Below are positions 1-38,076 of a stretch of 38,076 bases of DNA, in pieces (positions within the stretch are counted from its first letter, which is position 1; each line of letters opens with the position of its first letter). The position numbers and the translations under genes were made by a program. The DNA comes from a bacterium (lineage in GTDB: Bacteria; Patescibacteriota; Patescibacteriia; Patescibacteriales; GWC2-42-12). The notes below the pieces were generated by a model. It was not told where the DNA came from and did not search any database. It saw nothing but the letters and a program-made list of their open reading frames with translations. The stretch is from contig JAUSGE010000015.1 of the NCBI GenBank assembly GCA_030649205.1, forward strand, positions 1-38,076, written 5' to 3'.

Positions 1-34
1 CACTAATGCTTCAGCCGAGTCGTTTAACGCGAAA

Positions 35-985
35 TTAAAATCGTTTAGATCCATCGTCAGAGGAGTAAGAGATATCAAATTCCATCTTTTCAGGGTAGCC
101 AAATTGTATGCTTAGTCCAGCAATATTCTGTATGACCCTATTTAGAACCACCTCCGCAGGCAATACCGGAGCTGGCGGGGTTTTGTCCCATTTTAGGGAT
201 AACAGGTAGTCTCTGACATACTGCTTATCAAAACTGGGTTGCGGCCCGCCGGGGAAATACTTGTCCTTGGGCCAGAATCGGGATGAATCCGGGGTGAGGG
301 CTTCATCAATCAGTACTAACTCGTGATTTTCATCCAGACCGAATTCAAATTTAGTGTCGGCGATGATGATGCCGACTTTTTCCGCCTGTTCGGCCGCGTA
401 GTTATATAGCGAAAAACTGACTCGTCTAATCTTCTGAGCCAAATTGTCGCCAAGCCTTTTTCGCATTTCTATGAAGGTGATGTTTTCATCGTGCCCTTGG
501 TCGGATTTGGCCGCGGGCGTAAAAATTGGCAATGCCAGCTTGTCTGATTCATTCATGCCATAAGGCAACCTTATGCCGCAGATGTTCCTCGTGTCCTGGT
601 ATTCTGTCCAAGCCGAGCCGACCAGGTAACCTCGGACCACAGCCTCAATTTTGATCGGATCAATTTTTCTGACCAGCATACTGCGGCCTTTAAGCTGGCC
701 GGCATAGGGCTGGCAGATTCGAGGAAAATAGTTAGTGTCGCAGGCTATAACGTGGTTCTTTATTATGCCAAGCGTGGAATTGAACCAATAGCGGGAAAGC
801 AGGTTTAAAACCTTGCCTTTTCCCGGTATGCCGTTAGGTAGAATCACATCAAAAGCGGAAATGCGGTCGGTGGTGACGATCAAGAGTTTGTCACCAAGGT
901 TATAAATGTCCCTGACTTTTCCGCTGGTTTTTTGGCCGAACGGGAAGTTGGTTTGGCAAATTACACCACCTTTATAAGTTGTCAT
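35..985 (-). CDS. purC: Phosphoribosylaminoimidazole-succinocarboxamide synthase (SAICAR synthase)
   Basis: This cytosolic enzyme joins CAIR and aspartate with ATP to make SAICAR in de novo purine synthesis. The 316 residues show the nucleotide-binding SGKVRDIY stretch (21-28), VVRGYL (about 117), DTKFEFG (210-216) and the family signature DEALTPDSSR (227-236). It is longer than the roughly 240-residue E. coli type and resembles the longer class of about 300 residues. A strong GAGGAGG lies just upstream of the ATG. It sits 12 bases downstream of purE on the same strand, so the two are probably co-transcribed. The 34 bases beyond its stop, to the window edge, show nothing I can identify. Confidence 0.96.
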   Translation of the reverse strand: MTTYKGGVICQTNFPFGQKTSGKVRDIYNLGDKLLIVTTDRISAFDVILPNGIPGKGKVLNLLSRYWFNSTLGIIKNHVIACDTNYFPRICQPYAGQLKGRSMLVRKIDPIKIEAVVRGYLVGSAWTEYQDTRNICGIRLPYGMNESDKLALPIFTPAAKSDQGHDENITFIEMRKRLGDNLAQKIRRVSFSLYNYAAEQAEKVGIIIADTKFEFGLDENHELVLIDEALTPDSSRFWPKDKYFPGGPQPSFDKQYVRDYLLSLKWDKTPPAPVLPAEVVLNRVIQNIAGLSIQFGYPEKMEFDISYSSDDGSKRF

Positions 986-997
986 GGTTTTCCTCCT

Positions 998-1546
998 CTA
1001 TTTATTGAGTTTAGGATCCGGAATCAAGCCACTGCCGTCCAATTCCACTTCTTCCACCAGCAGTTTCCGGTTTCTCATGTTATAAAAATACAGCGACAGA
1101 TCTTTGCGGAAATCAGGATATTTCCAAGCATAAAGTTTGGCAATCCCCAAGGCGCTGTTTATCAGGCCGTGTTCCAATTTGATGGAGTTAAACCCGGCCA
1201 TAAAAATAACTGTGCCCTCCGGCATGTCTTCACAGGCGTGCTTCGCGATTTTATCAGTGGGCACAGCCAAGATAATTTTATGAGATTGCCAGCCGACTTT
1301 GTTGACAGTTTCCGCGATTCCCGGGGCGGCAAATTGCATGCCGCCGATATAAGCGATAAAATCTTCCTTAAGCCCGCGGATAAAATTTTCAAGGCCGTCG
1401 CCGCTGTGCCAATGGCAAGAGGCGATGCTTACCCTGACCGGAATGCCGATGGCGTTTAATACGCCGATGATGACATTAGCGGCTTGCCAGTCCGAATCGC
1501 TCCCTAGAATTAATCTTACCGGCGTAACCGGCATTTCATCTGACAT
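998..1546 (-). CDS. purE: Divergent PurE-like AIR carboxylase / N5-CAIR mutase
   Basis: A PurE-family protein, expected to carboxylate AIR or rearrange N5-CAIR to CAIR, the substrate of the adjacent PurC. GSDSDW (15-20) is the classic PurE phosphate-binding start, and SCHWHS (43-48) matches the usual SAHRTP with one His retained. The loop normally GGAAHLPG appears as GMQFAAPG (69-76), so the usual second His is missing, and about 40 residues extend past the usual C-terminus. I chose ATG at 1546 because GAGGAGGGAG (1551-1560) is ideally spaced for it; the upstream in-frame ATG at 1564 lies on the far side of that site. Fold assignment is firm; activity is less certain. No purK is visible here. 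Confidence 0.82.
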   Translation of the reverse strand: MSDEMPVTPVRLILGSDSDWQAANVIIGVLNAIGIPVRVSIASCHWHSGDGLENFIRGLKEDFIAYIGGMQFAAPGIAETVNKVGWQSHKIILAVPTDKIAKHACEDMPEGTVIFMAGFNSIKLEHGLINSALGIAKLYAWKYPDFRKDLSLYFYNMRNRKLLVEEVELDGSGLIPDPKLNK

Positions 1547-1585
1547 TATGCTCCCTCCTCTCATTGTCTCGCGGTTTTATGAATT

Positions 1586-1690
1586 CTAGAGGCCTGCTTG
1601 GCGCAACTGTTGCGCTATGCTTTGCAGGTCCCTTTCTATCCAAAATTCATGAACCGTCATTAAGACGGTCAGGATCAGCTCGGATTTTTC
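1586..1690 (-). other. Open in-frame extension beyond the amber stop of the 67-residue gene
   Basis: After the TAG at 1691-1693 the same frame stays open for 34 codons to a second TAG at 1586-1588. The translation (starting EKSELILTVL and ending QQLRQAGL) looks like ordinary protein. An internal ATG at codon 11 has no ribosome binding site. Options are a nonsense mutation in a 102-residue gene, stop-codon readthrough, or chance. It also contains the perfect inverted repeat GCGCAA-CTG-TTGCGC near 1601-1615. Confidence 0.4.
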
Positions 1691-1894
1691 CTAGGGAAAT
1701 CGGGCGATAATTCCTAACATAATCTCCACCCGTTTTTTTGCTCTGGCCAAGGGATTTTCAATGCCTTTGGTTTGCTCAAATTCACCTCCCATTCGCGCTA
1801 TGCTTTCAGTTTCTTCTTTTGTCAAACCGAAATCAGCGCAAACTCTTAATACAATCTCCTCATCAGAGAGAAAAGCGTCTTTTTCTTCCGCCAT
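1691..1894 (-). CDS. Small acidic protein of unknown function (67 residues)
   Basis: I do not recognise this protein. It is short, charged and predicted helical, with no signal peptide or membrane segment, and starts MAEEKDAFLSDEE. AGAGGAAA lies just upstream of the ATG. It is the first gene of the minus-strand set that continues into purE and purC. It stops at TAG, and the frame continues open for another 34 codons, so it may be the front part of a 102-residue protein. Confidence 0.6.
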   Translation of the reverse strand: MAEEKDAFLSDEEIVLRVCADFGLTKEETESIARMGGEFEQTKGIENPLARAKKRVEIMLGIIARFP

Positions 1895-1980
1895 AATTTC
1901 CTCTTTCCTTGATATATTGTTAATGTTCAGACATCCTTTTAATAGAACAAATTTAGCAAATTACTTTAAGAAATGCAAGA

Positions 1981-2015
1981 ACCTCACCCTGACCCTCTCC
2001 TTCTAAAGGAGAGGG
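1981..2015. repeat. CCCTCTCC-type dispersed palindrome
   Basis: A perfect 10-bp stem, CCCTCTCCTT and AAGGAGAGGG around CTA (about 1993-2015), preceded by CCTCACCCTGA. This resembles dispersed CCTCACCC/CCCTCTCC repeats seen in many genomes. Only one copy is in this window. Confidence 0.5.
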
Positions 2016-2020
2016 AAAAA

Positions 2021-2055
2021 TAAAAAGGGGCTTCGGCCAAAATGGCGAAGCCCCC
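2021..2055 (-). terminator. Intrinsic terminator downstream of the 194-residue gene
   Basis: GGGGCTTCG (2027-2035) pairs with CGAAGCCCC (2046-2054). Read on the minus strand the hairpin is followed by a T-rich tract (TTTTTATTTTT). It closes the transcript of purB and the 194-residue gene. A second short palindrome, CCGAGACT-A-AGTCTCGG, lies near 2082-2098. Confidence 0.75.
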
Positions 2056-2159
2056 GGAATTTGATTGTTATTATTCGGCGGCCGAGACTAAGTCTCGGAA
2101 TTATAGTTTTTAAAGATAGTTTTCCCTGCCTCCTGGTCGTTGATGCGGTTAATGTAATC

Positions 2160-2744
2160 TTAAATGCGGTCCCAGAAGTCATCCGGCTGCAATTTTTGCG
2201 GGCAAAGAGAGTCGGTATGGAATTTCGAACTGCGCAGCTCCTCAACACCATTATCCTTTTGAGCTGATATTGTCATCCAGTAGATAATACGCCCGAACGG
2301 TGCGTTGTCCTTGGGTTCTAGCAATGAGAAAAAATTTTCATAGATGCACGACAAATTTTTCCATGACATCTGGTAATTTTTCGTGCCGAAATTCGCGTCT
2401 GGCAGCCGATAGTCTATGGTAAGCCAGCAGCCAAGCCCTGGTTTACGGCTGGCGCTGTTTGACAACTCGCCCCTGGCCAGTAATTCCAAAGGACTGCCGT
2501 TCAGGGCGTGCCTGATCATGGCCAATGTCAGGCCAATATAAAAATCAGCCTGTTCCAAGCAGAAATGAAAGCTTATCTGCTTTGTCTCTACATTATTTCG
2601 GCCCATCAGTTTTTCGTGCAGGGCCGGATGTACGCCAAAAGTGATTTCGCACATCTTTAGGTTAACATCCAGGCCACTGCTCTTTTCCAAACAGCCCGGA
2701 TGGTCGCAGCGGTAAATAGTTGCCAGTCCTTCGTTTTCTTTCAT
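2160..2744 (-). CDS. Hypothetical protein (194 residues) downstream of purB
   Basis: I cannot assign a family. The protein is soluble, without signal peptide or membrane segments. Its N-terminus holds Cys and His residues spaced CDHPGC and a further Cys (residues about 14-32), which could bind metal but match no motif I know. The ribosome binding site AAGGAGG is strong. The gene begins 14 bases after the purB stop and is followed by a terminator, so it is the last gene of the purB transcript. A link to purine metabolism is only inferred from position. Confidence 0.75.
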   Translation of the reverse strand: MKENEGLATIYRCDHPGCLEKSSGLDVNLKMCEITFGVHPALHEKLMGRNNVETKQISFHFCLEQADFYIGLTLAMIRHALNGSPLELLARGELSNSASRKPGLGCWLTIDYRLPDANFGTKNYQMSWKNLSCIYENFFSLLEPKDNAPFGRIIYWMTISAQKDNGVEELRSSKFHTDSLCPQKLQPDDFWDRI

Positions 2745-2758
2745 CTGTATCCTCCTTG

Positions 2759-4267
2759 TTATTTTCCCAATATTTCTTTATATAGTTTGGCTTCATTTTT
2801 CAAAAGAAAAGACGGCTGAAAAATTTCCTGCCAGCGCCGGAGATTACCGGGGTCATTAAAAATCTGACTTAAGATTTTGTTCCATTGTTCTACCGTTTCG
2901 GCCGAGGCTTCTAATTGCGGCGATGTGCTTAAAAGACCGCTGGCGATTATTGTTTCCAGGGTAACGGTCGGTTGGCAGGCGAATTCTCGCGGATCAGAAG
3001 CGCGGAGCAGTTTAAAACCCGTGAGAAACCTATCGGCTTCTTCTAAAGATTCGGCTATGGCGGCGCGAAATATCTGGCGGTTTTCCGATATTTCAAAGGC
3101 ATTGAACGCCGCCAGCTGGATTATGCGGTAGGCTTCTTCGGAGGTTAAGCCAAAAGGCGCTCCTAATTCTTTAAGCAGTTCTTTGGCCTCATCCGAAGCG
3201 TAACAGCCGCGGGATTCTACAATTTCCTGGAGCATGTTGTCAGGGAAGACGACCAACCCGGACAGAACTTTGTTCATGTTTTCCAAACTGTGCACGGTTA
3301 CATGAAATAGGTCCGGCCAAGCCACTCGCTCAACGCATGATTGTTCAATGGCCCGCTCTTCCCAAGTTTTGATGTTATCCATAATCATTATTAGATAACC
3401 TTTGGCCATACGGGCCATGCCTTCCAGTTGTTCGGTTGAGATAGTATTTTTTTTGTGCGGCATGGCCGACGAACCTTTTTGCGTTTTACCAAACGGCTCT
3501 TGAAAAATCGGCCGGCCGCTGCGCGCGCCCAGTCGAATGTCGGTGGCGATTTTATCCAGGGTCTGGACGATTTGGCAGAGCGCTTCCGCCAGCGGGGCGT
3601 AAAGAATGCGCGGCATAATTTGCGTGGCGCCGAGAAAAGGCATGAAGCCAAGAATCACCAGGGCTTCTTTTTCCATTTCTGGGTCAAGGCCGCCGTAATT
3701 GCCGATTGCTCCGGACAGTTTGGAATAATTTAGATTTTTTGAAGCAGTCTGTAAATTACCGTAACCAATCCACAGTTCTTTTAGCCAAGTCAGACAGCGC
3801 TTGCCTAATGACTGAAGTTTGGCTTCCATGCCGTGAGTGCGGGCGTTCATGATGGTATAGCGATATTTTTTGGCCAGTTCAAATAATGTGGCTAACAACT
3901 TGTCGCAGGAATCCCCCACTATGTCAACTGACATTTTCAGCATCTTGGCGAAGGCCGGTTCCTCGGTGTCATAGCTGGTTATGTTCTTATGCCAGTATTG
4001 TTGCAAGTCCGGCGAAATGAATCTGATTCTTTCTTCCAGAAAAGCGTTAAGGTCGTGCCGGATTTCAACGTCCCGTTTTTTCCACCAGGAGATGTCAATC
4101 GGAGCTTGAGTCAGGAACTGGTTCATTTTAATAAAAACTTCCGCGGGAAATTTTCCCAGATTGCAATTAGCTTTTATCACGGCTAATTCCGTTTCCTGCC
4201 ATAAGGCTAATTTGTTTTCATTGATCCAGATAGCTTTGATTTTTTCTTTTTCATACCTTTCGTGCAT
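2759..4267 (-). CDS. purB: Adenylosuccinate lyase
   Basis: Cytosolic lyase that splits SAICAR to AICAR plus fumarate and adenylosuccinate to AMP plus fumarate. The 502-residue protein has the fumarase/aspartase superfamily signature GSSAMPHKKN (265-274), TSYDTEEPAF near 97 and RTHG (143-146) with the active-site His. Length is at the upper end for the family. AAAAGGAGGG precedes the ATG. It follows two small unknown genes (79 and 177 residues) and precedes the 194-residue gene, all on one strand with gaps of 14-18 bases. Confidence 0.96.
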   Translation of the reverse strand: MHERYEKEKIKAIWINENKLALWQETELAVIKANCNLGKFPAEVFIKMNQFLTQAPIDISWWKKRDVEIRHDLNAFLEERIRFISPDLQQYWHKNITSYDTEEPAFAKMLKMSVDIVGDSCDKLLATLFELAKKYRYTIMNARTHGMEAKLQSLGKRCLTWLKELWIGYGNLQTASKNLNYSKLSGAIGNYGGLDPEMEKEALVILGFMPFLGATQIMPRILYAPLAEALCQIVQTLDKIATDIRLGARSGRPIFQEPFGKTQKGSSAMPHKKNTISTEQLEGMARMAKGYLIMIMDNIKTWEERAIEQSCVERVAWPDLFHVTVHSLENMNKVLSGLVVFPDNMLQEIVESRGCYASDEAKELLKELGAPFGLTSEEAYRIIQLAAFNAFEISENRQIFRAAIAESLEEADRFLTGFKLLRASDPREFACQPTVTLETIIASGLLSTSPQLEASAETVEQWNKILSQIFNDPGNLRRWQEIFQPSFLLKNEAKLYKEILGK

Positions 4268-4283
4268 GGTTCCCTCCTTTTGT

Positions 4284-4523
4284 TTATTTTTTTACCGCTT
4301 CTTTTATCATCTTTCTAGTTTCATCGGCCATGAAATTATCGTTAATAGCCAGAAACTTTGCGAATGATGTGCCCGGCGATGTTTGGATTATTTCGGCTAT
4401 TTCCCTCCGAAACTCATCTTCTTCAAAGATGATAGCCGGCAAACCCAGCTGTCGCCGGCGGTGCTGGGTTTCCTTCGCCAGCAATTCTCTGTCAAATACC
4501 ACTTTACTAATTATTGCTTCCAT
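4284..4523 (-). CDS. Small hypothetical protein (79 residues) upstream of purB
   Basis: Not recognised. Highly charged and helical, no membrane segment. It has an AGGAGA ribosome binding site and lies 16 bases upstream of purB and 18 bases after the 177-residue gene, so it is likely translated from the same message. No catalytic motif can be seen. Confidence 0.65.
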   Translation of the reverse strand: MEAIISKVVFDRELLAKETQHRRRQLGLPAIIFEEDEFRREIAEIIQTSPGTSFAKFLAINDNFMADETRKMIKEAVKK

Positions 4524-4541
4524 GTTTTGTCTCCTGTTATA

Positions 4542-5075
4542 TTATAATGATGCTCCGATATGGCAGCCGACGCTGAAAAGCGTTTGTTTTAGGCTGCCGT
4601 AGATTTTGGCGGTTATTATTTTTTTGAATTCTTCTTCATTAATGGTCGGGTCTTGCCGTTTTTTGGCCAGCGCCAAATTGTCTATTATTTGTCGCGCGGC
4701 GTCGCAAAGATCCTGCCTGAAAATCCGGGTAAAACACTTGCCGGTCAATTCTTGCTCTATCGCGTTTCCTTCCAAGTCTGGGTCCAGAATCAGGGCATCG
4801 GTTTCCTTGATTTTTTCCATCAGCTCGGATACGTCTTGAGCCGAACTTAGATTATCGGAGATAATGGCCAAAGCGCAGTTCAGAAGCTTAGTGACAAATA
4901 ATATCATTGACTTCCTATATTCCGCGTCTGTCAAAATTAAGGGCAGGGGACTGGATGAATTATCCATTGATCCAGTGATGAACTGATCCATGATGTCCAA
5001 GTGTTCAATGGCTCGTTCCACATCTCGTGCCAGCTGTACAAATTTTTGCATGGCTGAAACTTTGTCTTGATCCAT
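4542..5075 (-). CDS. Hypothetical helical protein (177 residues), first gene of the purB transcript
   Basis: Not recognised. The sequence looks all-helical and soluble, with scattered Cys residues and no signal peptide. AAAGGAGAG lies before the ATG. As the first gene of the run 177-residue, 79-residue, purB, 194-residue it is preceded by a palindrome-rich 260-base region shared with the divergent Fic gene. Function cannot be inferred from the sequence beyond co-transcription with purB. Confidence 0.72.
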   Translation of the reverse strand: MDQDKVSAMQKFVQLARDVERAIEHLDIMDQFITGSMDNSSSPLPLILTDAEYRKSMILFVTKLLNCALAIISDNLSSAQDVSELMEKIKETDALILDPDLEGNAIEQELTGKCFTRIFRQDLCDAARQIIDNLALAKKRQDPTINEEEFKKIITAKIYGSLKQTLFSVGCHIGASL

Positions 5076-5335
5076 TTTCTCTCCTTTTCTTTCTTGCGGT
5101 TTATTTAGTTATTAAAGACCATAAAACCAAACCTATTAAAGGTTTGGCCCCCTTGAAATATACGGATAAATTACCCTAAATTAGGGAAAGTTGCAAGGGG
5201 TTTGGTATTGGACACTCGGTGTCCATGTGGACACCGAGTGTCTTTATAAAAAGTAAAATCCCCTGCAAGATTTGCTGCAAGATTTGCGCTAATCGTATCA
5301 ATTTGATATGATTGGAGTAATTAAATGATACGAAA
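5076..5335. promoter_or_regulatory. Palindrome-rich divergent region between the purB transcript and the Fic gene
   Basis: It holds, in order: CCAAACCT and AGGTTTGG arms (5127-5147); CCCTAA-A-TTAGGG (5174-5186); the 14-bp-arm GACACTCGG hairpin (5211-5242); a tandem duplication of TGCAAGATTTGC (5264-5275 and 5276-5287); and TATCAA-T-TTGATA (about 5295-5307) close to the Fic start. The last is a reasonable operator candidate for the DNA-binding N-terminus of the Fic protein. No unambiguous -35/-10 pair was found. Confidence 0.45.
5211..5242. repeat. GACACTCGGTGTCC hairpin, copy 1
   Basis: Perfect 14-bp arms GACACTCGGTGTCC and its complement around the loop ATGT. The same arms occur at 11751-11781 and 34623-34654 with different loops. 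The right side is followed by TTTATAAAAA, so it could act as a weak terminator. Confidence 0.85.
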
Positions 5336-6391
5336 ATGGATAAATTAAACAAAAAACAACAAAATTTAATCGTGATTTTCCTTAAAAAAGAAACCATACG
5401 GTCATCAGAGGTACATGCCGAACTGGTTAAATCAGGAGATAATGTTTCTTTGGTCACGGTAAAAAGAGCTTTGTCAAAATTGGCCGAGGCCGGTATTTTG
5501 ACCACGTCCGGTTCCGGCCGTTCCGCCAGTTATAATTTAAGCCCGGCCGGCAGAATATTGGCCGAGGTGGACGCTCATGAATATTGCGCCATTGAACCTG
5601 ATAAACGATACGGCTTGAACCGGTATAATTTTGCTTTGCTGGCCGCCTGGCCGCCGGCTCTCTTTACGGGCGATGAATTAAAAATATTAGACGGCGCGAC
5701 CGCTGAATATAAAAGCCGGACAAAAAAATTGCCGGAAGCGATTCAAAAAAAGGAACTGGAGCGGCTAATCATTGAACTGTCCTGGAAATCGTCAAAAATT
5801 GAAGGCAATACCTACACTTTGCTGGACACGGAAAAATTGATTCTGGAAAATAAACCAGCGGCCGGGCACGACCGAAAAGAAGCGCAAATGATTTTAAATC
5901 ATAAGGACGCTTTTAATTTCGTCCGCTCAAGCGCGGCGCAGTTTAAAACCATCACGCGGAAAAATTTGGAAGACTTGCACGCCATTTTGGTTAATAATTT
6001 AACCGTGGGACTGGGTTTGCGCGGCAAACCGGTGGGCGTGGTTGGCTCAATTTATCGGCCGCTGGATAATATTTATCAAATTACCGAAGCCGTTGGCGCT
6101 TTAGGCGCGGCCGTGTCCCGCGCCCAGACGGCTTATGAAAAAGCGTTAATCGCTTTGCTGGGCATCGGCTATATCCAGCCGTTCGCGGACGGCAATAAAC
6201 GAACCAGCCGGCTCGCGGCCAATGCCCTCTTGCTGGCGCACGGCCTGGCGCCTCTGTCTTACCGCAGTATTGATGAAGCCGAATATCGCGAAGCCATGCT
6301 GGTATTTTATGAATTGAATTCGGCCATGCCGTTTAAAAAAATATTTATTGATCAATATGATTTCGCGGCGCGAAACTACGCGGCTAAATAA
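5336..6391 (+). CDS. Fic-domain protein with N-terminal winged helix; catalytic His replaced by Gln
   Basis: Fic proteins usually transfer AMP or another phosphate-containing group to a target protein. Residues 1-80 look like a winged helix DNA-binding domain. SSKIEGN (152-158) fits the inhibitory [ST]xxxE[GN] motif that lies N-terminal to the Fic core in class II proteins. The core motif is QPFADGNKRTSR (281-292), where the canonical form is HPFxxGNGRxxR; the catalytic His is Gln and the second Gly is Lys. The ATG at 5336 is the first usable one, since the ATG at 5325 runs into a stop; its ribosome binding site is weak. It faces the purH genes, whose terminator begins at its stop codon. It may be a regulator or an inactive derivative. 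Confidence 0.88.
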   Translation: MDKLNKKQQNLIVIFLKKETIRSSEVHAELVKSGDNVSLVTVKRALSKLAEAGILTTSGSGRSASYNLSPAGRILAEVDAHEYCAIEPDKRYGLNRYNFALLAAWPPALFTGDELKILDGATAEYKSRTKKLPEAIQKKELERLIIELSWKSSKIEGNTYTLLDTEKLILENKPAAGHDRKEAQMILNHKDAFNFVRSSAAQFKTITRKNLEDLHAILVNNLTVGLGLRGKPVGVVGSIYRPLDNIYQITEAVGALGAAVSRAQTAYEKALIALLGIGYIQPFADGNKRTSRLAANALLLAHGLAPLSYRSIDEAEYREAMLVFYELNSAMPFKKIFIDQYDFAARNYAAK

Positions 6392-6418
6392 AAAAGGGCC
6401 CAGTTGTGAACTGAACCC
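6391..6418 (-). terminator. Intrinsic terminator after the purH genes
   Basis: On the minus strand GGGTTCAGTT pairs with AACTGGGCCC (two G-U pairs) around CAC and is followed by TTTTTTATTT. It overlaps the end of the Fic gene on the opposite strand. Confidence 0.7.
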
Positions 6419-6447
6419 CCGTGAAGTTCCTCGTTGGGAGGAAGGAG

Positions 6448-7662
6448 TTAATGTTTAGAAAACCCTCTGTTCTCCGCGGCCACGAAAGCCACGGACATTT
6501 TTTTCTGTTGAAAGAATTCCTTGACTTCTTCCAGTCTGATGCCGTCGGCCGGCACCACGCCGCCGATACAGCCGGCGTCAGCCAACAGTTCCGGTCCTTC
6601 GCGGCGGTCAAGGCGGGAAACAAGGTTGGCGAAGTTATTGAGAGTTATAATTTTTTCAGATTCTGTTTTACCTGCTAGGTTGGCGTCAAGCAGTCTGACC
6701 GCCGTCATTAGCTGGTCTATTCTATCGGCGTTGTAATCTGTACTGCAAGCGAACGGGAAAAATCCATCTGAAGCAAAGACCGAGTTTCTTGGGTCATGGC
6801 CGGCGCGACTGGCCCGATCCAGACAGAGTCTGACGCAGGCGATTCGGTCCTGCTGGCCGCAACCCAAGCCGATCAGCATATTGTCTTTGGCCAGCGCCAC
6901 AGTATTTGAACTGGCGCGCCAAGCGCAGGCAAAAGCGATAATCAGACTTTCAAAAATTCTGTGTAGATCCATTTGTTCTCTTGTCCAGCCGATGACTTCG
7001 CCGGGCGAAAGCACAAAATGCGGTAGCCGTTGTTTGAGCCAGTCGCCTCCATGTAATTCGCGATAGGTCCATTCTTCTTGGGGAAAGGGCGCTTCGGCTA
7101 ATGCTGGATTAGCCAGCAAACGCCGTTTTTCCCGTTTGCCCAGAAGCGTAATTGCAAAATTGCTAAAGTCTGGAGCCGCAATTACATCAAGCCCCCATTT
7201 ATCACGGCCAATGCTGTCAATCTTGGAATTGAGCAGACTGGCAGCCAAGAAATCATTTATTTCAAAATTAGCCGTGAATTCGCCGCCCATCACCGCGACC
7301 GAGTCGCCGTAGAGGGCATACAATAATGCTTCAATGGGCTGGTTCCAGCTTATGCCCGCGCCACAAAGATTACCATGCTTGCCGGCCAGGGCAATGAAGG
7401 GAACCTTGCCGAAGGAGCGGCGGAAAGCTTCACTCATCAGGCAGAGAATGCTGACCAGTTGGCTTAGGTCGGCCAAGGCAATGAAACTTGCCTGGCCGGA
7501 AACCTCGTCAAACTTACTAATAGCCAGCTGATTACTATTTCCACCATAGAATATAGTGGCCGGACTTTGACAGCGGTTCTCGCCGTAGGCCAATTGATGG
7601 CCGTTTTTCAGGGAAAGAATTTCGTCAGGAATTTCTGTTTTTTTTATTTTTTCCTTAATCAT
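6448..7662 (-). CDS. purH: AICAR transformylase (C-terminal half of a split PurH)
   Basis: Stand-alone AICARFT domain that transfers a formyl group from 10-formyl-THF to AICAR to make FAICAR. The 404 residues contain LAYGENR (24-30; usual LRYGENP), GKHGNLCGAG (94-103) with the catalytic Lys-His pair at 95-96, SNTVALAKDN, GLGCGQQDR and ASDGFFPF, in the family order. In most bacteria this is fused behind IMP cyclohydrolase in one PurH chain. Here its ATG overlaps the stop of the cyclohydrolase gene by one base (TAATG) with AGGAGG upstream, so the two are translationally coupled. Confidence 0.93.
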   Translation of the reverse strand: MIKEKIKKTEIPDEILSLKNGHQLAYGENRCQSPATIFYGGNSNQLAISKFDEVSGQASFIALADLSQLVSILCLMSEAFRRSFGKVPFIALAGKHGNLCGAGISWNQPIEALLYALYGDSVAVMGGEFTANFEINDFLAASLLNSKIDSIGRDKWGLDVIAAPDFSNFAITLLGKREKRRLLANPALAEAPFPQEEWTYRELHGGDWLKQRLPHFVLSPGEVIGWTREQMDLHRIFESLIIAFACAWRASSNTVALAKDNMLIGLGCGQQDRIACVRLCLDRASRAGHDPRNSVFASDGFFPFACSTDYNADRIDQLMTAVRLLDANLAGKTESEKIITLNNFANLVSRLDRREGPELLADAGCIGGVVPADGIRLEEVKEFFQQKKMSVAFVAAENRGFSKH

Positions 7663-8378
7663 TATTTACCTCCTGAAATTTTAAGAAATGGTTTGACGTC
7701 TCGGTCAAAAAGAAGACTCATAAAATAACCGCCAATGGATTTACGATATTTACCAACTTGATCGAGGGCGTACTGGGCTAGATAGAATCTTTGTTGCAAA
7801 TTGGTTCCTCGGCGGTCTATCAACCTGCTGGTGAATTCGTCATATTGCTGGGTTGTAGAAACAACCGCTACTGAAGGCCAATTTTTAGCCGCGGCCTCTG
7901 CCAGGCTCGGTCCGCCAATGTCAATGTTAACACGAGCGGCTTCGGCGGTGATATCGTCCCGGAAAATCACGCTATCAAACGGGTAAAAATTACCGATGAG
8001 AATGTCAAAATAAACTCCTGGGCCTCGTCCGGTATTAGCTAAATTTCTCAAGTATTGCTCATGAGCAGGATTATTTCTTTCCCCTAAAACTCCAGCGAAT
8101 ATTTTAGGATTCAGAGTTTTGACTAGGCCGCCTTCCATTTCCGGAGTACCCGTAAATTTTTCAACCGACATATAGTTTACTTCAAGGTTAGCCGCAATTT
8201 TTTTTATAATGGAAATAATCTCTGTGCCGGTACCGCCGGTTGAAAAGAAACGGACTTGGGGGTTAACCATTAAGATAGACATAATGATTTTTTCCAAGCC
8301 CGTCTTATCAGAAACACTAGCTAAAACATTTTGGGGAACAATTAAATCTTGAACCGGATACTTGTTTTCTCTAATCAT
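7662..8378 (-). CDS. purH: IMP cyclohydrolase (N-terminal half of a split PurH)
   Basis: MGS-like IMP cyclohydrolase domain that closes FAICAR to IMP, the last step of the pathway. Motifs are SVSDKTG (21-27), STGGT (46-50), GTPEMEGGLVKTLNPK (77-92), NFYPF and NIDIGGPS followed by AAAKN. At 238 residues it is slightly longer than the usual 190-200-residue domain. A strong GGAGG lies upstream of the ATG. It lies 56 bases after the 155-residue membrane-protein gene and overlaps the transformylase gene by one base. Confidence 0.93.
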   Translation of the reverse strand: MIRENKYPVQDLIVPQNVLASVSDKTGLEKIIMSILMVNPQVRFFSTGGTGTEIISIIKKIAANLEVNYMSVEKFTGTPEMEGGLVKTLNPKIFAGVLGERNNPAHEQYLRNLANTGRGPGVYFDILIGNFYPFDSVIFRDDITAEAARVNIDIGGPSLAEAAAKNWPSVAVVSTTQQYDEFTSRLIDRRGTNLQQRFYLAQYALDQVGKYRKSIGGYFMSLLFDRDVKPFLKISGGK

Positions 8379-8434
8379 GGTTTTCCTCCTTTAAATGTTT
8401 GGGTGTTGTCAACTGCGTTTACTACCTTCCAAAA

Positions 8435-8902
8435 CTAAGGTAAAGAATATTTTTTCAGCTTCTTGGCTAAAACGGTGTCAATTTTTAACAGCTCGGCCAA
8501 GGCTGAAGCGTAACTTTCATCTGCCGTAACTTCTTTGATGTCCTGCTTGATGCCGTTAATTCTTGATTTGTAAAAAATTATGTACAAAATATAATTTACT
8601 AAGACCCAGCCAAGAATCAGACAGCAGGCCGCGAAGGCAATAAACATGTAACCTGCAAGTTCAATATGTTCTACAATCAAAATTCTGCCATCTGGCGTGG
8701 CGAGCAGGACTATCAGCAAGATCAACGCCAGGATGGTAGTGAGCAGGTTGTTATTGCTGTCCAATTCCTCAATTTTCTTGGCCCGATCTTGCAGGCTTTG
8801 CGCCTTGCCCCTAACCTCTTTGGGCAGGCTTAATATTTTGGTGAAAACCTTGATTTCCCGGTTATTAAGTTTGCCTTGTAGCCATTTATTGATGTTTAGC
8901 AT
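8435..8902 (-). CDS. Two-helix membrane protein of unknown function (155 residues)
   Basis: Not recognised. Residues 1-50 are charged and helical, hydrophobic segments lie at about 53-69 and 82-110, and a charged C-terminal helix follows, so both ends are probably on the same side of the membrane. AAGGAGATAG precedes the ATG. It is the first gene before the two purH genes, with only 56 bases between, and probably shares their transcript. Any functional link is unknown. Confidence 0.72.
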   Translation of the reverse strand: MLNINKWLQGKLNNREIKVFTKILSLPKEVRGKAQSLQDRAKKIEELDSNNNLLTTILALILLIVLLATPDGRILIVEHIELAGYMFIAFAACCLILGWVLVNYILYIIFYKSRINGIKQDIKEVTADESYASALAELLKIDTVLAKKLKKYSLP

Positions 8903-8915
8903 GACCTATCTCCTT

Positions 8916-8953
8916 GGGGCATAAAACCCCCTTTATCCCCCTTGATAAGGGGG
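8916..8953. repeat. CCCCCTT dispersed palindrome
   Basis: CCCCCTT (8937-8943) and AAGGGGG (8947-8953), preceded by a GGGG...CCCC pair and CCCCCTTTATC. It resembles common dispersed repeats of the form CCCCCTTTATCCCCCTT. Single copy here. Confidence 0.45.
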
Positions 8954-8974
8954 ACTGCTAAATTGTTTAATGTA

Positions 8975-9000
8975 CATAAAAACCAAACTCCTTGTTTGGT
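8975..9000 (-). terminator. Terminator of tRNA-Leu
   Basis: ACCAAAC (8982-8988) pairs with GTTTGGT (8994-9000). On the minus strand it is followed by TTTTTAT and lies 9 bases past the tRNA 3' end. Confidence 0.7.
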
Positions 9001-9008
9001 CTCCTCGG

Positions 9009-9092
9009 TGCCGCTGGTCGGAGTCGAACCGACATGGGATTGCTCCCACACGATTTTGAGTCGTGCGCGTCTACCAGTTTCACCACAGCGGC
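9009..9092 (-). tRNA. tRNA-Leu (anticodon CAA)
   Basis: The minus strand folds as a complete class II tRNA of 84 bases: acceptor GCCGCTG with CAGCGGC and discriminator A; D-loop with ACTGGTAGACGC; anticodon stem CACGA/TCGTG with loop CTCAAAA, giving CAA (codon UUG); a variable arm GTGGGAGCAATCCCAT; and T-arm GTCGG-TTCGACT-CCGAC. The encoded end is ACC followed by G, so CCA is not fully encoded and must be completed after transcription. Confidence 0.96.
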
Positions 9093-9099
9093 ATTATAA

Positions 9100-9123
9100 A
9101 AGCCGGCTTAAGCCGGGTAGAAA
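9100..9123. repeat. CCGGCTNAAGCCGG element, copy 1
   Basis: AGCCGGCTTAAGCCGGGTAG followed by AAA. Core palindrome GCCGGCTTAAGCCGG with the GTAGAA flank shared by the other copies. It lies in the tRNA-Leu leader. Confidence 0.8.
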
Positions 9124-9145
9124 TAAATTTTTTTATGACAATACT

Positions 9146-9197
9146 ATAATAAAGTTTTTTTGCTGATTTGTCAAAGCGGGGAAGAATAAGGTATAAT
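9146..9197. promoter_or_regulatory. Overlapping divergent promoters for tRNA-Leu and parA
   Basis: Plus strand (parA): TTGTCA 9168-9173, 18-base spacer, TATAAT 9192-9197. Minus strand (tRNA-Leu): TTGACA 9174-9169, 17-base spacer, TATTAT 9151-9146. The two -35 boxes are the two strands of one TTGTCAA, so the promoters should compete for polymerase. Confidence 0.65.
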
Positions 9198-9200
9198 AAA

Positions 9201-9350
9201 ATCAAAATCCTAATATCTAAATCCTAAATCCTAAACAATATCAAAATTCAAATTTCAAATGACCAAAACAAGATCTATAAGCATTTATTTAGAGTTTTGA
9301 ATTTTGAAAATTTGGATTTGTTTAGAGTTTAGTATTTAGTATTTAGTGTT
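9201..9350. repeat. Long AT-rich imperfect inverted repeat in the parA leader
   Basis: The left side (about 9207-9260) has repeated ATCCTAA/AAATCCTAAA units and TCAAAATTCAAATTTCAAA. The right side (about 9294-9348) has the complementary TTTTGAATTTTGAAAATTTGG and repeated TTTAGTATTTAG. They could form a long hairpin in the roughly 155-base leader. The unit structure suggests a non-autonomous mobile or expanded repeat. Confidence 0.6.
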
Positions 9351-9359
9351 TATTTATAA

Positions 9360-10130
9360 ATGGGTAAGATTATTTCCATTGTTAATCAAAAAGGCGGGGT
9401 GGGCAAGACCACCACGGCTTTGAATTTGGGCGCTTATCTGGCTTACCTGGGCAAGCAGGTTTTGCTCGTGGATATTGATCCGCAGGCCAACGCCACTTCC
9501 GGCCTGGGCATTGACCATAAAAATCTGGAGCATGGCGTCTACGAAGCCTTAATCGGGCAAAAGCCGATTTTTGAAGTCATTAAATACACGGTGCAGGACG
9601 GCTACAAAATCGCGCCGGCCACCATGGCCTTGGCCGGGGCCGGCATTGAGCTGGTTAATATGGAGGACCGGGAGTTTGTTTTGTCGCGGATTTTACAGCA
9701 AGTAAAAGATGAATATGATTATGTAATCATTGACGGGCCGCCGTCATTGGGATTGTTAACCGTCAATAGCCTGGCCGCGGCCGACGAAGTGCTGATTCCG
9801 ATTCAGAGCGAATATTTCGCCCTGGAAGGTTTGGGACAATTATTGGAAACCATCAGCTTGGTGCAAAATAATTTAAAACCGGAGCTGGGGATTATGGGCG
9901 CGGTCATTACCATGTTTGACAAGCGCAACCGCTTATCCGGCTCGGTCATGAACGAGCTGTACCAATATTTTCCCAATCGCGTGTTTAGGAGCATCATCCC
10001 GCGTTCGGTGAAATTGGCCGAAGCGCCGAGCTTCGGCCGGTCAATCCTGTACTACGACCCGAAATCAAAAGGCGGACGGGCGTATGAGAAATTGGCGAGG
10101 GAAGTGATTGGACTGGAGTATAAAAGATAA
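9360..10130 (+). CDS. parA: Chromosome partitioning ATPase ParA/Soj
   Basis: A ParA ATPase that works with ParB on the nucleoid to segregate replicated origins. The 256 residues have the deviant Walker A KGGVGKTT (11-18), DIDPQANAT (about 38-46), Walker B DYVIIDGPPSLG and the usual SEYFALEGLGQL region, so it is full length for a chromosomal Soj-type protein. The ATG follows an AT-rich leader with no Shine-Dalgarno. It forms a pair with parB, but a 220-base repeat-filled spacer separates them. Confidence 0.95.
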   Translation: MGKIISIVNQKGGVGKTTTALNLGAYLAYLGKQVLLVDIDPQANATSGLGIDHKNLEHGVYEALIGQKPIFEVIKYTVQDGYKIAPATMALAGAGIELVNMEDREFVLSRILQQVKDEYDYVIIDGPPSLGLLTVNSLAAADEVLIPIQSEYFALEGLGQLLETISLVQNNLKPELGIMGAVITMFDKRNRLSGSVMNELYQYFPNRVFRSIIPRSVKLAEAPSFGRSILYYDPKSKGGRAYEKLAREVIGLEYKR

Positions 10131-10146
10131 AATTAATAAATAATTT

Positions 10147-10340
10147 GTCATTGCGAGAAGCGTTTTTCTTCCGTCATTCCGGCCTCCGAGCCGGAATCCA
10201 GAATAGAAAGCACAGACACTGCTTTCTAGTAGATAATTTAAACACAAAATTTGTGCGGGTTTATTCTGGATTCCCTCCCCGCCTACGCGGGGACTAAAGG
10301 CCGCGGGAATGACAAAAAGGAGTTAGTCGCTCGCAATGAC
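10147..10340. repeat. Nested GTCATTGCGAG / GTCATTCCGG palindromic repeat between parA and parB
   Basis: The outer pair is GTCATTGCGAG (10147-10157) and CTCGCAATGAC (10330-10340). Nested inside are GTCATTCCGG...GGAATCCAGAAT (from 10173) and ATTCTGGATTCC...CGGGAATGAC (to 10313). It fills the whole spacer, so parA and parB have no other intergenic content here. Confidence 0.8.
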
Positions 10341-10351
10341 AATAATACAAT

Positions 10352-11230
10352 ATGTCTAATGGTCTTGGCAGGGGATTATCATCATTGATTCCGCAAAAAG
10401 TTAAAAAAATCACTACCGCCTCGGACGGGGGAGCGGTAATTGAATTGGTCAGCGAAGCCGATAAAGATAAAATTTTGCAGGTCAGTCCGGAAAAAATCCG
10501 GCAGAATCCCATGCAGCCGCGCCGGAATTTTGATGAGCGCCAGCTCAATGAGCTGGTGGACTCAATCAGGCAGTACGGTGTTATTCAGCCGCTGATTGTT
10601 ACTAAAAACAGCGCGGGCTACGAGCTGATCGCGGGCGAGCGGCGCCTGCGCGCGGCCAAGATTTTGGGGCTGGAATCAGTGCCCGTGATTATCCGGCAGG
10701 CCGATGAACAGCAAAAGCTGGAACTGGCTTTAGTGGAAAATTTGCAGAGGGAAGATTTAAATTCAATTGAAACCGCGCTGGCTTATCGCAAGCTGATTGA
10801 TGAATTTAATCTGGGTCATGACGACCTGGCCGCGCGCCTGGGCAAGTCCCGGCCGGTGATCACCAACACTCTAAGGTTTTTAAATCTGCCCGGAGAAATT
10901 CAAGAAGCGCTGATTGACGGCCGAGTCACCGAGGGGCACGCCAAGATTCTGGCCGGCTTGGACAGTGAAGACAAGCAGCTGGCTTTGTTTAGAAAAATTT
11001 TGCATAACAGGCTAACGGTTGAAGATGTCACCAAAGAAACCAGGGTCATGGGCGGAACCAAAAAGGCCAGAATCAAAATAAATTATCAGGATAAAGACAA
11101 GGAGTTCGCTTTCCGCCAGTTTTTCGGCGCCAAAGTTGAAATCAAGCGCAAAGGCCGGGGCGGCGAGGTGATAATTTATTATTACAGCGATGAAGAGCTG
11201 GACGAGATGGCGGGGAAGATAAAAAAGTGA
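10352..11230 (+). CDS. parB: Chromosome partitioning protein ParB/Spo0J
   Basis: ParB binds parS sites, spreads as a CTP-dependent clamp and stimulates ParA. The 292 residues show the usual N-terminal LGRGLSSLIP, QPRRNFD (55-61), the CTP-binding GERRLRAA (95-102), VENLQREDLN, a helix-turn-helix near 150-175 (DDLAARLGKSRPVITNTLR) and a C-terminal dimerisation region. The ATG lies 12 bases past the repeat with no Shine-Dalgarno. It ends with TGA. I saw no site close to consensus parS by eye. Confidence 0.95.
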   Translation: MSNGLGRGLSSLIPQKVKKITTASDGGAVIELVSEADKDKILQVSPEKIRQNPMQPRRNFDERQLNELVDSIRQYGVIQPLIVTKNSAGYELIAGERRLRAAKILGLESVPVIIRQADEQQKLELALVENLQREDLNSIETALAYRKLIDEFNLGHDDLAARLGKSRPVITNTLRFLNLPGEIQEALIDGRVTEGHAKILAGLDSEDKQLALFRKILHNRLTVEDVTKETRVMGGTKKARIKINYQDKDKEFAFRQFFGAKVEIKRKGRGGEVIIYYYSDEELDEMAGKIKK

Positions 11231-11232
11231 TT

Positions 11233-11406
11233 GTCATTGCGAGCGACTGCCCGTCTCGCCTAACGGCGAAGCCGAGGCGGGAAAGGAGCGAAGCCAATCG
11301 CTACGCGAGATCTGGCGTAGCCATGACAATCTCTGGAAAAAATTCACGCGCATGCCGCTGAACCGGAGATTGCCGCGTCGCCTGATTACAGGCTCCTCGC
11401 AATGAC
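11233..11406. repeat. GTCATTGCGAG palindromic repeat after parB
   Basis: GTCATTGCGAG (11233-11243) and CTCGCAATGAC (11396-11406) bracket further internal arms (GACTGCCCGTCTCGCC / GGCGGGA; CGCTACGCGAGAT / ATCTGGCGTAGC-like). Same family as the parA-parB spacer and the prfA 3' end. Confidence 0.75.
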
Positions 11407-11417
11407 AGAACAGATAA

Positions 11418-11738
11418 ATGAGCAAAAAATTTAAAAAAATAATTTTGATTTTTGCCGCGTTTTTTATGGTCGCGGTTTTATTAGTGAACTGGCTGATAAA
11501 ATCAGGCCAGGCCGGCAGAAGTAAAAACCAAATAGAAAATTTTAGCGATTATTATAAAAGGTTATTGGCCAAATGCGATAAAAAAGATGGAAAATCGTAT
11601 AATTGCTGCCTTAAGACCGTGGAGTCCATGGCCAGCAATAATTATCAGCTGGCATCAGGATTGGGCTGTCCGCCCGGGTTTAAAATCAATACTTTTAACT
11701 GCCCGGGATCGTATAAATGGTGCGAGCTGATTAGATGA
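11418..11738 (+). CDS. Small Cys-rich membrane-anchored protein (106 residues)
   Basis: I do not know its function. A Lys-rich start is followed by a hydrophobic segment at about 8-27, then a roughly 75-residue extracytoplasmic domain with six Cys (C, CC, C, C and C near WCEL) that could form disulfides. Such short anchored proteins seem common in Patescibacteria, but I cannot name a family. It starts 11 bases after a repeat, without a Shine-Dalgarno, ends with TGA, and is followed by a hairpin that probably terminates it. Confidence 0.7.
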   Translation: MSKKFKKIILIFAAFFMVAVLLVNWLIKSGQAGRSKNQIENFSDYYKRLLAKCDKKDGKSYNCCLKTVESMASNNYQLASGLGCPPGFKINTFNCPGSYKWCELIR

Positions 11739-11750
11739 TTAAATATTACA

Positions 11751-11781
11751 GACACTCGGTGTCCATTGGACACCGAGTGTC
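11751..11781 (+). terminator. GACACTCGGTGTCC hairpin, copy 2, probable terminator and dnaE promoter element
   Basis: Perfect 14-bp arms around ATT, followed by TTTTGTTATATT, so it reads as a plus-strand intrinsic terminator of the 106-residue gene. Its loop and right arm also provide TTGGAC (11766-11771), 16 bases before TATATT (11788-11793), a plausible promoter for dnaE. Confidence 0.65.
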
Positions 11782-11793
11782 TTTTGTTATATT
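11766..11793 (+). promoter_or_regulatory. Candidate dnaE promoter
   Basis: -35 TTGGAC (11766-11771), 16-base spacer, -10 TATATT (11788-11793). Transcription would start at about 11800, giving an essentially leaderless dnaE message with ATG at 11802. A second TATAAT at 11793-11798 is too close to the ATG. Confidence 0.45.
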
Positions 11794-11801
11794 ATAATTT
11801 T

Positions 11802-14800
11802 ATGAAATTCACTCATCTCCATGTCCATAGCCATTACTCCTTGCTTGACGGTTTGACTAAAATTGACGAGCTGATCGCCAAGGCCAAAGATGAGGGCTGT
11901 ACCAGTTTGGCGTTGACCGACCATGGCGTGATGTATGGCGTAATTGAATTTTTTCAGAAGTGCAAAAAAGCCGGCCTGAAGCCCATCATCGGCCTGGAAG
12001 CGTACCTGGCGCCCGGGTCGCGGCTGGATAAAAACAGCAAAAGCGAGGAAAAAAATTACCATTTGGTTTTATTGGCTAAAAATGAAGCCGGCTATAAAAA
12101 TTTAATCAAGCTGACCACCATCGCGCATCTGGAAGGTTTTTACTATAAACCAAGAATTGACTGGGAAGTTTTAATCAGGCACGCCGGCGGCCTGATCGCC
12201 TTGACCGCCTGCCTGGCCGGAGAAATTCCGCGGCTGATCCTGGCGGGCAAATCCGACAAGGCAAAAAAAAGAATTTTGGAATATAGAGAATTATTCGGCG
12301 CCGGAAATTTTTATCTGGAAATCCAGCACCACCCTGATTTGGCCAATCAAGCCAGAGTCAATCAGTCTATGATTGCGTTTTCGCGCGAACTGGACATCCC
12401 GCTGGTCGCCACCAACGACGTTCATTACCTGAATAAGGACGACGATGAGCCGCAGGACGTATTGCTCTGCCTGCAGACCAAAAAGAAAAAAGAAGACCGC
12501 GACCGCCTGATGATGCTGGGCGGGGATTTTTCTTTCCGGCCGGTAAAAAAAATGATTGAGGCGTTTAAAGAAACGCCTGAAGCTATCAGCAACACGGAAA
12601 AAATCGCCGACCAATGCAACTTGGAAATTGAATTGGGTAAAATCCAGCTGCCGTTTTTTACCGTGCCGGCCGGCCAGGATATTGACGGCTATATTGATGA
12701 ACGGTGCCGCCAAGGCTTGTTGGAGCGCTATGGCCAAGACTATGGTCAGGTTGAGCCGGCGATTCGGGAAAGAATGGACTATGAGCTGTCGGTTATAAAA
12801 AAAATGGGCTGGCCGTCTTATTTTTTAATCGTGGCTGATTTCGTCAACTGGGCCAAGCAAAATAAAATTATTGTCGGGCCGGGACGCGGTTCGGCGGCCG
12901 GCTCGCTGGTATCATACCTGCTAAATATCACCAATATTGATCCGCTGAAATATGATTTGCTGTTTGAGCGGTTTTTGAATCCGGATCGCATTTCCATGCC
13001 TGATATTGACATGGATTTCGCCGACACCAGGCGCGACGAGGTTCTAAATTACGTGGAAAATAAGTACGGTAAAGACCATGTCTCGCAAATAATTACTTTC
13101 GGCACCATGGCGGCGCGCGCGGCCGTGCGCGACGTCGGCCGGGTTCTGGGCTATCCTTACGAGCTGTGCGACAAACTGGCTAAGATGATTCCCATGTTTT
13201 CCAAAATAAATCAGGCGTTGGACGAGGTAAGCGAATTTAAAGAACTGTACAAAAACGATCAGGCCGCCCGGCAAGTGATTGATTACGCCAAGCGGCTGGA
13301 AGGCGTGGCGCGCCACGCAAGCACCCATGCCTGCGCCGTGATCATTACCAAAAATGCTTTGACGGAAAACGTGCCTTTGCAATACGCCTCCTCGTCGGAC
13401 CGTTCGGTCATCTCGCAGTATTCCATGCATCCGGTGGAAGATTTGGGCATTTTGAAAATGGATTTTTTGGGCCTTAAAAATTTAACCATCATTGAGAGCG
13501 CGATTAAGATCATAAAAAATACGCGGGGCCTGGTTATTGACATTGATAAAATTCCGCAGGACGACGAGCTTACTTATCGGCTGTTCCAGGCCGGAGAAAC
13601 CACGGGCGTGTTCCAGTTTGAATCATCCGGCATGAAGCGGTATCTGCGCGAACTAAAGCCCACTGAATTTGAAGACATTATCGCCATGGTGGCATTATAC
13701 CGGCCCGGACCCATGGAGTGGATTCCTGATTATATTAACGGCAAGCATGGCCGCAAAAAACCTAAATATCTTCATGCCAAGCTGGAACCGATTCTGGAAA
13801 AAACCCATGGCGTGGCGATCTATCAGGAGCAGGTAATGCAGATCGCCCGCGATTTGGCCGGCTTTAGCATGGGTGAGGCTGATGTCTTAAGAAAGGCCAT
13901 GGGCAAAAAAATCCCCAAACTCTTGTCCGAACAGAAAGAAAAATTCATTGACGGCTGCGTTAAAAACCGCATCGCCAGCCAGCAAGCGGAGCAGATTTTT
14001 TCCTTTATTGAGCCGTTCGCCGGCTACGGCTTTAACCGGTCGCACGCCGCCTGCTACGCATTAATCGGCTACCAGACGGCCTATTTAAAAGCGCATTGGC
14101 CGGTGGAATTTATGGCCGCGCTGTTAACCGCCGACCAGCAAAATACCGACCGCATCGCCATTGAAATTGACGAGTGCCGCCACATGGGCATACAAGTGAT
14201 GGCGCCGGACATTAATCAGTCGTTTGAATCTTTCACCGTGGTCACCTCCGGTACGGAAAAAAATATGGCCGTGGGCGCGGGCGAAGCGCCCAGTACCATT
14301 CGCTTCGGGCTTAAAGCCATAAAAAATATCGGCGATCACATCGCCGAGGAGATCATTAAAGAGCGAAAACAAAACGGCCCGTATAAGGACCTGACCGATT
14401 TGCTGGAAAGAGTCTGCGACAAGGATTTGAACAAAAAATCTTTGGACAGCCTGACTAAGAGCGGCGGCTTGGATAATTTCGGCGAACGCGGCCAGTTACT
14501 GTCCAATATGGAAAATATTCTGCAGTTCAACCGCGAAGTTGCCAAGTCAAAAAGCAATGGCCAAATCAGCCTGTTCACGGATACGCCCAGCTTGAATTTC
14601 AGCCGCCGGCTTAAGCTGGAAACGGCGCCGCCGGCCGGAGCGCGGGAAAAATTGGCCTGGGAAAAAGAGCTGTTGGGCTTGTATATCAGCGATCATCCTT
14701 TTGCCGCTTTCAAGCAGTTATTAAATCCGGCCGCGCCGGCCATCGCGGAGCTGGCCGGACATCTGTCCGACAGCCAAGTCGCGGTCGGCGGCGTTATCAC

Positions 14801-15389
14801 CAAGATAAAAAAAATCATCACCCGCTCCAACGAGGCCATGCTGTTCGTCAAGATTGAGGACTTGTCCGGCAACATGGAAATTTTGGTTTTCCCCAGCCTC
14901 TTAAAGGAAAATAATTTAATCTGGCAGGAGGGCAAAGTAGTACTGTGTCTGGGCAAGCTGTCGGATAAAGATCAAGATTTAAAATTGTTGTGCAATAAAG
15001 TCATGGAATTAACCGGCGGCACCACCATGGAAGCGGTAAAAAAATTCCGCGCTTCAGCCGCTAATGATAATAATAGGCCGAAGAAATTTTACGCTTATAA
15101 TTCCGCCGCCGCGAAGGCCGGTTACCCGGCCGCGCCAGCCGCGGCGCCGGCGCCAGCCTGGTCAAAGCATTTAAACTTCAAAAATGATCAGCTGTTTATT
15201 ACGCTGAATCCCGGCGCGATCCCGGCGGCGCTGGCCAAATTAAAAGAAATATTTATCAAAAACAGCGGAGATAAAAAAGTATTTTTTAAATTAGCCTCGC
15301 CGGCCGGCTCCAGCCTGGTGGAAACTGACTTTAAAGTCAATTATTGCCGGCCGCTGGTAGAGGAATTAAGCCGGCTATTAGACAATTAA
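11802..15389 (+). CDS. dnaE: DNA polymerase III alpha subunit
   Basis: Replicative DNA polymerase of 1195 residues. The N-terminal PHP domain shows HVHSHYS, LTDHG and TNDVHY. The palm has GRGSAAGSLV and the catalytic PDIDMDF (400-406). Later come helix-hairpin-helix and OB-fold regions (VAVGGVITKIKKII...VKIEDLSGNMEILVF) and a C-terminal tail with an Ala/Pro-rich linker. I chose ATG 11802 (MKFTHLHVHSHY, the usual DnaE start) rather than an in-frame ATG at 11766, which lies inside the hairpin and would add 12 repeat-encoded residues. No intein is present. Confidence 0.96.
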   Translation: MKFTHLHVHSHYSLLDGLTKIDELIAKAKDEGCTSLALTDHGVMYGVIEFFQKCKKAGLKPIIGLEAYLAPGSRLDKNSKSEEKNYHLVLLAKNEAGYKNLIKLTTIAHLEGFYYKPRIDWEVLIRHAGGLIALTACLAGEIPRLILAGKSDKAKKRILEYRELFGAGNFYLEIQHHPDLANQARVNQSMIAFSRELDIPLVATNDVHYLNKDDDEPQDVLLCLQTKKKKEDRDRLMMLGGDFSFRPVKKMIEAFKETPEAISNTEKIADQCNLEIELGKIQLPFFTVPAGQDIDGYIDERCRQGLLERYGQDYGQVEPAIRERMDYELSVIKKMGWPSYFLIVADFVNWAKQNKIIVGPGRGSAAGSLVSYLLNITNIDPLKYDLLFERFLNPDRISMPDIDMDFADTRRDEVLNYVENKYGKDHVSQIITFGTMAARAAVRDVGRVLGYPYELCDKLAKMIPMFSKINQALDEVSEFKELYKNDQAARQVIDYAKRLEGVARHASTHACAVIITKNALTENVPLQYASSSDRSVISQYSMHPVEDLGILKMDFLGLKNLTIIESAIKIIKNTRGLVIDIDKIPQDDELTYRLFQAGETTGVFQFESSGMKRYLRELKPTEFEDIIAMVALYRPGPMEWIPDYINGKHGRKKPKYLHAKLEPILEKTHGVAIYQEQVMQIARDLAGFSMGEADVLRKAMGKKIPKLLSEQKEKFIDGCVKNRIASQQAEQIFSFIEPFAGYGFNRSHAACYALIGYQTAYLKAHWPVEFMAALLTADQQNTDRIAIEIDECRHMGIQVMAPDINQSFESFTVVTSGTEKNMAVGAGEAPSTIRFGLKAIKNIGDHIAEEIIKERKQNGPYKDLTDLLERVCDKDLNKKSLDSLTKSGGLDNFGERGQLLSNMENILQFNREVAKSKSNGQISLFTDTPSLNFSRRLKLETAPPAGAREKLAWEKELLGLYISDHPFAAFKQLLNPAAPAIAELAGHLSDSQVAVGGVITKIKKIITRSNEAMLFVKIEDLSGNMEILVFPSLLKENNLIWQEGKVVLCLGKLSDKDQDLKLLCNKVMELTGGTTMEAVKKFRASAANDNNRPKKFYAYNSAAAKAGYPAAPAAAPAPAWSKHLNFKNDQLFITLNPGAIPAALAKLKEIFIKNSGDKKVFFKLASPAGSSLVETDFKVNYCRPLVEELSRLLDN

Positions 15390-15407
15390 TTAGAAAGTTG
15401 GTAAAAT
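15380..15407 (+). promoter_or_regulatory. Candidate promoter of the baseplate-J-like gene
   Basis: TAGACA (15380-15385), 16-base spacer, TAAAAT (15402-15407), overlapping the dnaE stop. The -35 match is moderate. Confidence 0.4.
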
Positions 15408-15439
15408 AAAAGCATATTTAATTTTTTAATCATCAGCTT

Positions 15440-16753
15440 ATGCCAGAAGAAAATTTTTCCACGCCTTTGCCGGTAAAAATAAAAAAATCCAAAAAGAGGG
15501 TAATTAAAAGATCCGCCAAAGGCGGAAAAACCGGCAAGCCGCCATTTCTATTGAGCGATAGTTTGCCTGCCGCGCCGATGATGCCGAGAGCTGATTATAA
15601 AATTGAAGAAAGTTTAACCGTTAAACCGGGCCAGGCAAAAAGCATCTACGGAAAATTAGCTTTTAGCTTTGTGGCTTTGACGGTTATTTTGGTGGCGGCA
15701 GTGTTATATTTTAATTTCTCCAAAGTTACCATTGTGATTATACCGGCCAAGGAAAAAATCAGCGACAGTTCAACCGTGGACATAGTTAATCAAACTCCCG
15801 CGGCCGCGCTCGGTTCGGGGCAGATTTTTGGCATAGTTAAGCAAATTCCCATGGAATTATCGCGGACTTTTAACTCCGGCGGCAAGGAAATTTTAGGCCA
15901 AGAGGTTAGCGGCCAGGTTACCATAATAAATAACTACTTAAAAAATCAGCCGTTGGTGGCTTCCACCAGGCTGTTAAGCGCGGATAATAAATTGTTCAGG
16001 CTGAAAAACACGGTTAATGTTCCGGCCGGAGGCCAGGTAGAAGCCGAAGTCTACGCCGATGAAGTAAAGCCGGAAATGGCCGTGGGGCCGGGTAAATTTA
16101 CTCTGCCCGGCCTGTGGGCCGGCATTCAGGATAAAATTTACGCGCAAAGCGCGGAACCCATGGTCTACAGCGAGAAAGTAAAATATGTTATCCGACAAAG
16201 CGACATTGACAACGCGGTTAGCGCCTTAAAGCAAGAATTATCGGCCAGCGCTAAAAAGCAAATCAGCCAAGCCTACCCGGATTACGACCAGCTGCTTTTC
16301 CAAGCGGACAATAATTCAATCAGCCAAGAAGTTAGCGGCAAAGTCGGCGAAGAAAAGCAGACTTTCAGCATTAAGCTGAAAACTATGGTGGCCATGGCGG
16401 CGTTTAAAGGCGGCGATGTTTTTAATCAGGTTAACGCCAGGCTGTTGTCAAGCCTGGCGGATGATAAAGAGATCGCTGAATTCAGCCAGAGCGATTTGAA
16501 CTATGAATTGGGTAATTTCAACTTAAGCCAAGCGCTGGCCACGGTTAAAGTCACAGCCGCGGCCCAGCTGACGCTAAAAGACAGCGCCAGCATAATTAAG
16601 AAAAACAATTTAACCGGCTTGACCAAAGAAGAGCTGAAAGTTTATCTCAACAGGCTGCCCGAAGTGGCCGGCTATGAAATAAAATTTTTCCCCTCATTTA
16701 TAAAAAAGACGCCCAAGCTGGCTGATCGGATTGAGATTGTGATAAAAAGATAG
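15440..16753 (+). CDS. Membrane-anchored baseplate-J-like domain protein (437 residues)
   Basis: A basic, Lys-rich cytoplasmic N-terminus of about 70 residues is followed by one membrane helix (72-91) and a long extracytoplasmic region. The stretch with GQVTIINNYL, STRLLSADNKLFRLKNTVNVPAGG and VEAEVYADE matches what is usually labelled baseplate J-like in Patescibacteria. It is not evidence of a phage: the gene follows dnaE among housekeeping genes and no tail genes are near. Its role, perhaps in the cell envelope, is unknown. No Shine-Dalgarno is seen, and a strong terminator follows. Confidence 0.72.
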   Translation: MPEENFSTPLPVKIKKSKKRVIKRSAKGGKTGKPPFLLSDSLPAAPMMPRADYKIEESLTVKPGQAKSIYGKLAFSFVALTVILVAAVLYFNFSKVTIVIIPAKEKISDSSTVDIVNQTPAAALGSGQIFGIVKQIPMELSRTFNSGGKEILGQEVSGQVTIINNYLKNQPLVASTRLLSADNKLFRLKNTVNVPAGGQVEAEVYADEVKPEMAVGPGKFTLPGLWAGIQDKIYAQSAEPMVYSEKVKYVIRQSDIDNAVSALKQELSASAKKQISQAYPDYDQLLFQADNNSISQEVSGKVGEEKQTFSIKLKTMVAMAAFKGGDVFNQVNARLLSSLADDKEIAEFSQSDLNYELGNFNLSQALATVKVTAAAQLTLKDSASIIKKNNLTGLTKEELKVYLNRLPEVAGYEIKFFPSFIKKTPKLADRIEIVIKR

Positions 16754-16770
16754 CTGGTCAAACACTGTTT

Positions 16771-16808
16771 GGCTCCATAGTGCCGTCAGGCCTGTGGAGC
16801 CTTTTTGT
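16771..16808 (+). terminator. Intrinsic terminator after the baseplate-J-like gene
   Basis: GGCTCCATAG (16771-16780) pairs with CTGTGGAGCC (to 16801) and is followed by TTTTTGTTT. Confidence 0.85.
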
Positions 16809-16816
16809 TTATTCTT

Positions 16817-16842
16817 TTCTATCCGGCTTTAGCCGGAGTTAA
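16817..16842. repeat. CCGGCTNAAGCCGG element, copy 2
   Basis: TTCTATCCGGCTTTAGCCGG followed by AGTTAA; reversed orientation relative to copy 1. Confidence 0.8.
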
Positions 16843-16905
16843 TTATGGTAAATGGATTAATGTCTGCTCGTAAAATCCAGGAATCAATCCTGCCATAAAA
16901 AAATT

Positions 16906-16928
16906 CCCGTCAGCCGCGGCAAATCGTT
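16906..16928 (+). repeat. 23-bp direct repeat, left copy
   Basis: A 23-base sequence starting CCCGTCAGCCGCGG and ending AAATCGTT, identical to 17418-17440. The flanks are also similar (an A-run before, TTTTGA after). The two copies lie 512 bases apart and bracket the MNT gene and HEPN remnant. Confidence 0.9.
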
Positions 16929-16934
16929 TTGGTT

Positions 16935-16963
16935 TTGACTAGTAGTTGATATTTTGTTATATT
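16935..16963 (+). promoter_or_regulatory. Promoter of the first MNT gene
   Basis: TTGACT (16935-16940), 17-base spacer, TATATT (16958-16963). The predicted start of transcription is about 6 bases from the ATG at 16976, so the message is nearly leaderless. Confidence 0.65.
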
Positions 16964-16975
16964 AAAATCACTTAT

Positions 16976-17305
16976 ATGAGCCGTGAAGAATTATTCAAAA
17001 AAGAAGTTAAAAAATCCGTGGCTAAAATAAAAAGCCAGTATCAGCCGGATAAGATTTACATTTTCGGCTCTTTTGCCAGCGGTAAAATAACGGTCGACAG
17101 CGACCTGGATTTTTTTATCATCAAGAAAACCGTTAAATCCAGGCGCGACCGCCAGCGCGAAGTGTCGCGTATCTTAATTGACCGCCAAGTGCCCATGGAC
17201 ATTTTGGTATTCACTCCGGCAGAAACGGAAAAAAGAAAAAATTTAGGCGATCAGTTTATTCTAAATATTTTAAATTTTGGGCGACTGGTTTATGCCAAAA
17301 AATAA
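16976..17305 (+). CDS. MNT-type nucleotidyltransferase (MntA-like antitoxin family)
   Basis: Minimal nucleotidyltransferase of 109 residues. It has the polymerase-beta-like motif GSFASG followed by SDLDFFII, and a third acidic residue in PMDILVF. In MNT/HEPN modules this protein AMPylates and inactivates the HEPN RNase partner. The ATG at 16976 fits the promoter; the in-frame ATG at 16946 lies between the -35 and -10 boxes. Its stop overlaps the start of a broken HEPN-like reading frame. With no intact toxin it is probably an orphan. Confidence 0.85.
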   Translation: MSREELFKKEVKKSVAKIKSQYQPDKIYIFGSFASGKITVDSDLDFFIIKKTVKSRRDRQREVSRILIDRQVPMDILVFTPAETEKRKNLGDQFILNILNFGRLVYAKK

Positions 17306-17406
17306 CAAAAAAATTTTGGCTCATGAATGGCTTAAAAAAAGAAGCTAAAGAAGCGCTGGCGGCCGCGGAAAGTATTGGCGAGTTTGTTTTAAATAAAATC
17401 TCATAA
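17292..17406 (+). pseudogene. Remnant of a HEPN-domain gene (frameshifted and truncated)
   Basis: An ATG at 17292, overlapping the end of the MNT gene, opens MPKNNKKILAHEWLKKRS and stops at 17348. A neighbouring frame (ATG 17323, stop 17404-17406) continues with GLKKEAKEALAAAES. Joined across the run of seven A (17334-17340), the two give HEWLKK then EAKEALAAAES, resembling the first helix of HEPN proteins, which usually follow MNT genes. The rest of the domain is absent: the direct repeat begins 12 bases later. A 27-codon functional peptide cannot be excluded. Confidence 0.5.
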
Positions 17407-17417
17407 TAAAAAAATAC

Positions 17418-17440
17418 CCCGTCAGCCGCGGCAAATCGTT
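17418..17440 (+). repeat. 23-bp direct repeat, right copy
   Basis: Identical to 16906-16928. It follows the HEPN remnant; 17441-17491 then holds a GC-rich run (GCGCGCGGGTGGCGGGGAGGG) with no clear terminator. Confidence 0.9.
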
Positions 17441-17491
17441 GTTTTGATTCGCGCGCGGGTGGCGGGGAGGGTTGAAAGGGCTAGCTAAATT

Positions 17492-18970
17492 CTAATTGCC
17501 CCGTTGATTTTTTTGCGGGACCATTGCGCCTATATACGACCCATCGTCGGCGGCCGCAACCGCAGGCGATTTTTCAATGTCCGGAATTAAATTGTATTCA
17601 AGGAATACAGGATCTTCGCTCACCGTATTATTCCAATAGATAGCGGAACCGATATCCTGATTATTCCACAATAGATTGTTAGACGCTGAAAAATCAAGGC
17701 CCGGTTGAATGACTTGCTTGAAACCAATAAAGATGGAATTTGTTATCTTTGATCGGTAATCCCAGCCATTAGTTGAAGTGAAATTTGTAGCGACTGAACT
17801 ATTGTCATAGCAGGTGATCGTGCTATGATTTATTTTTATTATATTTCTCGGGTCTCCACCTATCGCTGATGAACCGTTGGATGCGGAGATAATCACATGA
17901 TCCAGTTCTACTGCGCCGTCATCAGCTTTGTATACGGCCGAATATCCAGCGTCATAGCTAGTAATCCACAAATTTTTCAACACCAGCGGTTCATTCGATT
18001 CCTGGTTTTTTACTACCTTAATAGTAGATTGATCTTGCGGCGGACGAAAAGATACTTCCATGCTTCTCGGGCCCTGGATCGTGATCCCAGTTTTTGCGGT
18101 AAAGGCTGAATACGTACCTATGACCAAAGTCATGGTAGCTCCGGTTGGCAGAGATTCAACGGCTTCATCCAAGGTCATTTCCCCAAAATCGTAGGGATAA
18201 ATATAGCTGTCGTCAAGGGAAATGTTGATCTTTGCGTTACTAAAGATACCCTCAATGTCGCTAGCTACCGTATACCCCTTATTTACATAATCATTGAGGG
18301 AGGAAATAGGATCAACAGTATATTTACTATTTCCTACGATAAGCAGGGTCTGAATGCCACTTGCATCAAGCCATGTTTCGATGTAGTAGCCGTTGTCGTC
18401 TCGCTTTACGTCATTTGGCCATTCGCTCCAGCCATATCTAACATCTGTATGCACTTTAACGATCTGTTCCGCGTTCGGGTTAGGAAAGTATATTTTCATT
18501 TTTATATTGTTAGGCACCAAAAGTTTGATGTCAACAATTACGTCTTTGCCTAGTAATAAAGCTTCACCCGAACCATCAAGTGTGGAATCGCCGTTGCTAT
18601 TATGGAGAAAGGCGTTGATATAATAGCGCCCTGGTTTTACCAGCCCGGTATCAATAATGATTTTTGCTTGATCATCATTTATCCAGGCCTCGGTCCAATA
18701 AGCGTCAGGTCCAAACAGCGCGATTGACACGGAAGTTGACTCGGCCAAGAGTTTCTCCATCAAAAGTTGGGAAAGTCTGGGTCCGGTCGTTGGAGGTATA
18801 GGAACTCCACCGCCTCCTCCGCCGCCACCTCCGCCTCCGCTCACGACTGTGGCAGACGATGAGGGCGTGCTGGTTGCCGCACCCGCGCCTCCGCCCGCGA
18901 TGGCCAAGGAAGAAATAAACAAAGAAACAAAAAAGGCTACTGCAAAAACTGAAATCAGGGATTTTTTCAT
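17492..18970 (-). CDS. Secreted protein with poly-Gly linker and C-terminal beta-helix (492 residues)
   Basis: A clear signal peptide (residues 1-25, ending SLAIA before GGG) is followed by a Ser/Thr-rich stretch, eleven consecutive Gly (45-55) and Pro-rich VPIPPTTGP. The middle part carries YWTEAWINDDQAKI and GRYYINAFLHNSNGD. The second half (about 290-480) has short beta-strand repeats (LKNLWITS, ELDHVIISASN, KINHSTITCYDNS, KITNSIFIGF, SNNLLWNN) typical of a right-handed parallel beta-helix. It is probably exported and surface exposed; the ligand is unknown. AAAGGAGAG overlaps the end of the upstream gene, so the two are coupled. Confidence 0.78.
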   Translation of the reverse strand: MKKSLISVFAVAFFVSLFISSLAIAGGGAGAATSTPSSSATVVSGGGGGGGGGGGVPIPPTTGPRLSQLLMEKLLAESTSVSIALFGPDAYWTEAWINDDQAKIIIDTGLVKPGRYYINAFLHNSNGDSTLDGSGEALLLGKDVIVDIKLLVPNNIKMKIYFPNPNAEQIVKVHTDVRYGWSEWPNDVKRDDNGYYIETWLDASGIQTLLIVGNSKYTVDPISSLNDYVNKGYTVASDIEGIFSNAKINISLDDSYIYPYDFGEMTLDEAVESLPTGATMTLVIGTYSAFTAKTGITIQGPRSMEVSFRPPQDQSTIKVVKNQESNEPLVLKNLWITSYDAGYSAVYKADDGAVELDHVIISASNGSSAIGGDPRNIIKINHSTITCYDNSSVATNFTSTNGWDYRSKITNSIFIGFKQVIQPGLDFSASNNLLWNNQDIGSAIYWNNTVSEDPVFLEYNLIPDIEKSPAVAAADDGSYIGAMVPQKNQRGN

Positions 18971-18972
18971 CG

Positions 18973-19374
18973 CTACTCTCCTTTTGGTTTTAGGTTTAGG
19001 GTGATATTCATATCACCCTTGCTACTGTCAAAGTATTTGGCGCCTGACTTTTTCATCAAGGCCAAAAATTCTTCGCGGTTGCGCACTTGCGCTAGCCGCG
19101 ACATATCAAACTGCCGTTGAGGTTTTTCTGAGGGGTTCACCTCCTTTTGCGGTTGTTGAGATTGTACTACCTCGGTGGGACCCGGTTCCGGCCGCGGCGT
19201 GGGCTTTGGCGTTTCAACTGGTTTCGCGGCAACACCACGAGTGTTGTCGCTTTGGCTTATCACTTCACCCGCCTTTGGTTGATATGGCTCGTCTGGCGGG
19301 GGGCTGGGCATGAGCCGCAACAAAAAGATAACCAGAATAATAACTCCAACCCCAATCAAAATAACTTTTTTCAT
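18973..19374 (-). CDS. Membrane-anchored Pro-rich protein (133 residues)
   Basis: Not a family I know. One N-terminal membrane helix (about 3-20) is followed by a Pro-rich periplasmic-type linker (PKPTPRPEPGP) and a small C-terminal domain. The start is set at MKKVILIG: it lies 28 bases after the stop of the 81-residue gene, with GGATATGTAGG upstream. The longer in-frame start at 19530 would add a basic, unlikely stretch overlapping that gene. It ends TAG, two bases before the next start. Confidence 0.72.
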   Translation of the reverse strand: MKKVILIGVGVIILVIFLLRLMPSPPPDEPYQPKAGEVISQSDNTRGVAAKPVETPKPTPRPEPGPTEVVQSQQPQKEVNPSEKPQRQFDMSRLAQVRNREEFLALMKKSGAKYFDSSKGDMNITLNLKPKGE

Positions 19375-19402
19375 CCTACATATCCTCTTCTTTAGGTTCG
19401 GT

Positions 19403-19648
19403 TTACGGTTCCAGATGTTTGCGCAATATTTCTTTGGCCCGTTTGCCAAAGTCAGTTTTATTGCGCAAGGTTTTTTCCAACTGCGCCACTTGCTTTTCTT
19501 CGTGGGCGATGCTTTTCTGGATAATAACATCTATTTCCTCTAGGGTTTTCGGCTGATTCGCCTCATACTTTATACCAAGTAAAAATGACACTGCAGCTAC
19601 CGCCGTTAGTACGACTAATACTCCAACAATGGTTCTTATTGTGTTCAT
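19403..19648 (-). CDS. Small membrane protein with coiled-coil tail (81 residues)
   Basis: Not recognised. An N-terminal hydrophobic helix (about 6-25) is followed by a charged helical region likely to form a coiled coil (EEIDVIIQKSIAHEEKQVAQLEKTL). AAAGGAGGTG is a near-perfect ribosome binding site. It is the second gene of a four-gene run in which every product has an N-terminal or central membrane segment or a signal peptide. Confidence 0.7.
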   Translation of the reverse strand: MNTIRTIVGVLVVLTAVAAVSFLLGIKYEANQPKTLEEIDVIIQKSIAHEEKQVAQLEKTLRNKTDFGKRAKEILRKHLEP

Positions 19649-19680
19649 CCCTTTTCACCTCCTTTAAAAAATTTTATGGT

Positions 19681-19791
19681 TTAACTAAAAATTTTTGCAA
19701 TTATTACTGCCAATACAATAATACCTAAACAGACAGCAATAATTATGGAGAACCGCCTGCCGGTCATCTGGTCCATGGGAATCATGGACAT
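19681..19791 (-). CDS. Very small membrane protein (36 residues)
   Basis: A short frame starting MSMIPMDQMTGRRF, followed by a single hydrophobic helix (SIIIAVCLGIIVLAVIIA) and a short tail. GCGAGGTGATAG lies before the ATG. It precedes the 81-residue gene by 32 bases and follows a plausible promoter, so I treat it as the first gene of the envelope operon. No homologue comes to mind. Confidence 0.55.
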   Translation of the reverse strand: MSMIPMDQMTGRRFSIIIAVCLGIIVLAVIIAKIFS

Positions 19792-19816
19792 AATCTATCA
19801 CCTCGCTTTCATGAAT

Positions 19817-19848
19817 TTCTGGATTCCTGCTTTCGCAGGAATGACGAA
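19817..19848. repeat. GGATTCCTGC palindromic repeat
   Basis: ATTCCTGC (19823-19830), loop TTTC, GCAGGAAT (19835-19842), then GACGAA. It shares TTCTGGATTCC and GGAATGAC with the inner element between parA and parB. Confidence 0.65.
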
Positions 19849-19879
19849 TGTTTAAGTTTTTAAAGAGCGCTAACTTTTC

Positions 19880-19908
19880 ATCTAATCATAAAATTAGCAA
19901 AAAGTCAA
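19880..19908 (-). promoter_or_regulatory. Candidate promoter of the envelope operon
   Basis: Minus strand: TTGACT (19908-19903), 17-base spacer, TTAGAT (19885-19880). It points to the small gene starting at 19791. Confidence 0.45.
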
Positions 19909-19935
19909 GGTAAAGCGGTAATTTTTGCTAATTTT
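19890..19935. repeat. Perfect 14-bp inverted repeat between the envelope operon and thrS promoters
   Basis: AAAATTAGCAAAAA (19890-19903) and TTTTTGCTAATTTT (19922-19935) around 18 bases. It overlaps the -35 of the minus-strand promoter and sits 22 bases before the thrS -35; it could be an operator. Confidence 0.6.
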
Positions 19936-19956
19936 AAATAAAAAGTTAAAATGATG

Positions 19957-19985
19957 TTGACACTTTTAAAGGTTTAAAATATAAT
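19957..19985 (+). promoter_or_regulatory. Promoter of thrS
   Basis: Consensus -35 TTGACA (19957-19962), 17-base spacer, consensus -10 TATAAT (19980-19985). The T-box leader starts a few bases downstream. Confidence 0.9.
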
Positions 19986-19991
19986 AATATT

Positions 19992-20160
19992 ACATAAGGC
20001 GATTGCCGCGCTTACCAGGCGCGGTGCCGTGAATACGGCATCCTTTCGGGACTAAGCCTAAACTAATTAAGAGCAGCTAAGCTGAAGCTGGGTGGAACCG
20101 CGGGAAAAATGACCCCGTCCCAGTGCATTAATTTTTTTTGATGCATTGAGACGGGGTTTT
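19992..20160 (+). promoter_or_regulatory. T-box riboswitch controlling thrS
   Basis: The T-box core GGTGGAACCGCGGG is at 20091-20104. The antiterminator pairs CTGGG (20088-20092) with CCCAG (20119-20123) and CGGG (20101-20104) with CCCG (20114-20117), leaving TGGAACCG as the bulge that pairs with an uncharged tRNA acceptor end. The competing terminator is a 17-base stem, 20112-20128 with 20141-20157, ending TTTT. Stem I is short (about 19997-20059), closed by AGGC/GCCT. Candidate Thr specifiers are ACT at 20051-20053, near the 3' side of the basal stem, and ACC at 20014-20016 in a hairpin loop; I cannot decide between them. It should turn on thrS when tRNA-Thr is uncharged. Confidence 0.9.
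20112..20160 (+). terminator. T-box terminator
   Basis: ACCCCGTCCCAGTGCAT (20112-20128) pairs with ATGCATTGAGACGGGGT (20141-20157) with one mismatch and one wobble, then TTTT. Exclusive with the antiterminator. Confidence 0.85.
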
Positions 20161-20175
20161 AAATTAATAAGTATT

Positions 20176-20201
20176 TTCTACCCGGCTTTAGCCGGCGTTA
20201 G
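20176..20201. repeat. CCGGCTNAAGCCGG element, copy 3
   Basis: TTCTACCCGGCTTTAGCCGG followed by CGTTAG, between the T-box terminator and thrS. Confidence 0.85.
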
Positions 20202-20217
20202 CAATTAATACGTAAAA

Positions 20218-20276
20218 TTAACTCTGGCTAAAGCCAGGCAGAAAAAATAATTAACTCTGGCTAAAGCCAGGCAGAA
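20218..20276. repeat. CCGGCTNAAGCCGG element, copies 4 and 5 in tandem
   Basis: Two 33-base units (starting 20218 and 20251) with TTAACTCTGGCTAAAGCCAG and GCAGAAAAAA. The arms have changed on both sides (CTGGCT/AGCCAG), so pairing is kept. They end 17 bases before the thrS ATG. Confidence 0.85.
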
Positions 20277-20293
20277 AAAAGAGAAATAATAAT

Positions 20294-22048
20294 ATGTCCC
20301 AAGAAAACAACCAAAAATTAGAGGCTATCCGCCATTCACTGTCCCATATCATGAGCATGGCGGTGGAAGAGCTGTATCCCAAGGTCGGACTGGGCGCGGG
20401 GCCGGCGATTGAGAACGGCTTTTATCAGGATTATGATTTTCCGGAAACGATCACGCCGGAAATTTTACCCAAGCTGGAAAAACGGATGAAAGAGATTTTA
20501 AAAGAGAACCTTGAGTTTGTTCAGCATGACGTGGACTATGACGAGGCTTACAAGTTCTACAAGCATGACCCGTATAAGACCGGCTTTATTGACGACCTAA
20601 AAGCGGCCGGCGAGAAAAAAGTCAGTTTCTATAAATCCGGCCGGTTTGATAATCTCTGCGCCGGACCGCATGTTGCTTCCACCAAAGAAATCAATCCCCA
20701 GGCGTTTAAATTGACAAAAATCGCCGGCGCTTACTGGCGGGGGAGCGAGAAAAATAAAATGCTGACTCGCATCTATGGCCTGGCTTTTGCCACCAAGCAA
20801 GAGCTGGATGAATATTTAAAGATGATGGCAGAAGCGGAGAAGCGCGATCATCGTAAGTTAGGTAAAGAGTTAGGGTTGTTTGTTTTCTCCGATTTGGTAG
20901 GTCCGGGGCTGCCGCTCTATACTTTTAAAGGCGCGATAATCAGGCGGGAAATAGTTAATTTTTCCAATGAACTTCAAAAAGCCATCGGCTACCAGGAAGT
21001 GCATACGCCCAATATGAATAAAGCTGAACTGTTTAAAGTGTCGGGCCATTATGAAAAATATAAAGAAGATATGTTTCGGGTGGTGTCCAATTACACTGAA
21101 GAAGAATATTTTCTTAAGCCTATGAACTGCCCCCAGCACACCCAGATTTACGCTTCTCAAATGAGAAGCTATCGGGATTTGCCGGTAAGGATCGCGGACT
21201 TCGCTAATCTTTATCGCGACGAAAAACCCGGTGAATTATCCGGGCTGACGCGCCTTCGATGTTTTTGCCAGGACGATGGCCATAGTTTTTGCCGCGAAGA
21301 CCAGATTAAAGATGAATTTTTATCAGTTCTGTCCGCGATTAATAAGGCCATGAAAGTCTATGGCATGAATTACAAAGTCAGGCTGTCGCTTTGGGATCCC
21401 GAACAGCCGGAAAAATATTTGGGCGAAGTTTCTATTTGGGAAAAATCCCAGAAACTACTTGAAGATATTTTAGTTGACAATAAAATTGATTATTACCGGG
21501 CGGTTGGCGAGGCCGCGATTTACGGCCCGAAAATGGATTTGATTTCCAAGGATTCATTGGGCCGCGAATGGCAAATCTCCACGATTCAGCTTGATTTTAT
21601 CATGCCCCAAAGGTTTAATTTGACTTATATTGACGAGTCTGGCAAACAAAAAACACCAGTCATGGTTCACCGGGCAATCGTCGGTTCACCGGAACGGTTT
21701 CTAGGAATTTTAATTGAGCATTACGCCGGCGCGTTTCCGGTCTGGCTGTCGCCGGTTCAGGTAAAAATTGTTTCCGTGGCCGAGGCGCACGCGGAATTTA
21801 GCCAGGAACTGGCAGATGAGTTTAAACAAAATGATATTAGAGTGGAAGTTGATGACAGCGATGAAACCGTGGGCAATAAAATTAGAAAAGCCGTGGCCGA
21901 GAAAGTGCCGTACATGCTGGTGATCGGCGATCGGGAGATGTCGTCTGACAAATTAGCCGTGCGGGACAGGGGAGAAAAAACGACTCGGGAAATCGGCAAA
22001 CAGGAATTTATGCAAGAAGTGAAGGAGAAAGTAAGAAGCAAGAAGTAA
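20294..22048 (+). CDS. thrS: Threonyl-tRNA synthetase without TGS domain
   Basis: Charges tRNA-Thr. At 584 residues it is shorter than the roughly 640-residue E. coli enzyme because the N-terminal TGS domain is missing: it starts directly with the editing domain, whose HSLSH (14-18) and CAGPH (122-126) supply the metal-type editing motifs. The class II core follows, with KPMNCPQH (zinc Cys and motif region), motif 2 FANLYRDE...LTRLRCFCQDDGHSFC, motif 3 VGSPERFLGILIE, and a C-terminal anticodon-binding domain. No Shine-Dalgarno is seen. Expression is controlled by the upstream T-box. Confidence 0.96.
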   Translation: MSQENNQKLEAIRHSLSHIMSMAVEELYPKVGLGAGPAIENGFYQDYDFPETITPEILPKLEKRMKEILKENLEFVQHDVDYDEAYKFYKHDPYKTGFIDDLKAAGEKKVSFYKSGRFDNLCAGPHVASTKEINPQAFKLTKIAGAYWRGSEKNKMLTRIYGLAFATKQELDEYLKMMAEAEKRDHRKLGKELGLFVFSDLVGPGLPLYTFKGAIIRREIVNFSNELQKAIGYQEVHTPNMNKAELFKVSGHYEKYKEDMFRVVSNYTEEEYFLKPMNCPQHTQIYASQMRSYRDLPVRIADFANLYRDEKPGELSGLTRLRCFCQDDGHSFCREDQIKDEFLSVLSAINKAMKVYGMNYKVRLSLWDPEQPEKYLGEVSIWEKSQKLLEDILVDNKIDYYRAVGEAAIYGPKMDLISKDSLGREWQISTIQLDFIMPQRFNLTYIDESGKQKTPVMVHRAIVGSPERFLGILIEHYAGAFPVWLSPVQVKIVSVAEAHAEFSQELADEFKQNDIRVEVDDSDETVGNKIRKAVAEKVPYMLVIGDREMSSDKLAVRDRGEKTTREIGKQEFMQEVKEKVRSKK

Positions 22049-22056
22049 AACTTTAT

Positions 22057-22449
22057 TTAAGCATTCTTAACGTATTCCGCCCGCATTTTAAACAGGGGTT
22101 TGGCTTCAATATATCGCATGAAGGCGTAAATTTGAAATTTATCAAAGCTTTGCGGCGTAAATTCGGTAATTAAAATTCCCTTGTCGGCCACTTCTTTCAT
22201 TAGCAGGGGCCCGGCATGGCTCATATTGACCAGATCTATTTTTTTTATCTTTAGGGTTGTGGCCAGTTTTTCCGTTAAAAATATTTCCTCGCCGTAATCT
22301 ACGTCAATTTTAGAGCTGTAGGCGATGTCGTAATCGCTGTCCGGCCTGGCCGTTTGGTCCGCCCGCGAACCAAATAAAACCAGATAGTTAAGCCGGTATT
22401 CTTTAGCTATTTTTTTCAGTTCTTTGATTGGCGGCTTGATATTATTCAT
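22057..22449 (-). CDS. MNT-type nucleotidyltransferase, second copy
   Basis: A 130-residue minimal nucleotidyltransferase with LFGSRA...RPDSDYDIAYSS and the third acidic position in KIDLVNMS. This type typically accompanies HepT (a HEPN RNase) and neutralises it by AMPylation. Its ATG overlaps by 8 bases the end of a 28-codon HepT-like remnant, so the toxin gene has lost most of its length. It converges with thrS, with 8 bases between stops. It differs clearly in sequence from the first MNT gene, so the two are not a recent duplication. Confidence 0.85.
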   Translation of the reverse strand: MNNIKPPIKELKKIAKEYRLNYLVLFGSRADQTARPDSDYDIAYSSKIDVDYGEEIFLTEKLATTLKIKKIDLVNMSHAGPLLMKEVADKGILITEFTPQSFDKFQIYAFMRYIEAKPLFKMRAEYVKNA

Positions 22450-22528
22450 AGTTTAAAAGAGGCTTCAGTTCTTTAATGTAGCCGATAATATTGCTAAGTT
22501 TGCTATTGACGATGTCCTTGTTAATCAT
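22442..22528 (-). pseudogene. Truncated HepT-like (DUF86/HEPN) remnant, 28 codons
   Basis: A short frame starting MINKDIVNSKLSNIIGYIKE and ending LLNYE looks like the first helix of a HepT protein, normally about 110-145 residues with an RNase motif near the C-terminus, which is missing. It lies directly upstream of, and overlapping, the MNT gene, the usual order hepT-mntA. A TATGAT/ATTATA-like -10 lies immediately upstream, suggesting a leaderless start. It could be a functional small peptide, but a deletion remnant is more likely. Confidence 0.5.
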
Positions 22529-22590
22529 GGTATAATCATAACATAAATGGCAGTTTTTGCAACAAAATTCGGCATAATGAAAATAAAATA

Positions 22591-22623
22591 AAAAAATCAG
22601 GAGAAGGCCGAGACCTTCCCCTG
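22591..22623 (-). terminator. Terminator after the lipoprotein gene
   Basis: CAGG-GAAGG and CCTTC-CCTG arms at 22598-22623. On the minus strand it is followed by ATTTTTTTA. Confidence 0.75.
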
Positions 22624-22641
22624 TTAGATTGTTGTTAAAAT

Positions 22642-23814
22642 TTATTTTTTTGCCAATTCATCTTTGACGGTCTGTCTAACCGTTTCAAACACCACCTGGC
22701 CGCGCCTTTGCCAAAAAAGGCGGACTTGCACATCTCTAAAACTGAGATTTGCAAAAAATGGACTTCGCTTGTCGCCGTTAATGCTGACAACTCTGCTCCA
22801 GTTGTCATACCAGCGAGGGTCCACAATCGTGATGTCTTTTTTCCAGTCCAAAGATAATAGATAACGACTCAGCAGGCCGGTGTCTACCATTTCGGCAACC
22901 AATTTAGCCAGCGGTTTGGCCAGCTCCAGTAGGTTCGTTACCCCGTCTCCCGGTGCTTCATCAACCCACTCGGCTAGGTCGCGATACTGGATAATGGTAT
23001 TTACGAAGGCCGTGTACAGCGTTGCGCTGTCGGGAGTAATTAACCCGGCTTTTCGAGTGGCGACGATAGTGTTCACCAGCTTGTTTATTTTAGTCGTGAA
23101 CTCATTTATGCCCTTGTCCGATTCTTTGAGCAGAGCGGAACTGGGCAAGGGGTTAGCGTATCTGGCCATGATTTTACCATTCGCTACTCTAACCAATTCC
23201 CAATCCCCGTTCGTTCTTAAATGATCCGGTGGCGCGTCGTAGTCTATCCAGAAAGGAGACTCAATCAGCGCCTTAATAGTATCGCCTTTAAATAATTCAG
23301 TCACCTCTGAAGGGAAGATGCCATTCTCGGCGGTTATGTTAGTTGTCGCCCACCAGTCTCCGCAGATCCGCTCAAAACCTTGCTCCTGGATTCTATAATG
23401 CGACGGCGAATCGCTAATTTTTTCCGGGTCAATTTTGTACCAGCACTCATCAATGTCTTTGAACGCGTATTGAGCTCTGCTAAAAAGATTAATGCTGGCT
23501 TCAAAAATGTACACAACAGGTCCGGCCTCTGACGGAATTTTTTCCGCAGTCATCAGCTTTTTATTTGACGTTATGTTATAAACGTCAAATTCCATGGGAC
23601 TGGAGAAAATCACAAATCCAGGTTTTAAATTTTTTATACTATTTTCCAGAGACGGTTTAGTCTCCGGTGCGGCGGCTGGCGCCGGTTGAACTTGGACAAC
23701 TGACGGATTTTGCGGCTGAGGGCCGTTACTGCATGAGATTGCTGTAAAGACGAGTCCAAAAAAACAGAAAAGTGCAAAAACAAAAGTCATTCCGCGCTTC
23801 AGTAAATTAAACAT
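22642..23814 (-). CDS. Lipoprotein of unknown function (390 residues)
   Basis: An N-terminal signal segment ends in a lipobox, AISC with Cys28, so the protein is probably lipid-anchored at the outer face of the membrane. A Pro/Ala-rich linker (about 33-55) follows, then a large soluble domain with several Trp-rich segments (DECWYKID, ICGDWWATT, DPRWYDNWSRV). I recognise no family. AAGGAGAAG lies before the ATG, and the gene is a single transcription unit closed by its own terminator. The region 23815-24013 upstream shows no clear promoter for it. Confidence 0.75.
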   Translation of the reverse strand: MFNLLKRGMTFVFALFCFFGLVFTAISCSNGPQPQNPSVVQVQPAPAAAPETKPSLENSIKNLKPGFVIFSSPMEFDVYNITSNKKLMTAEKIPSEAGPVVYIFEASINLFSRAQYAFKDIDECWYKIDPEKISDSPSHYRIQEQGFERICGDWWATTNITAENGIFPSEVTELFKGDTIKALIESPFWIDYDAPPDHLRTNGDWELVRVANGKIMARYANPLPSSALLKESDKGINEFTTKINKLVNTIVATRKAGLITPDSATLYTAFVNTIIQYRDLAEWVDEAPGDGVTNLLELAKPLAKLVAEMVDTGLLSRYLLSLDWKKDITIVDPRWYDNWSRVVSINGDKRSPFFANLSFRDVQVRLFWQRRGQVVFETVRQTVKDELAKK

Positions 23815-23963
23815 TAACTTCTCCTTAAATGTGAAAGGTTAATTGAAAAAAACGGTAAATACTGCGAGTTGTAAAAGGCCGTTTTTATCCGCAGGAGCGG
23901 AGAAAGCCCAATTTTGGACTAACCAATATTTATAGCACATTTAGAGAAATATGTCCAGCAATA

Positions 23964-23993
23964 TTGTAATTTAATAGTTTTTTAAGGTATAAT
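23964..23993 (+). promoter_or_regulatory. Promoter of the 169-residue pilin gene
   Basis: TTGTAA (23964-23969), 18-base spacer, TATAAT (23988-23993), about 14 bases before a likely transcript start near the ATG at 24014. Confidence 0.6.
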
Positions 23994-24013
23994 AAAGCCA
24001 ATAATACAATCGC

Positions 24014-24523
24014 ATGCAGCAAGAAAATTTTTCGGAACAATCAGGATTTAGCTTGGTGGAAATTTTAGCAGTGATCGCCATTGTCGCTGTTTTAGCCAGT
24101 CTGGCCGTAGTGGCGCTTCTGCCGGTAACGAGAAAAGCCAGGGACACTAAGCGCAAGGCTGATTTGGCGCAAGCGGGTAAATTTCTTCAAGCCGGCTCGT
24201 GCTTTATGCCTAACGCCGGAGCGGGCGAGTATGATTTGAAAGTTCTGCTGGATGAGTTTAAAATTAAGTATCCGCAATACGCTTCTTTCATCTCACGGGC
24301 GCCCAAAGACCCCAAGACCGGCAGTGATGCGGCGGCTAATTATCGCTATATTATTTCCGACGACGGAAGAAAATGCGCGCTGTACGCCAACCTGGAAAAT
24401 GACGGCGAGCCGGTAACCCTGACTGGCCTGTCCCAACCAACAGCCGGCAGCGGCAGTGGCGTCTTGCAAGGGGCGAGCGCGGGCTGGAACGGTACGGATA
24501 AATATTTTCAAGTGTCAAATTAG
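24014..24523 (+). CDS. Type IV pilin-like prepilin (169 residues)
   Basis: An 11-residue leader ends in Gly and is followed by FSLVEILAVIAIVAVLASLAVVAL, the class III prepilin signal: prepilin peptidase would cut after Gly11, and Glu5 of the mature protein is present. Past the hydrophobic helix come RKARDTKRKADLAQ and a globular domain of about 120 residues with two Cys. It is likely a pilus or pseudopilus subunit at the cell surface. It stands alone between the lipoprotein and purD, with a promoter but no Shine-Dalgarno. Confidence 0.85.
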   Translation: MQQENFSEQSGFSLVEILAVIAIVAVLASLAVVALLPVTRKARDTKRKADLAQAGKFLQAGSCFMPNAGAGEYDLKVLLDEFKIKYPQYASFISRAPKDPKTGSDAAANYRYIISDDGRKCALYANLENDGEPVTLTGLSQPTAGSGSGVLQGASAGWNGTDKYFQVSN

Positions 24524-24540
24524 CTAAAATAATAAAAAAT

Positions 24541-24570
24541 AAAAGCGGCAGGGGATTTTGGCCCCTGCCG
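24541..24570 (-). terminator. Terminator after purD
   Basis: CGGCAGGGG (24546-24554) pairs with CCCCTGCCG (24562-24570). On the minus strand it is followed by CTTTTATTTTTTATT. Confidence 0.85.
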
Positions 24571-24591
24571 TAATGGCAGTAAGTTTAATTT

Positions 24592-25881
24592 CTATATTTT
24601 TAAATATTTTAAGGCCTTTCGCCCGATGTCCTGGCGGTAATGAGCCCCTTCCCAATTAATAAGCTCAACCGCGTTGTAGGCGGCCAAGATGGTCATGAGC
24701 ATGTCGCGATCCATGGCCGTGACCCCCAATACTCTGCCGCCATTGGTTACGATTTTTCCATCTTTTAAAGCTGTGCCGGCATGGGTGATGATTACATCGC
24801 CCATTTGTTCAGCTTGCTCTAGGCCGGTGATGACATGCCCTTTGGTATAGGGGCCGGGGTAGCCGCCGGATGTCATGACCACGCAGACGGCTGGACGAGG
24901 ATCCCAATCCAGGGTTAGCCCTTTCAAAGTACCCGTGGCAACTCGCATAAGGACCGGCACAATATCATTTTTCAGGCGCGGCAGTATCACCTGGGTTTCC
25001 GGGTCGCCAAAGCGGGCGTTGAATTCCAGAACTTTGGCTTGCCCGTCTTTAATCATCACTCCGACGTAGAGTATGCCACGGTAAGGCCGGCCCTCCTGTG
25101 CCATGCCTCTAATCGTCGGGACTGTTATGTCCCGCATAACCTGCTCGGCTATTTTCGGAGTTACTACCGGCGCGGGCGAATAAGCGCCCATACCACCGGT
25201 GTTCAGACCTTCATCGTTGTCATTGACCGGCTTGTGATCCTGGGACGAGGCCATGGGCAGAATATTTTCTCCGTCAGAGAAATATAAGAGGGAGGCTTCT
25301 TCGCCATCCAAAAACTCTTCAAACAATATTTTTGCACCGGCCATACCGAATTTTCTTCCCGCCATCGCCTCGTCTATAAATTCCCTGGCTTCGGTTATGG
25401 TGTGGCAAACCTTTACGCCTTTGCCAGCCGCCAACCCATCGGCTTTAGCCACGATGGGAAATTTTACGCCGTCAACAAAGGCAAGGGCTCTTAAACAGCT
25501 GTCAAAGTCGCCTAAATATTCCGCCGTAGGAATATTATGCCTTAACATAAATTCCTTGGAAAAAATCTTACTGCCTTCCAGCTCGGCCGCCCTCTGGCTT
25601 GGTCCGACGATGGCCAAGCCGTTCGCCGTGAACAAATCAACAATGCCCATGACTAGGGGATCTTCCGGCCCGACCACGGTCAGATCAATCTCTTTAAACA
25701 GGGCAAAGGCCAAGAGCTTGTCTAGTTCCGTGGGTTTGATGTTGACATTCTCGCACTTGGGCAGCCTGTTCGTACCCGCATTGCCCGGGGCGCAAAAAAT
25801 TTGTTTAACCAACGAGCTCTTGCCGATTTTCCAAACTAAAGTGTGCTCTCGTCCGCCGCTACCGATGACTAAAATTTTCAT
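24592..25881 (-). CDS. purD: Phosphoribosylamine-glycine ligase (GAR synthetase)
   Basis: Joins phosphoribosylamine and glycine with ATP, the second step of purine synthesis. The 429 residues have the N-terminal MKILVIGSGGREH, an ATP-grasp domain with KADGLAAGKGV, FEEFLDGEEASL and EFNARFGDPETQ, and the C-terminal part ending YRQDIGRKALKYL. Full length. AAAAAGGAGGAAG lies upstream of the ATG. It lies about 16 kb from the other pur genes and is its own transcription unit with a strong terminator. Confidence 0.97.
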   Translation of the reverse strand: MKILVIGSGGREHTLVWKIGKSSLVKQIFCAPGNAGTNRLPKCENVNIKPTELDKLLAFALFKEIDLTVVGPEDPLVMGIVDLFTANGLAIVGPSQRAAELEGSKIFSKEFMLRHNIPTAEYLGDFDSCLRALAFVDGVKFPIVAKADGLAAGKGVKVCHTITEAREFIDEAMAGRKFGMAGAKILFEEFLDGEEASLLYFSDGENILPMASSQDHKPVNDNDEGLNTGGMGAYSPAPVVTPKIAEQVMRDITVPTIRGMAQEGRPYRGILYVGVMIKDGQAKVLEFNARFGDPETQVILPRLKNDIVPVLMRVATGTLKGLTLDWDPRPAVCVVMTSGGYPGPYTKGHVITGLEQAEQMGDVIITHAGTALKDGKIVTNGGRVLGVTAMDRDMLMTILAAYNAVELINWEGAHYRQDIGRKALKYLKI

Positions 25882-25923
25882 GGGCTTCCTCCTTTTTGTT
25901 GTTGATGAAATGAACAGTTAAAA

Positions 25924-25950
25924 GTTAACTCCGGCTGAAGCCGGGTAGAA
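25924..25950. repeat. CCGGCTNAAGCCGG element, copy 6
   Basis: GTTAACTCCGGCTGAAGCCG followed by GGTAGAA, in the 72-base gap between gyrB and purD. Confidence 0.85.
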
Positions 25951-25953
25951 TAA

Positions 25954-28900
25954 TCAGATATCTAAATTGGTAACTTTTTTGGCGTGCGTCTGGATAAAAT
26001 GCTTGCGCGGGGCCACGTCGCCGCCCATGAGCATTTCAAAAGTTTCATTGGCTAGCGCCGCGTCATCAACATTAACCTGCCTCATGATTCTGGTTTGCGG
26101 ATTCATGGTGGTATCCCAAAGCTGTACCGGATTCATTTCGCCCAAACCTTTATAGCGCTGGATGTTTATTCTAATGGCGGCCTTAGCCTTAGTTACTTTA
26201 ATTTCTTCTTCAGTTTGATTTTCTTCGGCCAACTCTTCGTCGCTGGCCTCGGTTTCAATTACTTCGGCTTGGCCGCCGCCGAACTCTTTAATGATTTTAA
26301 CTTTTTCTTCATCCGAGTAAGCGTATTTAACGGCCGCGCCTTTTTTAATTTGATAGAGCGGAGGCTGGGCGATATATAAATTGCCGTTAGTTACCAGGGC
26401 GTTGAAATGCCGGTAAAATAAAGTGAGCAGGAGAGTGCGGATGTGCGCGCCGTCAACGTCGGCATCAGTCATAATAATAATCCGGTGGTAGCGCAGTTTG
26501 CCCAGGTCAAACTGCTCGTCAATATTGGCGCCTAGGGCGATGACTAAATTTTTAATTTCATTATTGGCCAGCATTTTATCCAGCCGCGCCCGCTCCACGT
26601 TTAAAATTTTGCCGCGCAAAGGCAGAATGGCCTGGAATTTCCGGTCGCGGCCCTGCTTGGCGCTGTTATGCACGAAGACTCCGCTGGCCAGCGCGAAATT
26701 GTGGGTTCCCGGCACTTCTAAGTCATAAACATCCATTCTTTCTTTGAGTTTCACAATTTTTTTGATTTTATGGTTGTAGTTTTCCACCGCTTCAATCAGC
26801 CTTTTATTGTCGCCATGGAAGAATCTCGCCAGAATTGTATTTGTTTTTAGCAGGCTTTTATCATTTGTTTCGCGCCTAAAATCCTCGTAGGCCGGCAAAT
26901 TAACCTGTCCGCGGTTTTCATAAATCTGGCGCAAAGTATTTAACGCTTTATTCAAATAGGTTTTATTATAAGCAATTTTCCTTTTTTTTCTGAATTCGTC
27001 CGTCCATTGTTTTTTTGTCTCTTCACTTCGCCATTCGCGCAAAGCGGCATCTTGCCATTCTTTTTCCGCCAGATTTTTAAGGAGTTTTTTGGCTTCAGGA
27101 TTTTTTTTAAAGTATTGTCTAACTCTTTCAGCTTGCGCTTGCTTGTTTGCCGGATTACCCCAATACTTTTTTTGAACTTCATTTAATAGTTTGTTATTTT
27201 TTTGCCGGTAATCAGCGTTGCTATTATAAAATTCTAAAAATTTTTGCGTCATGAATTTTTTGTAGGTTTCGTCCTGCCATTGCTTCTTCGCGTTTTGACT
27301 AAACAATTCTCTTTTTTCTAGACTTTTCATGCTGGCTTTGCGTCTAAATTCGTCTGTCTGTTTTGTCTCAATACTTTTTTTTATCGCATCGGGGCGATGA
27401 AGCGTATGCTCTAAATGCTTGTAATGAATAATCATGTGCTGGCCATAAGGAAGGCGACTGATGTTAGTTGGATTATTATTGCGCTTATTAAAATCAATAT
27501 GATGCCGATGCTTTCCGGCAGAAGCCGTATAAACACCATTTGCCAGGTTGTATATATCGGATAATACATGAGTATAGTTCCATTTTTTGGCCTTAGGATC
27601 AAAAATCATTTCATAACCATCTAAAGTTCTCTGGCCTTCTTTTTTAGATATTTTTCGGTATAACGGGGCAAGACTGTAATGGGGAGTTAATTGAGCCGCT
27701 GGAATATAGTTTCCATCAATTAATCTAAATTTATGATCAGGCGTGCATATCAGTTTCTCGTTGTTGTCTAAAATAATTTCAATAACTTCAGCATCCCGTT
27801 TTGTCATTCGCGGATTAATTATTGGAGCAACTCCGATATGACCGTTGTCACAGATTGTGTAACAAAAATTTTTCTTCCCCTGTTTATGTTCTTTAACTAG
27901 TTGTTTAAAGGAAATTTCTCTACCATCAATTAAAGCAACTTTTGTATTTCCACACCAACAGCCTCCGGCGCTGTCGCCCTCTACGATGTACAATTCGCTT
28001 TCTTCCGGCTTGCGGGACGAGCAATCGGCTAATTTACCCGGCAAAGTCATGCCTTCCAGCGCGCCCTTGCGCAAGATGGAAGCGCGCGCGGTTCGGGCCG
28101 CGATTCTGGCCTGGGCTGACAACAGGCACTTGGCCACGATAGCTTCGGCTTGGCGCGGATTTTCTTGAAGGAAAGAGGCGAAGCTGTCGCCAAAAGTTTG
28201 CTCTACGTAAGTCTTGATGTCGGAATTTCCCAATTTGCCCTTGGTCTGGCCTTCAAATTGCGGGTTGGTCAGTTTAACGCTGATTATAACGGTTAAACCT
28301 TCGCGCACATCTTCGCCGGTCAGATTCTCGTCTTTTTCCTTGATAAAATTTTGCGCTCGCGCGTAGCTGTTCAGGGTTCTGGTGAGCGCCGTCCTAAAGC
28401 CGGCCACGTGCGTGCCGCCTTCGGGGTTGATGATATTGTTGGCGAACGCCAAAACAGTTTCATTATAGCCGTCGTTATACTGTAAAGCCACTTCCACGCG
28501 CGAGTCATTGATTTCTTTGTCAACATAAAAGATAGTTTCATTTTTGACCTGCGCCGAGCGGTTTAATGATTTAACATAGGCTTTGATGCCGCCTTCAAAA
28601 TAAAATTTGTAATTTTTCCGGCTGTGATTTTTTCGGCGGTCGGCCACCTTGATGGTAATGCCCTTGGTTAAATAAGCCTGCTGCCTTAAGCGGTCTAAAA
28701 TCGCGCCCCAGTTGAATTCCAAAGTTTCAAAAATTGCCGCGTCCGGCTTAAAAGTTATTATAGTGCAGGTTTTTTTGGAATTGCCCACTGGTTTGACTTT
28801 TTTTATCGGAATACCGCGCTTATATTCTTGCATCCAGATTTTGCCTTCGCGGTGCACTTCGGCTTTTAAATATTCGCTTAAAGCGTTAACTACCGAAACG

Positions 28901-29286
28901 CCCACGCCGTGCAAGCCGCCGGAAACTTTATAGCCGCCGCCGTCGCCGAATTTTCCGCCGGCGTGCAGTTTAGTCAGCACTAATTCCAAGGCCGAAATTT
29001 TAGCCTGTTTATGAATCCCGACCGGAATGCCGCGGCCGTTATCGATGACTTCCACCAGGCCGTTGTCTAAAAGCGTTACGCTGATTTCCGTGGCAAAGCC
29101 GGCCATGGCCTCGTCAATGCCGTTATCAACCACTTCCCAAATTAAATGATGCAGGCCGGCCGCGGCCGTGGAACCGATATACATGCCCGGCCTTTTTCTG
29201 ACCGGTTCCAGCCCTTCCAGTACGGTGATGGACTCGGCGCCGTAATCCGAGCCGGCTGATTTTTTACTTATTTTTTTGTCTGCCAT
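25954..29286 (-). CDS. gyrB: DNA gyrase subunit B interrupted by an intein
   Basis: ATPase subunit of gyrase. The 1110-residue precursor has the GHKL ATPase part (RKRPGMYIGS, EVVDNGIDEA, DNGRGIPV, GGLHGVGVSVVNALS), a transducer region, and a TOPRIM domain with EGDSAGG (436-442) and MTDADVDGAHIRTLLLTLF. The intein occupies residues 443-874, directly after EGDSAGG, and SAKQGRDR resumes at 875. After splicing the protein would be 678 residues. No Shine-Dalgarno precedes the ATG. The partner gyrA is not in the window. Splicing is needed for activity, since the insertion sits in the metal-binding TOPRIM motif. Confidence 0.96.
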   Translation of the reverse strand: MADKKISKKSAGSDYGAESITVLEGLEPVRKRPGMYIGSTAAAGLHHLIWEVVDNGIDEAMAGFATEISVTLLDNGLVEVIDNGRGIPVGIHKQAKISALELVLTKLHAGGKFGDGGGYKVSGGLHGVGVSVVNALSEYLKAEVHREGKIWMQEYKRGIPIKKVKPVGNSKKTCTIITFKPDAAIFETLEFNWGAILDRLRQQAYLTKGITIKVADRRKNHSRKNYKFYFEGGIKAYVKSLNRSAQVKNETIFYVDKEINDSRVEVALQYNDGYNETVLAFANNIINPEGGTHVAGFRTALTRTLNSYARAQNFIKEKDENLTGEDVREGLTVIISVKLTNPQFEGQTKGKLGNSDIKTYVEQTFGDSFASFLQENPRQAEAIVAKCLLSAQARIAARTARASILRKGALEGMTLPGKLADCSSRKPEESELYIVEGDSAGGCWCGNTKVALIDGREISFKQLVKEHKQGKKNFCYTICDNGHIGVAPIINPRMTKRDAEVIEIILDNNEKLICTPDHKFRLIDGNYIPAAQLTPHYSLAPLYRKISKKEGQRTLDGYEMIFDPKAKKWNYTHVLSDIYNLANGVYTASAGKHRHHIDFNKRNNNPTNISRLPYGQHMIIHYKHLEHTLHRPDAIKKSIETKQTDEFRRKASMKSLEKRELFSQNAKKQWQDETYKKFMTQKFLEFYNSNADYRQKNNKLLNEVQKKYWGNPANKQAQAERVRQYFKKNPEAKKLLKNLAEKEWQDAALREWRSEETKKQWTDEFRKKRKIAYNKTYLNKALNTLRQIYENRGQVNLPAYEDFRRETNDKSLLKTNTILARFFHGDNKRLIEAVENYNHKIKKIVKLKERMDVYDLEVPGTHNFALASGVFVHNSAKQGRDRKFQAILPLRGKILNVERARLDKMLANNEIKNLVIALGANIDEQFDLGKLRYHRIIIMTDADVDGAHIRTLLLTLFYRHFNALVTNGNLYIAQPPLYQIKKGAAVKYAYSDEEKVKIIKEFGGGQAEVIETEASDEELAEENQTEEEIKVTKAKAAIRINIQRYKGLGEMNPVQLWDTTMNPQTRIMRQVNVDDAALANETFEMLMGGDVAPRKHFIQTHAKKVTNLDI
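26665..27960 (-). mobile_element. GyrB intein with HNH homing endonuclease (432 residues)
   Basis: It begins with Cys (CWCGNTKVALIDG, splicing block A), has the block B ICTPDHKFRL with the expected His, and ends DVYDLEVPGTHNF (block F) and GVFVHN with terminal His-Asn; the following extein residue is Ser. All splicing residues look intact. The middle holds an HNH-type nuclease stretch, HRHHIDFNKRNNNPTNISRL and a following HMIIHYKH, then a long basic helical region in which Trp recurs in similar contexts (QWQDE, YWGNP, EWQDA, EWRSE, QWTDE), likely a DNA-binding repeat. The DNA looks more A+T-rich than the flanking gyrB, consistent with mobility. Confidence 0.93.
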
Positions 29287-29325
29287 ATTATTGTGAAATT
29301 TATTTTAAAATTAGCCATTTTATAC

Positions 29326-29360
29326 ATAAAAATAAAACCCGATTTTAGGTTTATTTTTAT
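29326..29360. repeat. AT-rich inverted repeat in the gyrB leader
   Basis: ATAAAAATAAAACC (29326-29339) and GGTTTATTTTTAT (29348-29360), between the candidate promoter and the gyrB start. On the minus strand the hairpin ends in T-rich sequence, so an attenuator is possible. Confidence 0.5.
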
Positions 29361-29367
29361 ACTATAA

Positions 29368-29397
29368 TTTTAGCAAAAAGCAGGATGAATGGCAAGC
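29368..29397 (-). promoter_or_regulatory. Candidate gyrB promoter
   Basis: Minus strand: TTGCCA, 17-base spacer, TAAAAT, near 29397 to 29368, giving a leader of about 75-80 bases that contains the AT-rich inverted repeat. Confidence 0.4.
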
Positions 29398-29417
29398 GAA
29401 TTTTTTAAAATAAAATA

Positions 29418-29442
29418 GAGGGTAACCGCGAGTGTTACCCTC
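29418..29442 (-). terminator. Terminator after the oxidoreductase gene
   Basis: GAGGGTAAC (29418-29426) pairs with GTTACCCTC (29434-29442). On the minus strand it is followed by TATTTTATTTTAA. Confidence 0.8.
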
Positions 29443-29480
29443 TTCATGAATTTGAAAAAAATTGTCTTTCTACCGCCTGC

Positions 29481-30548
29481 TTACGCGCTCTGCAGGTGAT
29501 ATTGGTGTATGGCACTGCTATTTAGCGGTAGCTGGGTTAAGGAATTTTCAGTAAAGTGAGCGGCTATCAGTACCTCCAGGGTGTGATAGCCATCTTCTCC
29601 ATCGCACGAAGTTTTGCCTTCAATGAGCTCGCGCAGAGGAGCGGCCGCGAGAGCCTCAACGTCTATTTTGGGGTTACATTGAAATGGTATTTCTATCATT
29701 TCTCCGTAATAACCCCTGACCGAATCAGGATTTTTTTCCAGCCTGATTTCAACTCGCCACTTTACGGGCAGTTGCTCGCCTAAAATTCTGCCTCTGGTTC
29801 CGACGATTTCATAACGGGGTGGTAAGGCCACGCCCTGGCCTTGATGAATAAAAGCCGTTGCCCCGCTTTTAAAGATCATGAAAATTTCTCCCGGGAAATC
29901 GGTAAATAGTTCGCCGCGCGGATTTTTTCCGGCAACCTCATCCAGCTTGCCAAAAACTTTTACAACCCGTTCGCCGACAACCCAGAGCGCCCAGTCAATC
30001 CAGTGCGTGCCCAGGTCGCTCAACCTGGCCCCGCCGCAGGAAATCCAGATGTGGCGCAGATCGCCGATGACTTTTTCCTCCCTGATCAGCCGTCTGATTT
30101 CCTGGTGATCAGGCAGCCAGCGGCGGGAATGGTTGACCGTCAACAGAATGCGATATTCCAGGCAGATGTCAATAATTCTCCTGGCGTCTCTTAATGAGGA
30201 CGCTATTGGCATCTCACACAGGATTTTTTTCACGCCACTTATTGCGGCCGCTTCTACCACATCCGCGTGATCTTTAGTCCAGGTAGAGACGACCACAATA
30301 TCGGGCTTCTCCACCCGGAGCAGTTCCCTATAGTCCTGATAGCTTCTGGTTTGCGCCGCATCTCCTTCGTCAATTTCCTTAGGGGACAAAGTTCGCCACG
30401 ACTCATTACCCGGCATTTCAGTGTAAGCCCTTGGATCGGTATCGCAGATAGCTACTACCTCAAGACTATCCGCAAGAAGCCGATTCGCCGCGTTAAAGAA
30501 CAATTTTCCTTGTCCGCCAAAGCCAACGATTGCCAATCTCTGTTTCAC
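29481..30548 (-). CDS. Gfo/Idh/MocA-family NAD(P)-dependent oxidoreductase
   Basis: A 355-residue protein with an N-terminal Rossmann fold (AIVGFGGQGKLF, 7-18; AICDTDPRAY), the region usually EKP as CEMPIA, and a C-terminal domain with LSDLGTHWIDWALWVVG carrying the usual catalytic-type His. Family members oxidise or reduce sugars and sugar-like compounds; the substrate cannot be told. It starts with GTG after ACAGGAGGT, a strong ribosome binding site. It is a single-gene unit with its own terminator and no sugar-pathway neighbours. Confidence 0.88.
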   Translation of the reverse strand: MKQRLAIVGFGGQGKLFFNAANRLLADSLEVVAICDTDPRAYTEMPGNESWRTLSPKEIDEGDAAQTRSYQDYRELLRVEKPDIVVVSTWTKDHADVVEAAAISGVKKILCEMPIASSLRDARRIIDICLEYRILLTVNHSRRWLPDHQEIRRLIREEKVIGDLRHIWISCGGARLSDLGTHWIDWALWVVGERVVKVFGKLDEVAGKNPRGELFTDFPGEIFMIFKSGATAFIHQGQGVALPPRYEIVGTRGRILGEQLPVKWRVEIRLEKNPDSVRGYYGEMIEIPFQCNPKIDVEALAAAPLRELIEGKTSCDGEDGYHTLEVLIAAHFTENSLTQLPLNSSAIHQYHLQSA

Positions 30549-30598
30549 GGTTTTTACCTCCTGTTTGAGTTTTAGAGTTTATTTTTTTTGTTTTCTAT

Positions 30599-30650
30599 AT
30601 TTAATGACATTTTTATGAATTTGTCAATAAAGAGAGTTTTATGGTAAAAT
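30599..30650. promoter_or_regulatory. Overlapping divergent promoters: oxidoreductase and 308-residue membrane protein
   Basis: Plus strand: TTGTCA (30621-30626), 18-base spacer, TAAAAT (30645-30650). Minus strand: TTGACA (30627-30622), 17-base spacer, TTAAAT (30604-30599). As upstream of parA, one TTGTCAA serves as -35 on both strands. The minus -10 is weak. Confidence 0.5.
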
Positions 30651-30661
30651 AAAAATAATAA

Positions 30662-30704
30662 ATAACGCCGGCTGAAGCCGGGTAGAAATAATAGCCGGGC
30701 AGAA
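30662..30704. repeat. CCGGCTNAAGCCGG element, copy 7 plus a partial copy
   Basis: ATAACGCCGGCTGAAGCCGG and GTAGAA (30662-30687), then a half-copy ATAGCCGGGCAGAA (30691-30704), ending 13 bases before the next gene. Confidence 0.8.
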
Positions 30705-30716
30705 TAGAGAAGATTT

Positions 30717-31643
30717 ATGCAAGAAAAAGAGATTGAAAAAAAAGTGGAAAATTACGTGGGGCCGGAAGGCATTAGCACCAGGGAACTGGAGGCTGGTTTG
30801 TGGTATGTTGAGCATCGGCAAAAATTAAAATGGGCTTTATACGGGGCGCTGATTTTAATCGGCGCGGTTTCTTGGTCTTATACTATCTATGGTTTTGCTT
30901 ATTATCTGGCGCGCGGCATGTCCGAAGATCAAACTTTGGCCAGGCAGTTGGCGCAAGCCGACAGTGTAAGCCATGACAATGTATTGGCGGCCAGCGCCAG
31001 GCCATTGACATTAAGCCCGGTGGAAATTATCAGATTTGCCAATAATAAGTACGATCTTGCCGCCCCAATAAAAAACGACAATCCGCGCTGGTGGGCGAAA
31101 TTTGATTATTATTTTGCGTCTGCGGCCGGCCGGACCGAGCAGCGGCCTGGCTATATTTTGCCGCTGGAAGATAAATATCTCCTGGCCCTGGCCAGAGATT
31201 TTACCGGCGAGCCGGCTGACGCCAGGCTGGTTATGGAAAATTTGAGCTGGCGCCGCTTGAGCGCCAAACAAATTCCGGATTGGCGGGATTATTACAAAAA
31301 ACACCTGGATATAGAGACCGCTGACGTAAAATTCATTCCGGCTGGCGCCGGCGATCTGGCCGGTAAATTAAATTTAAACCAATTGAGCTTTAAGGCAATT
31401 AACCGGACAGCTTATAATTTTTGGCAAGCAGGCTTTACCATCTTACTGGTTGGCGGCGGCGGCTTGGTTGGCGTTAATCATTATGTTTTGGATAATTTTA
31501 TGTCCGGCCAAGAAGCGCCGGTGGCGCTGAATTGGCCGGGCAATCTCGGGACAGCGGATCGGGTTGAAATAATTCCGGAAATCAATATAATGGAAGATGA
31601 TATTTATATACCTTATGAAGGAGGAGTAGGGCAAGAGAAGTAA
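30717..31643 (+). CDS. Membrane protein of unknown function upstream of rodA (308 residues)
   Basis: Not recognised. A charged N-terminus is followed by a membrane helix (about 38-61), a roughly 170-residue domain with many aromatic residues (NPRWWAKFDYYFAS), a second hydrophobic segment near 236-258 (AGFTILLVGGGGLVG) and an acidic C-terminus. AGAGAAG lies 5 bases before the ATG. It ends one base before rodA, so the two are co-transcribed; a role in envelope or cell-wall assembly is inferred only from that. Confidence 0.7.
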   Translation: MQEKEIEKKVENYVGPEGISTRELEAGLWYVEHRQKLKWALYGALILIGAVSWSYTIYGFAYYLARGMSEDQTLARQLAQADSVSHDNVLAASARPLTLSPVEIIRFANNKYDLAAPIKNDNPRWWAKFDYYFASAAGRTEQRPGYILPLEDKYLLALARDFTGEPADARLVMENLSWRRLSAKQIPDWRDYYKKHLDIETADVKFIPAGAGDLAGKLNLNQLSFKAINRTAYNFWQAGFTILLVGGGGLVGVNHYVLDNFMSGQEAPVALNWPGNLGTADRVEIIPEINIMEDDIYIPYEGGVGQEK

Positions 31644-31644
31644 G

Positions 31645-32748
31645 ATGAATAAACTAATAATATATTTAAAAAATTTTGACTGGATTTTATTCACCGCGGT
31701 AATACTTTTGGTTTGTTTTGGTTTGGCGGAAATTTACAGCGTGGCCCTGGGCCGCTCCCAGGTTGATCTGCTTAATTTTAAAAAGCAGATTATTTTTATC
31801 ATCGCCGGCGCAATTTCGCTTTTTTTATTGGCCGGTTTTGATTACCATAGTTTAAGAAGCTATAGCAAATATTTTTATATCCTCGCGGTTTTACTATTGG
31901 CCGGAGTGCTGGTATTCGGCCAAACGATCAGGGGAACCAAGGGCTGGTTTAATTTGGCCGGATATAACCTTCAGCCGGTTGAATTCATAAAATTTGTTTT
32001 AGTTTTATTTCTGGCGAAATATTTTTCCGGAGCCTCGCTTAAGGCTAAAGAGCTAAAGCATCTGGCCATTTCTTTCAGCGGCGTTTTGATTCTAATTATT
32101 CTAGTGTTGGTTCAGCCGGACTTCGGCTCGGCTTGCTTGTTATTTTTTCTTTGGCTGGCCATGGTCGCCTTGGCCGGGTTTGAAAAAAAGTATTTTTTAA
32201 TAATATTTTTGGCGCTGGCCATTGTTTTTACCGGTTCTTGGTATTTTATTTTCCAAGATTACCAGAAGCAGAGAATTATTACTTTTTTAAATCCGTCTTT
32301 TAATCCTTTGGATCAGGGCTATAATGTTTCACAGGCGATTATCGCGGTCGGCGCCGGCCGCTTGGCCGGCCGCGGCTTGGGTTTCGGCTCGCAATCGCAA
32401 TTAAAGTTTTTGCCTGAAGCGCAGACCGATTTTATTTTCGCCGTGGTGGCGGAGGAACTGGGTTTTTCCGGGGTCTTGCTTATTTTGTTTTTCTTTGCTA
32501 TATTTTTTTATCGCGCTCTTTATCACCTAAAAAGAGTGAATAACGATTTCGGCGTATTTTTCATTCTAGGCGCGGTAAGCTTGATTTTTATTGAAATGTT
32601 TATTAATATTGGAATGAATCTGGGAATTTTACCGGTGGTGGGTATTTCTCTGCCTTTTTTAAGCTATGGCGGCAGCGGCCTGATCTCCAGCTTAATGCTG
32701 GTTGGGGTGATGGAAAGCATCATTATTAGATCTAAAATTAACTATTAA
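31645..32748 (+). CDS. rodA: SEDS peptidoglycan polymerase RodA
   Basis: A membrane glycosyltransferase that polymerises lipid II during cell elongation. The 367 residues contain about ten hydrophobic helices and SEDS-family signatures: GTKGWFNLAG, QPDFGSACLL, NPLDQGYNVSQAIIAVGAG, LPEAQTDFIFAVVAEELGF and a final ISLPFLSYGGSGL. RodA and FtsW are close relatives; length and lack of long termini favour RodA. The ATG follows the upstream stop by one base, with GGAG further up. Confidence 0.9.
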   Translation: MNKLIIYLKNFDWILFTAVILLVCFGLAEIYSVALGRSQVDLLNFKKQIIFIIAGAISLFLLAGFDYHSLRSYSKYFYILAVLLLAGVLVFGQTIRGTKGWFNLAGYNLQPVEFIKFVLVLFLAKYFSGASLKAKELKHLAISFSGVLILIILVLVQPDFGSACLLFFLWLAMVALAGFEKKYFLIIFLALAIVFTGSWYFIFQDYQKQRIITFLNPSFNPLDQGYNVSQAIIAVGAGRLAGRGLGFGSQSQLKFLPEAQTDFIFAVVAEELGFSGVLLILFFFAIFFYRALYHLKRVNNDFGVFFILGAVSLIFIEMFINIGMNLGILPVVGISLPFLSYGGSGLISSLMLVGVMESIIIRSKINY

Positions 32749-32757
32749 ATAACCTTT

Positions 32758-32782
32758 AAAAACTTTTTCAGAAAAAGTTTTT
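32758..32782 (+). terminator. Probable terminator after rodA
   Basis: AAAAACTTTTT (32758-32768) and AAAAAGTTTTT (32772-32782) form a perfect but AT-rich hairpin ending in T, followed by AATATTTT. Confidence 0.45.
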
Positions 32783-32805
32783 AATATTTTCAAAAAATAT
32801 AACGT

Positions 32806-32862
32806 ATCGAGCTAAAATTTAATAGCGGGCAAAGCCCTACGGCCATTAAATTTTAACTCGAT
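32806..32862 (+). promoter_or_regulatory. Large palindrome immediately upstream of rplY
   Basis: ATCGAG-C-TAAAATTTAAT pairs with ATTAAATTTTA-A-CTCGAT, with AGCGGGCAAAGCCCTACGGCC in the loop, itself containing GGGC/GCCC. It ends 9 bases before the ATG, so in RNA it would sit at the ribosome entry site. It could be an autoregulatory leader or a repeat element. Confidence 0.5.
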
Positions 32863-32871
32863 TAAACAAAT

Positions 32872-33540
32872 ATGACACAAGTAAAATTAGAGGTTCAACC
32901 GCGAACCGAAACAAGCGGCAAAGCCAAAAGAATTTTAAGGGATGGTTTTATTCCGGCCGTGGTCTACGGTTCGGGCGCTGACAATAAAAGCATCAAAGTA
33001 AAAAAGCATGATTTTGCCAAAACTTTTGCCATAGCCGGAGAGTTCAATCTGATTGACTTATCTATCGGCGGAGATAAAGCGGCCAAAGTGATTATTAAAG
33101 ATGTCCAGCGCGACGGCCTAACCAATAATATTATCCACGTTGATTTTTATCAGGTGGACATGAACAAGAAGATTACCGCTGATATTCCTTTGAATTTCAT
33201 CGGTGAATCCAAGGCCGTTAAGGAGTTGGGCGGAACTTTGGTGAAAAATATGGATAAAGCCGAAGTCAGCTGTTTGCCGGGTGATTTGGTCAGCCGTATT
33301 GATGTTGATATTTCCCGCTTGGAAAGTTTTGATCAATTTATAAGATTGCAAGATTTAGTTTTGCCTGCCGGCATTGAGCTGGCCAGCGCTACCAATGAAG
33401 CCGTGGTCGGCGTCGTTGAAACAAAAGTTGAAGCTGAAGAGGTTAAGCCGGCGGAAGCCGCTCCCGCGGCCGGAGCGGAAGCCGCGGCCGAGCCCGCCAA
33501 TGAAGCCGGACGGGATAAAGCTGAAGAAGCGAAAAAATAA
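32872..33540 (+). CDS. rplY: 50S ribosomal protein L25 (CTC/TL5 type)
   Basis: Binds 5S rRNA in the large subunit. The 222 residues have the N-terminal L25 domain (RTETSGKAKRILRDGFIPAVVYG, DVQRDGLTNNIIHVDFYQV) and the C-terminal beta domain of the CTC class (IPLNFIGESKAVKELGG, EVSCLPGDLVSRIDVDIS). The last 35 residues are an Ala/Glu/Pro-rich low-complexity tail. No Shine-Dalgarno; a palindrome precedes the ATG and a clear terminator follows. Confidence 0.94.
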   Translation: MTQVKLEVQPRTETSGKAKRILRDGFIPAVVYGSGADNKSIKVKKHDFAKTFAIAGEFNLIDLSIGGDKAAKVIIKDVQRDGLTNNIIHVDFYQVDMNKKITADIPLNFIGESKAVKELGGTLVKNMDKAEVSCLPGDLVSRIDVDISRLESFDQFIRLQDLVLPAGIELASATNEAVVGVVETKVEAEEVKPAEAAPAAGAEAAAEPANEAGRDKAEEAKK

Positions 33541-33550
33541 CATAAAAATA

Positions 33551-33599
33551 AAAACAGCTCCAATAAGGCGCCAGGGGCTGTTTTTTATTTTTTTTGTTT
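33551..33599 (+). terminator. Intrinsic terminator after rplY
   Basis: AAAACAGCTCC (33551-33561) pairs with GGGGCTGTTTT (33574-33584) and is followed by TTATTTTTTTTGTTTTT. Confidence 0.9.
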
Positions 33600-33611
33600 T
33601 TATGGTATAAT
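33594..33611 (+). promoter_or_regulatory. Candidate promoter of the two pilin genes
   Basis: Extended -10 TATGGTATAAT with TATAAT at 33606-33611. No good -35 is seen; it follows directly on the rplY terminator. An AGGAGGG at about 33612 lies too far from the ATG (33642) to be its ribosome binding site. Confidence 0.45.
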
Positions 33612-33641
33612 AGGAGGGCCTAGTATTTAAAATTAAAAAAT

Positions 33642-34100
33642 ATGCGCAAACAAATAAACGAAGGCTTTACTTTAATAGAACTTTTGGTGGTGATATCAAT
33701 TATCGGTTTTTTAACCGTGGCTTCGGTAGTGATTTTTAATATCGTTCGAATGAATGCCCGGGATACCGTCAGGGTCGGTAATATCGCGACTATTAAGCGG
33801 GCGTTGGCCATGTATTTAAACGATTCTGCCACCGGTTATCCGGCGTCAAGCGGCGAGTGCTTAAACGCGGCCAGCGGCGTCGGCGCGGAGCTCAAGGCTA
33901 GACAATCATTGCTGGTAGTGCCCACGGATCCTTTGTGGGCTGTTGCGCCCGGCAGTGTTACTAACGGCGTGGCCGTAAGCCCTTCAAAAAATTTTTGCTA
34001 TTTTTATTTTTCCGGCGACCGGAGCCATTACTCGGTCAGCTATTATTTGGAATCCAGCTCAAAAGCCGGCAGCGCCGGAATTAATGTTGCCACTCAATAA
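33642..34100 (+). CDS. Type IV pilin-like prepilin (152 residues)
   Basis: An 8-residue leader MRKQINEG precedes FTLIELLVVISIIGFLTVASV, the canonical prepilin signal, cut after Gly8 with Glu5 conserved. The globular part has MNARDTVRVGNIATIKRALAMYL and a two-Cys region, as in GspG-like pseudopilins. It is followed by a related gene 6 bases downstream. Likely part of a type IV pilus or pseudopilus. No Shine-Dalgarno. Confidence 0.88.
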   Translation: MRKQINEGFTLIELLVVISIIGFLTVASVVIFNIVRMNARDTVRVGNIATIKRALAMYLNDSATGYPASSGECLNAASGVGAELKARQSLLVVPTDPLWAVAPGSVTNGVAVSPSKNFCYFYFSGDRSHYSVSYYLESSSKAGSAGINVATQ

Positions 34101-34106
34101 TTAATT

Positions 34107-34613
34107 ATGCTGGAAATTAGCAATGTCGCGCCGCATCGGATGCAAAAGCTGGTGGCCATGGTTTTTGCCGGCTGTCTGGTTGTCTTGTTTTTCTCCGGTT
34201 TTAGCACCATCAAAGCAAAGATTAGCGATATTAAAAGGCGGGCCGATATAAATGTTTTAGTTAAAGCTCTTGATTTATACCATGATAAGTATGGCGCATA
34301 CCCCGATTCAATCAATGACTGGCAGGGCTGGGATTTAAGCATCGCCTATAACGGCGGCGGCTCGGGTTTTTTGAATATGGTAAAAGCGGCTGGCTTAATA
34401 GACAGGCTAGCGGCAGATCCGATCAATAACGCGTCATACCATTACCGCTACCAGAAATATTCAGCCGGCGAGTATGGCTGCAAAAATTCTTTTTACATTT
34501 TGCAGGCGGTAAGTTTTGAATTGCCGAATAACGATAATGGCAAAGGCCAGTGTCCGGAGTTTAACTGGGTTGAATCGTCGCCTAATGGCTATACGGTCCA
34601 GGTCTTTGATTAA
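34107..34613 (+). CDS. Pseudopilin-like protein lacking the prepilin cleavage motif (168 residues)
   Basis: A hydrophobic helix (about 15-33) is followed by KAKISDIKRRADINVLVKALDLYHDKYGAYP, the typical alpha-helix and YP turn of GspG-like pilins, and a beta domain with Tyr- and Cys-containing segments. The usual Gly-Phe-Thr-Leu-Ile-Glu cleavage site is absent, so it may stay anchored uncleaved. It sits 6 bases after the pilin gene. Its stop overlaps the prmC stop on the other strand. Confidence 0.75.
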   Translation: MLEISNVAPHRMQKLVAMVFAGCLVVLFFSGFSTIKAKISDIKRRADINVLVKALDLYHDKYGAYPDSINDWQGWDLSIAYNGGGSGFLNMVKAAGLIDRLAADPINNASYHYRYQKYSAGEYGCKNSFYILQAVSFELPNNDNGKGQCPEFNWVESSPNGYTVQVFD

Positions 34614-35518
34614 CTAGCATAAGACACTCGGTGTCCAAGGGGACACCGAGTGTCTATTATAACCAATCTATTAAGGCCGCAGAGGTCTTTTTTTATTTGG
34701 AGTTTGGCTTGAGGCAAATATTGCTTGGCAAGCTGTCTCATCTTGCCGGTTTGCCGCGGATCAATCTCACAGAGCGCGGTGATGTCGCCGCGCAATGTTT
34801 TAATTTGTTTAAATAATTTTTCATAAAGCTCAAGGCCGTTTTTACCAGCGTAAAGCGCGATTTTTGGTTCAAATCTAAGGCCGACTGTATCCGCGGAAGT
34901 GTTATTTTTCCAGGCTGACCAGCCATAGGGCAGATTGGCCAAGATAATTAAGTTAGAAGTAAGAATCGAGAATTTAGAATTATAAATAACGGGAGACAAT
35001 AAGTCTCCTTTTAAAAATTTTATATTTTTGGCAACGCCATGATGTTTAGCATTTTGTTTGGCGACAGTTAAGGCTTTGGCCGAAATGTCAGCGGCCAGAA
35101 ATTTGCAATTAGTTATTAGTTTTGCCAGCGTAATAATAACGCAGCCTGAACCAGTGCCAATGTCCAGCAGAGTTACAGGTTGTGGGCTACGGGCTATGGG
35201 CTTCAGCGCTTCTTCCACTATAAGCTCGGTTTCAGGGCGGGGGATTAAGACATCTTTGTTAACAATAAAATCAAGCCCATAGAATTCTTTATGGCCGGCA
35301 AGGTAAGCAATGGGCTCGCCCTTAAGGCGCCGGGCAATGAGAGATTCAAGGCTGGCGGTTTGCCAGGCGCTAATTTTTTTTTCTCCGTGCGCCAGTAAAA
35401 ATTCTCGCGGTTTTTTTAAAACATGAGATAGCAGAAGCTCGGCTTCTAGATGAGGATTGTCAATTTTTTGGGCTGTGAGTTTTGGTATAGTAAGTTTGAG
35501 CAGTTGTTGGATAGTCAT
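34610..35518 (-). CDS. prmC: Release factor glutamine methyltransferase PrmC
   Basis: Methylates the GGQ glutamine of release factors. The 302 residues have the N-terminal helical substrate-binding domain, LIPRPETE, the SAM site DIGTGSGC (119-126), ANLPY (194-198; the canonical NPPY with Leu for the first Pro) and the final EPKIALYAGKNGLELY. From residue 289 the chain is encoded by the GACACTCGG hairpin, giving a DTRCPLGHRVSYAS tail absent from the family. It follows prfA by 4 bases, the usual operon order. No Shine-Dalgarno. Confidence 0.93.
   Translation of the reverse strand: MTIQQLLKLTIPKLTAQKIDNPHLEAELLLSHVLKKPREFLLAHGEKKISAWQTASLESLIARRLKGEPIAYLAGHKEFYGLDFIVNKDVLIPRPETELIVEEALKPIARSPQPVTLLDIGTGSGCVIITLAKLITNCKFLAADISAKALTVAKQNAKHHGVAKNIKFLKGDLLSPVIYNSKFSILTSNLIILANLPYGWSAWKNNTSADTVGLRFEPKIALYAGKNGLELYEKLFKQIKTLRGDITALCEIDPRQTGKMRQLAKQYLPQAKLQIKKDLCGLNRLVIIDTRCPLGHRVSYAS
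34623..34654. repeat. GACACTCGGTGTCC hairpin, copy 3 (inside the prmC 3' end)
   Basis: Perfect 14-bp arms around AAGG. It lies in the prmC coding sequence and just past the stop of the convergent pseudopilin gene, so it may also terminate that transcript (TATTATA follows). Confidence 0.85.
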
Positions 35519-35522
35519 TAAT

Positions 35523-36626
35523 TTATTGTTCGTGAGATTGCTTCGTCGCTGGCGCTCCTCGCAATGACATAGAGAGTTTTTTCAGCGTTTCAATAATCTC
35601 CCCAATATCCCCATCCATAATTCTGGAAATTCCGTGCCAGTTTTGCTTGGCGCGATGGTCGGTGACGCGGTCCTGGGGAAAATTGTAGGTTCTGATTTTT
35701 TCGCTGCGATCGCCCGAGCCGATCTGCTGTTTTCTTTGCGCCGATTCGCGCGCGCGCTTTTCGTCTTCTGTCTTCTGCAAAAGGCGCGAGCGCAAGATTT
35801 GCATGGCTTTTTCCTTATTTTGGTGCTGGGATTTTTCGTCCTGGCAGGTAACCACCAGGCCGCTGGGCAGGTGGGTGAGGCGAATGGCCGAATAAGTGGT
35901 ATTGACGCTTTGTCCGCCCGGCCCGGATGAGCAGTAGGTATCAATTCTGATATCTTGGGGCTTAATTTCCAAATCAATCTCTTCGGCTTCGGGCATGACC
36001 GCGACCGTGATGGCGCTGGTATGCACCCGGCCGGCCTTTTCGGTCGCCGGCACTCTCTGCACGCGGTGGGTGCCGGCTTCAAATTTTAAACTGCCATAAA
36101 CCCCGCCGGAGATGCCAGCGGGGTGAACGTTCTGGCCGCTGACTGAAAAAATTATTTCTTTAAAACCGCCGATGCCGATGCGGCTGGCGTATAAGATTTC
36201 CAGCTTCCAGCCTAGTTTTTCCGCGTAACGCGCGTAAGCTCTAAACAATTCAGCCGCGAACAAGGCGGATTCATCGCCGCCCGTGCCGGCGCGTATTTCC
36301 ATGATGATATTTTTTTTGTCATGGGGGTCGGCCGGGTGCAGTTCAATTTCAATTTTATTTTTCAGCTCCCCGGTTTGCTGCTTTAATTTGGCGATTTCAT
36401 CTTTAGCGATTTTTACCAGCTCTTCGTCTGCCTCGCTGGCAATCATTTCTTCGCCTTGTTCCAGCTGTTTCTGTTTTTTCTCCAGTTCCAAAATCAGCTC
36501 AATCGCGTATTTGAGCTCGCTGTGCTGTTTGGAAATTTCCCTTAGCTTTTTTTGATCGGAAATAACGGCCGGATCGGAAAGCCGGTTTTCCAGTTCGCTG
36601 AATTTTTGTTTGGTGTCGGAATACAT
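35523..36626 (-). CDS. prfA: Peptide chain release factor 1
   Basis: Ends translation at UAA and UAG. The 367 residues show the domain 1 coiled coil, the PAT tripeptide (193-195 in [17 protein letters not shown]) that reads the stop codon, [12 protein letters not shown] with GGQ at 237-239, and the usual [11 protein letters not shown]. The last 15 residues (353-367, [15 protein letters not shown]) are encoded by a GTCATTGCGAG-type repeat and do not look like RF1. It starts without a Shine-Dalgarno between rpmE and prmC. Confidence 0.96.
35533..35570. repeat. GTCATTGCGAG-type repeat forming the prfA 3' end
   Basis: Contains GAGATTGCTTCGTCGC and CTCCTCGCAATGACAT, the same end sequence as the elements around parB, here inside coding sequence. 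Confidence 0.75.
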
Positions 36627-36702
36627 AAATAAAAACGGCTACTCTTTATATTATGCCATAAATAAATTATAGCGCAACAAAAAGAATAACCGTCTATCGT
36701 TG

Positions 36703-36987
36703 TTACTTTTTCTCGGTTTTTTTAGCCGCTTTAGCCACGGTTTTAGCCGCCAGTTTGGCTCGCTTGCTTTTAGGCGCGGTTTTGGACTTGGCTTCAACTT
36801 TGGCTCTGAATTTTTCCACGCGCCGCGCCGAATCAAGCAATTTTTGCTTGCCGGTGTAAAAAGGGTGGCAGGCCGAGCAAATTTCCACCTTAAGCTCGGG
36901 TAAAGTTGAACCGGCGGTAAAAGTATTGCCGCAGGCGCAGACCACTTTGGCTTCTTTGTAATATTTTGGATGAATATCTTTTTTCAT
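36703..36987 (-). CDS. rpmE: 50S ribosomal protein L31
   Basis: A large-subunit protein of 94 residues. [10 protein letters not shown] is the canonical L31 start, so I set the start at 36987 and not at the in-frame ATG at 37005. Four Cys (CACG and [12 protein letters not shown]) make it the zinc-binding form. The last 35 residues are a Lys/Ala-rich tail longer than in the common 70-residue L31. The order rpmE-prfA-prmC is a common bacterial operon. No Shine-Dalgarno. Confidence 0.95.
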
Positions 36988-37030
36988 ATTGTTCAAGGAT
37001 AACATAAATAATAAAATCTGACAAGAGGGG

Positions 37031-37057
37031 TTGACAGAACTGTAATATTATTATAAT
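37031..37057 (+). promoter_or_regulatory. Candidate rpsB promoter
   Basis: TTGACA (37031-37036), 15-base spacer, TATAAT (37052-37057). Both boxes are consensus, but the spacer is short. The leader to the ATG is about 160 bases and contains two palindromic elements. The opposite strand (TGTCAA, then TATTAT 17 bases on) could serve rpmE. Confidence 0.55.
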
Positions 37058-37115
37058 CTGATAAGTATTAATTTATTAAATCTCTCATACTTCCTTAAAT
37101 TTTCCTTGTCAGACT

Positions 37116-37142
37116 ATTCTGCCTGGCTTTAGCCGGTGTTAA
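37116..37142. repeat. CCGGCTNAAGCCGG element, copy 8
   Basis: ATTCTGCCTGGCTTTAGCCGG-type sequence followed by TGTTAA; opposite orientation to copy 9. Confidence 0.8.
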
Positions 37143-37177
37143 AAAGTTTGGTAAATTGGAAGTAGAGGACTCAAAAT

Positions 37178-37203
37178 AATAGCCGGCTGAAGCCGGGTAG
37201 AAT
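37178..37203. repeat. CCGGCTNAAGCCGG element, copy 9
   Basis: AATAGCCGGCTGAAGCCGGG followed by TAGAAT, 23 bases before rpsB. Copies 8 and 9 face each other and could pair. Confidence 0.85.
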
Positions 37204-37226
37204 TTGAGATAAAAGGAAAAACAATT

Positions 37227-37937
37227 ATGAAAATTCCGACCGTGGAAGAGATGCTTAAAGCCGGCATGCACTTTGGGCATCGCACTTCAAAATGGCACCC
37301 GAAAATGGAGCCTTTTATTTTTGGGTCGCGCAAGGGCGTGCACATCATTGATTTAAGAAAGACCGAAAAAATGCTGGGTGAAGCCTTGGAGTATTTAAAA
37401 AAATTAGCGAGCGAGGGTAAAACCATTTTGCTGGTTGGCACTAAAACGCAAGTTAAAAGCACGCTGAAAAAGATTGCCGAGGAAATCGGCATGCCTTACG
37501 TCAGCGAGAGATGGCTGGGCGGGCTGTTGACCAATTTTGCGGTCATCAGAAATTTGGTCAGAAAATACAAAGATTTGGTGGAAAAAAGAGACAGTGGCAA
37601 GCTGGATAAATATACCAAAAAAGAAAGGCTTGATTTTGACCGAGAGATTGTTAAGCTGGAAACTAACGTCGGCGGCCTGGTTGGTTTAACCAAGGCGCCT
37701 GACGCTATTTTTATCTGGGATATTAGAAAAGAAAAAACCGCTTTTACCGAAGCGAAAAAGAAAAAAATTCCCGTGGCGGCGGTTTGCGACACTAACGTGA
37801 ACCCGGACGGAATTCAATATGTTATTCCGGCCAACGACGACGCGACTAAAGGCATAAAGCTGGTAATGAATCTGATAAAAGAAGCGGTGGAGGAAGGGAA
37901 GACGGAGAGTCAAAATAAAACTGCAAAAAACGACTAA
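37227..37937 (+). CDS. rpsB: 30S ribosomal protein S2
   Basis: A small-subunit protein of 236 residues, complete. Family signatures include MLKAGMHFGHRTSKWHPKM, FGSRKGVHIIDLRKT, LLVGTKTQ, YVSERWLGGLLTNF, GLTKAPDAIFIWDIRKE and VPAAVCDTN-type sequence as IPVAAVCDTNVNPDGI. AAAAGGAAAA lies a little far upstream of the ATG. The translation factor gene tsf, often next, does not follow here; an IS element does. Confidence 0.96.
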   Translation: MKIPTVEEMLKAGMHFGHRTSKWHPKMEPFIFGSRKGVHIIDLRKTEKMLGEALEYLKKLASEGKTILLVGTKTQVKSTLKKIAEEIGMPYVSERWLGGLLTNFAVIRNLVRKYKDLVEKRDSGKLDKYTKKERLDFDREIVKLETNVGGLVGLTKAPDAIFIWDIRKEKTAFTEAKKKKIPVAAVCDTNVNPDGIQYVIPANDDATKGIKLVMNLIKEAVEEGKTESQNKTAKND

Positions 37938-37943
37938 GCCACA

Positions 37944-37970
37944 TTCAATTTGCAAGTGCAACCCTGTGGA
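37944..37970. repeat. Possible end of the IS30-like element
   Basis: TTGCA-AG-TGCAA (about 37952-37963) within ATTCAATTTGCAAGTGCAA, about 30 bases beyond the transposase stop, where a terminal inverted repeat would be expected. The other end is outside the window. Confidence 0.35.
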
Positions 37971-37991
37971 TAAAATTTATAGATATTTGAT

Positions 37992-38076
37992 TCATAATTT
38001 TGAATTTAATTTGTTCATTTCCAGTTCAAACGCCTCGTTTGGCGTTCGGTAGTCTAAAAGTTTGACCGGCCGATTG
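37992..38076 (-). CDS. IS30-like transposase, C-terminal end only
   Basis: The minus strand reads NRPVKLLDYRTPNEAF and then ELEMNKLNSKL before TGA at 37992-37994. The NRP-x-K-x-L-x-Y-x-TP-x-E pattern matches the C-terminal end of IS30-family transposases. The rest lies beyond the window edge, so completeness and activity cannot be judged. It points toward rpsB. Confidence 0.7.
   Translation of the reverse strand, partial: NRPVKLLDYRTPNEAFELEMNKLNSKL

Follow-up and report, generated by a model that had tools for sequence, protein, structure and literature searches.

What kind of T-box stands upstream of thrS at this locus, where stem I appears to span only about 60 bases, and which threonine codon does it present? 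The leader lies in a window of 38,076 nucleotides, which is the whole stretch of DNA that was analysed and belongs to a 1.22-Mb genome assembled in 50 contigs. The downstream gene (20294..22048, forward strand) encodes threonyl-tRNA synthetase according to Pfam and NCBIfam TIGR00418 (682.6 bits), and by ThrRS sequence its nearest named relatives belong to the Patescibacteria, Falkowbacteria and Buchananbacteria being examples. The T-box that had been predicted upstream of thrS is real, and its promoter, specifier domain, stem III, antiterminator and terminator were all found. The features are arranged as follows.

19957..19985, forward strand: sigma-70-type promoter, TTGACA-17-TATAAT, with a 12/12 match to the consensus.
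19997..20000, forward strand: 5' strand of helix P1, AGGC, pairing with 20056-20059 (MFE fold and covariation).
20001..20004, forward strand: junction GAUU, which together with G 20005 makes the conserved GAUUG motif (28-leader alignment).
20005..20025, forward strand: P2 specifier hairpin with a 7-bp stem (six conserved pairs and a G-U) and the 7-nt loop UUACCAG (covariation).
20014..20016, forward strand: specifier ACC (Thr) at positions 3-5 of the P2 loop, followed by A; invariant in 28 aligned leaders.
20026..20039, forward strand: P3 hairpin (MFE fold).
20041..20051, forward strand: P4 hairpin, adjoining CUAA (MFE fold).
20052..20055, forward strand: conserved junction CUAA; C, A and A are invariant and U is present in >90% of sequences in alignment A3.
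20056..20059, forward strand: 3' strand of helix P1, GCCU (MFE fold and covariation, as for the 5' strand).
20069..20086, forward strand: stem III (pairing 20074-20077/20081-20084), flanked by the purine stretches AAGAG and AA (MFE fold; AAGnG and AA conserved in 28 leaders).
20088..20123, forward strand: antiterminator with helices A1 (20088-20092/20119-20123) and A2 (20100-20104/20114-20118) (MFE fold and compensatory changes).
20093..20099, forward strand: T-box bulge UGGAACC, aligning with the Rfam T-box core.
20111..20160, forward strand: intrinsic terminator, a hairpin extending to about 20158 and followed by UUUU (fold of -31.9 kcal/mol).

The promoter is as textbook as the original prediction had it, and transcription is predicted to start near 19992, a few bases 5' of P1. 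Promoters with at least 9/12 matches occur within the 60 bases upstream of 24 of the 28 homologous leaders, compared with 4.5 expected from shuffled sequences, and in most of these the -10 box is positioned immediately 5' of P1. With the promoter placed just before P1, a longer stem I could not fit. The folding energy of the leader is better than that of 200/200 shuffles (z -5.0).

In the unconstrained MFE fold of positions 19990-20125, P1 encloses the three hairpins P2, P3 and P4, and stem III and the antiterminator form 3' of it. The 5' domain from P1 to P1' (19997-20059) measures 63 nt, close to the predicted length of about 60 bases. The proposal that the leader represents a compact class holds in that there is a compact specifier domain forming a class of its own; however, this domain is a four-way junction and not a shortened version of the canonical stem I arm. 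Helix P2 is paired in 98.8% of the alignment cells of the 28 leaders, with compensatory changes at 6/6 conserved pairs. Helix P1 is paired in 94% of cells of alignment A3, in which the placement of CUAA was picked to favour P1 pairing, and each of the four P1 pairs shows double changes; the unaided alignment provides weaker but clear support, with 88% of cells paired. The covariation score of P1 and P2 together is 0.944 across the 28 leaders, compared with 0.332 for shuffled sequences and 0.05-0.17 for slid partners. RNAalifold applied to A3 predicts P2 and not P1, and the support for P1 is the counted covariation. The sequence AUUG is invariant in the 28 leaders and the preceding G is present in >90% of them. 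Between P2 and CUAA most leaders contain two successive hairpins, and the one beside CUAA has a mean stem of 4.0 bp, compared with 2.6 bp in shuffles. P3 and P4 recur across leaders but vary in sequence and length, and one leader (L047) has one of the two.

The original prediction left the specifier undecided between ACU at 20051 and ACC at 20014. The comparison with thrS leaders of relatives settles it in favour of ACC 20014-20016, which is present at the aligned position and occurs in the leaders of further relatives as well. A class IV-like arrangement, in which a short stem I would present ACU at 20051 as the specifier from a side bulge, is extremely unlikely. The three bases 20051-20053 do constitute a Thr codon with a purine next to it (GGGACUAAGCC), but many relatives have C, G or U in place of the A (GGGCUAAGCC, GGCCUAAGCC and UUUCUAAGCC are examples), with GGGCUAA, GGCCUAA or UUUCUAA at this site, so that CUAA is kept while the codon, unlike ACC in the P2 loop, is not. 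ACU was rejected because it is not conserved in the 28-leader alignment. A leader peptide with Thr codons was also rejected: on inspection, the region 19992-20110 holds no ATG frame, and no Thr codon occurs in its short frames starting with GTG or TTG.

The genome that carries the window encodes a matching tRNA-Thr(GGU), with the anticodon loop AUGGUAA and discriminator U73. Its anticodon is complementary to ACC, its 3' end UCCA matches UGGA of the T-box, and the A that follows UGG is complementary to U73. Complementarity in the loop extends to UUACCA of the leader and UGGUAA of the tRNA. Conservation of the P2 loop is good only for ACC and the next A, indicating that the longer loop pairing is not required. 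With the codon at positions 3-5 of its 7 nt, the P2 loop is much like an anticodon loop, and this arrangement, together with the UUACCA/UGGUAA complementarity, makes loop-loop kissing plausible. In other apical-loop T-boxes of the phylum the codon tracks the gene: GGC in glyS, GAC or AAC in aspS, AUC in ileS, and AGC in serS leaders, with the identities of these genes confirmed.

The T-box bulge and the antiterminator have the textbook form ascribed to them, and helices A1 and A2 could both be located. The 5' part of the terminator and the 3' side of the antiterminator use the same strand, which makes the two folds mutually exclusive. The terminator hairpin, predicted to have 17 bp, has 20 bp with one 1x1 mismatch. 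A search with the Rfam T-box model, which had been suggested as a check, gave a match, but at 41.6 bits (E 5.9e-8 in a 451-bp scan) it is below the gathering score of 93 bits. The alignment pushes the stem I model onto DNA 5' of the promoter; the real match is therefore that of the 3' core alone, and the T-box identity of the leader rests on this core. It is the core that aligns with RF00230 (GGGUGG-ACCGCG ... CGUCCC), whereas stems I and II of the model have no counterpart. In a lax scan of the leader, the other Rfam families gave only chance matches to miRNA, snoRNA and sRNA.

Known T-boxes with a short stem I are mostly translational (PMC10482949), and the U-tract of the terminator in the window is short, with four U (UUUUAAAUU). 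Both points would suit a T-box acting on ribosome access, in which the hairpin is incidental. However, the hairpin is very stable, overlaps the antiterminator strand, and is about 130 nt away from the start codon, and a long hairpin followed by a U-rich tail is present in 27 of the 28 homologous leaders. Translational control is therefore very unlikely, and the leader is better read as an attenuator of transcription. The gap of about 130 nt between terminator and start codon contains palindromic repeats, which makes post-transcriptional effects possible. These REP-like repeats (CTGGCTAAAGCCAGGCAGAAA) occupy positions 20174-20280 of the window, as three copies, of which two are direct, each of 32 nt, and the third is inverted. 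The pattern has 46 matches genome-wide with at most 2 mismatches, and the reversed control pattern has 0.

The distribution of the compact form was determined with R2, a covariance model restricted to the 5' domain, with neither the antiterminator nor a gene in it. Within the order, 56 of 111 genomes have an R2 match, and within the class 44 of 240; nearly every such genome has just one. These counts are lower bounds, as the Infernal filters were strict for many genomes. In the genome that carries the window, the only significant place is the one in the window. All 50 inspected loci of the order have a T-box core shortly downstream and then thrS, and more than half of these loci are outside the training set of R2. 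Among 25 loci outside the order, the T-box core was found in 23 and most show thrS; an ACC loop was counted in 24, a number that is not independent, because the scoring favoured AC codons, and one locus lies outside the inspected stretch. The invariance of ACC among R2 matches is in part built in, because all training sequences carry ACC. About 20 thrS loci from other phyla, the majority with canonical T-boxes, gave no significant match to R2, and neither did the other three T-boxes of the genome that carries the window. In several compact thrS T-boxes outside the order (L277, L282, L283, L285, L289, L292, L294, L296, L297, L298), the near-universal ACCGCG is replaced, and the replacement has a matching 3' partner (e.g. 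ACCACCC...GGGGUCCC), constituting a variant of antiterminator helix A2.

The view of the original prediction that this is an unusual find in the group is not supported. Of 61 genomes searched in the order, 48 have some match to the Rfam T-box model, two of them over the cut-off, and the compact thrS form is present in about half of the genomes of the order searched with R2. The Rfam score far below the gathering cut-off could be taken as a sign of a decayed T-box without function. Such decay is hardly credible in view of the compensatory changes over the order and class, the strict linkage to thrS, the perfect promoter, and the intact terminator.

Four classes of T-boxes have been published (PMC10482949). 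Classes I and II have a long stem I and are generally transcriptional; class III has a short stem I with a specifier in an apical loop of 5-6 nt, requires stem II, and is mostly translational; class IV has a stem I of intermediate size and is also mostly translational (PMC10482949). The compact thrS leader has the features of the T-box superfamily, namely a UGGN bulge in an antiterminator that excludes the terminator, a specifier that fits thrS, and a match to the discriminator. Its core marks it as a T-box, but it appears to lie outside all four classes: a long stem I, a stem II domain and a standard kink-turn are missing, and still the leader has a transcription terminator at its end. It differs from class I in that a long stem I with the IDTM (AGAGA / UGxRA) is missing and the specifier is in an apical and not an internal loop. 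Class I T-boxes of thrS in Bacillota and Chloroflexota (L145, L152) share with it the gene, UGGA and the terminator, and ACC is also seen in them, but their stem I arm is long, stem II is present, and R2 gave no significant match to them. The class II glycine T-box of glyQS is likewise transcriptional and lacks a stem II domain; the compact leader has a Thr and not a glycine specifier, and no long stem I. Class IV would require a side-bulge specifier, for which the candidate ACU is not conserved.

There is also a close resemblance to class III, represented by ileS T-boxes of Nocardia farcinica and Mycobacterium tuberculosis (PMC10482949, PMC7583486). Shared features are the short stem I without IDTM, the apical specifier followed by a purine, stem III, the T-box bulge, and the 3' switching core. 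The leader could thus be a divergent member of this ultrashort class, with an apical specifier, kink-turn and stem II as in ileS of Actinobacteria, particularly as the same phylum contains an ultrashort ileS T-box (L211) with a GAUGA kink-turn-like junction, an S-turn and CCCGUUA, and aspS leaders with an S-turn and CCCGUUA. This assignment is unlikely, however. The 3' end of P1 (20059) is separated from stem III (20074) by 14 nt, which therefore accommodate neither stem II nor a IIA/B pseudoknot, and there is no S-turn. The junction is GAUUG/CUAA instead of the GAUGA/GA of a kink-turn, and the tandem GA/GA signature is missing from it across the 28 leaders; it may form an unorthodox kink. P1 encloses two extra hairpins, giving the four-way junction, and the specifier loop has 7 nt in contrast to the penta- or hexanucleotide loop of class III (PMC10482949). 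Furthermore, the thrS leader ends in a terminator and specifies Thr, whereas class III ileS leaders have a sequestrator and specify Ile.

Several other T-boxes were observed in the genome and the phylum. In the genome that carries the window (G000), contig C17 contains two long T-boxes of canonical form that exceed the Rfam cut-off (L001, L002), upstream of GNAT acetyltransferase genes; the coordinates given with them are L083 10158-10385 and 17961-18186, minus strand. A third, sub-threshold T-box is positioned upstream of a PLP-dependent TrpB-like gene. The glyS leaders of relatives (L016, L030, L040, L208, L215) contain an even smaller glycine T-box, with one hairpin whose loop (e.g. AGAUUGGCA) has the specifier GGC. 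It is organized as hairpin, linker, stem III, antiterminator and terminator, without stem II or a long stem I, and is possibly the smallest of all T-box architectures. The leaders of ileS (L211, L219), serS (L222) and aspS (L021, L015 and L051 among others) contain ultrashort class III-like T-boxes, with AUC, AGC, GAC or AAC as the apical specifier. These T-boxes come from Patescibacteria and not from Actinobacteria; S-turn-like and CCCGUUA elements occur in several of them, and a transcription terminator forms their 3' end. The Asn codon AAC in some aspS leaders is expected if the AspRS is non-discriminating. The trpS and trpB leaders of the order (L011, L018, L023, L033, L049 and others) seemingly have a short arm with UGGG after the hairpin, a side-bulge specifier resembling that of class IV; they contain long inserts before the T-box and again end in terminators.

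The thrS leader is very probably a transcription-attenuating T-box riboswitch of a compact and apparently undescribed architecture. The analysis shows its elements, their covariation, the linkage to thrS and the matching tRNA; binding of tRNA and the switch itself are inferred from what is known of T-boxes. Transcription from the sigma-70 promoter would start a few bases before P1, and the nascent RNA would fold into the four-way junction, with P2 presenting ACC in its 7-nt loop. Uncharged tRNA-Thr(GGU) would then pair loop to loop with ACC, and its free UCCA end would pair with UGGA of the T-box bulge, stabilizing the antiterminator and enabling the polymerase to read into thrS, as in the known T-box mechanism. 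Charged tRNA-Thr would be unable to pair in this way, so that the 20-bp terminator would form. In place of the missing kink-turn and stem II, it is probably the GAUUG/CUAA junction, perhaps helped by P3 and P4, that would orient or clamp the paired codon and anticodon.

The leader probably represents a fifth T-box architecture, so far found in Patescibacteria only, in which a cloverleaf-like four-way junction would present the codon in an anticodon-like 7-nt loop that kisses the tRNA loop, and the new junction motif GAUUG/CUAA would stand in for the IDTM, kink-turn and stem II, quickly enough for transcriptional control. No report of T-boxes in Patescibacteria, the Candidate Phyla Radiation (CPR) or Parcubacteria was found in the open-licence literature, and it is possible that a report exists elsewhere. 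In TBDB, the forms that it calls class II (translational) were sought only in Actinobacteria, and the rest were taken from Rfam and other collections (PMC7778990), which may explain why the compact thrS form went unnoticed. According to published accounts, transcriptional T-boxes generally need a long stem I with elbow contact, those with a short stem I need a kink-turn and stem II, and a T-box functioning without a kink-turn has been flagged as an interesting question (PMC7583486). The thrS leader appears to be a natural transcriptional T-box without the elbow-contact arm, kink-turn or stem II, and with its length of about 170 nt it would make the need for these elements directly testable. 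With it, the range of T-box control comes to include the candidate phyla radiation, in which the Rfam cut-off hides nearly all T-boxes from view.

Follow-up and report, generated by a model that had tools for sequence, protein, structure and literature searches.

The window, by which we mean the whole stretch of 38,076 nt analysed here, very probably contains a decayed type VII (HepT/MntA) toxin-antitoxin locus, in which an MntA gene remains whole beside the severed start of a HepT toxin gene. As judged from its sequence, this MntA has the residues that transfer AMP in studied relatives, and one-sided losses recur at other MNT loci of the same genome and of the phylum. At several of those loci the HEPN gene has been disrupted by an internal deletion, a frame change or a stop, with one end or both still present. 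The locus type is already known; the point of interest is the repeated one-sided loss. Orphan antitoxins are usually recorded as bare absences, whereas here the dead toxin can still be read beside the antitoxin, so that the direction (toxin first) and the form of the loss become countable. Readable remnants stand at three of the 13 MNT loci of one 1.2-Mb genome, with more loci in its relatives, and protection from foreign HepT modules by a retained MntA becomes a testable question.

A sequence-only reading of the window had described an MNT gene and, sharing 8 bases with its start (ATGAATAA), a 28-codon frame with a HepT-like N-terminus; both frames were recovered at exactly the positions it gave (Table 1).

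Table 1. Features of the two MNT loci of the window.
Feature	Position	Strand	Details
MntA-type nucleotidyltransferase, intact, type VII antitoxin family	22057-22449	-	130 aa, ATG start, GSX10DXD present
HepT (HEPN RNase) N-terminal stub, 27 residues	22442-22528	-	28-codon frame, ATG start
Promoter-like TTGCAA-16-TATGAT, TG before second hexamer	22535-22562	-	ends 6 bases before stub ATG
Terminator-like hairpin	22598-22623	-	after upstream gene 22642-23814; 1 found, 0.8 expected by chance
Second MNT, unrelated	16979-17305	+	108 aa from ATG; 119 aa from a TTG at 16946
HEPN N-terminal remnant, PF05168-type, 18 codons	17292-17348	+	by eye; weak alone, E 0.35
HEPN C-terminal remnant, 27-codon frame	17323-17406	+	E 1.8e-4, ranked first among 470 window ORFs; reached by 0 of 1,000 shuffles

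The first of these MNT genes was assigned to the MntA family by an NCBIfam profile search (NF047752, 77.6 bits, above the cut-off of 60), and it also matched Pfam Polbeta (2.4e-16). Its best solved relatives were PDB 7ae2_B (E 1.4e-7, residues 11-129) and 5yep_A (E 8e-4). Residues G27, S28, S38, D39 and D41 were invariant in a 14-row alignment, in agreement with the GSX10DXD motif as PMC7641770 defines it for MntA. Both MNT proteins of the window matched PADLOC candidate-defence models PDC-S09 (1e-9 and 1.6e-7), which carry no description. The 3' end of the MntA gene lies 8 bases from a convergent gene (20294-22048), with no HepT between them, and the only HepT sequence adjoining it comprises residues 1-27, without RX4HXY; this MntA is an orphan antitoxin in that no intact toxin is adjacent. 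The window's contig (C30) belongs to a 1.22-Mb draft genome that is 97.7% complete. No close orthologue of the MntA was found in the genus (own genome only), the family (13), the phylum draw (379) or the contig collection (59 loci), and its nearest relative in the genome draws was 41% identical, or 37-38% over longer alignments with that same relative. Elsewhere in the window, a GyrB-like gene (25954-29286, 1,110 codons) contains a long insert that resembles an intein by eye.

We built a profile from 33 intact HepT sequences, almost all of them taken from related genomes, and compared it with all 470 window ORFs of at least 20 codons. The 28-codon frame ranked first (E 9.5e-5; runner-up 0.24), aligning start to start with the profile over positions 3-29. 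Its score of 15.3 bits was reached by none of 1,000 dinucleotide shuffles of 22436-22641 searched in six frames, whose maximum was 6.0. Likewise, against the N-termini of intact HepT proteins its best BLOSUM score was 76, as compared with a maximum of 50 in 2,000 residue shuffles, and the closest HepT start, that of L105, shared 14 of the 27 residues without gaps. The 28-mer alone had no Pfam or NCBIfam match. The HepT N-termini most like the stub were those of L105, L092, L024, L022 and L109, and the window MNT fell within a 10-member clade (SH-aLRT 94) with the MNT partners of the same five, in a tree of 75 MntA proteins that rests on few columns, where the window row is long-branched and no branch of at least 95 contains it. 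Since the clade of the MNT holds the partners of the HepT N-termini that best match the stub, stub and MNT look cognate, and most likely they are.

These comparisons leave hardly any probability to a chance ORF beside an MNT that was always solitary. The stub is indeed short, it lies on the side of the MNT where no HepT is expected, and contig C20 of the same genome has a solitary MntA without a remnant, as such a reading would have it. Against it stand, however, the first rank among the ORFs, the failure of either shuffle test to reach the stub's score, and the exact adjoining of stub and MntA, together with a best match to a HepT of that very MntA's clade.

What follows the N-terminus in a working toxin is gone. 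HepT depends on its RX4H to cleave RNA, and MntA transfers AMP to the tyrosine of RX4HXY, as described in PMC7641770. This motif was carried by all 33 HepT proteins of the profile set, at a position far beyond the end of the stub, and no further HepT piece was found among the 470 window ORFs, none of the others falling below E 0.24. Lacking both the RNase motif and the AMP-accepting tyrosine, the stub cannot work as a HepT toxin. The sequence-only reading was therefore right that the frame starts as a HepT does and that the RNase part has been lost.

That reading had also named the finding that would speak for a real small protein, namely conservation of the frame at this length in many genomes. 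We tested the 226 small ORFs that precede the MntA genes of 75 loci and found a HepT-like frame at a single locus, that of the window (E 4.6e-5, next 0.66), no close relative of the window MNT being among the 75. This absence from every other locus makes it very improbable that the frame encodes a small protein with a function of its own, such as a HepT helix retained for binding or regulating MntA, even though it is open, starts shortly behind a promoter-like site and overlaps MntA in the manner of a coupled leader. HepT genes shortened in frame also stand next to MNT elsewhere, with 49 codons in G002 and about 50 on contig C17 of the same genome and in G094, and would fit such a protein; other relics (window 17292-17406, G412 and G416), in contrast, have HEPN ends in different frames, which looks like decay.

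Six promoter-like sites were found in the stretch searched, as compared with 1.8 expected by chance. A near-leaderless start at the stub from the site in Table 1 is possible and, since a terminator-like hairpin follows the upstream gene, the relic is probably a separate transcription unit, sites of both kinds being common by chance. In a decayed locus, the stub would be a non-functional relic that, if transcribed from the promoter-like site, would act only as a short translated leader, and the overlap of its stop codon with the MntA start may couple the two. A programmed frameshift from the stub into MNT through the in-frame TTTAAAC was considered and rejected: a -1 shift hits a TGA at once, and MNT lies in the other frame.

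The order of the genes was unexpected, a point missed by the sequence-only reading. In the window the stub precedes MNT, unlike the MNT-then-HepT order of type VII loci, which we found in all 83 intact pairs (55 of 55 MntA in the class and 28 of 28 elsewhere in the phylum) and in five of the five plasmid records examined. No HepT-first intact pair appeared in the genome draws of this phylum or in those five records. A stub ahead of MNT thus takes more than a single simple deletion from a normal pair, and calls for either the collapse of a tandem array or some rearrangement. As a special form of the decay explanation, we tentatively consider that a tandem MNT-HepT-MNT-HepT array collapsed, the HepT of the first pair being cut to its start and the MNT of the second pair being kept; we hold this to be possible rather than probable. 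It would account for the odd order, and tandem MNT/HepT arrays do exist in the class (G576 contig C66, with the second MNT 18 bases after HepT). However, it demands several deletions, and neither flank keeps the expected trace: a profile search of 22450-22660 found nothing above chance for a first MNT upstream of the stub, and downstream of MNT the convergent gene follows with no HepT. An assembly error at the locus is also possible. In the G576 array (L095), three MNT genes and two HepT genes stand side by side and internal stops interrupt the second HepT; arrays of this type are a possible source of odd gene orders.

The window contains a second MNT locus 5 kb away, which according to the sequence-only reading is unrelated to the first and has likewise lost its HEPN partner. 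Its protein matched Pfam NTP_transf_2 (2.2e-10) and obtained 26.4 bits in the MntA search, under the cut-off. Of 285 class genomes, 20 contained a match at E 1e-8, one of them being its own genome, and the best other relative, 59% identical, was in G554, where a HEPN gene (PF05168, 103.9 bits) comes after MNT with a 14-base overlap. In the window, a HEPN-like N-terminal frame overlaps the end of the second MNT by the same 14 bases, and a C-terminal frame follows (Table 1), indicating that the middle was deleted and that the two ends now lie in different frames. The loss of the partner was therefore borne out, with an N-terminal piece that the sequence-only reading had overlooked. The two loci are indeed unrelated in the sense intended there, because relatives of the second MNT pair with PF05168 HEPN proteins and those of the window MntA with PF01934 HepT-like proteins. 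Among the relatives of the second MNT, 18 of 20 other loci were readable (two had no MNT frame): a full-length HEPN-like gene followed MNT in 10 by eye, a shortened or altered one in two (L188 and L200), and none was listed in six.

The genome as a whole contains 13 MNT genes, found with two profiles, and six of them have no intact HEPN. Three of these six stand beside a remnant (C17 and both loci of C30), and no HEPN partner was found with the profiles used for the other three (C20, C37 and C24:40721). For six further genes the profiles identify a partner that is intact or fused to the MNT (C7, C11, C39, which is fused, C24:7900, C49 and C35). The last, C24:5578, has a 134-aa neighbour that has no HEPN assignment in Pfam and looks HEPN-like by eye, and was counted neither way; at this locus (L012 1240-2186), the MNT has an N-terminal helix-turn-helix-like part. 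The solitary MntA on C20 (L006 1468-1884), which had no detectable HepT remnant, ends 5 bases before a gene that is GatC-like by eye. On C17 (locus L004 1462-1650), as on contig C18 of G094 (locus L269), a HepT shortened in frame to about 50 codons lies beside MNT, with a short start joined to a C-terminal part that retains RX4HXY. Intact HEPN genes elsewhere that the MNT proteins could modify had been suggested as a check, and intact HepT genes do occur, on C7, C11 and C39, each adjoining or fused to an MNT of its own. The genome has seven PF01934 and PF05168 matches, every one of them adjoining an MNT gene or forming part of one.

We then counted intact partners across the class and the phylum. 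HepT was called intact when PF01934 matched at least 90 of its 120 positions without an internal stop, a sequence criterion rather than tested toxicity. The class sample (380 genomes) gave 64 MNT genes over the MntA cut-off, the MNT matches considered reaching down to about 44 bits. Family searches found a full HepT downstream of 55 of these, a partial one at two and none at seven; with two loci near contig ends set aside (G503:C7 and G359:C5), 55 of 62 assessable MntA have an intact HepT. A 46-codon frame after the MNT of G359:C5 is HepT-like by eye and has no profile match. The phylum draw (262 genomes) added 35 MntA, reduced to 34 by setting aside G080:C61, whose HepT runs off the contig. 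There, 28 of 34 have an intact HepT, once the partial HepT of G077:C5 was recounted as intact and that of G251:C7, divided by a stop into 73- and 60-codon frames, as broken.

Together, an intact HepT accompanies 83 of the 96 assessable MntA and is missing from the other 13, but this MNT set leans to intact genes since it was chosen by score. The window locus, with its N-terminal stub, is one of the 13. In G437 and G188 the HepT sequence is distributed over two frames and in G251 it is divided by the stop, and no remnant was found at C20, G062, G065 or G089. In G416 only the C-terminal part of HepT is left, a start in a different frame being seen by eye only; weak HepT ends follow MNT at G412:C23 (E 0.018) and G359:C17 (E 0.0093), and at G309:C17 and G016:C48 the ends were recognised only by eye. 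Outside the count of 96, a genome of the same family (G002) has a 49-codon HepT that preserves both ends in frame.

For the reverse loss, we took the 113 best-scoring HepT rows of the class, 109 of them full length. This number includes three that carry an internal stop, and G552:C41 and G359:C3 (contig edges) and G540:C65 (a C-terminal MNT piece beside N bases) were set aside. None of the 106 assessable full-length HepT was without an MNT match, 103 being listed and three found with a custom MNT profile, although a match does not prove that the MNT is intact. This HepT-side comparison is the fairer test, the MNT and HepT sets not being matched by subtype. As separate observations, L171 1116-1325 (G503 contig C8) is a HepT remnant with no MNT directly beside it, in which by eye about 27 N-terminal residues are joined in frame to the C-terminal part. 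In L146 (G309 contig C17), a gene of the fused MNT-HEPN type, the HEPN middle is seemingly lost and the C-terminus lies in another frame, again by eye.

On the MNT tree, the 14 loss rows need at least 11 changes, and well-supported branches force only three of them, indicating that several independent HepT losses are likely, though not proven. The loss label was slightly clustered, 35 of 500 shuffles being as low. Before G251 was added, with 13 loss rows, the tree gave 10 changes, two forced, and 20 of 500 shuffles as low.

The repeated loss of the toxin beside an intact antitoxin, proposed in the sequence-only reading, was thus upheld by the counts (13 of 96 as compared with 0 of 106). That the retention of the antitoxin is selective we can only infer, because the searches gave no orthologue close enough to test for selection. 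MntA may persist as a spare antitoxin that modifies other HepT proteins, resident or incoming; alternatively, the loss of a harmless half may not be urgent. At present the window MntA may neutralise other HepT, regulate, or merely linger. A wider proposal would be that HEPN toxins of this phylum are repeatedly inactivated, in many cases through internal deletion, and the MNT kept by selection as an orphan-antitoxin immunity to incoming HepT/MntA, with the short HepT proteins of C17 and G094 that bear RX4HXY as decoys; we regard it as unlikely.

Among known systems, the two-gene MNT-HEPN (PF05168) modules are the model for the second locus; they are intact in G554, whereas the window HEPN has lost its middle and changes frame between its ends. 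For the window MntA, the best solved relative is the MNT of the 7ae2 HEPN-MNT pair (chain 'MNT antitoxin'), presumably solved as the antitoxin together with its partner family; unlike in that pair, the toxin has been lost in the window.

The HepT/MntA system of Shewanella oneidensis (SO_3166/SO_3165) resembles the window locus in its MntA family, its GSX10DXD motif and the homology of the stub to HepT N-termini. It differs in that the window HepT lacks everything past residue 27, RX4HXY included, and in order, SO_3165 (MntA) lying upstream of SO_3166 (HepT) whereas the window stub precedes MNT. Shewanella MntA is reported in PMC4621449 to bind and repress its own promoter.

None of the best-ranked literature matches, taken by titles and abstract starts and covering few subscription journals, was a study of HEPN decay in this phylum. 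Orphan antitoxins have been described in other bacteria, with further work in PMC2701414. In Klebsiella pneumoniae, as PMC7192599 presents it, orphan antitoxins without a working toxin are abundant, and degraded pairs and anti-addiction roles have been proposed. Those orphans were recognised, within a single species complex, by their identity to antitoxins already known (PMC7192599), whereas in the window the antitoxin, which is an enzyme, has toxin remnants that can still be read next to it.
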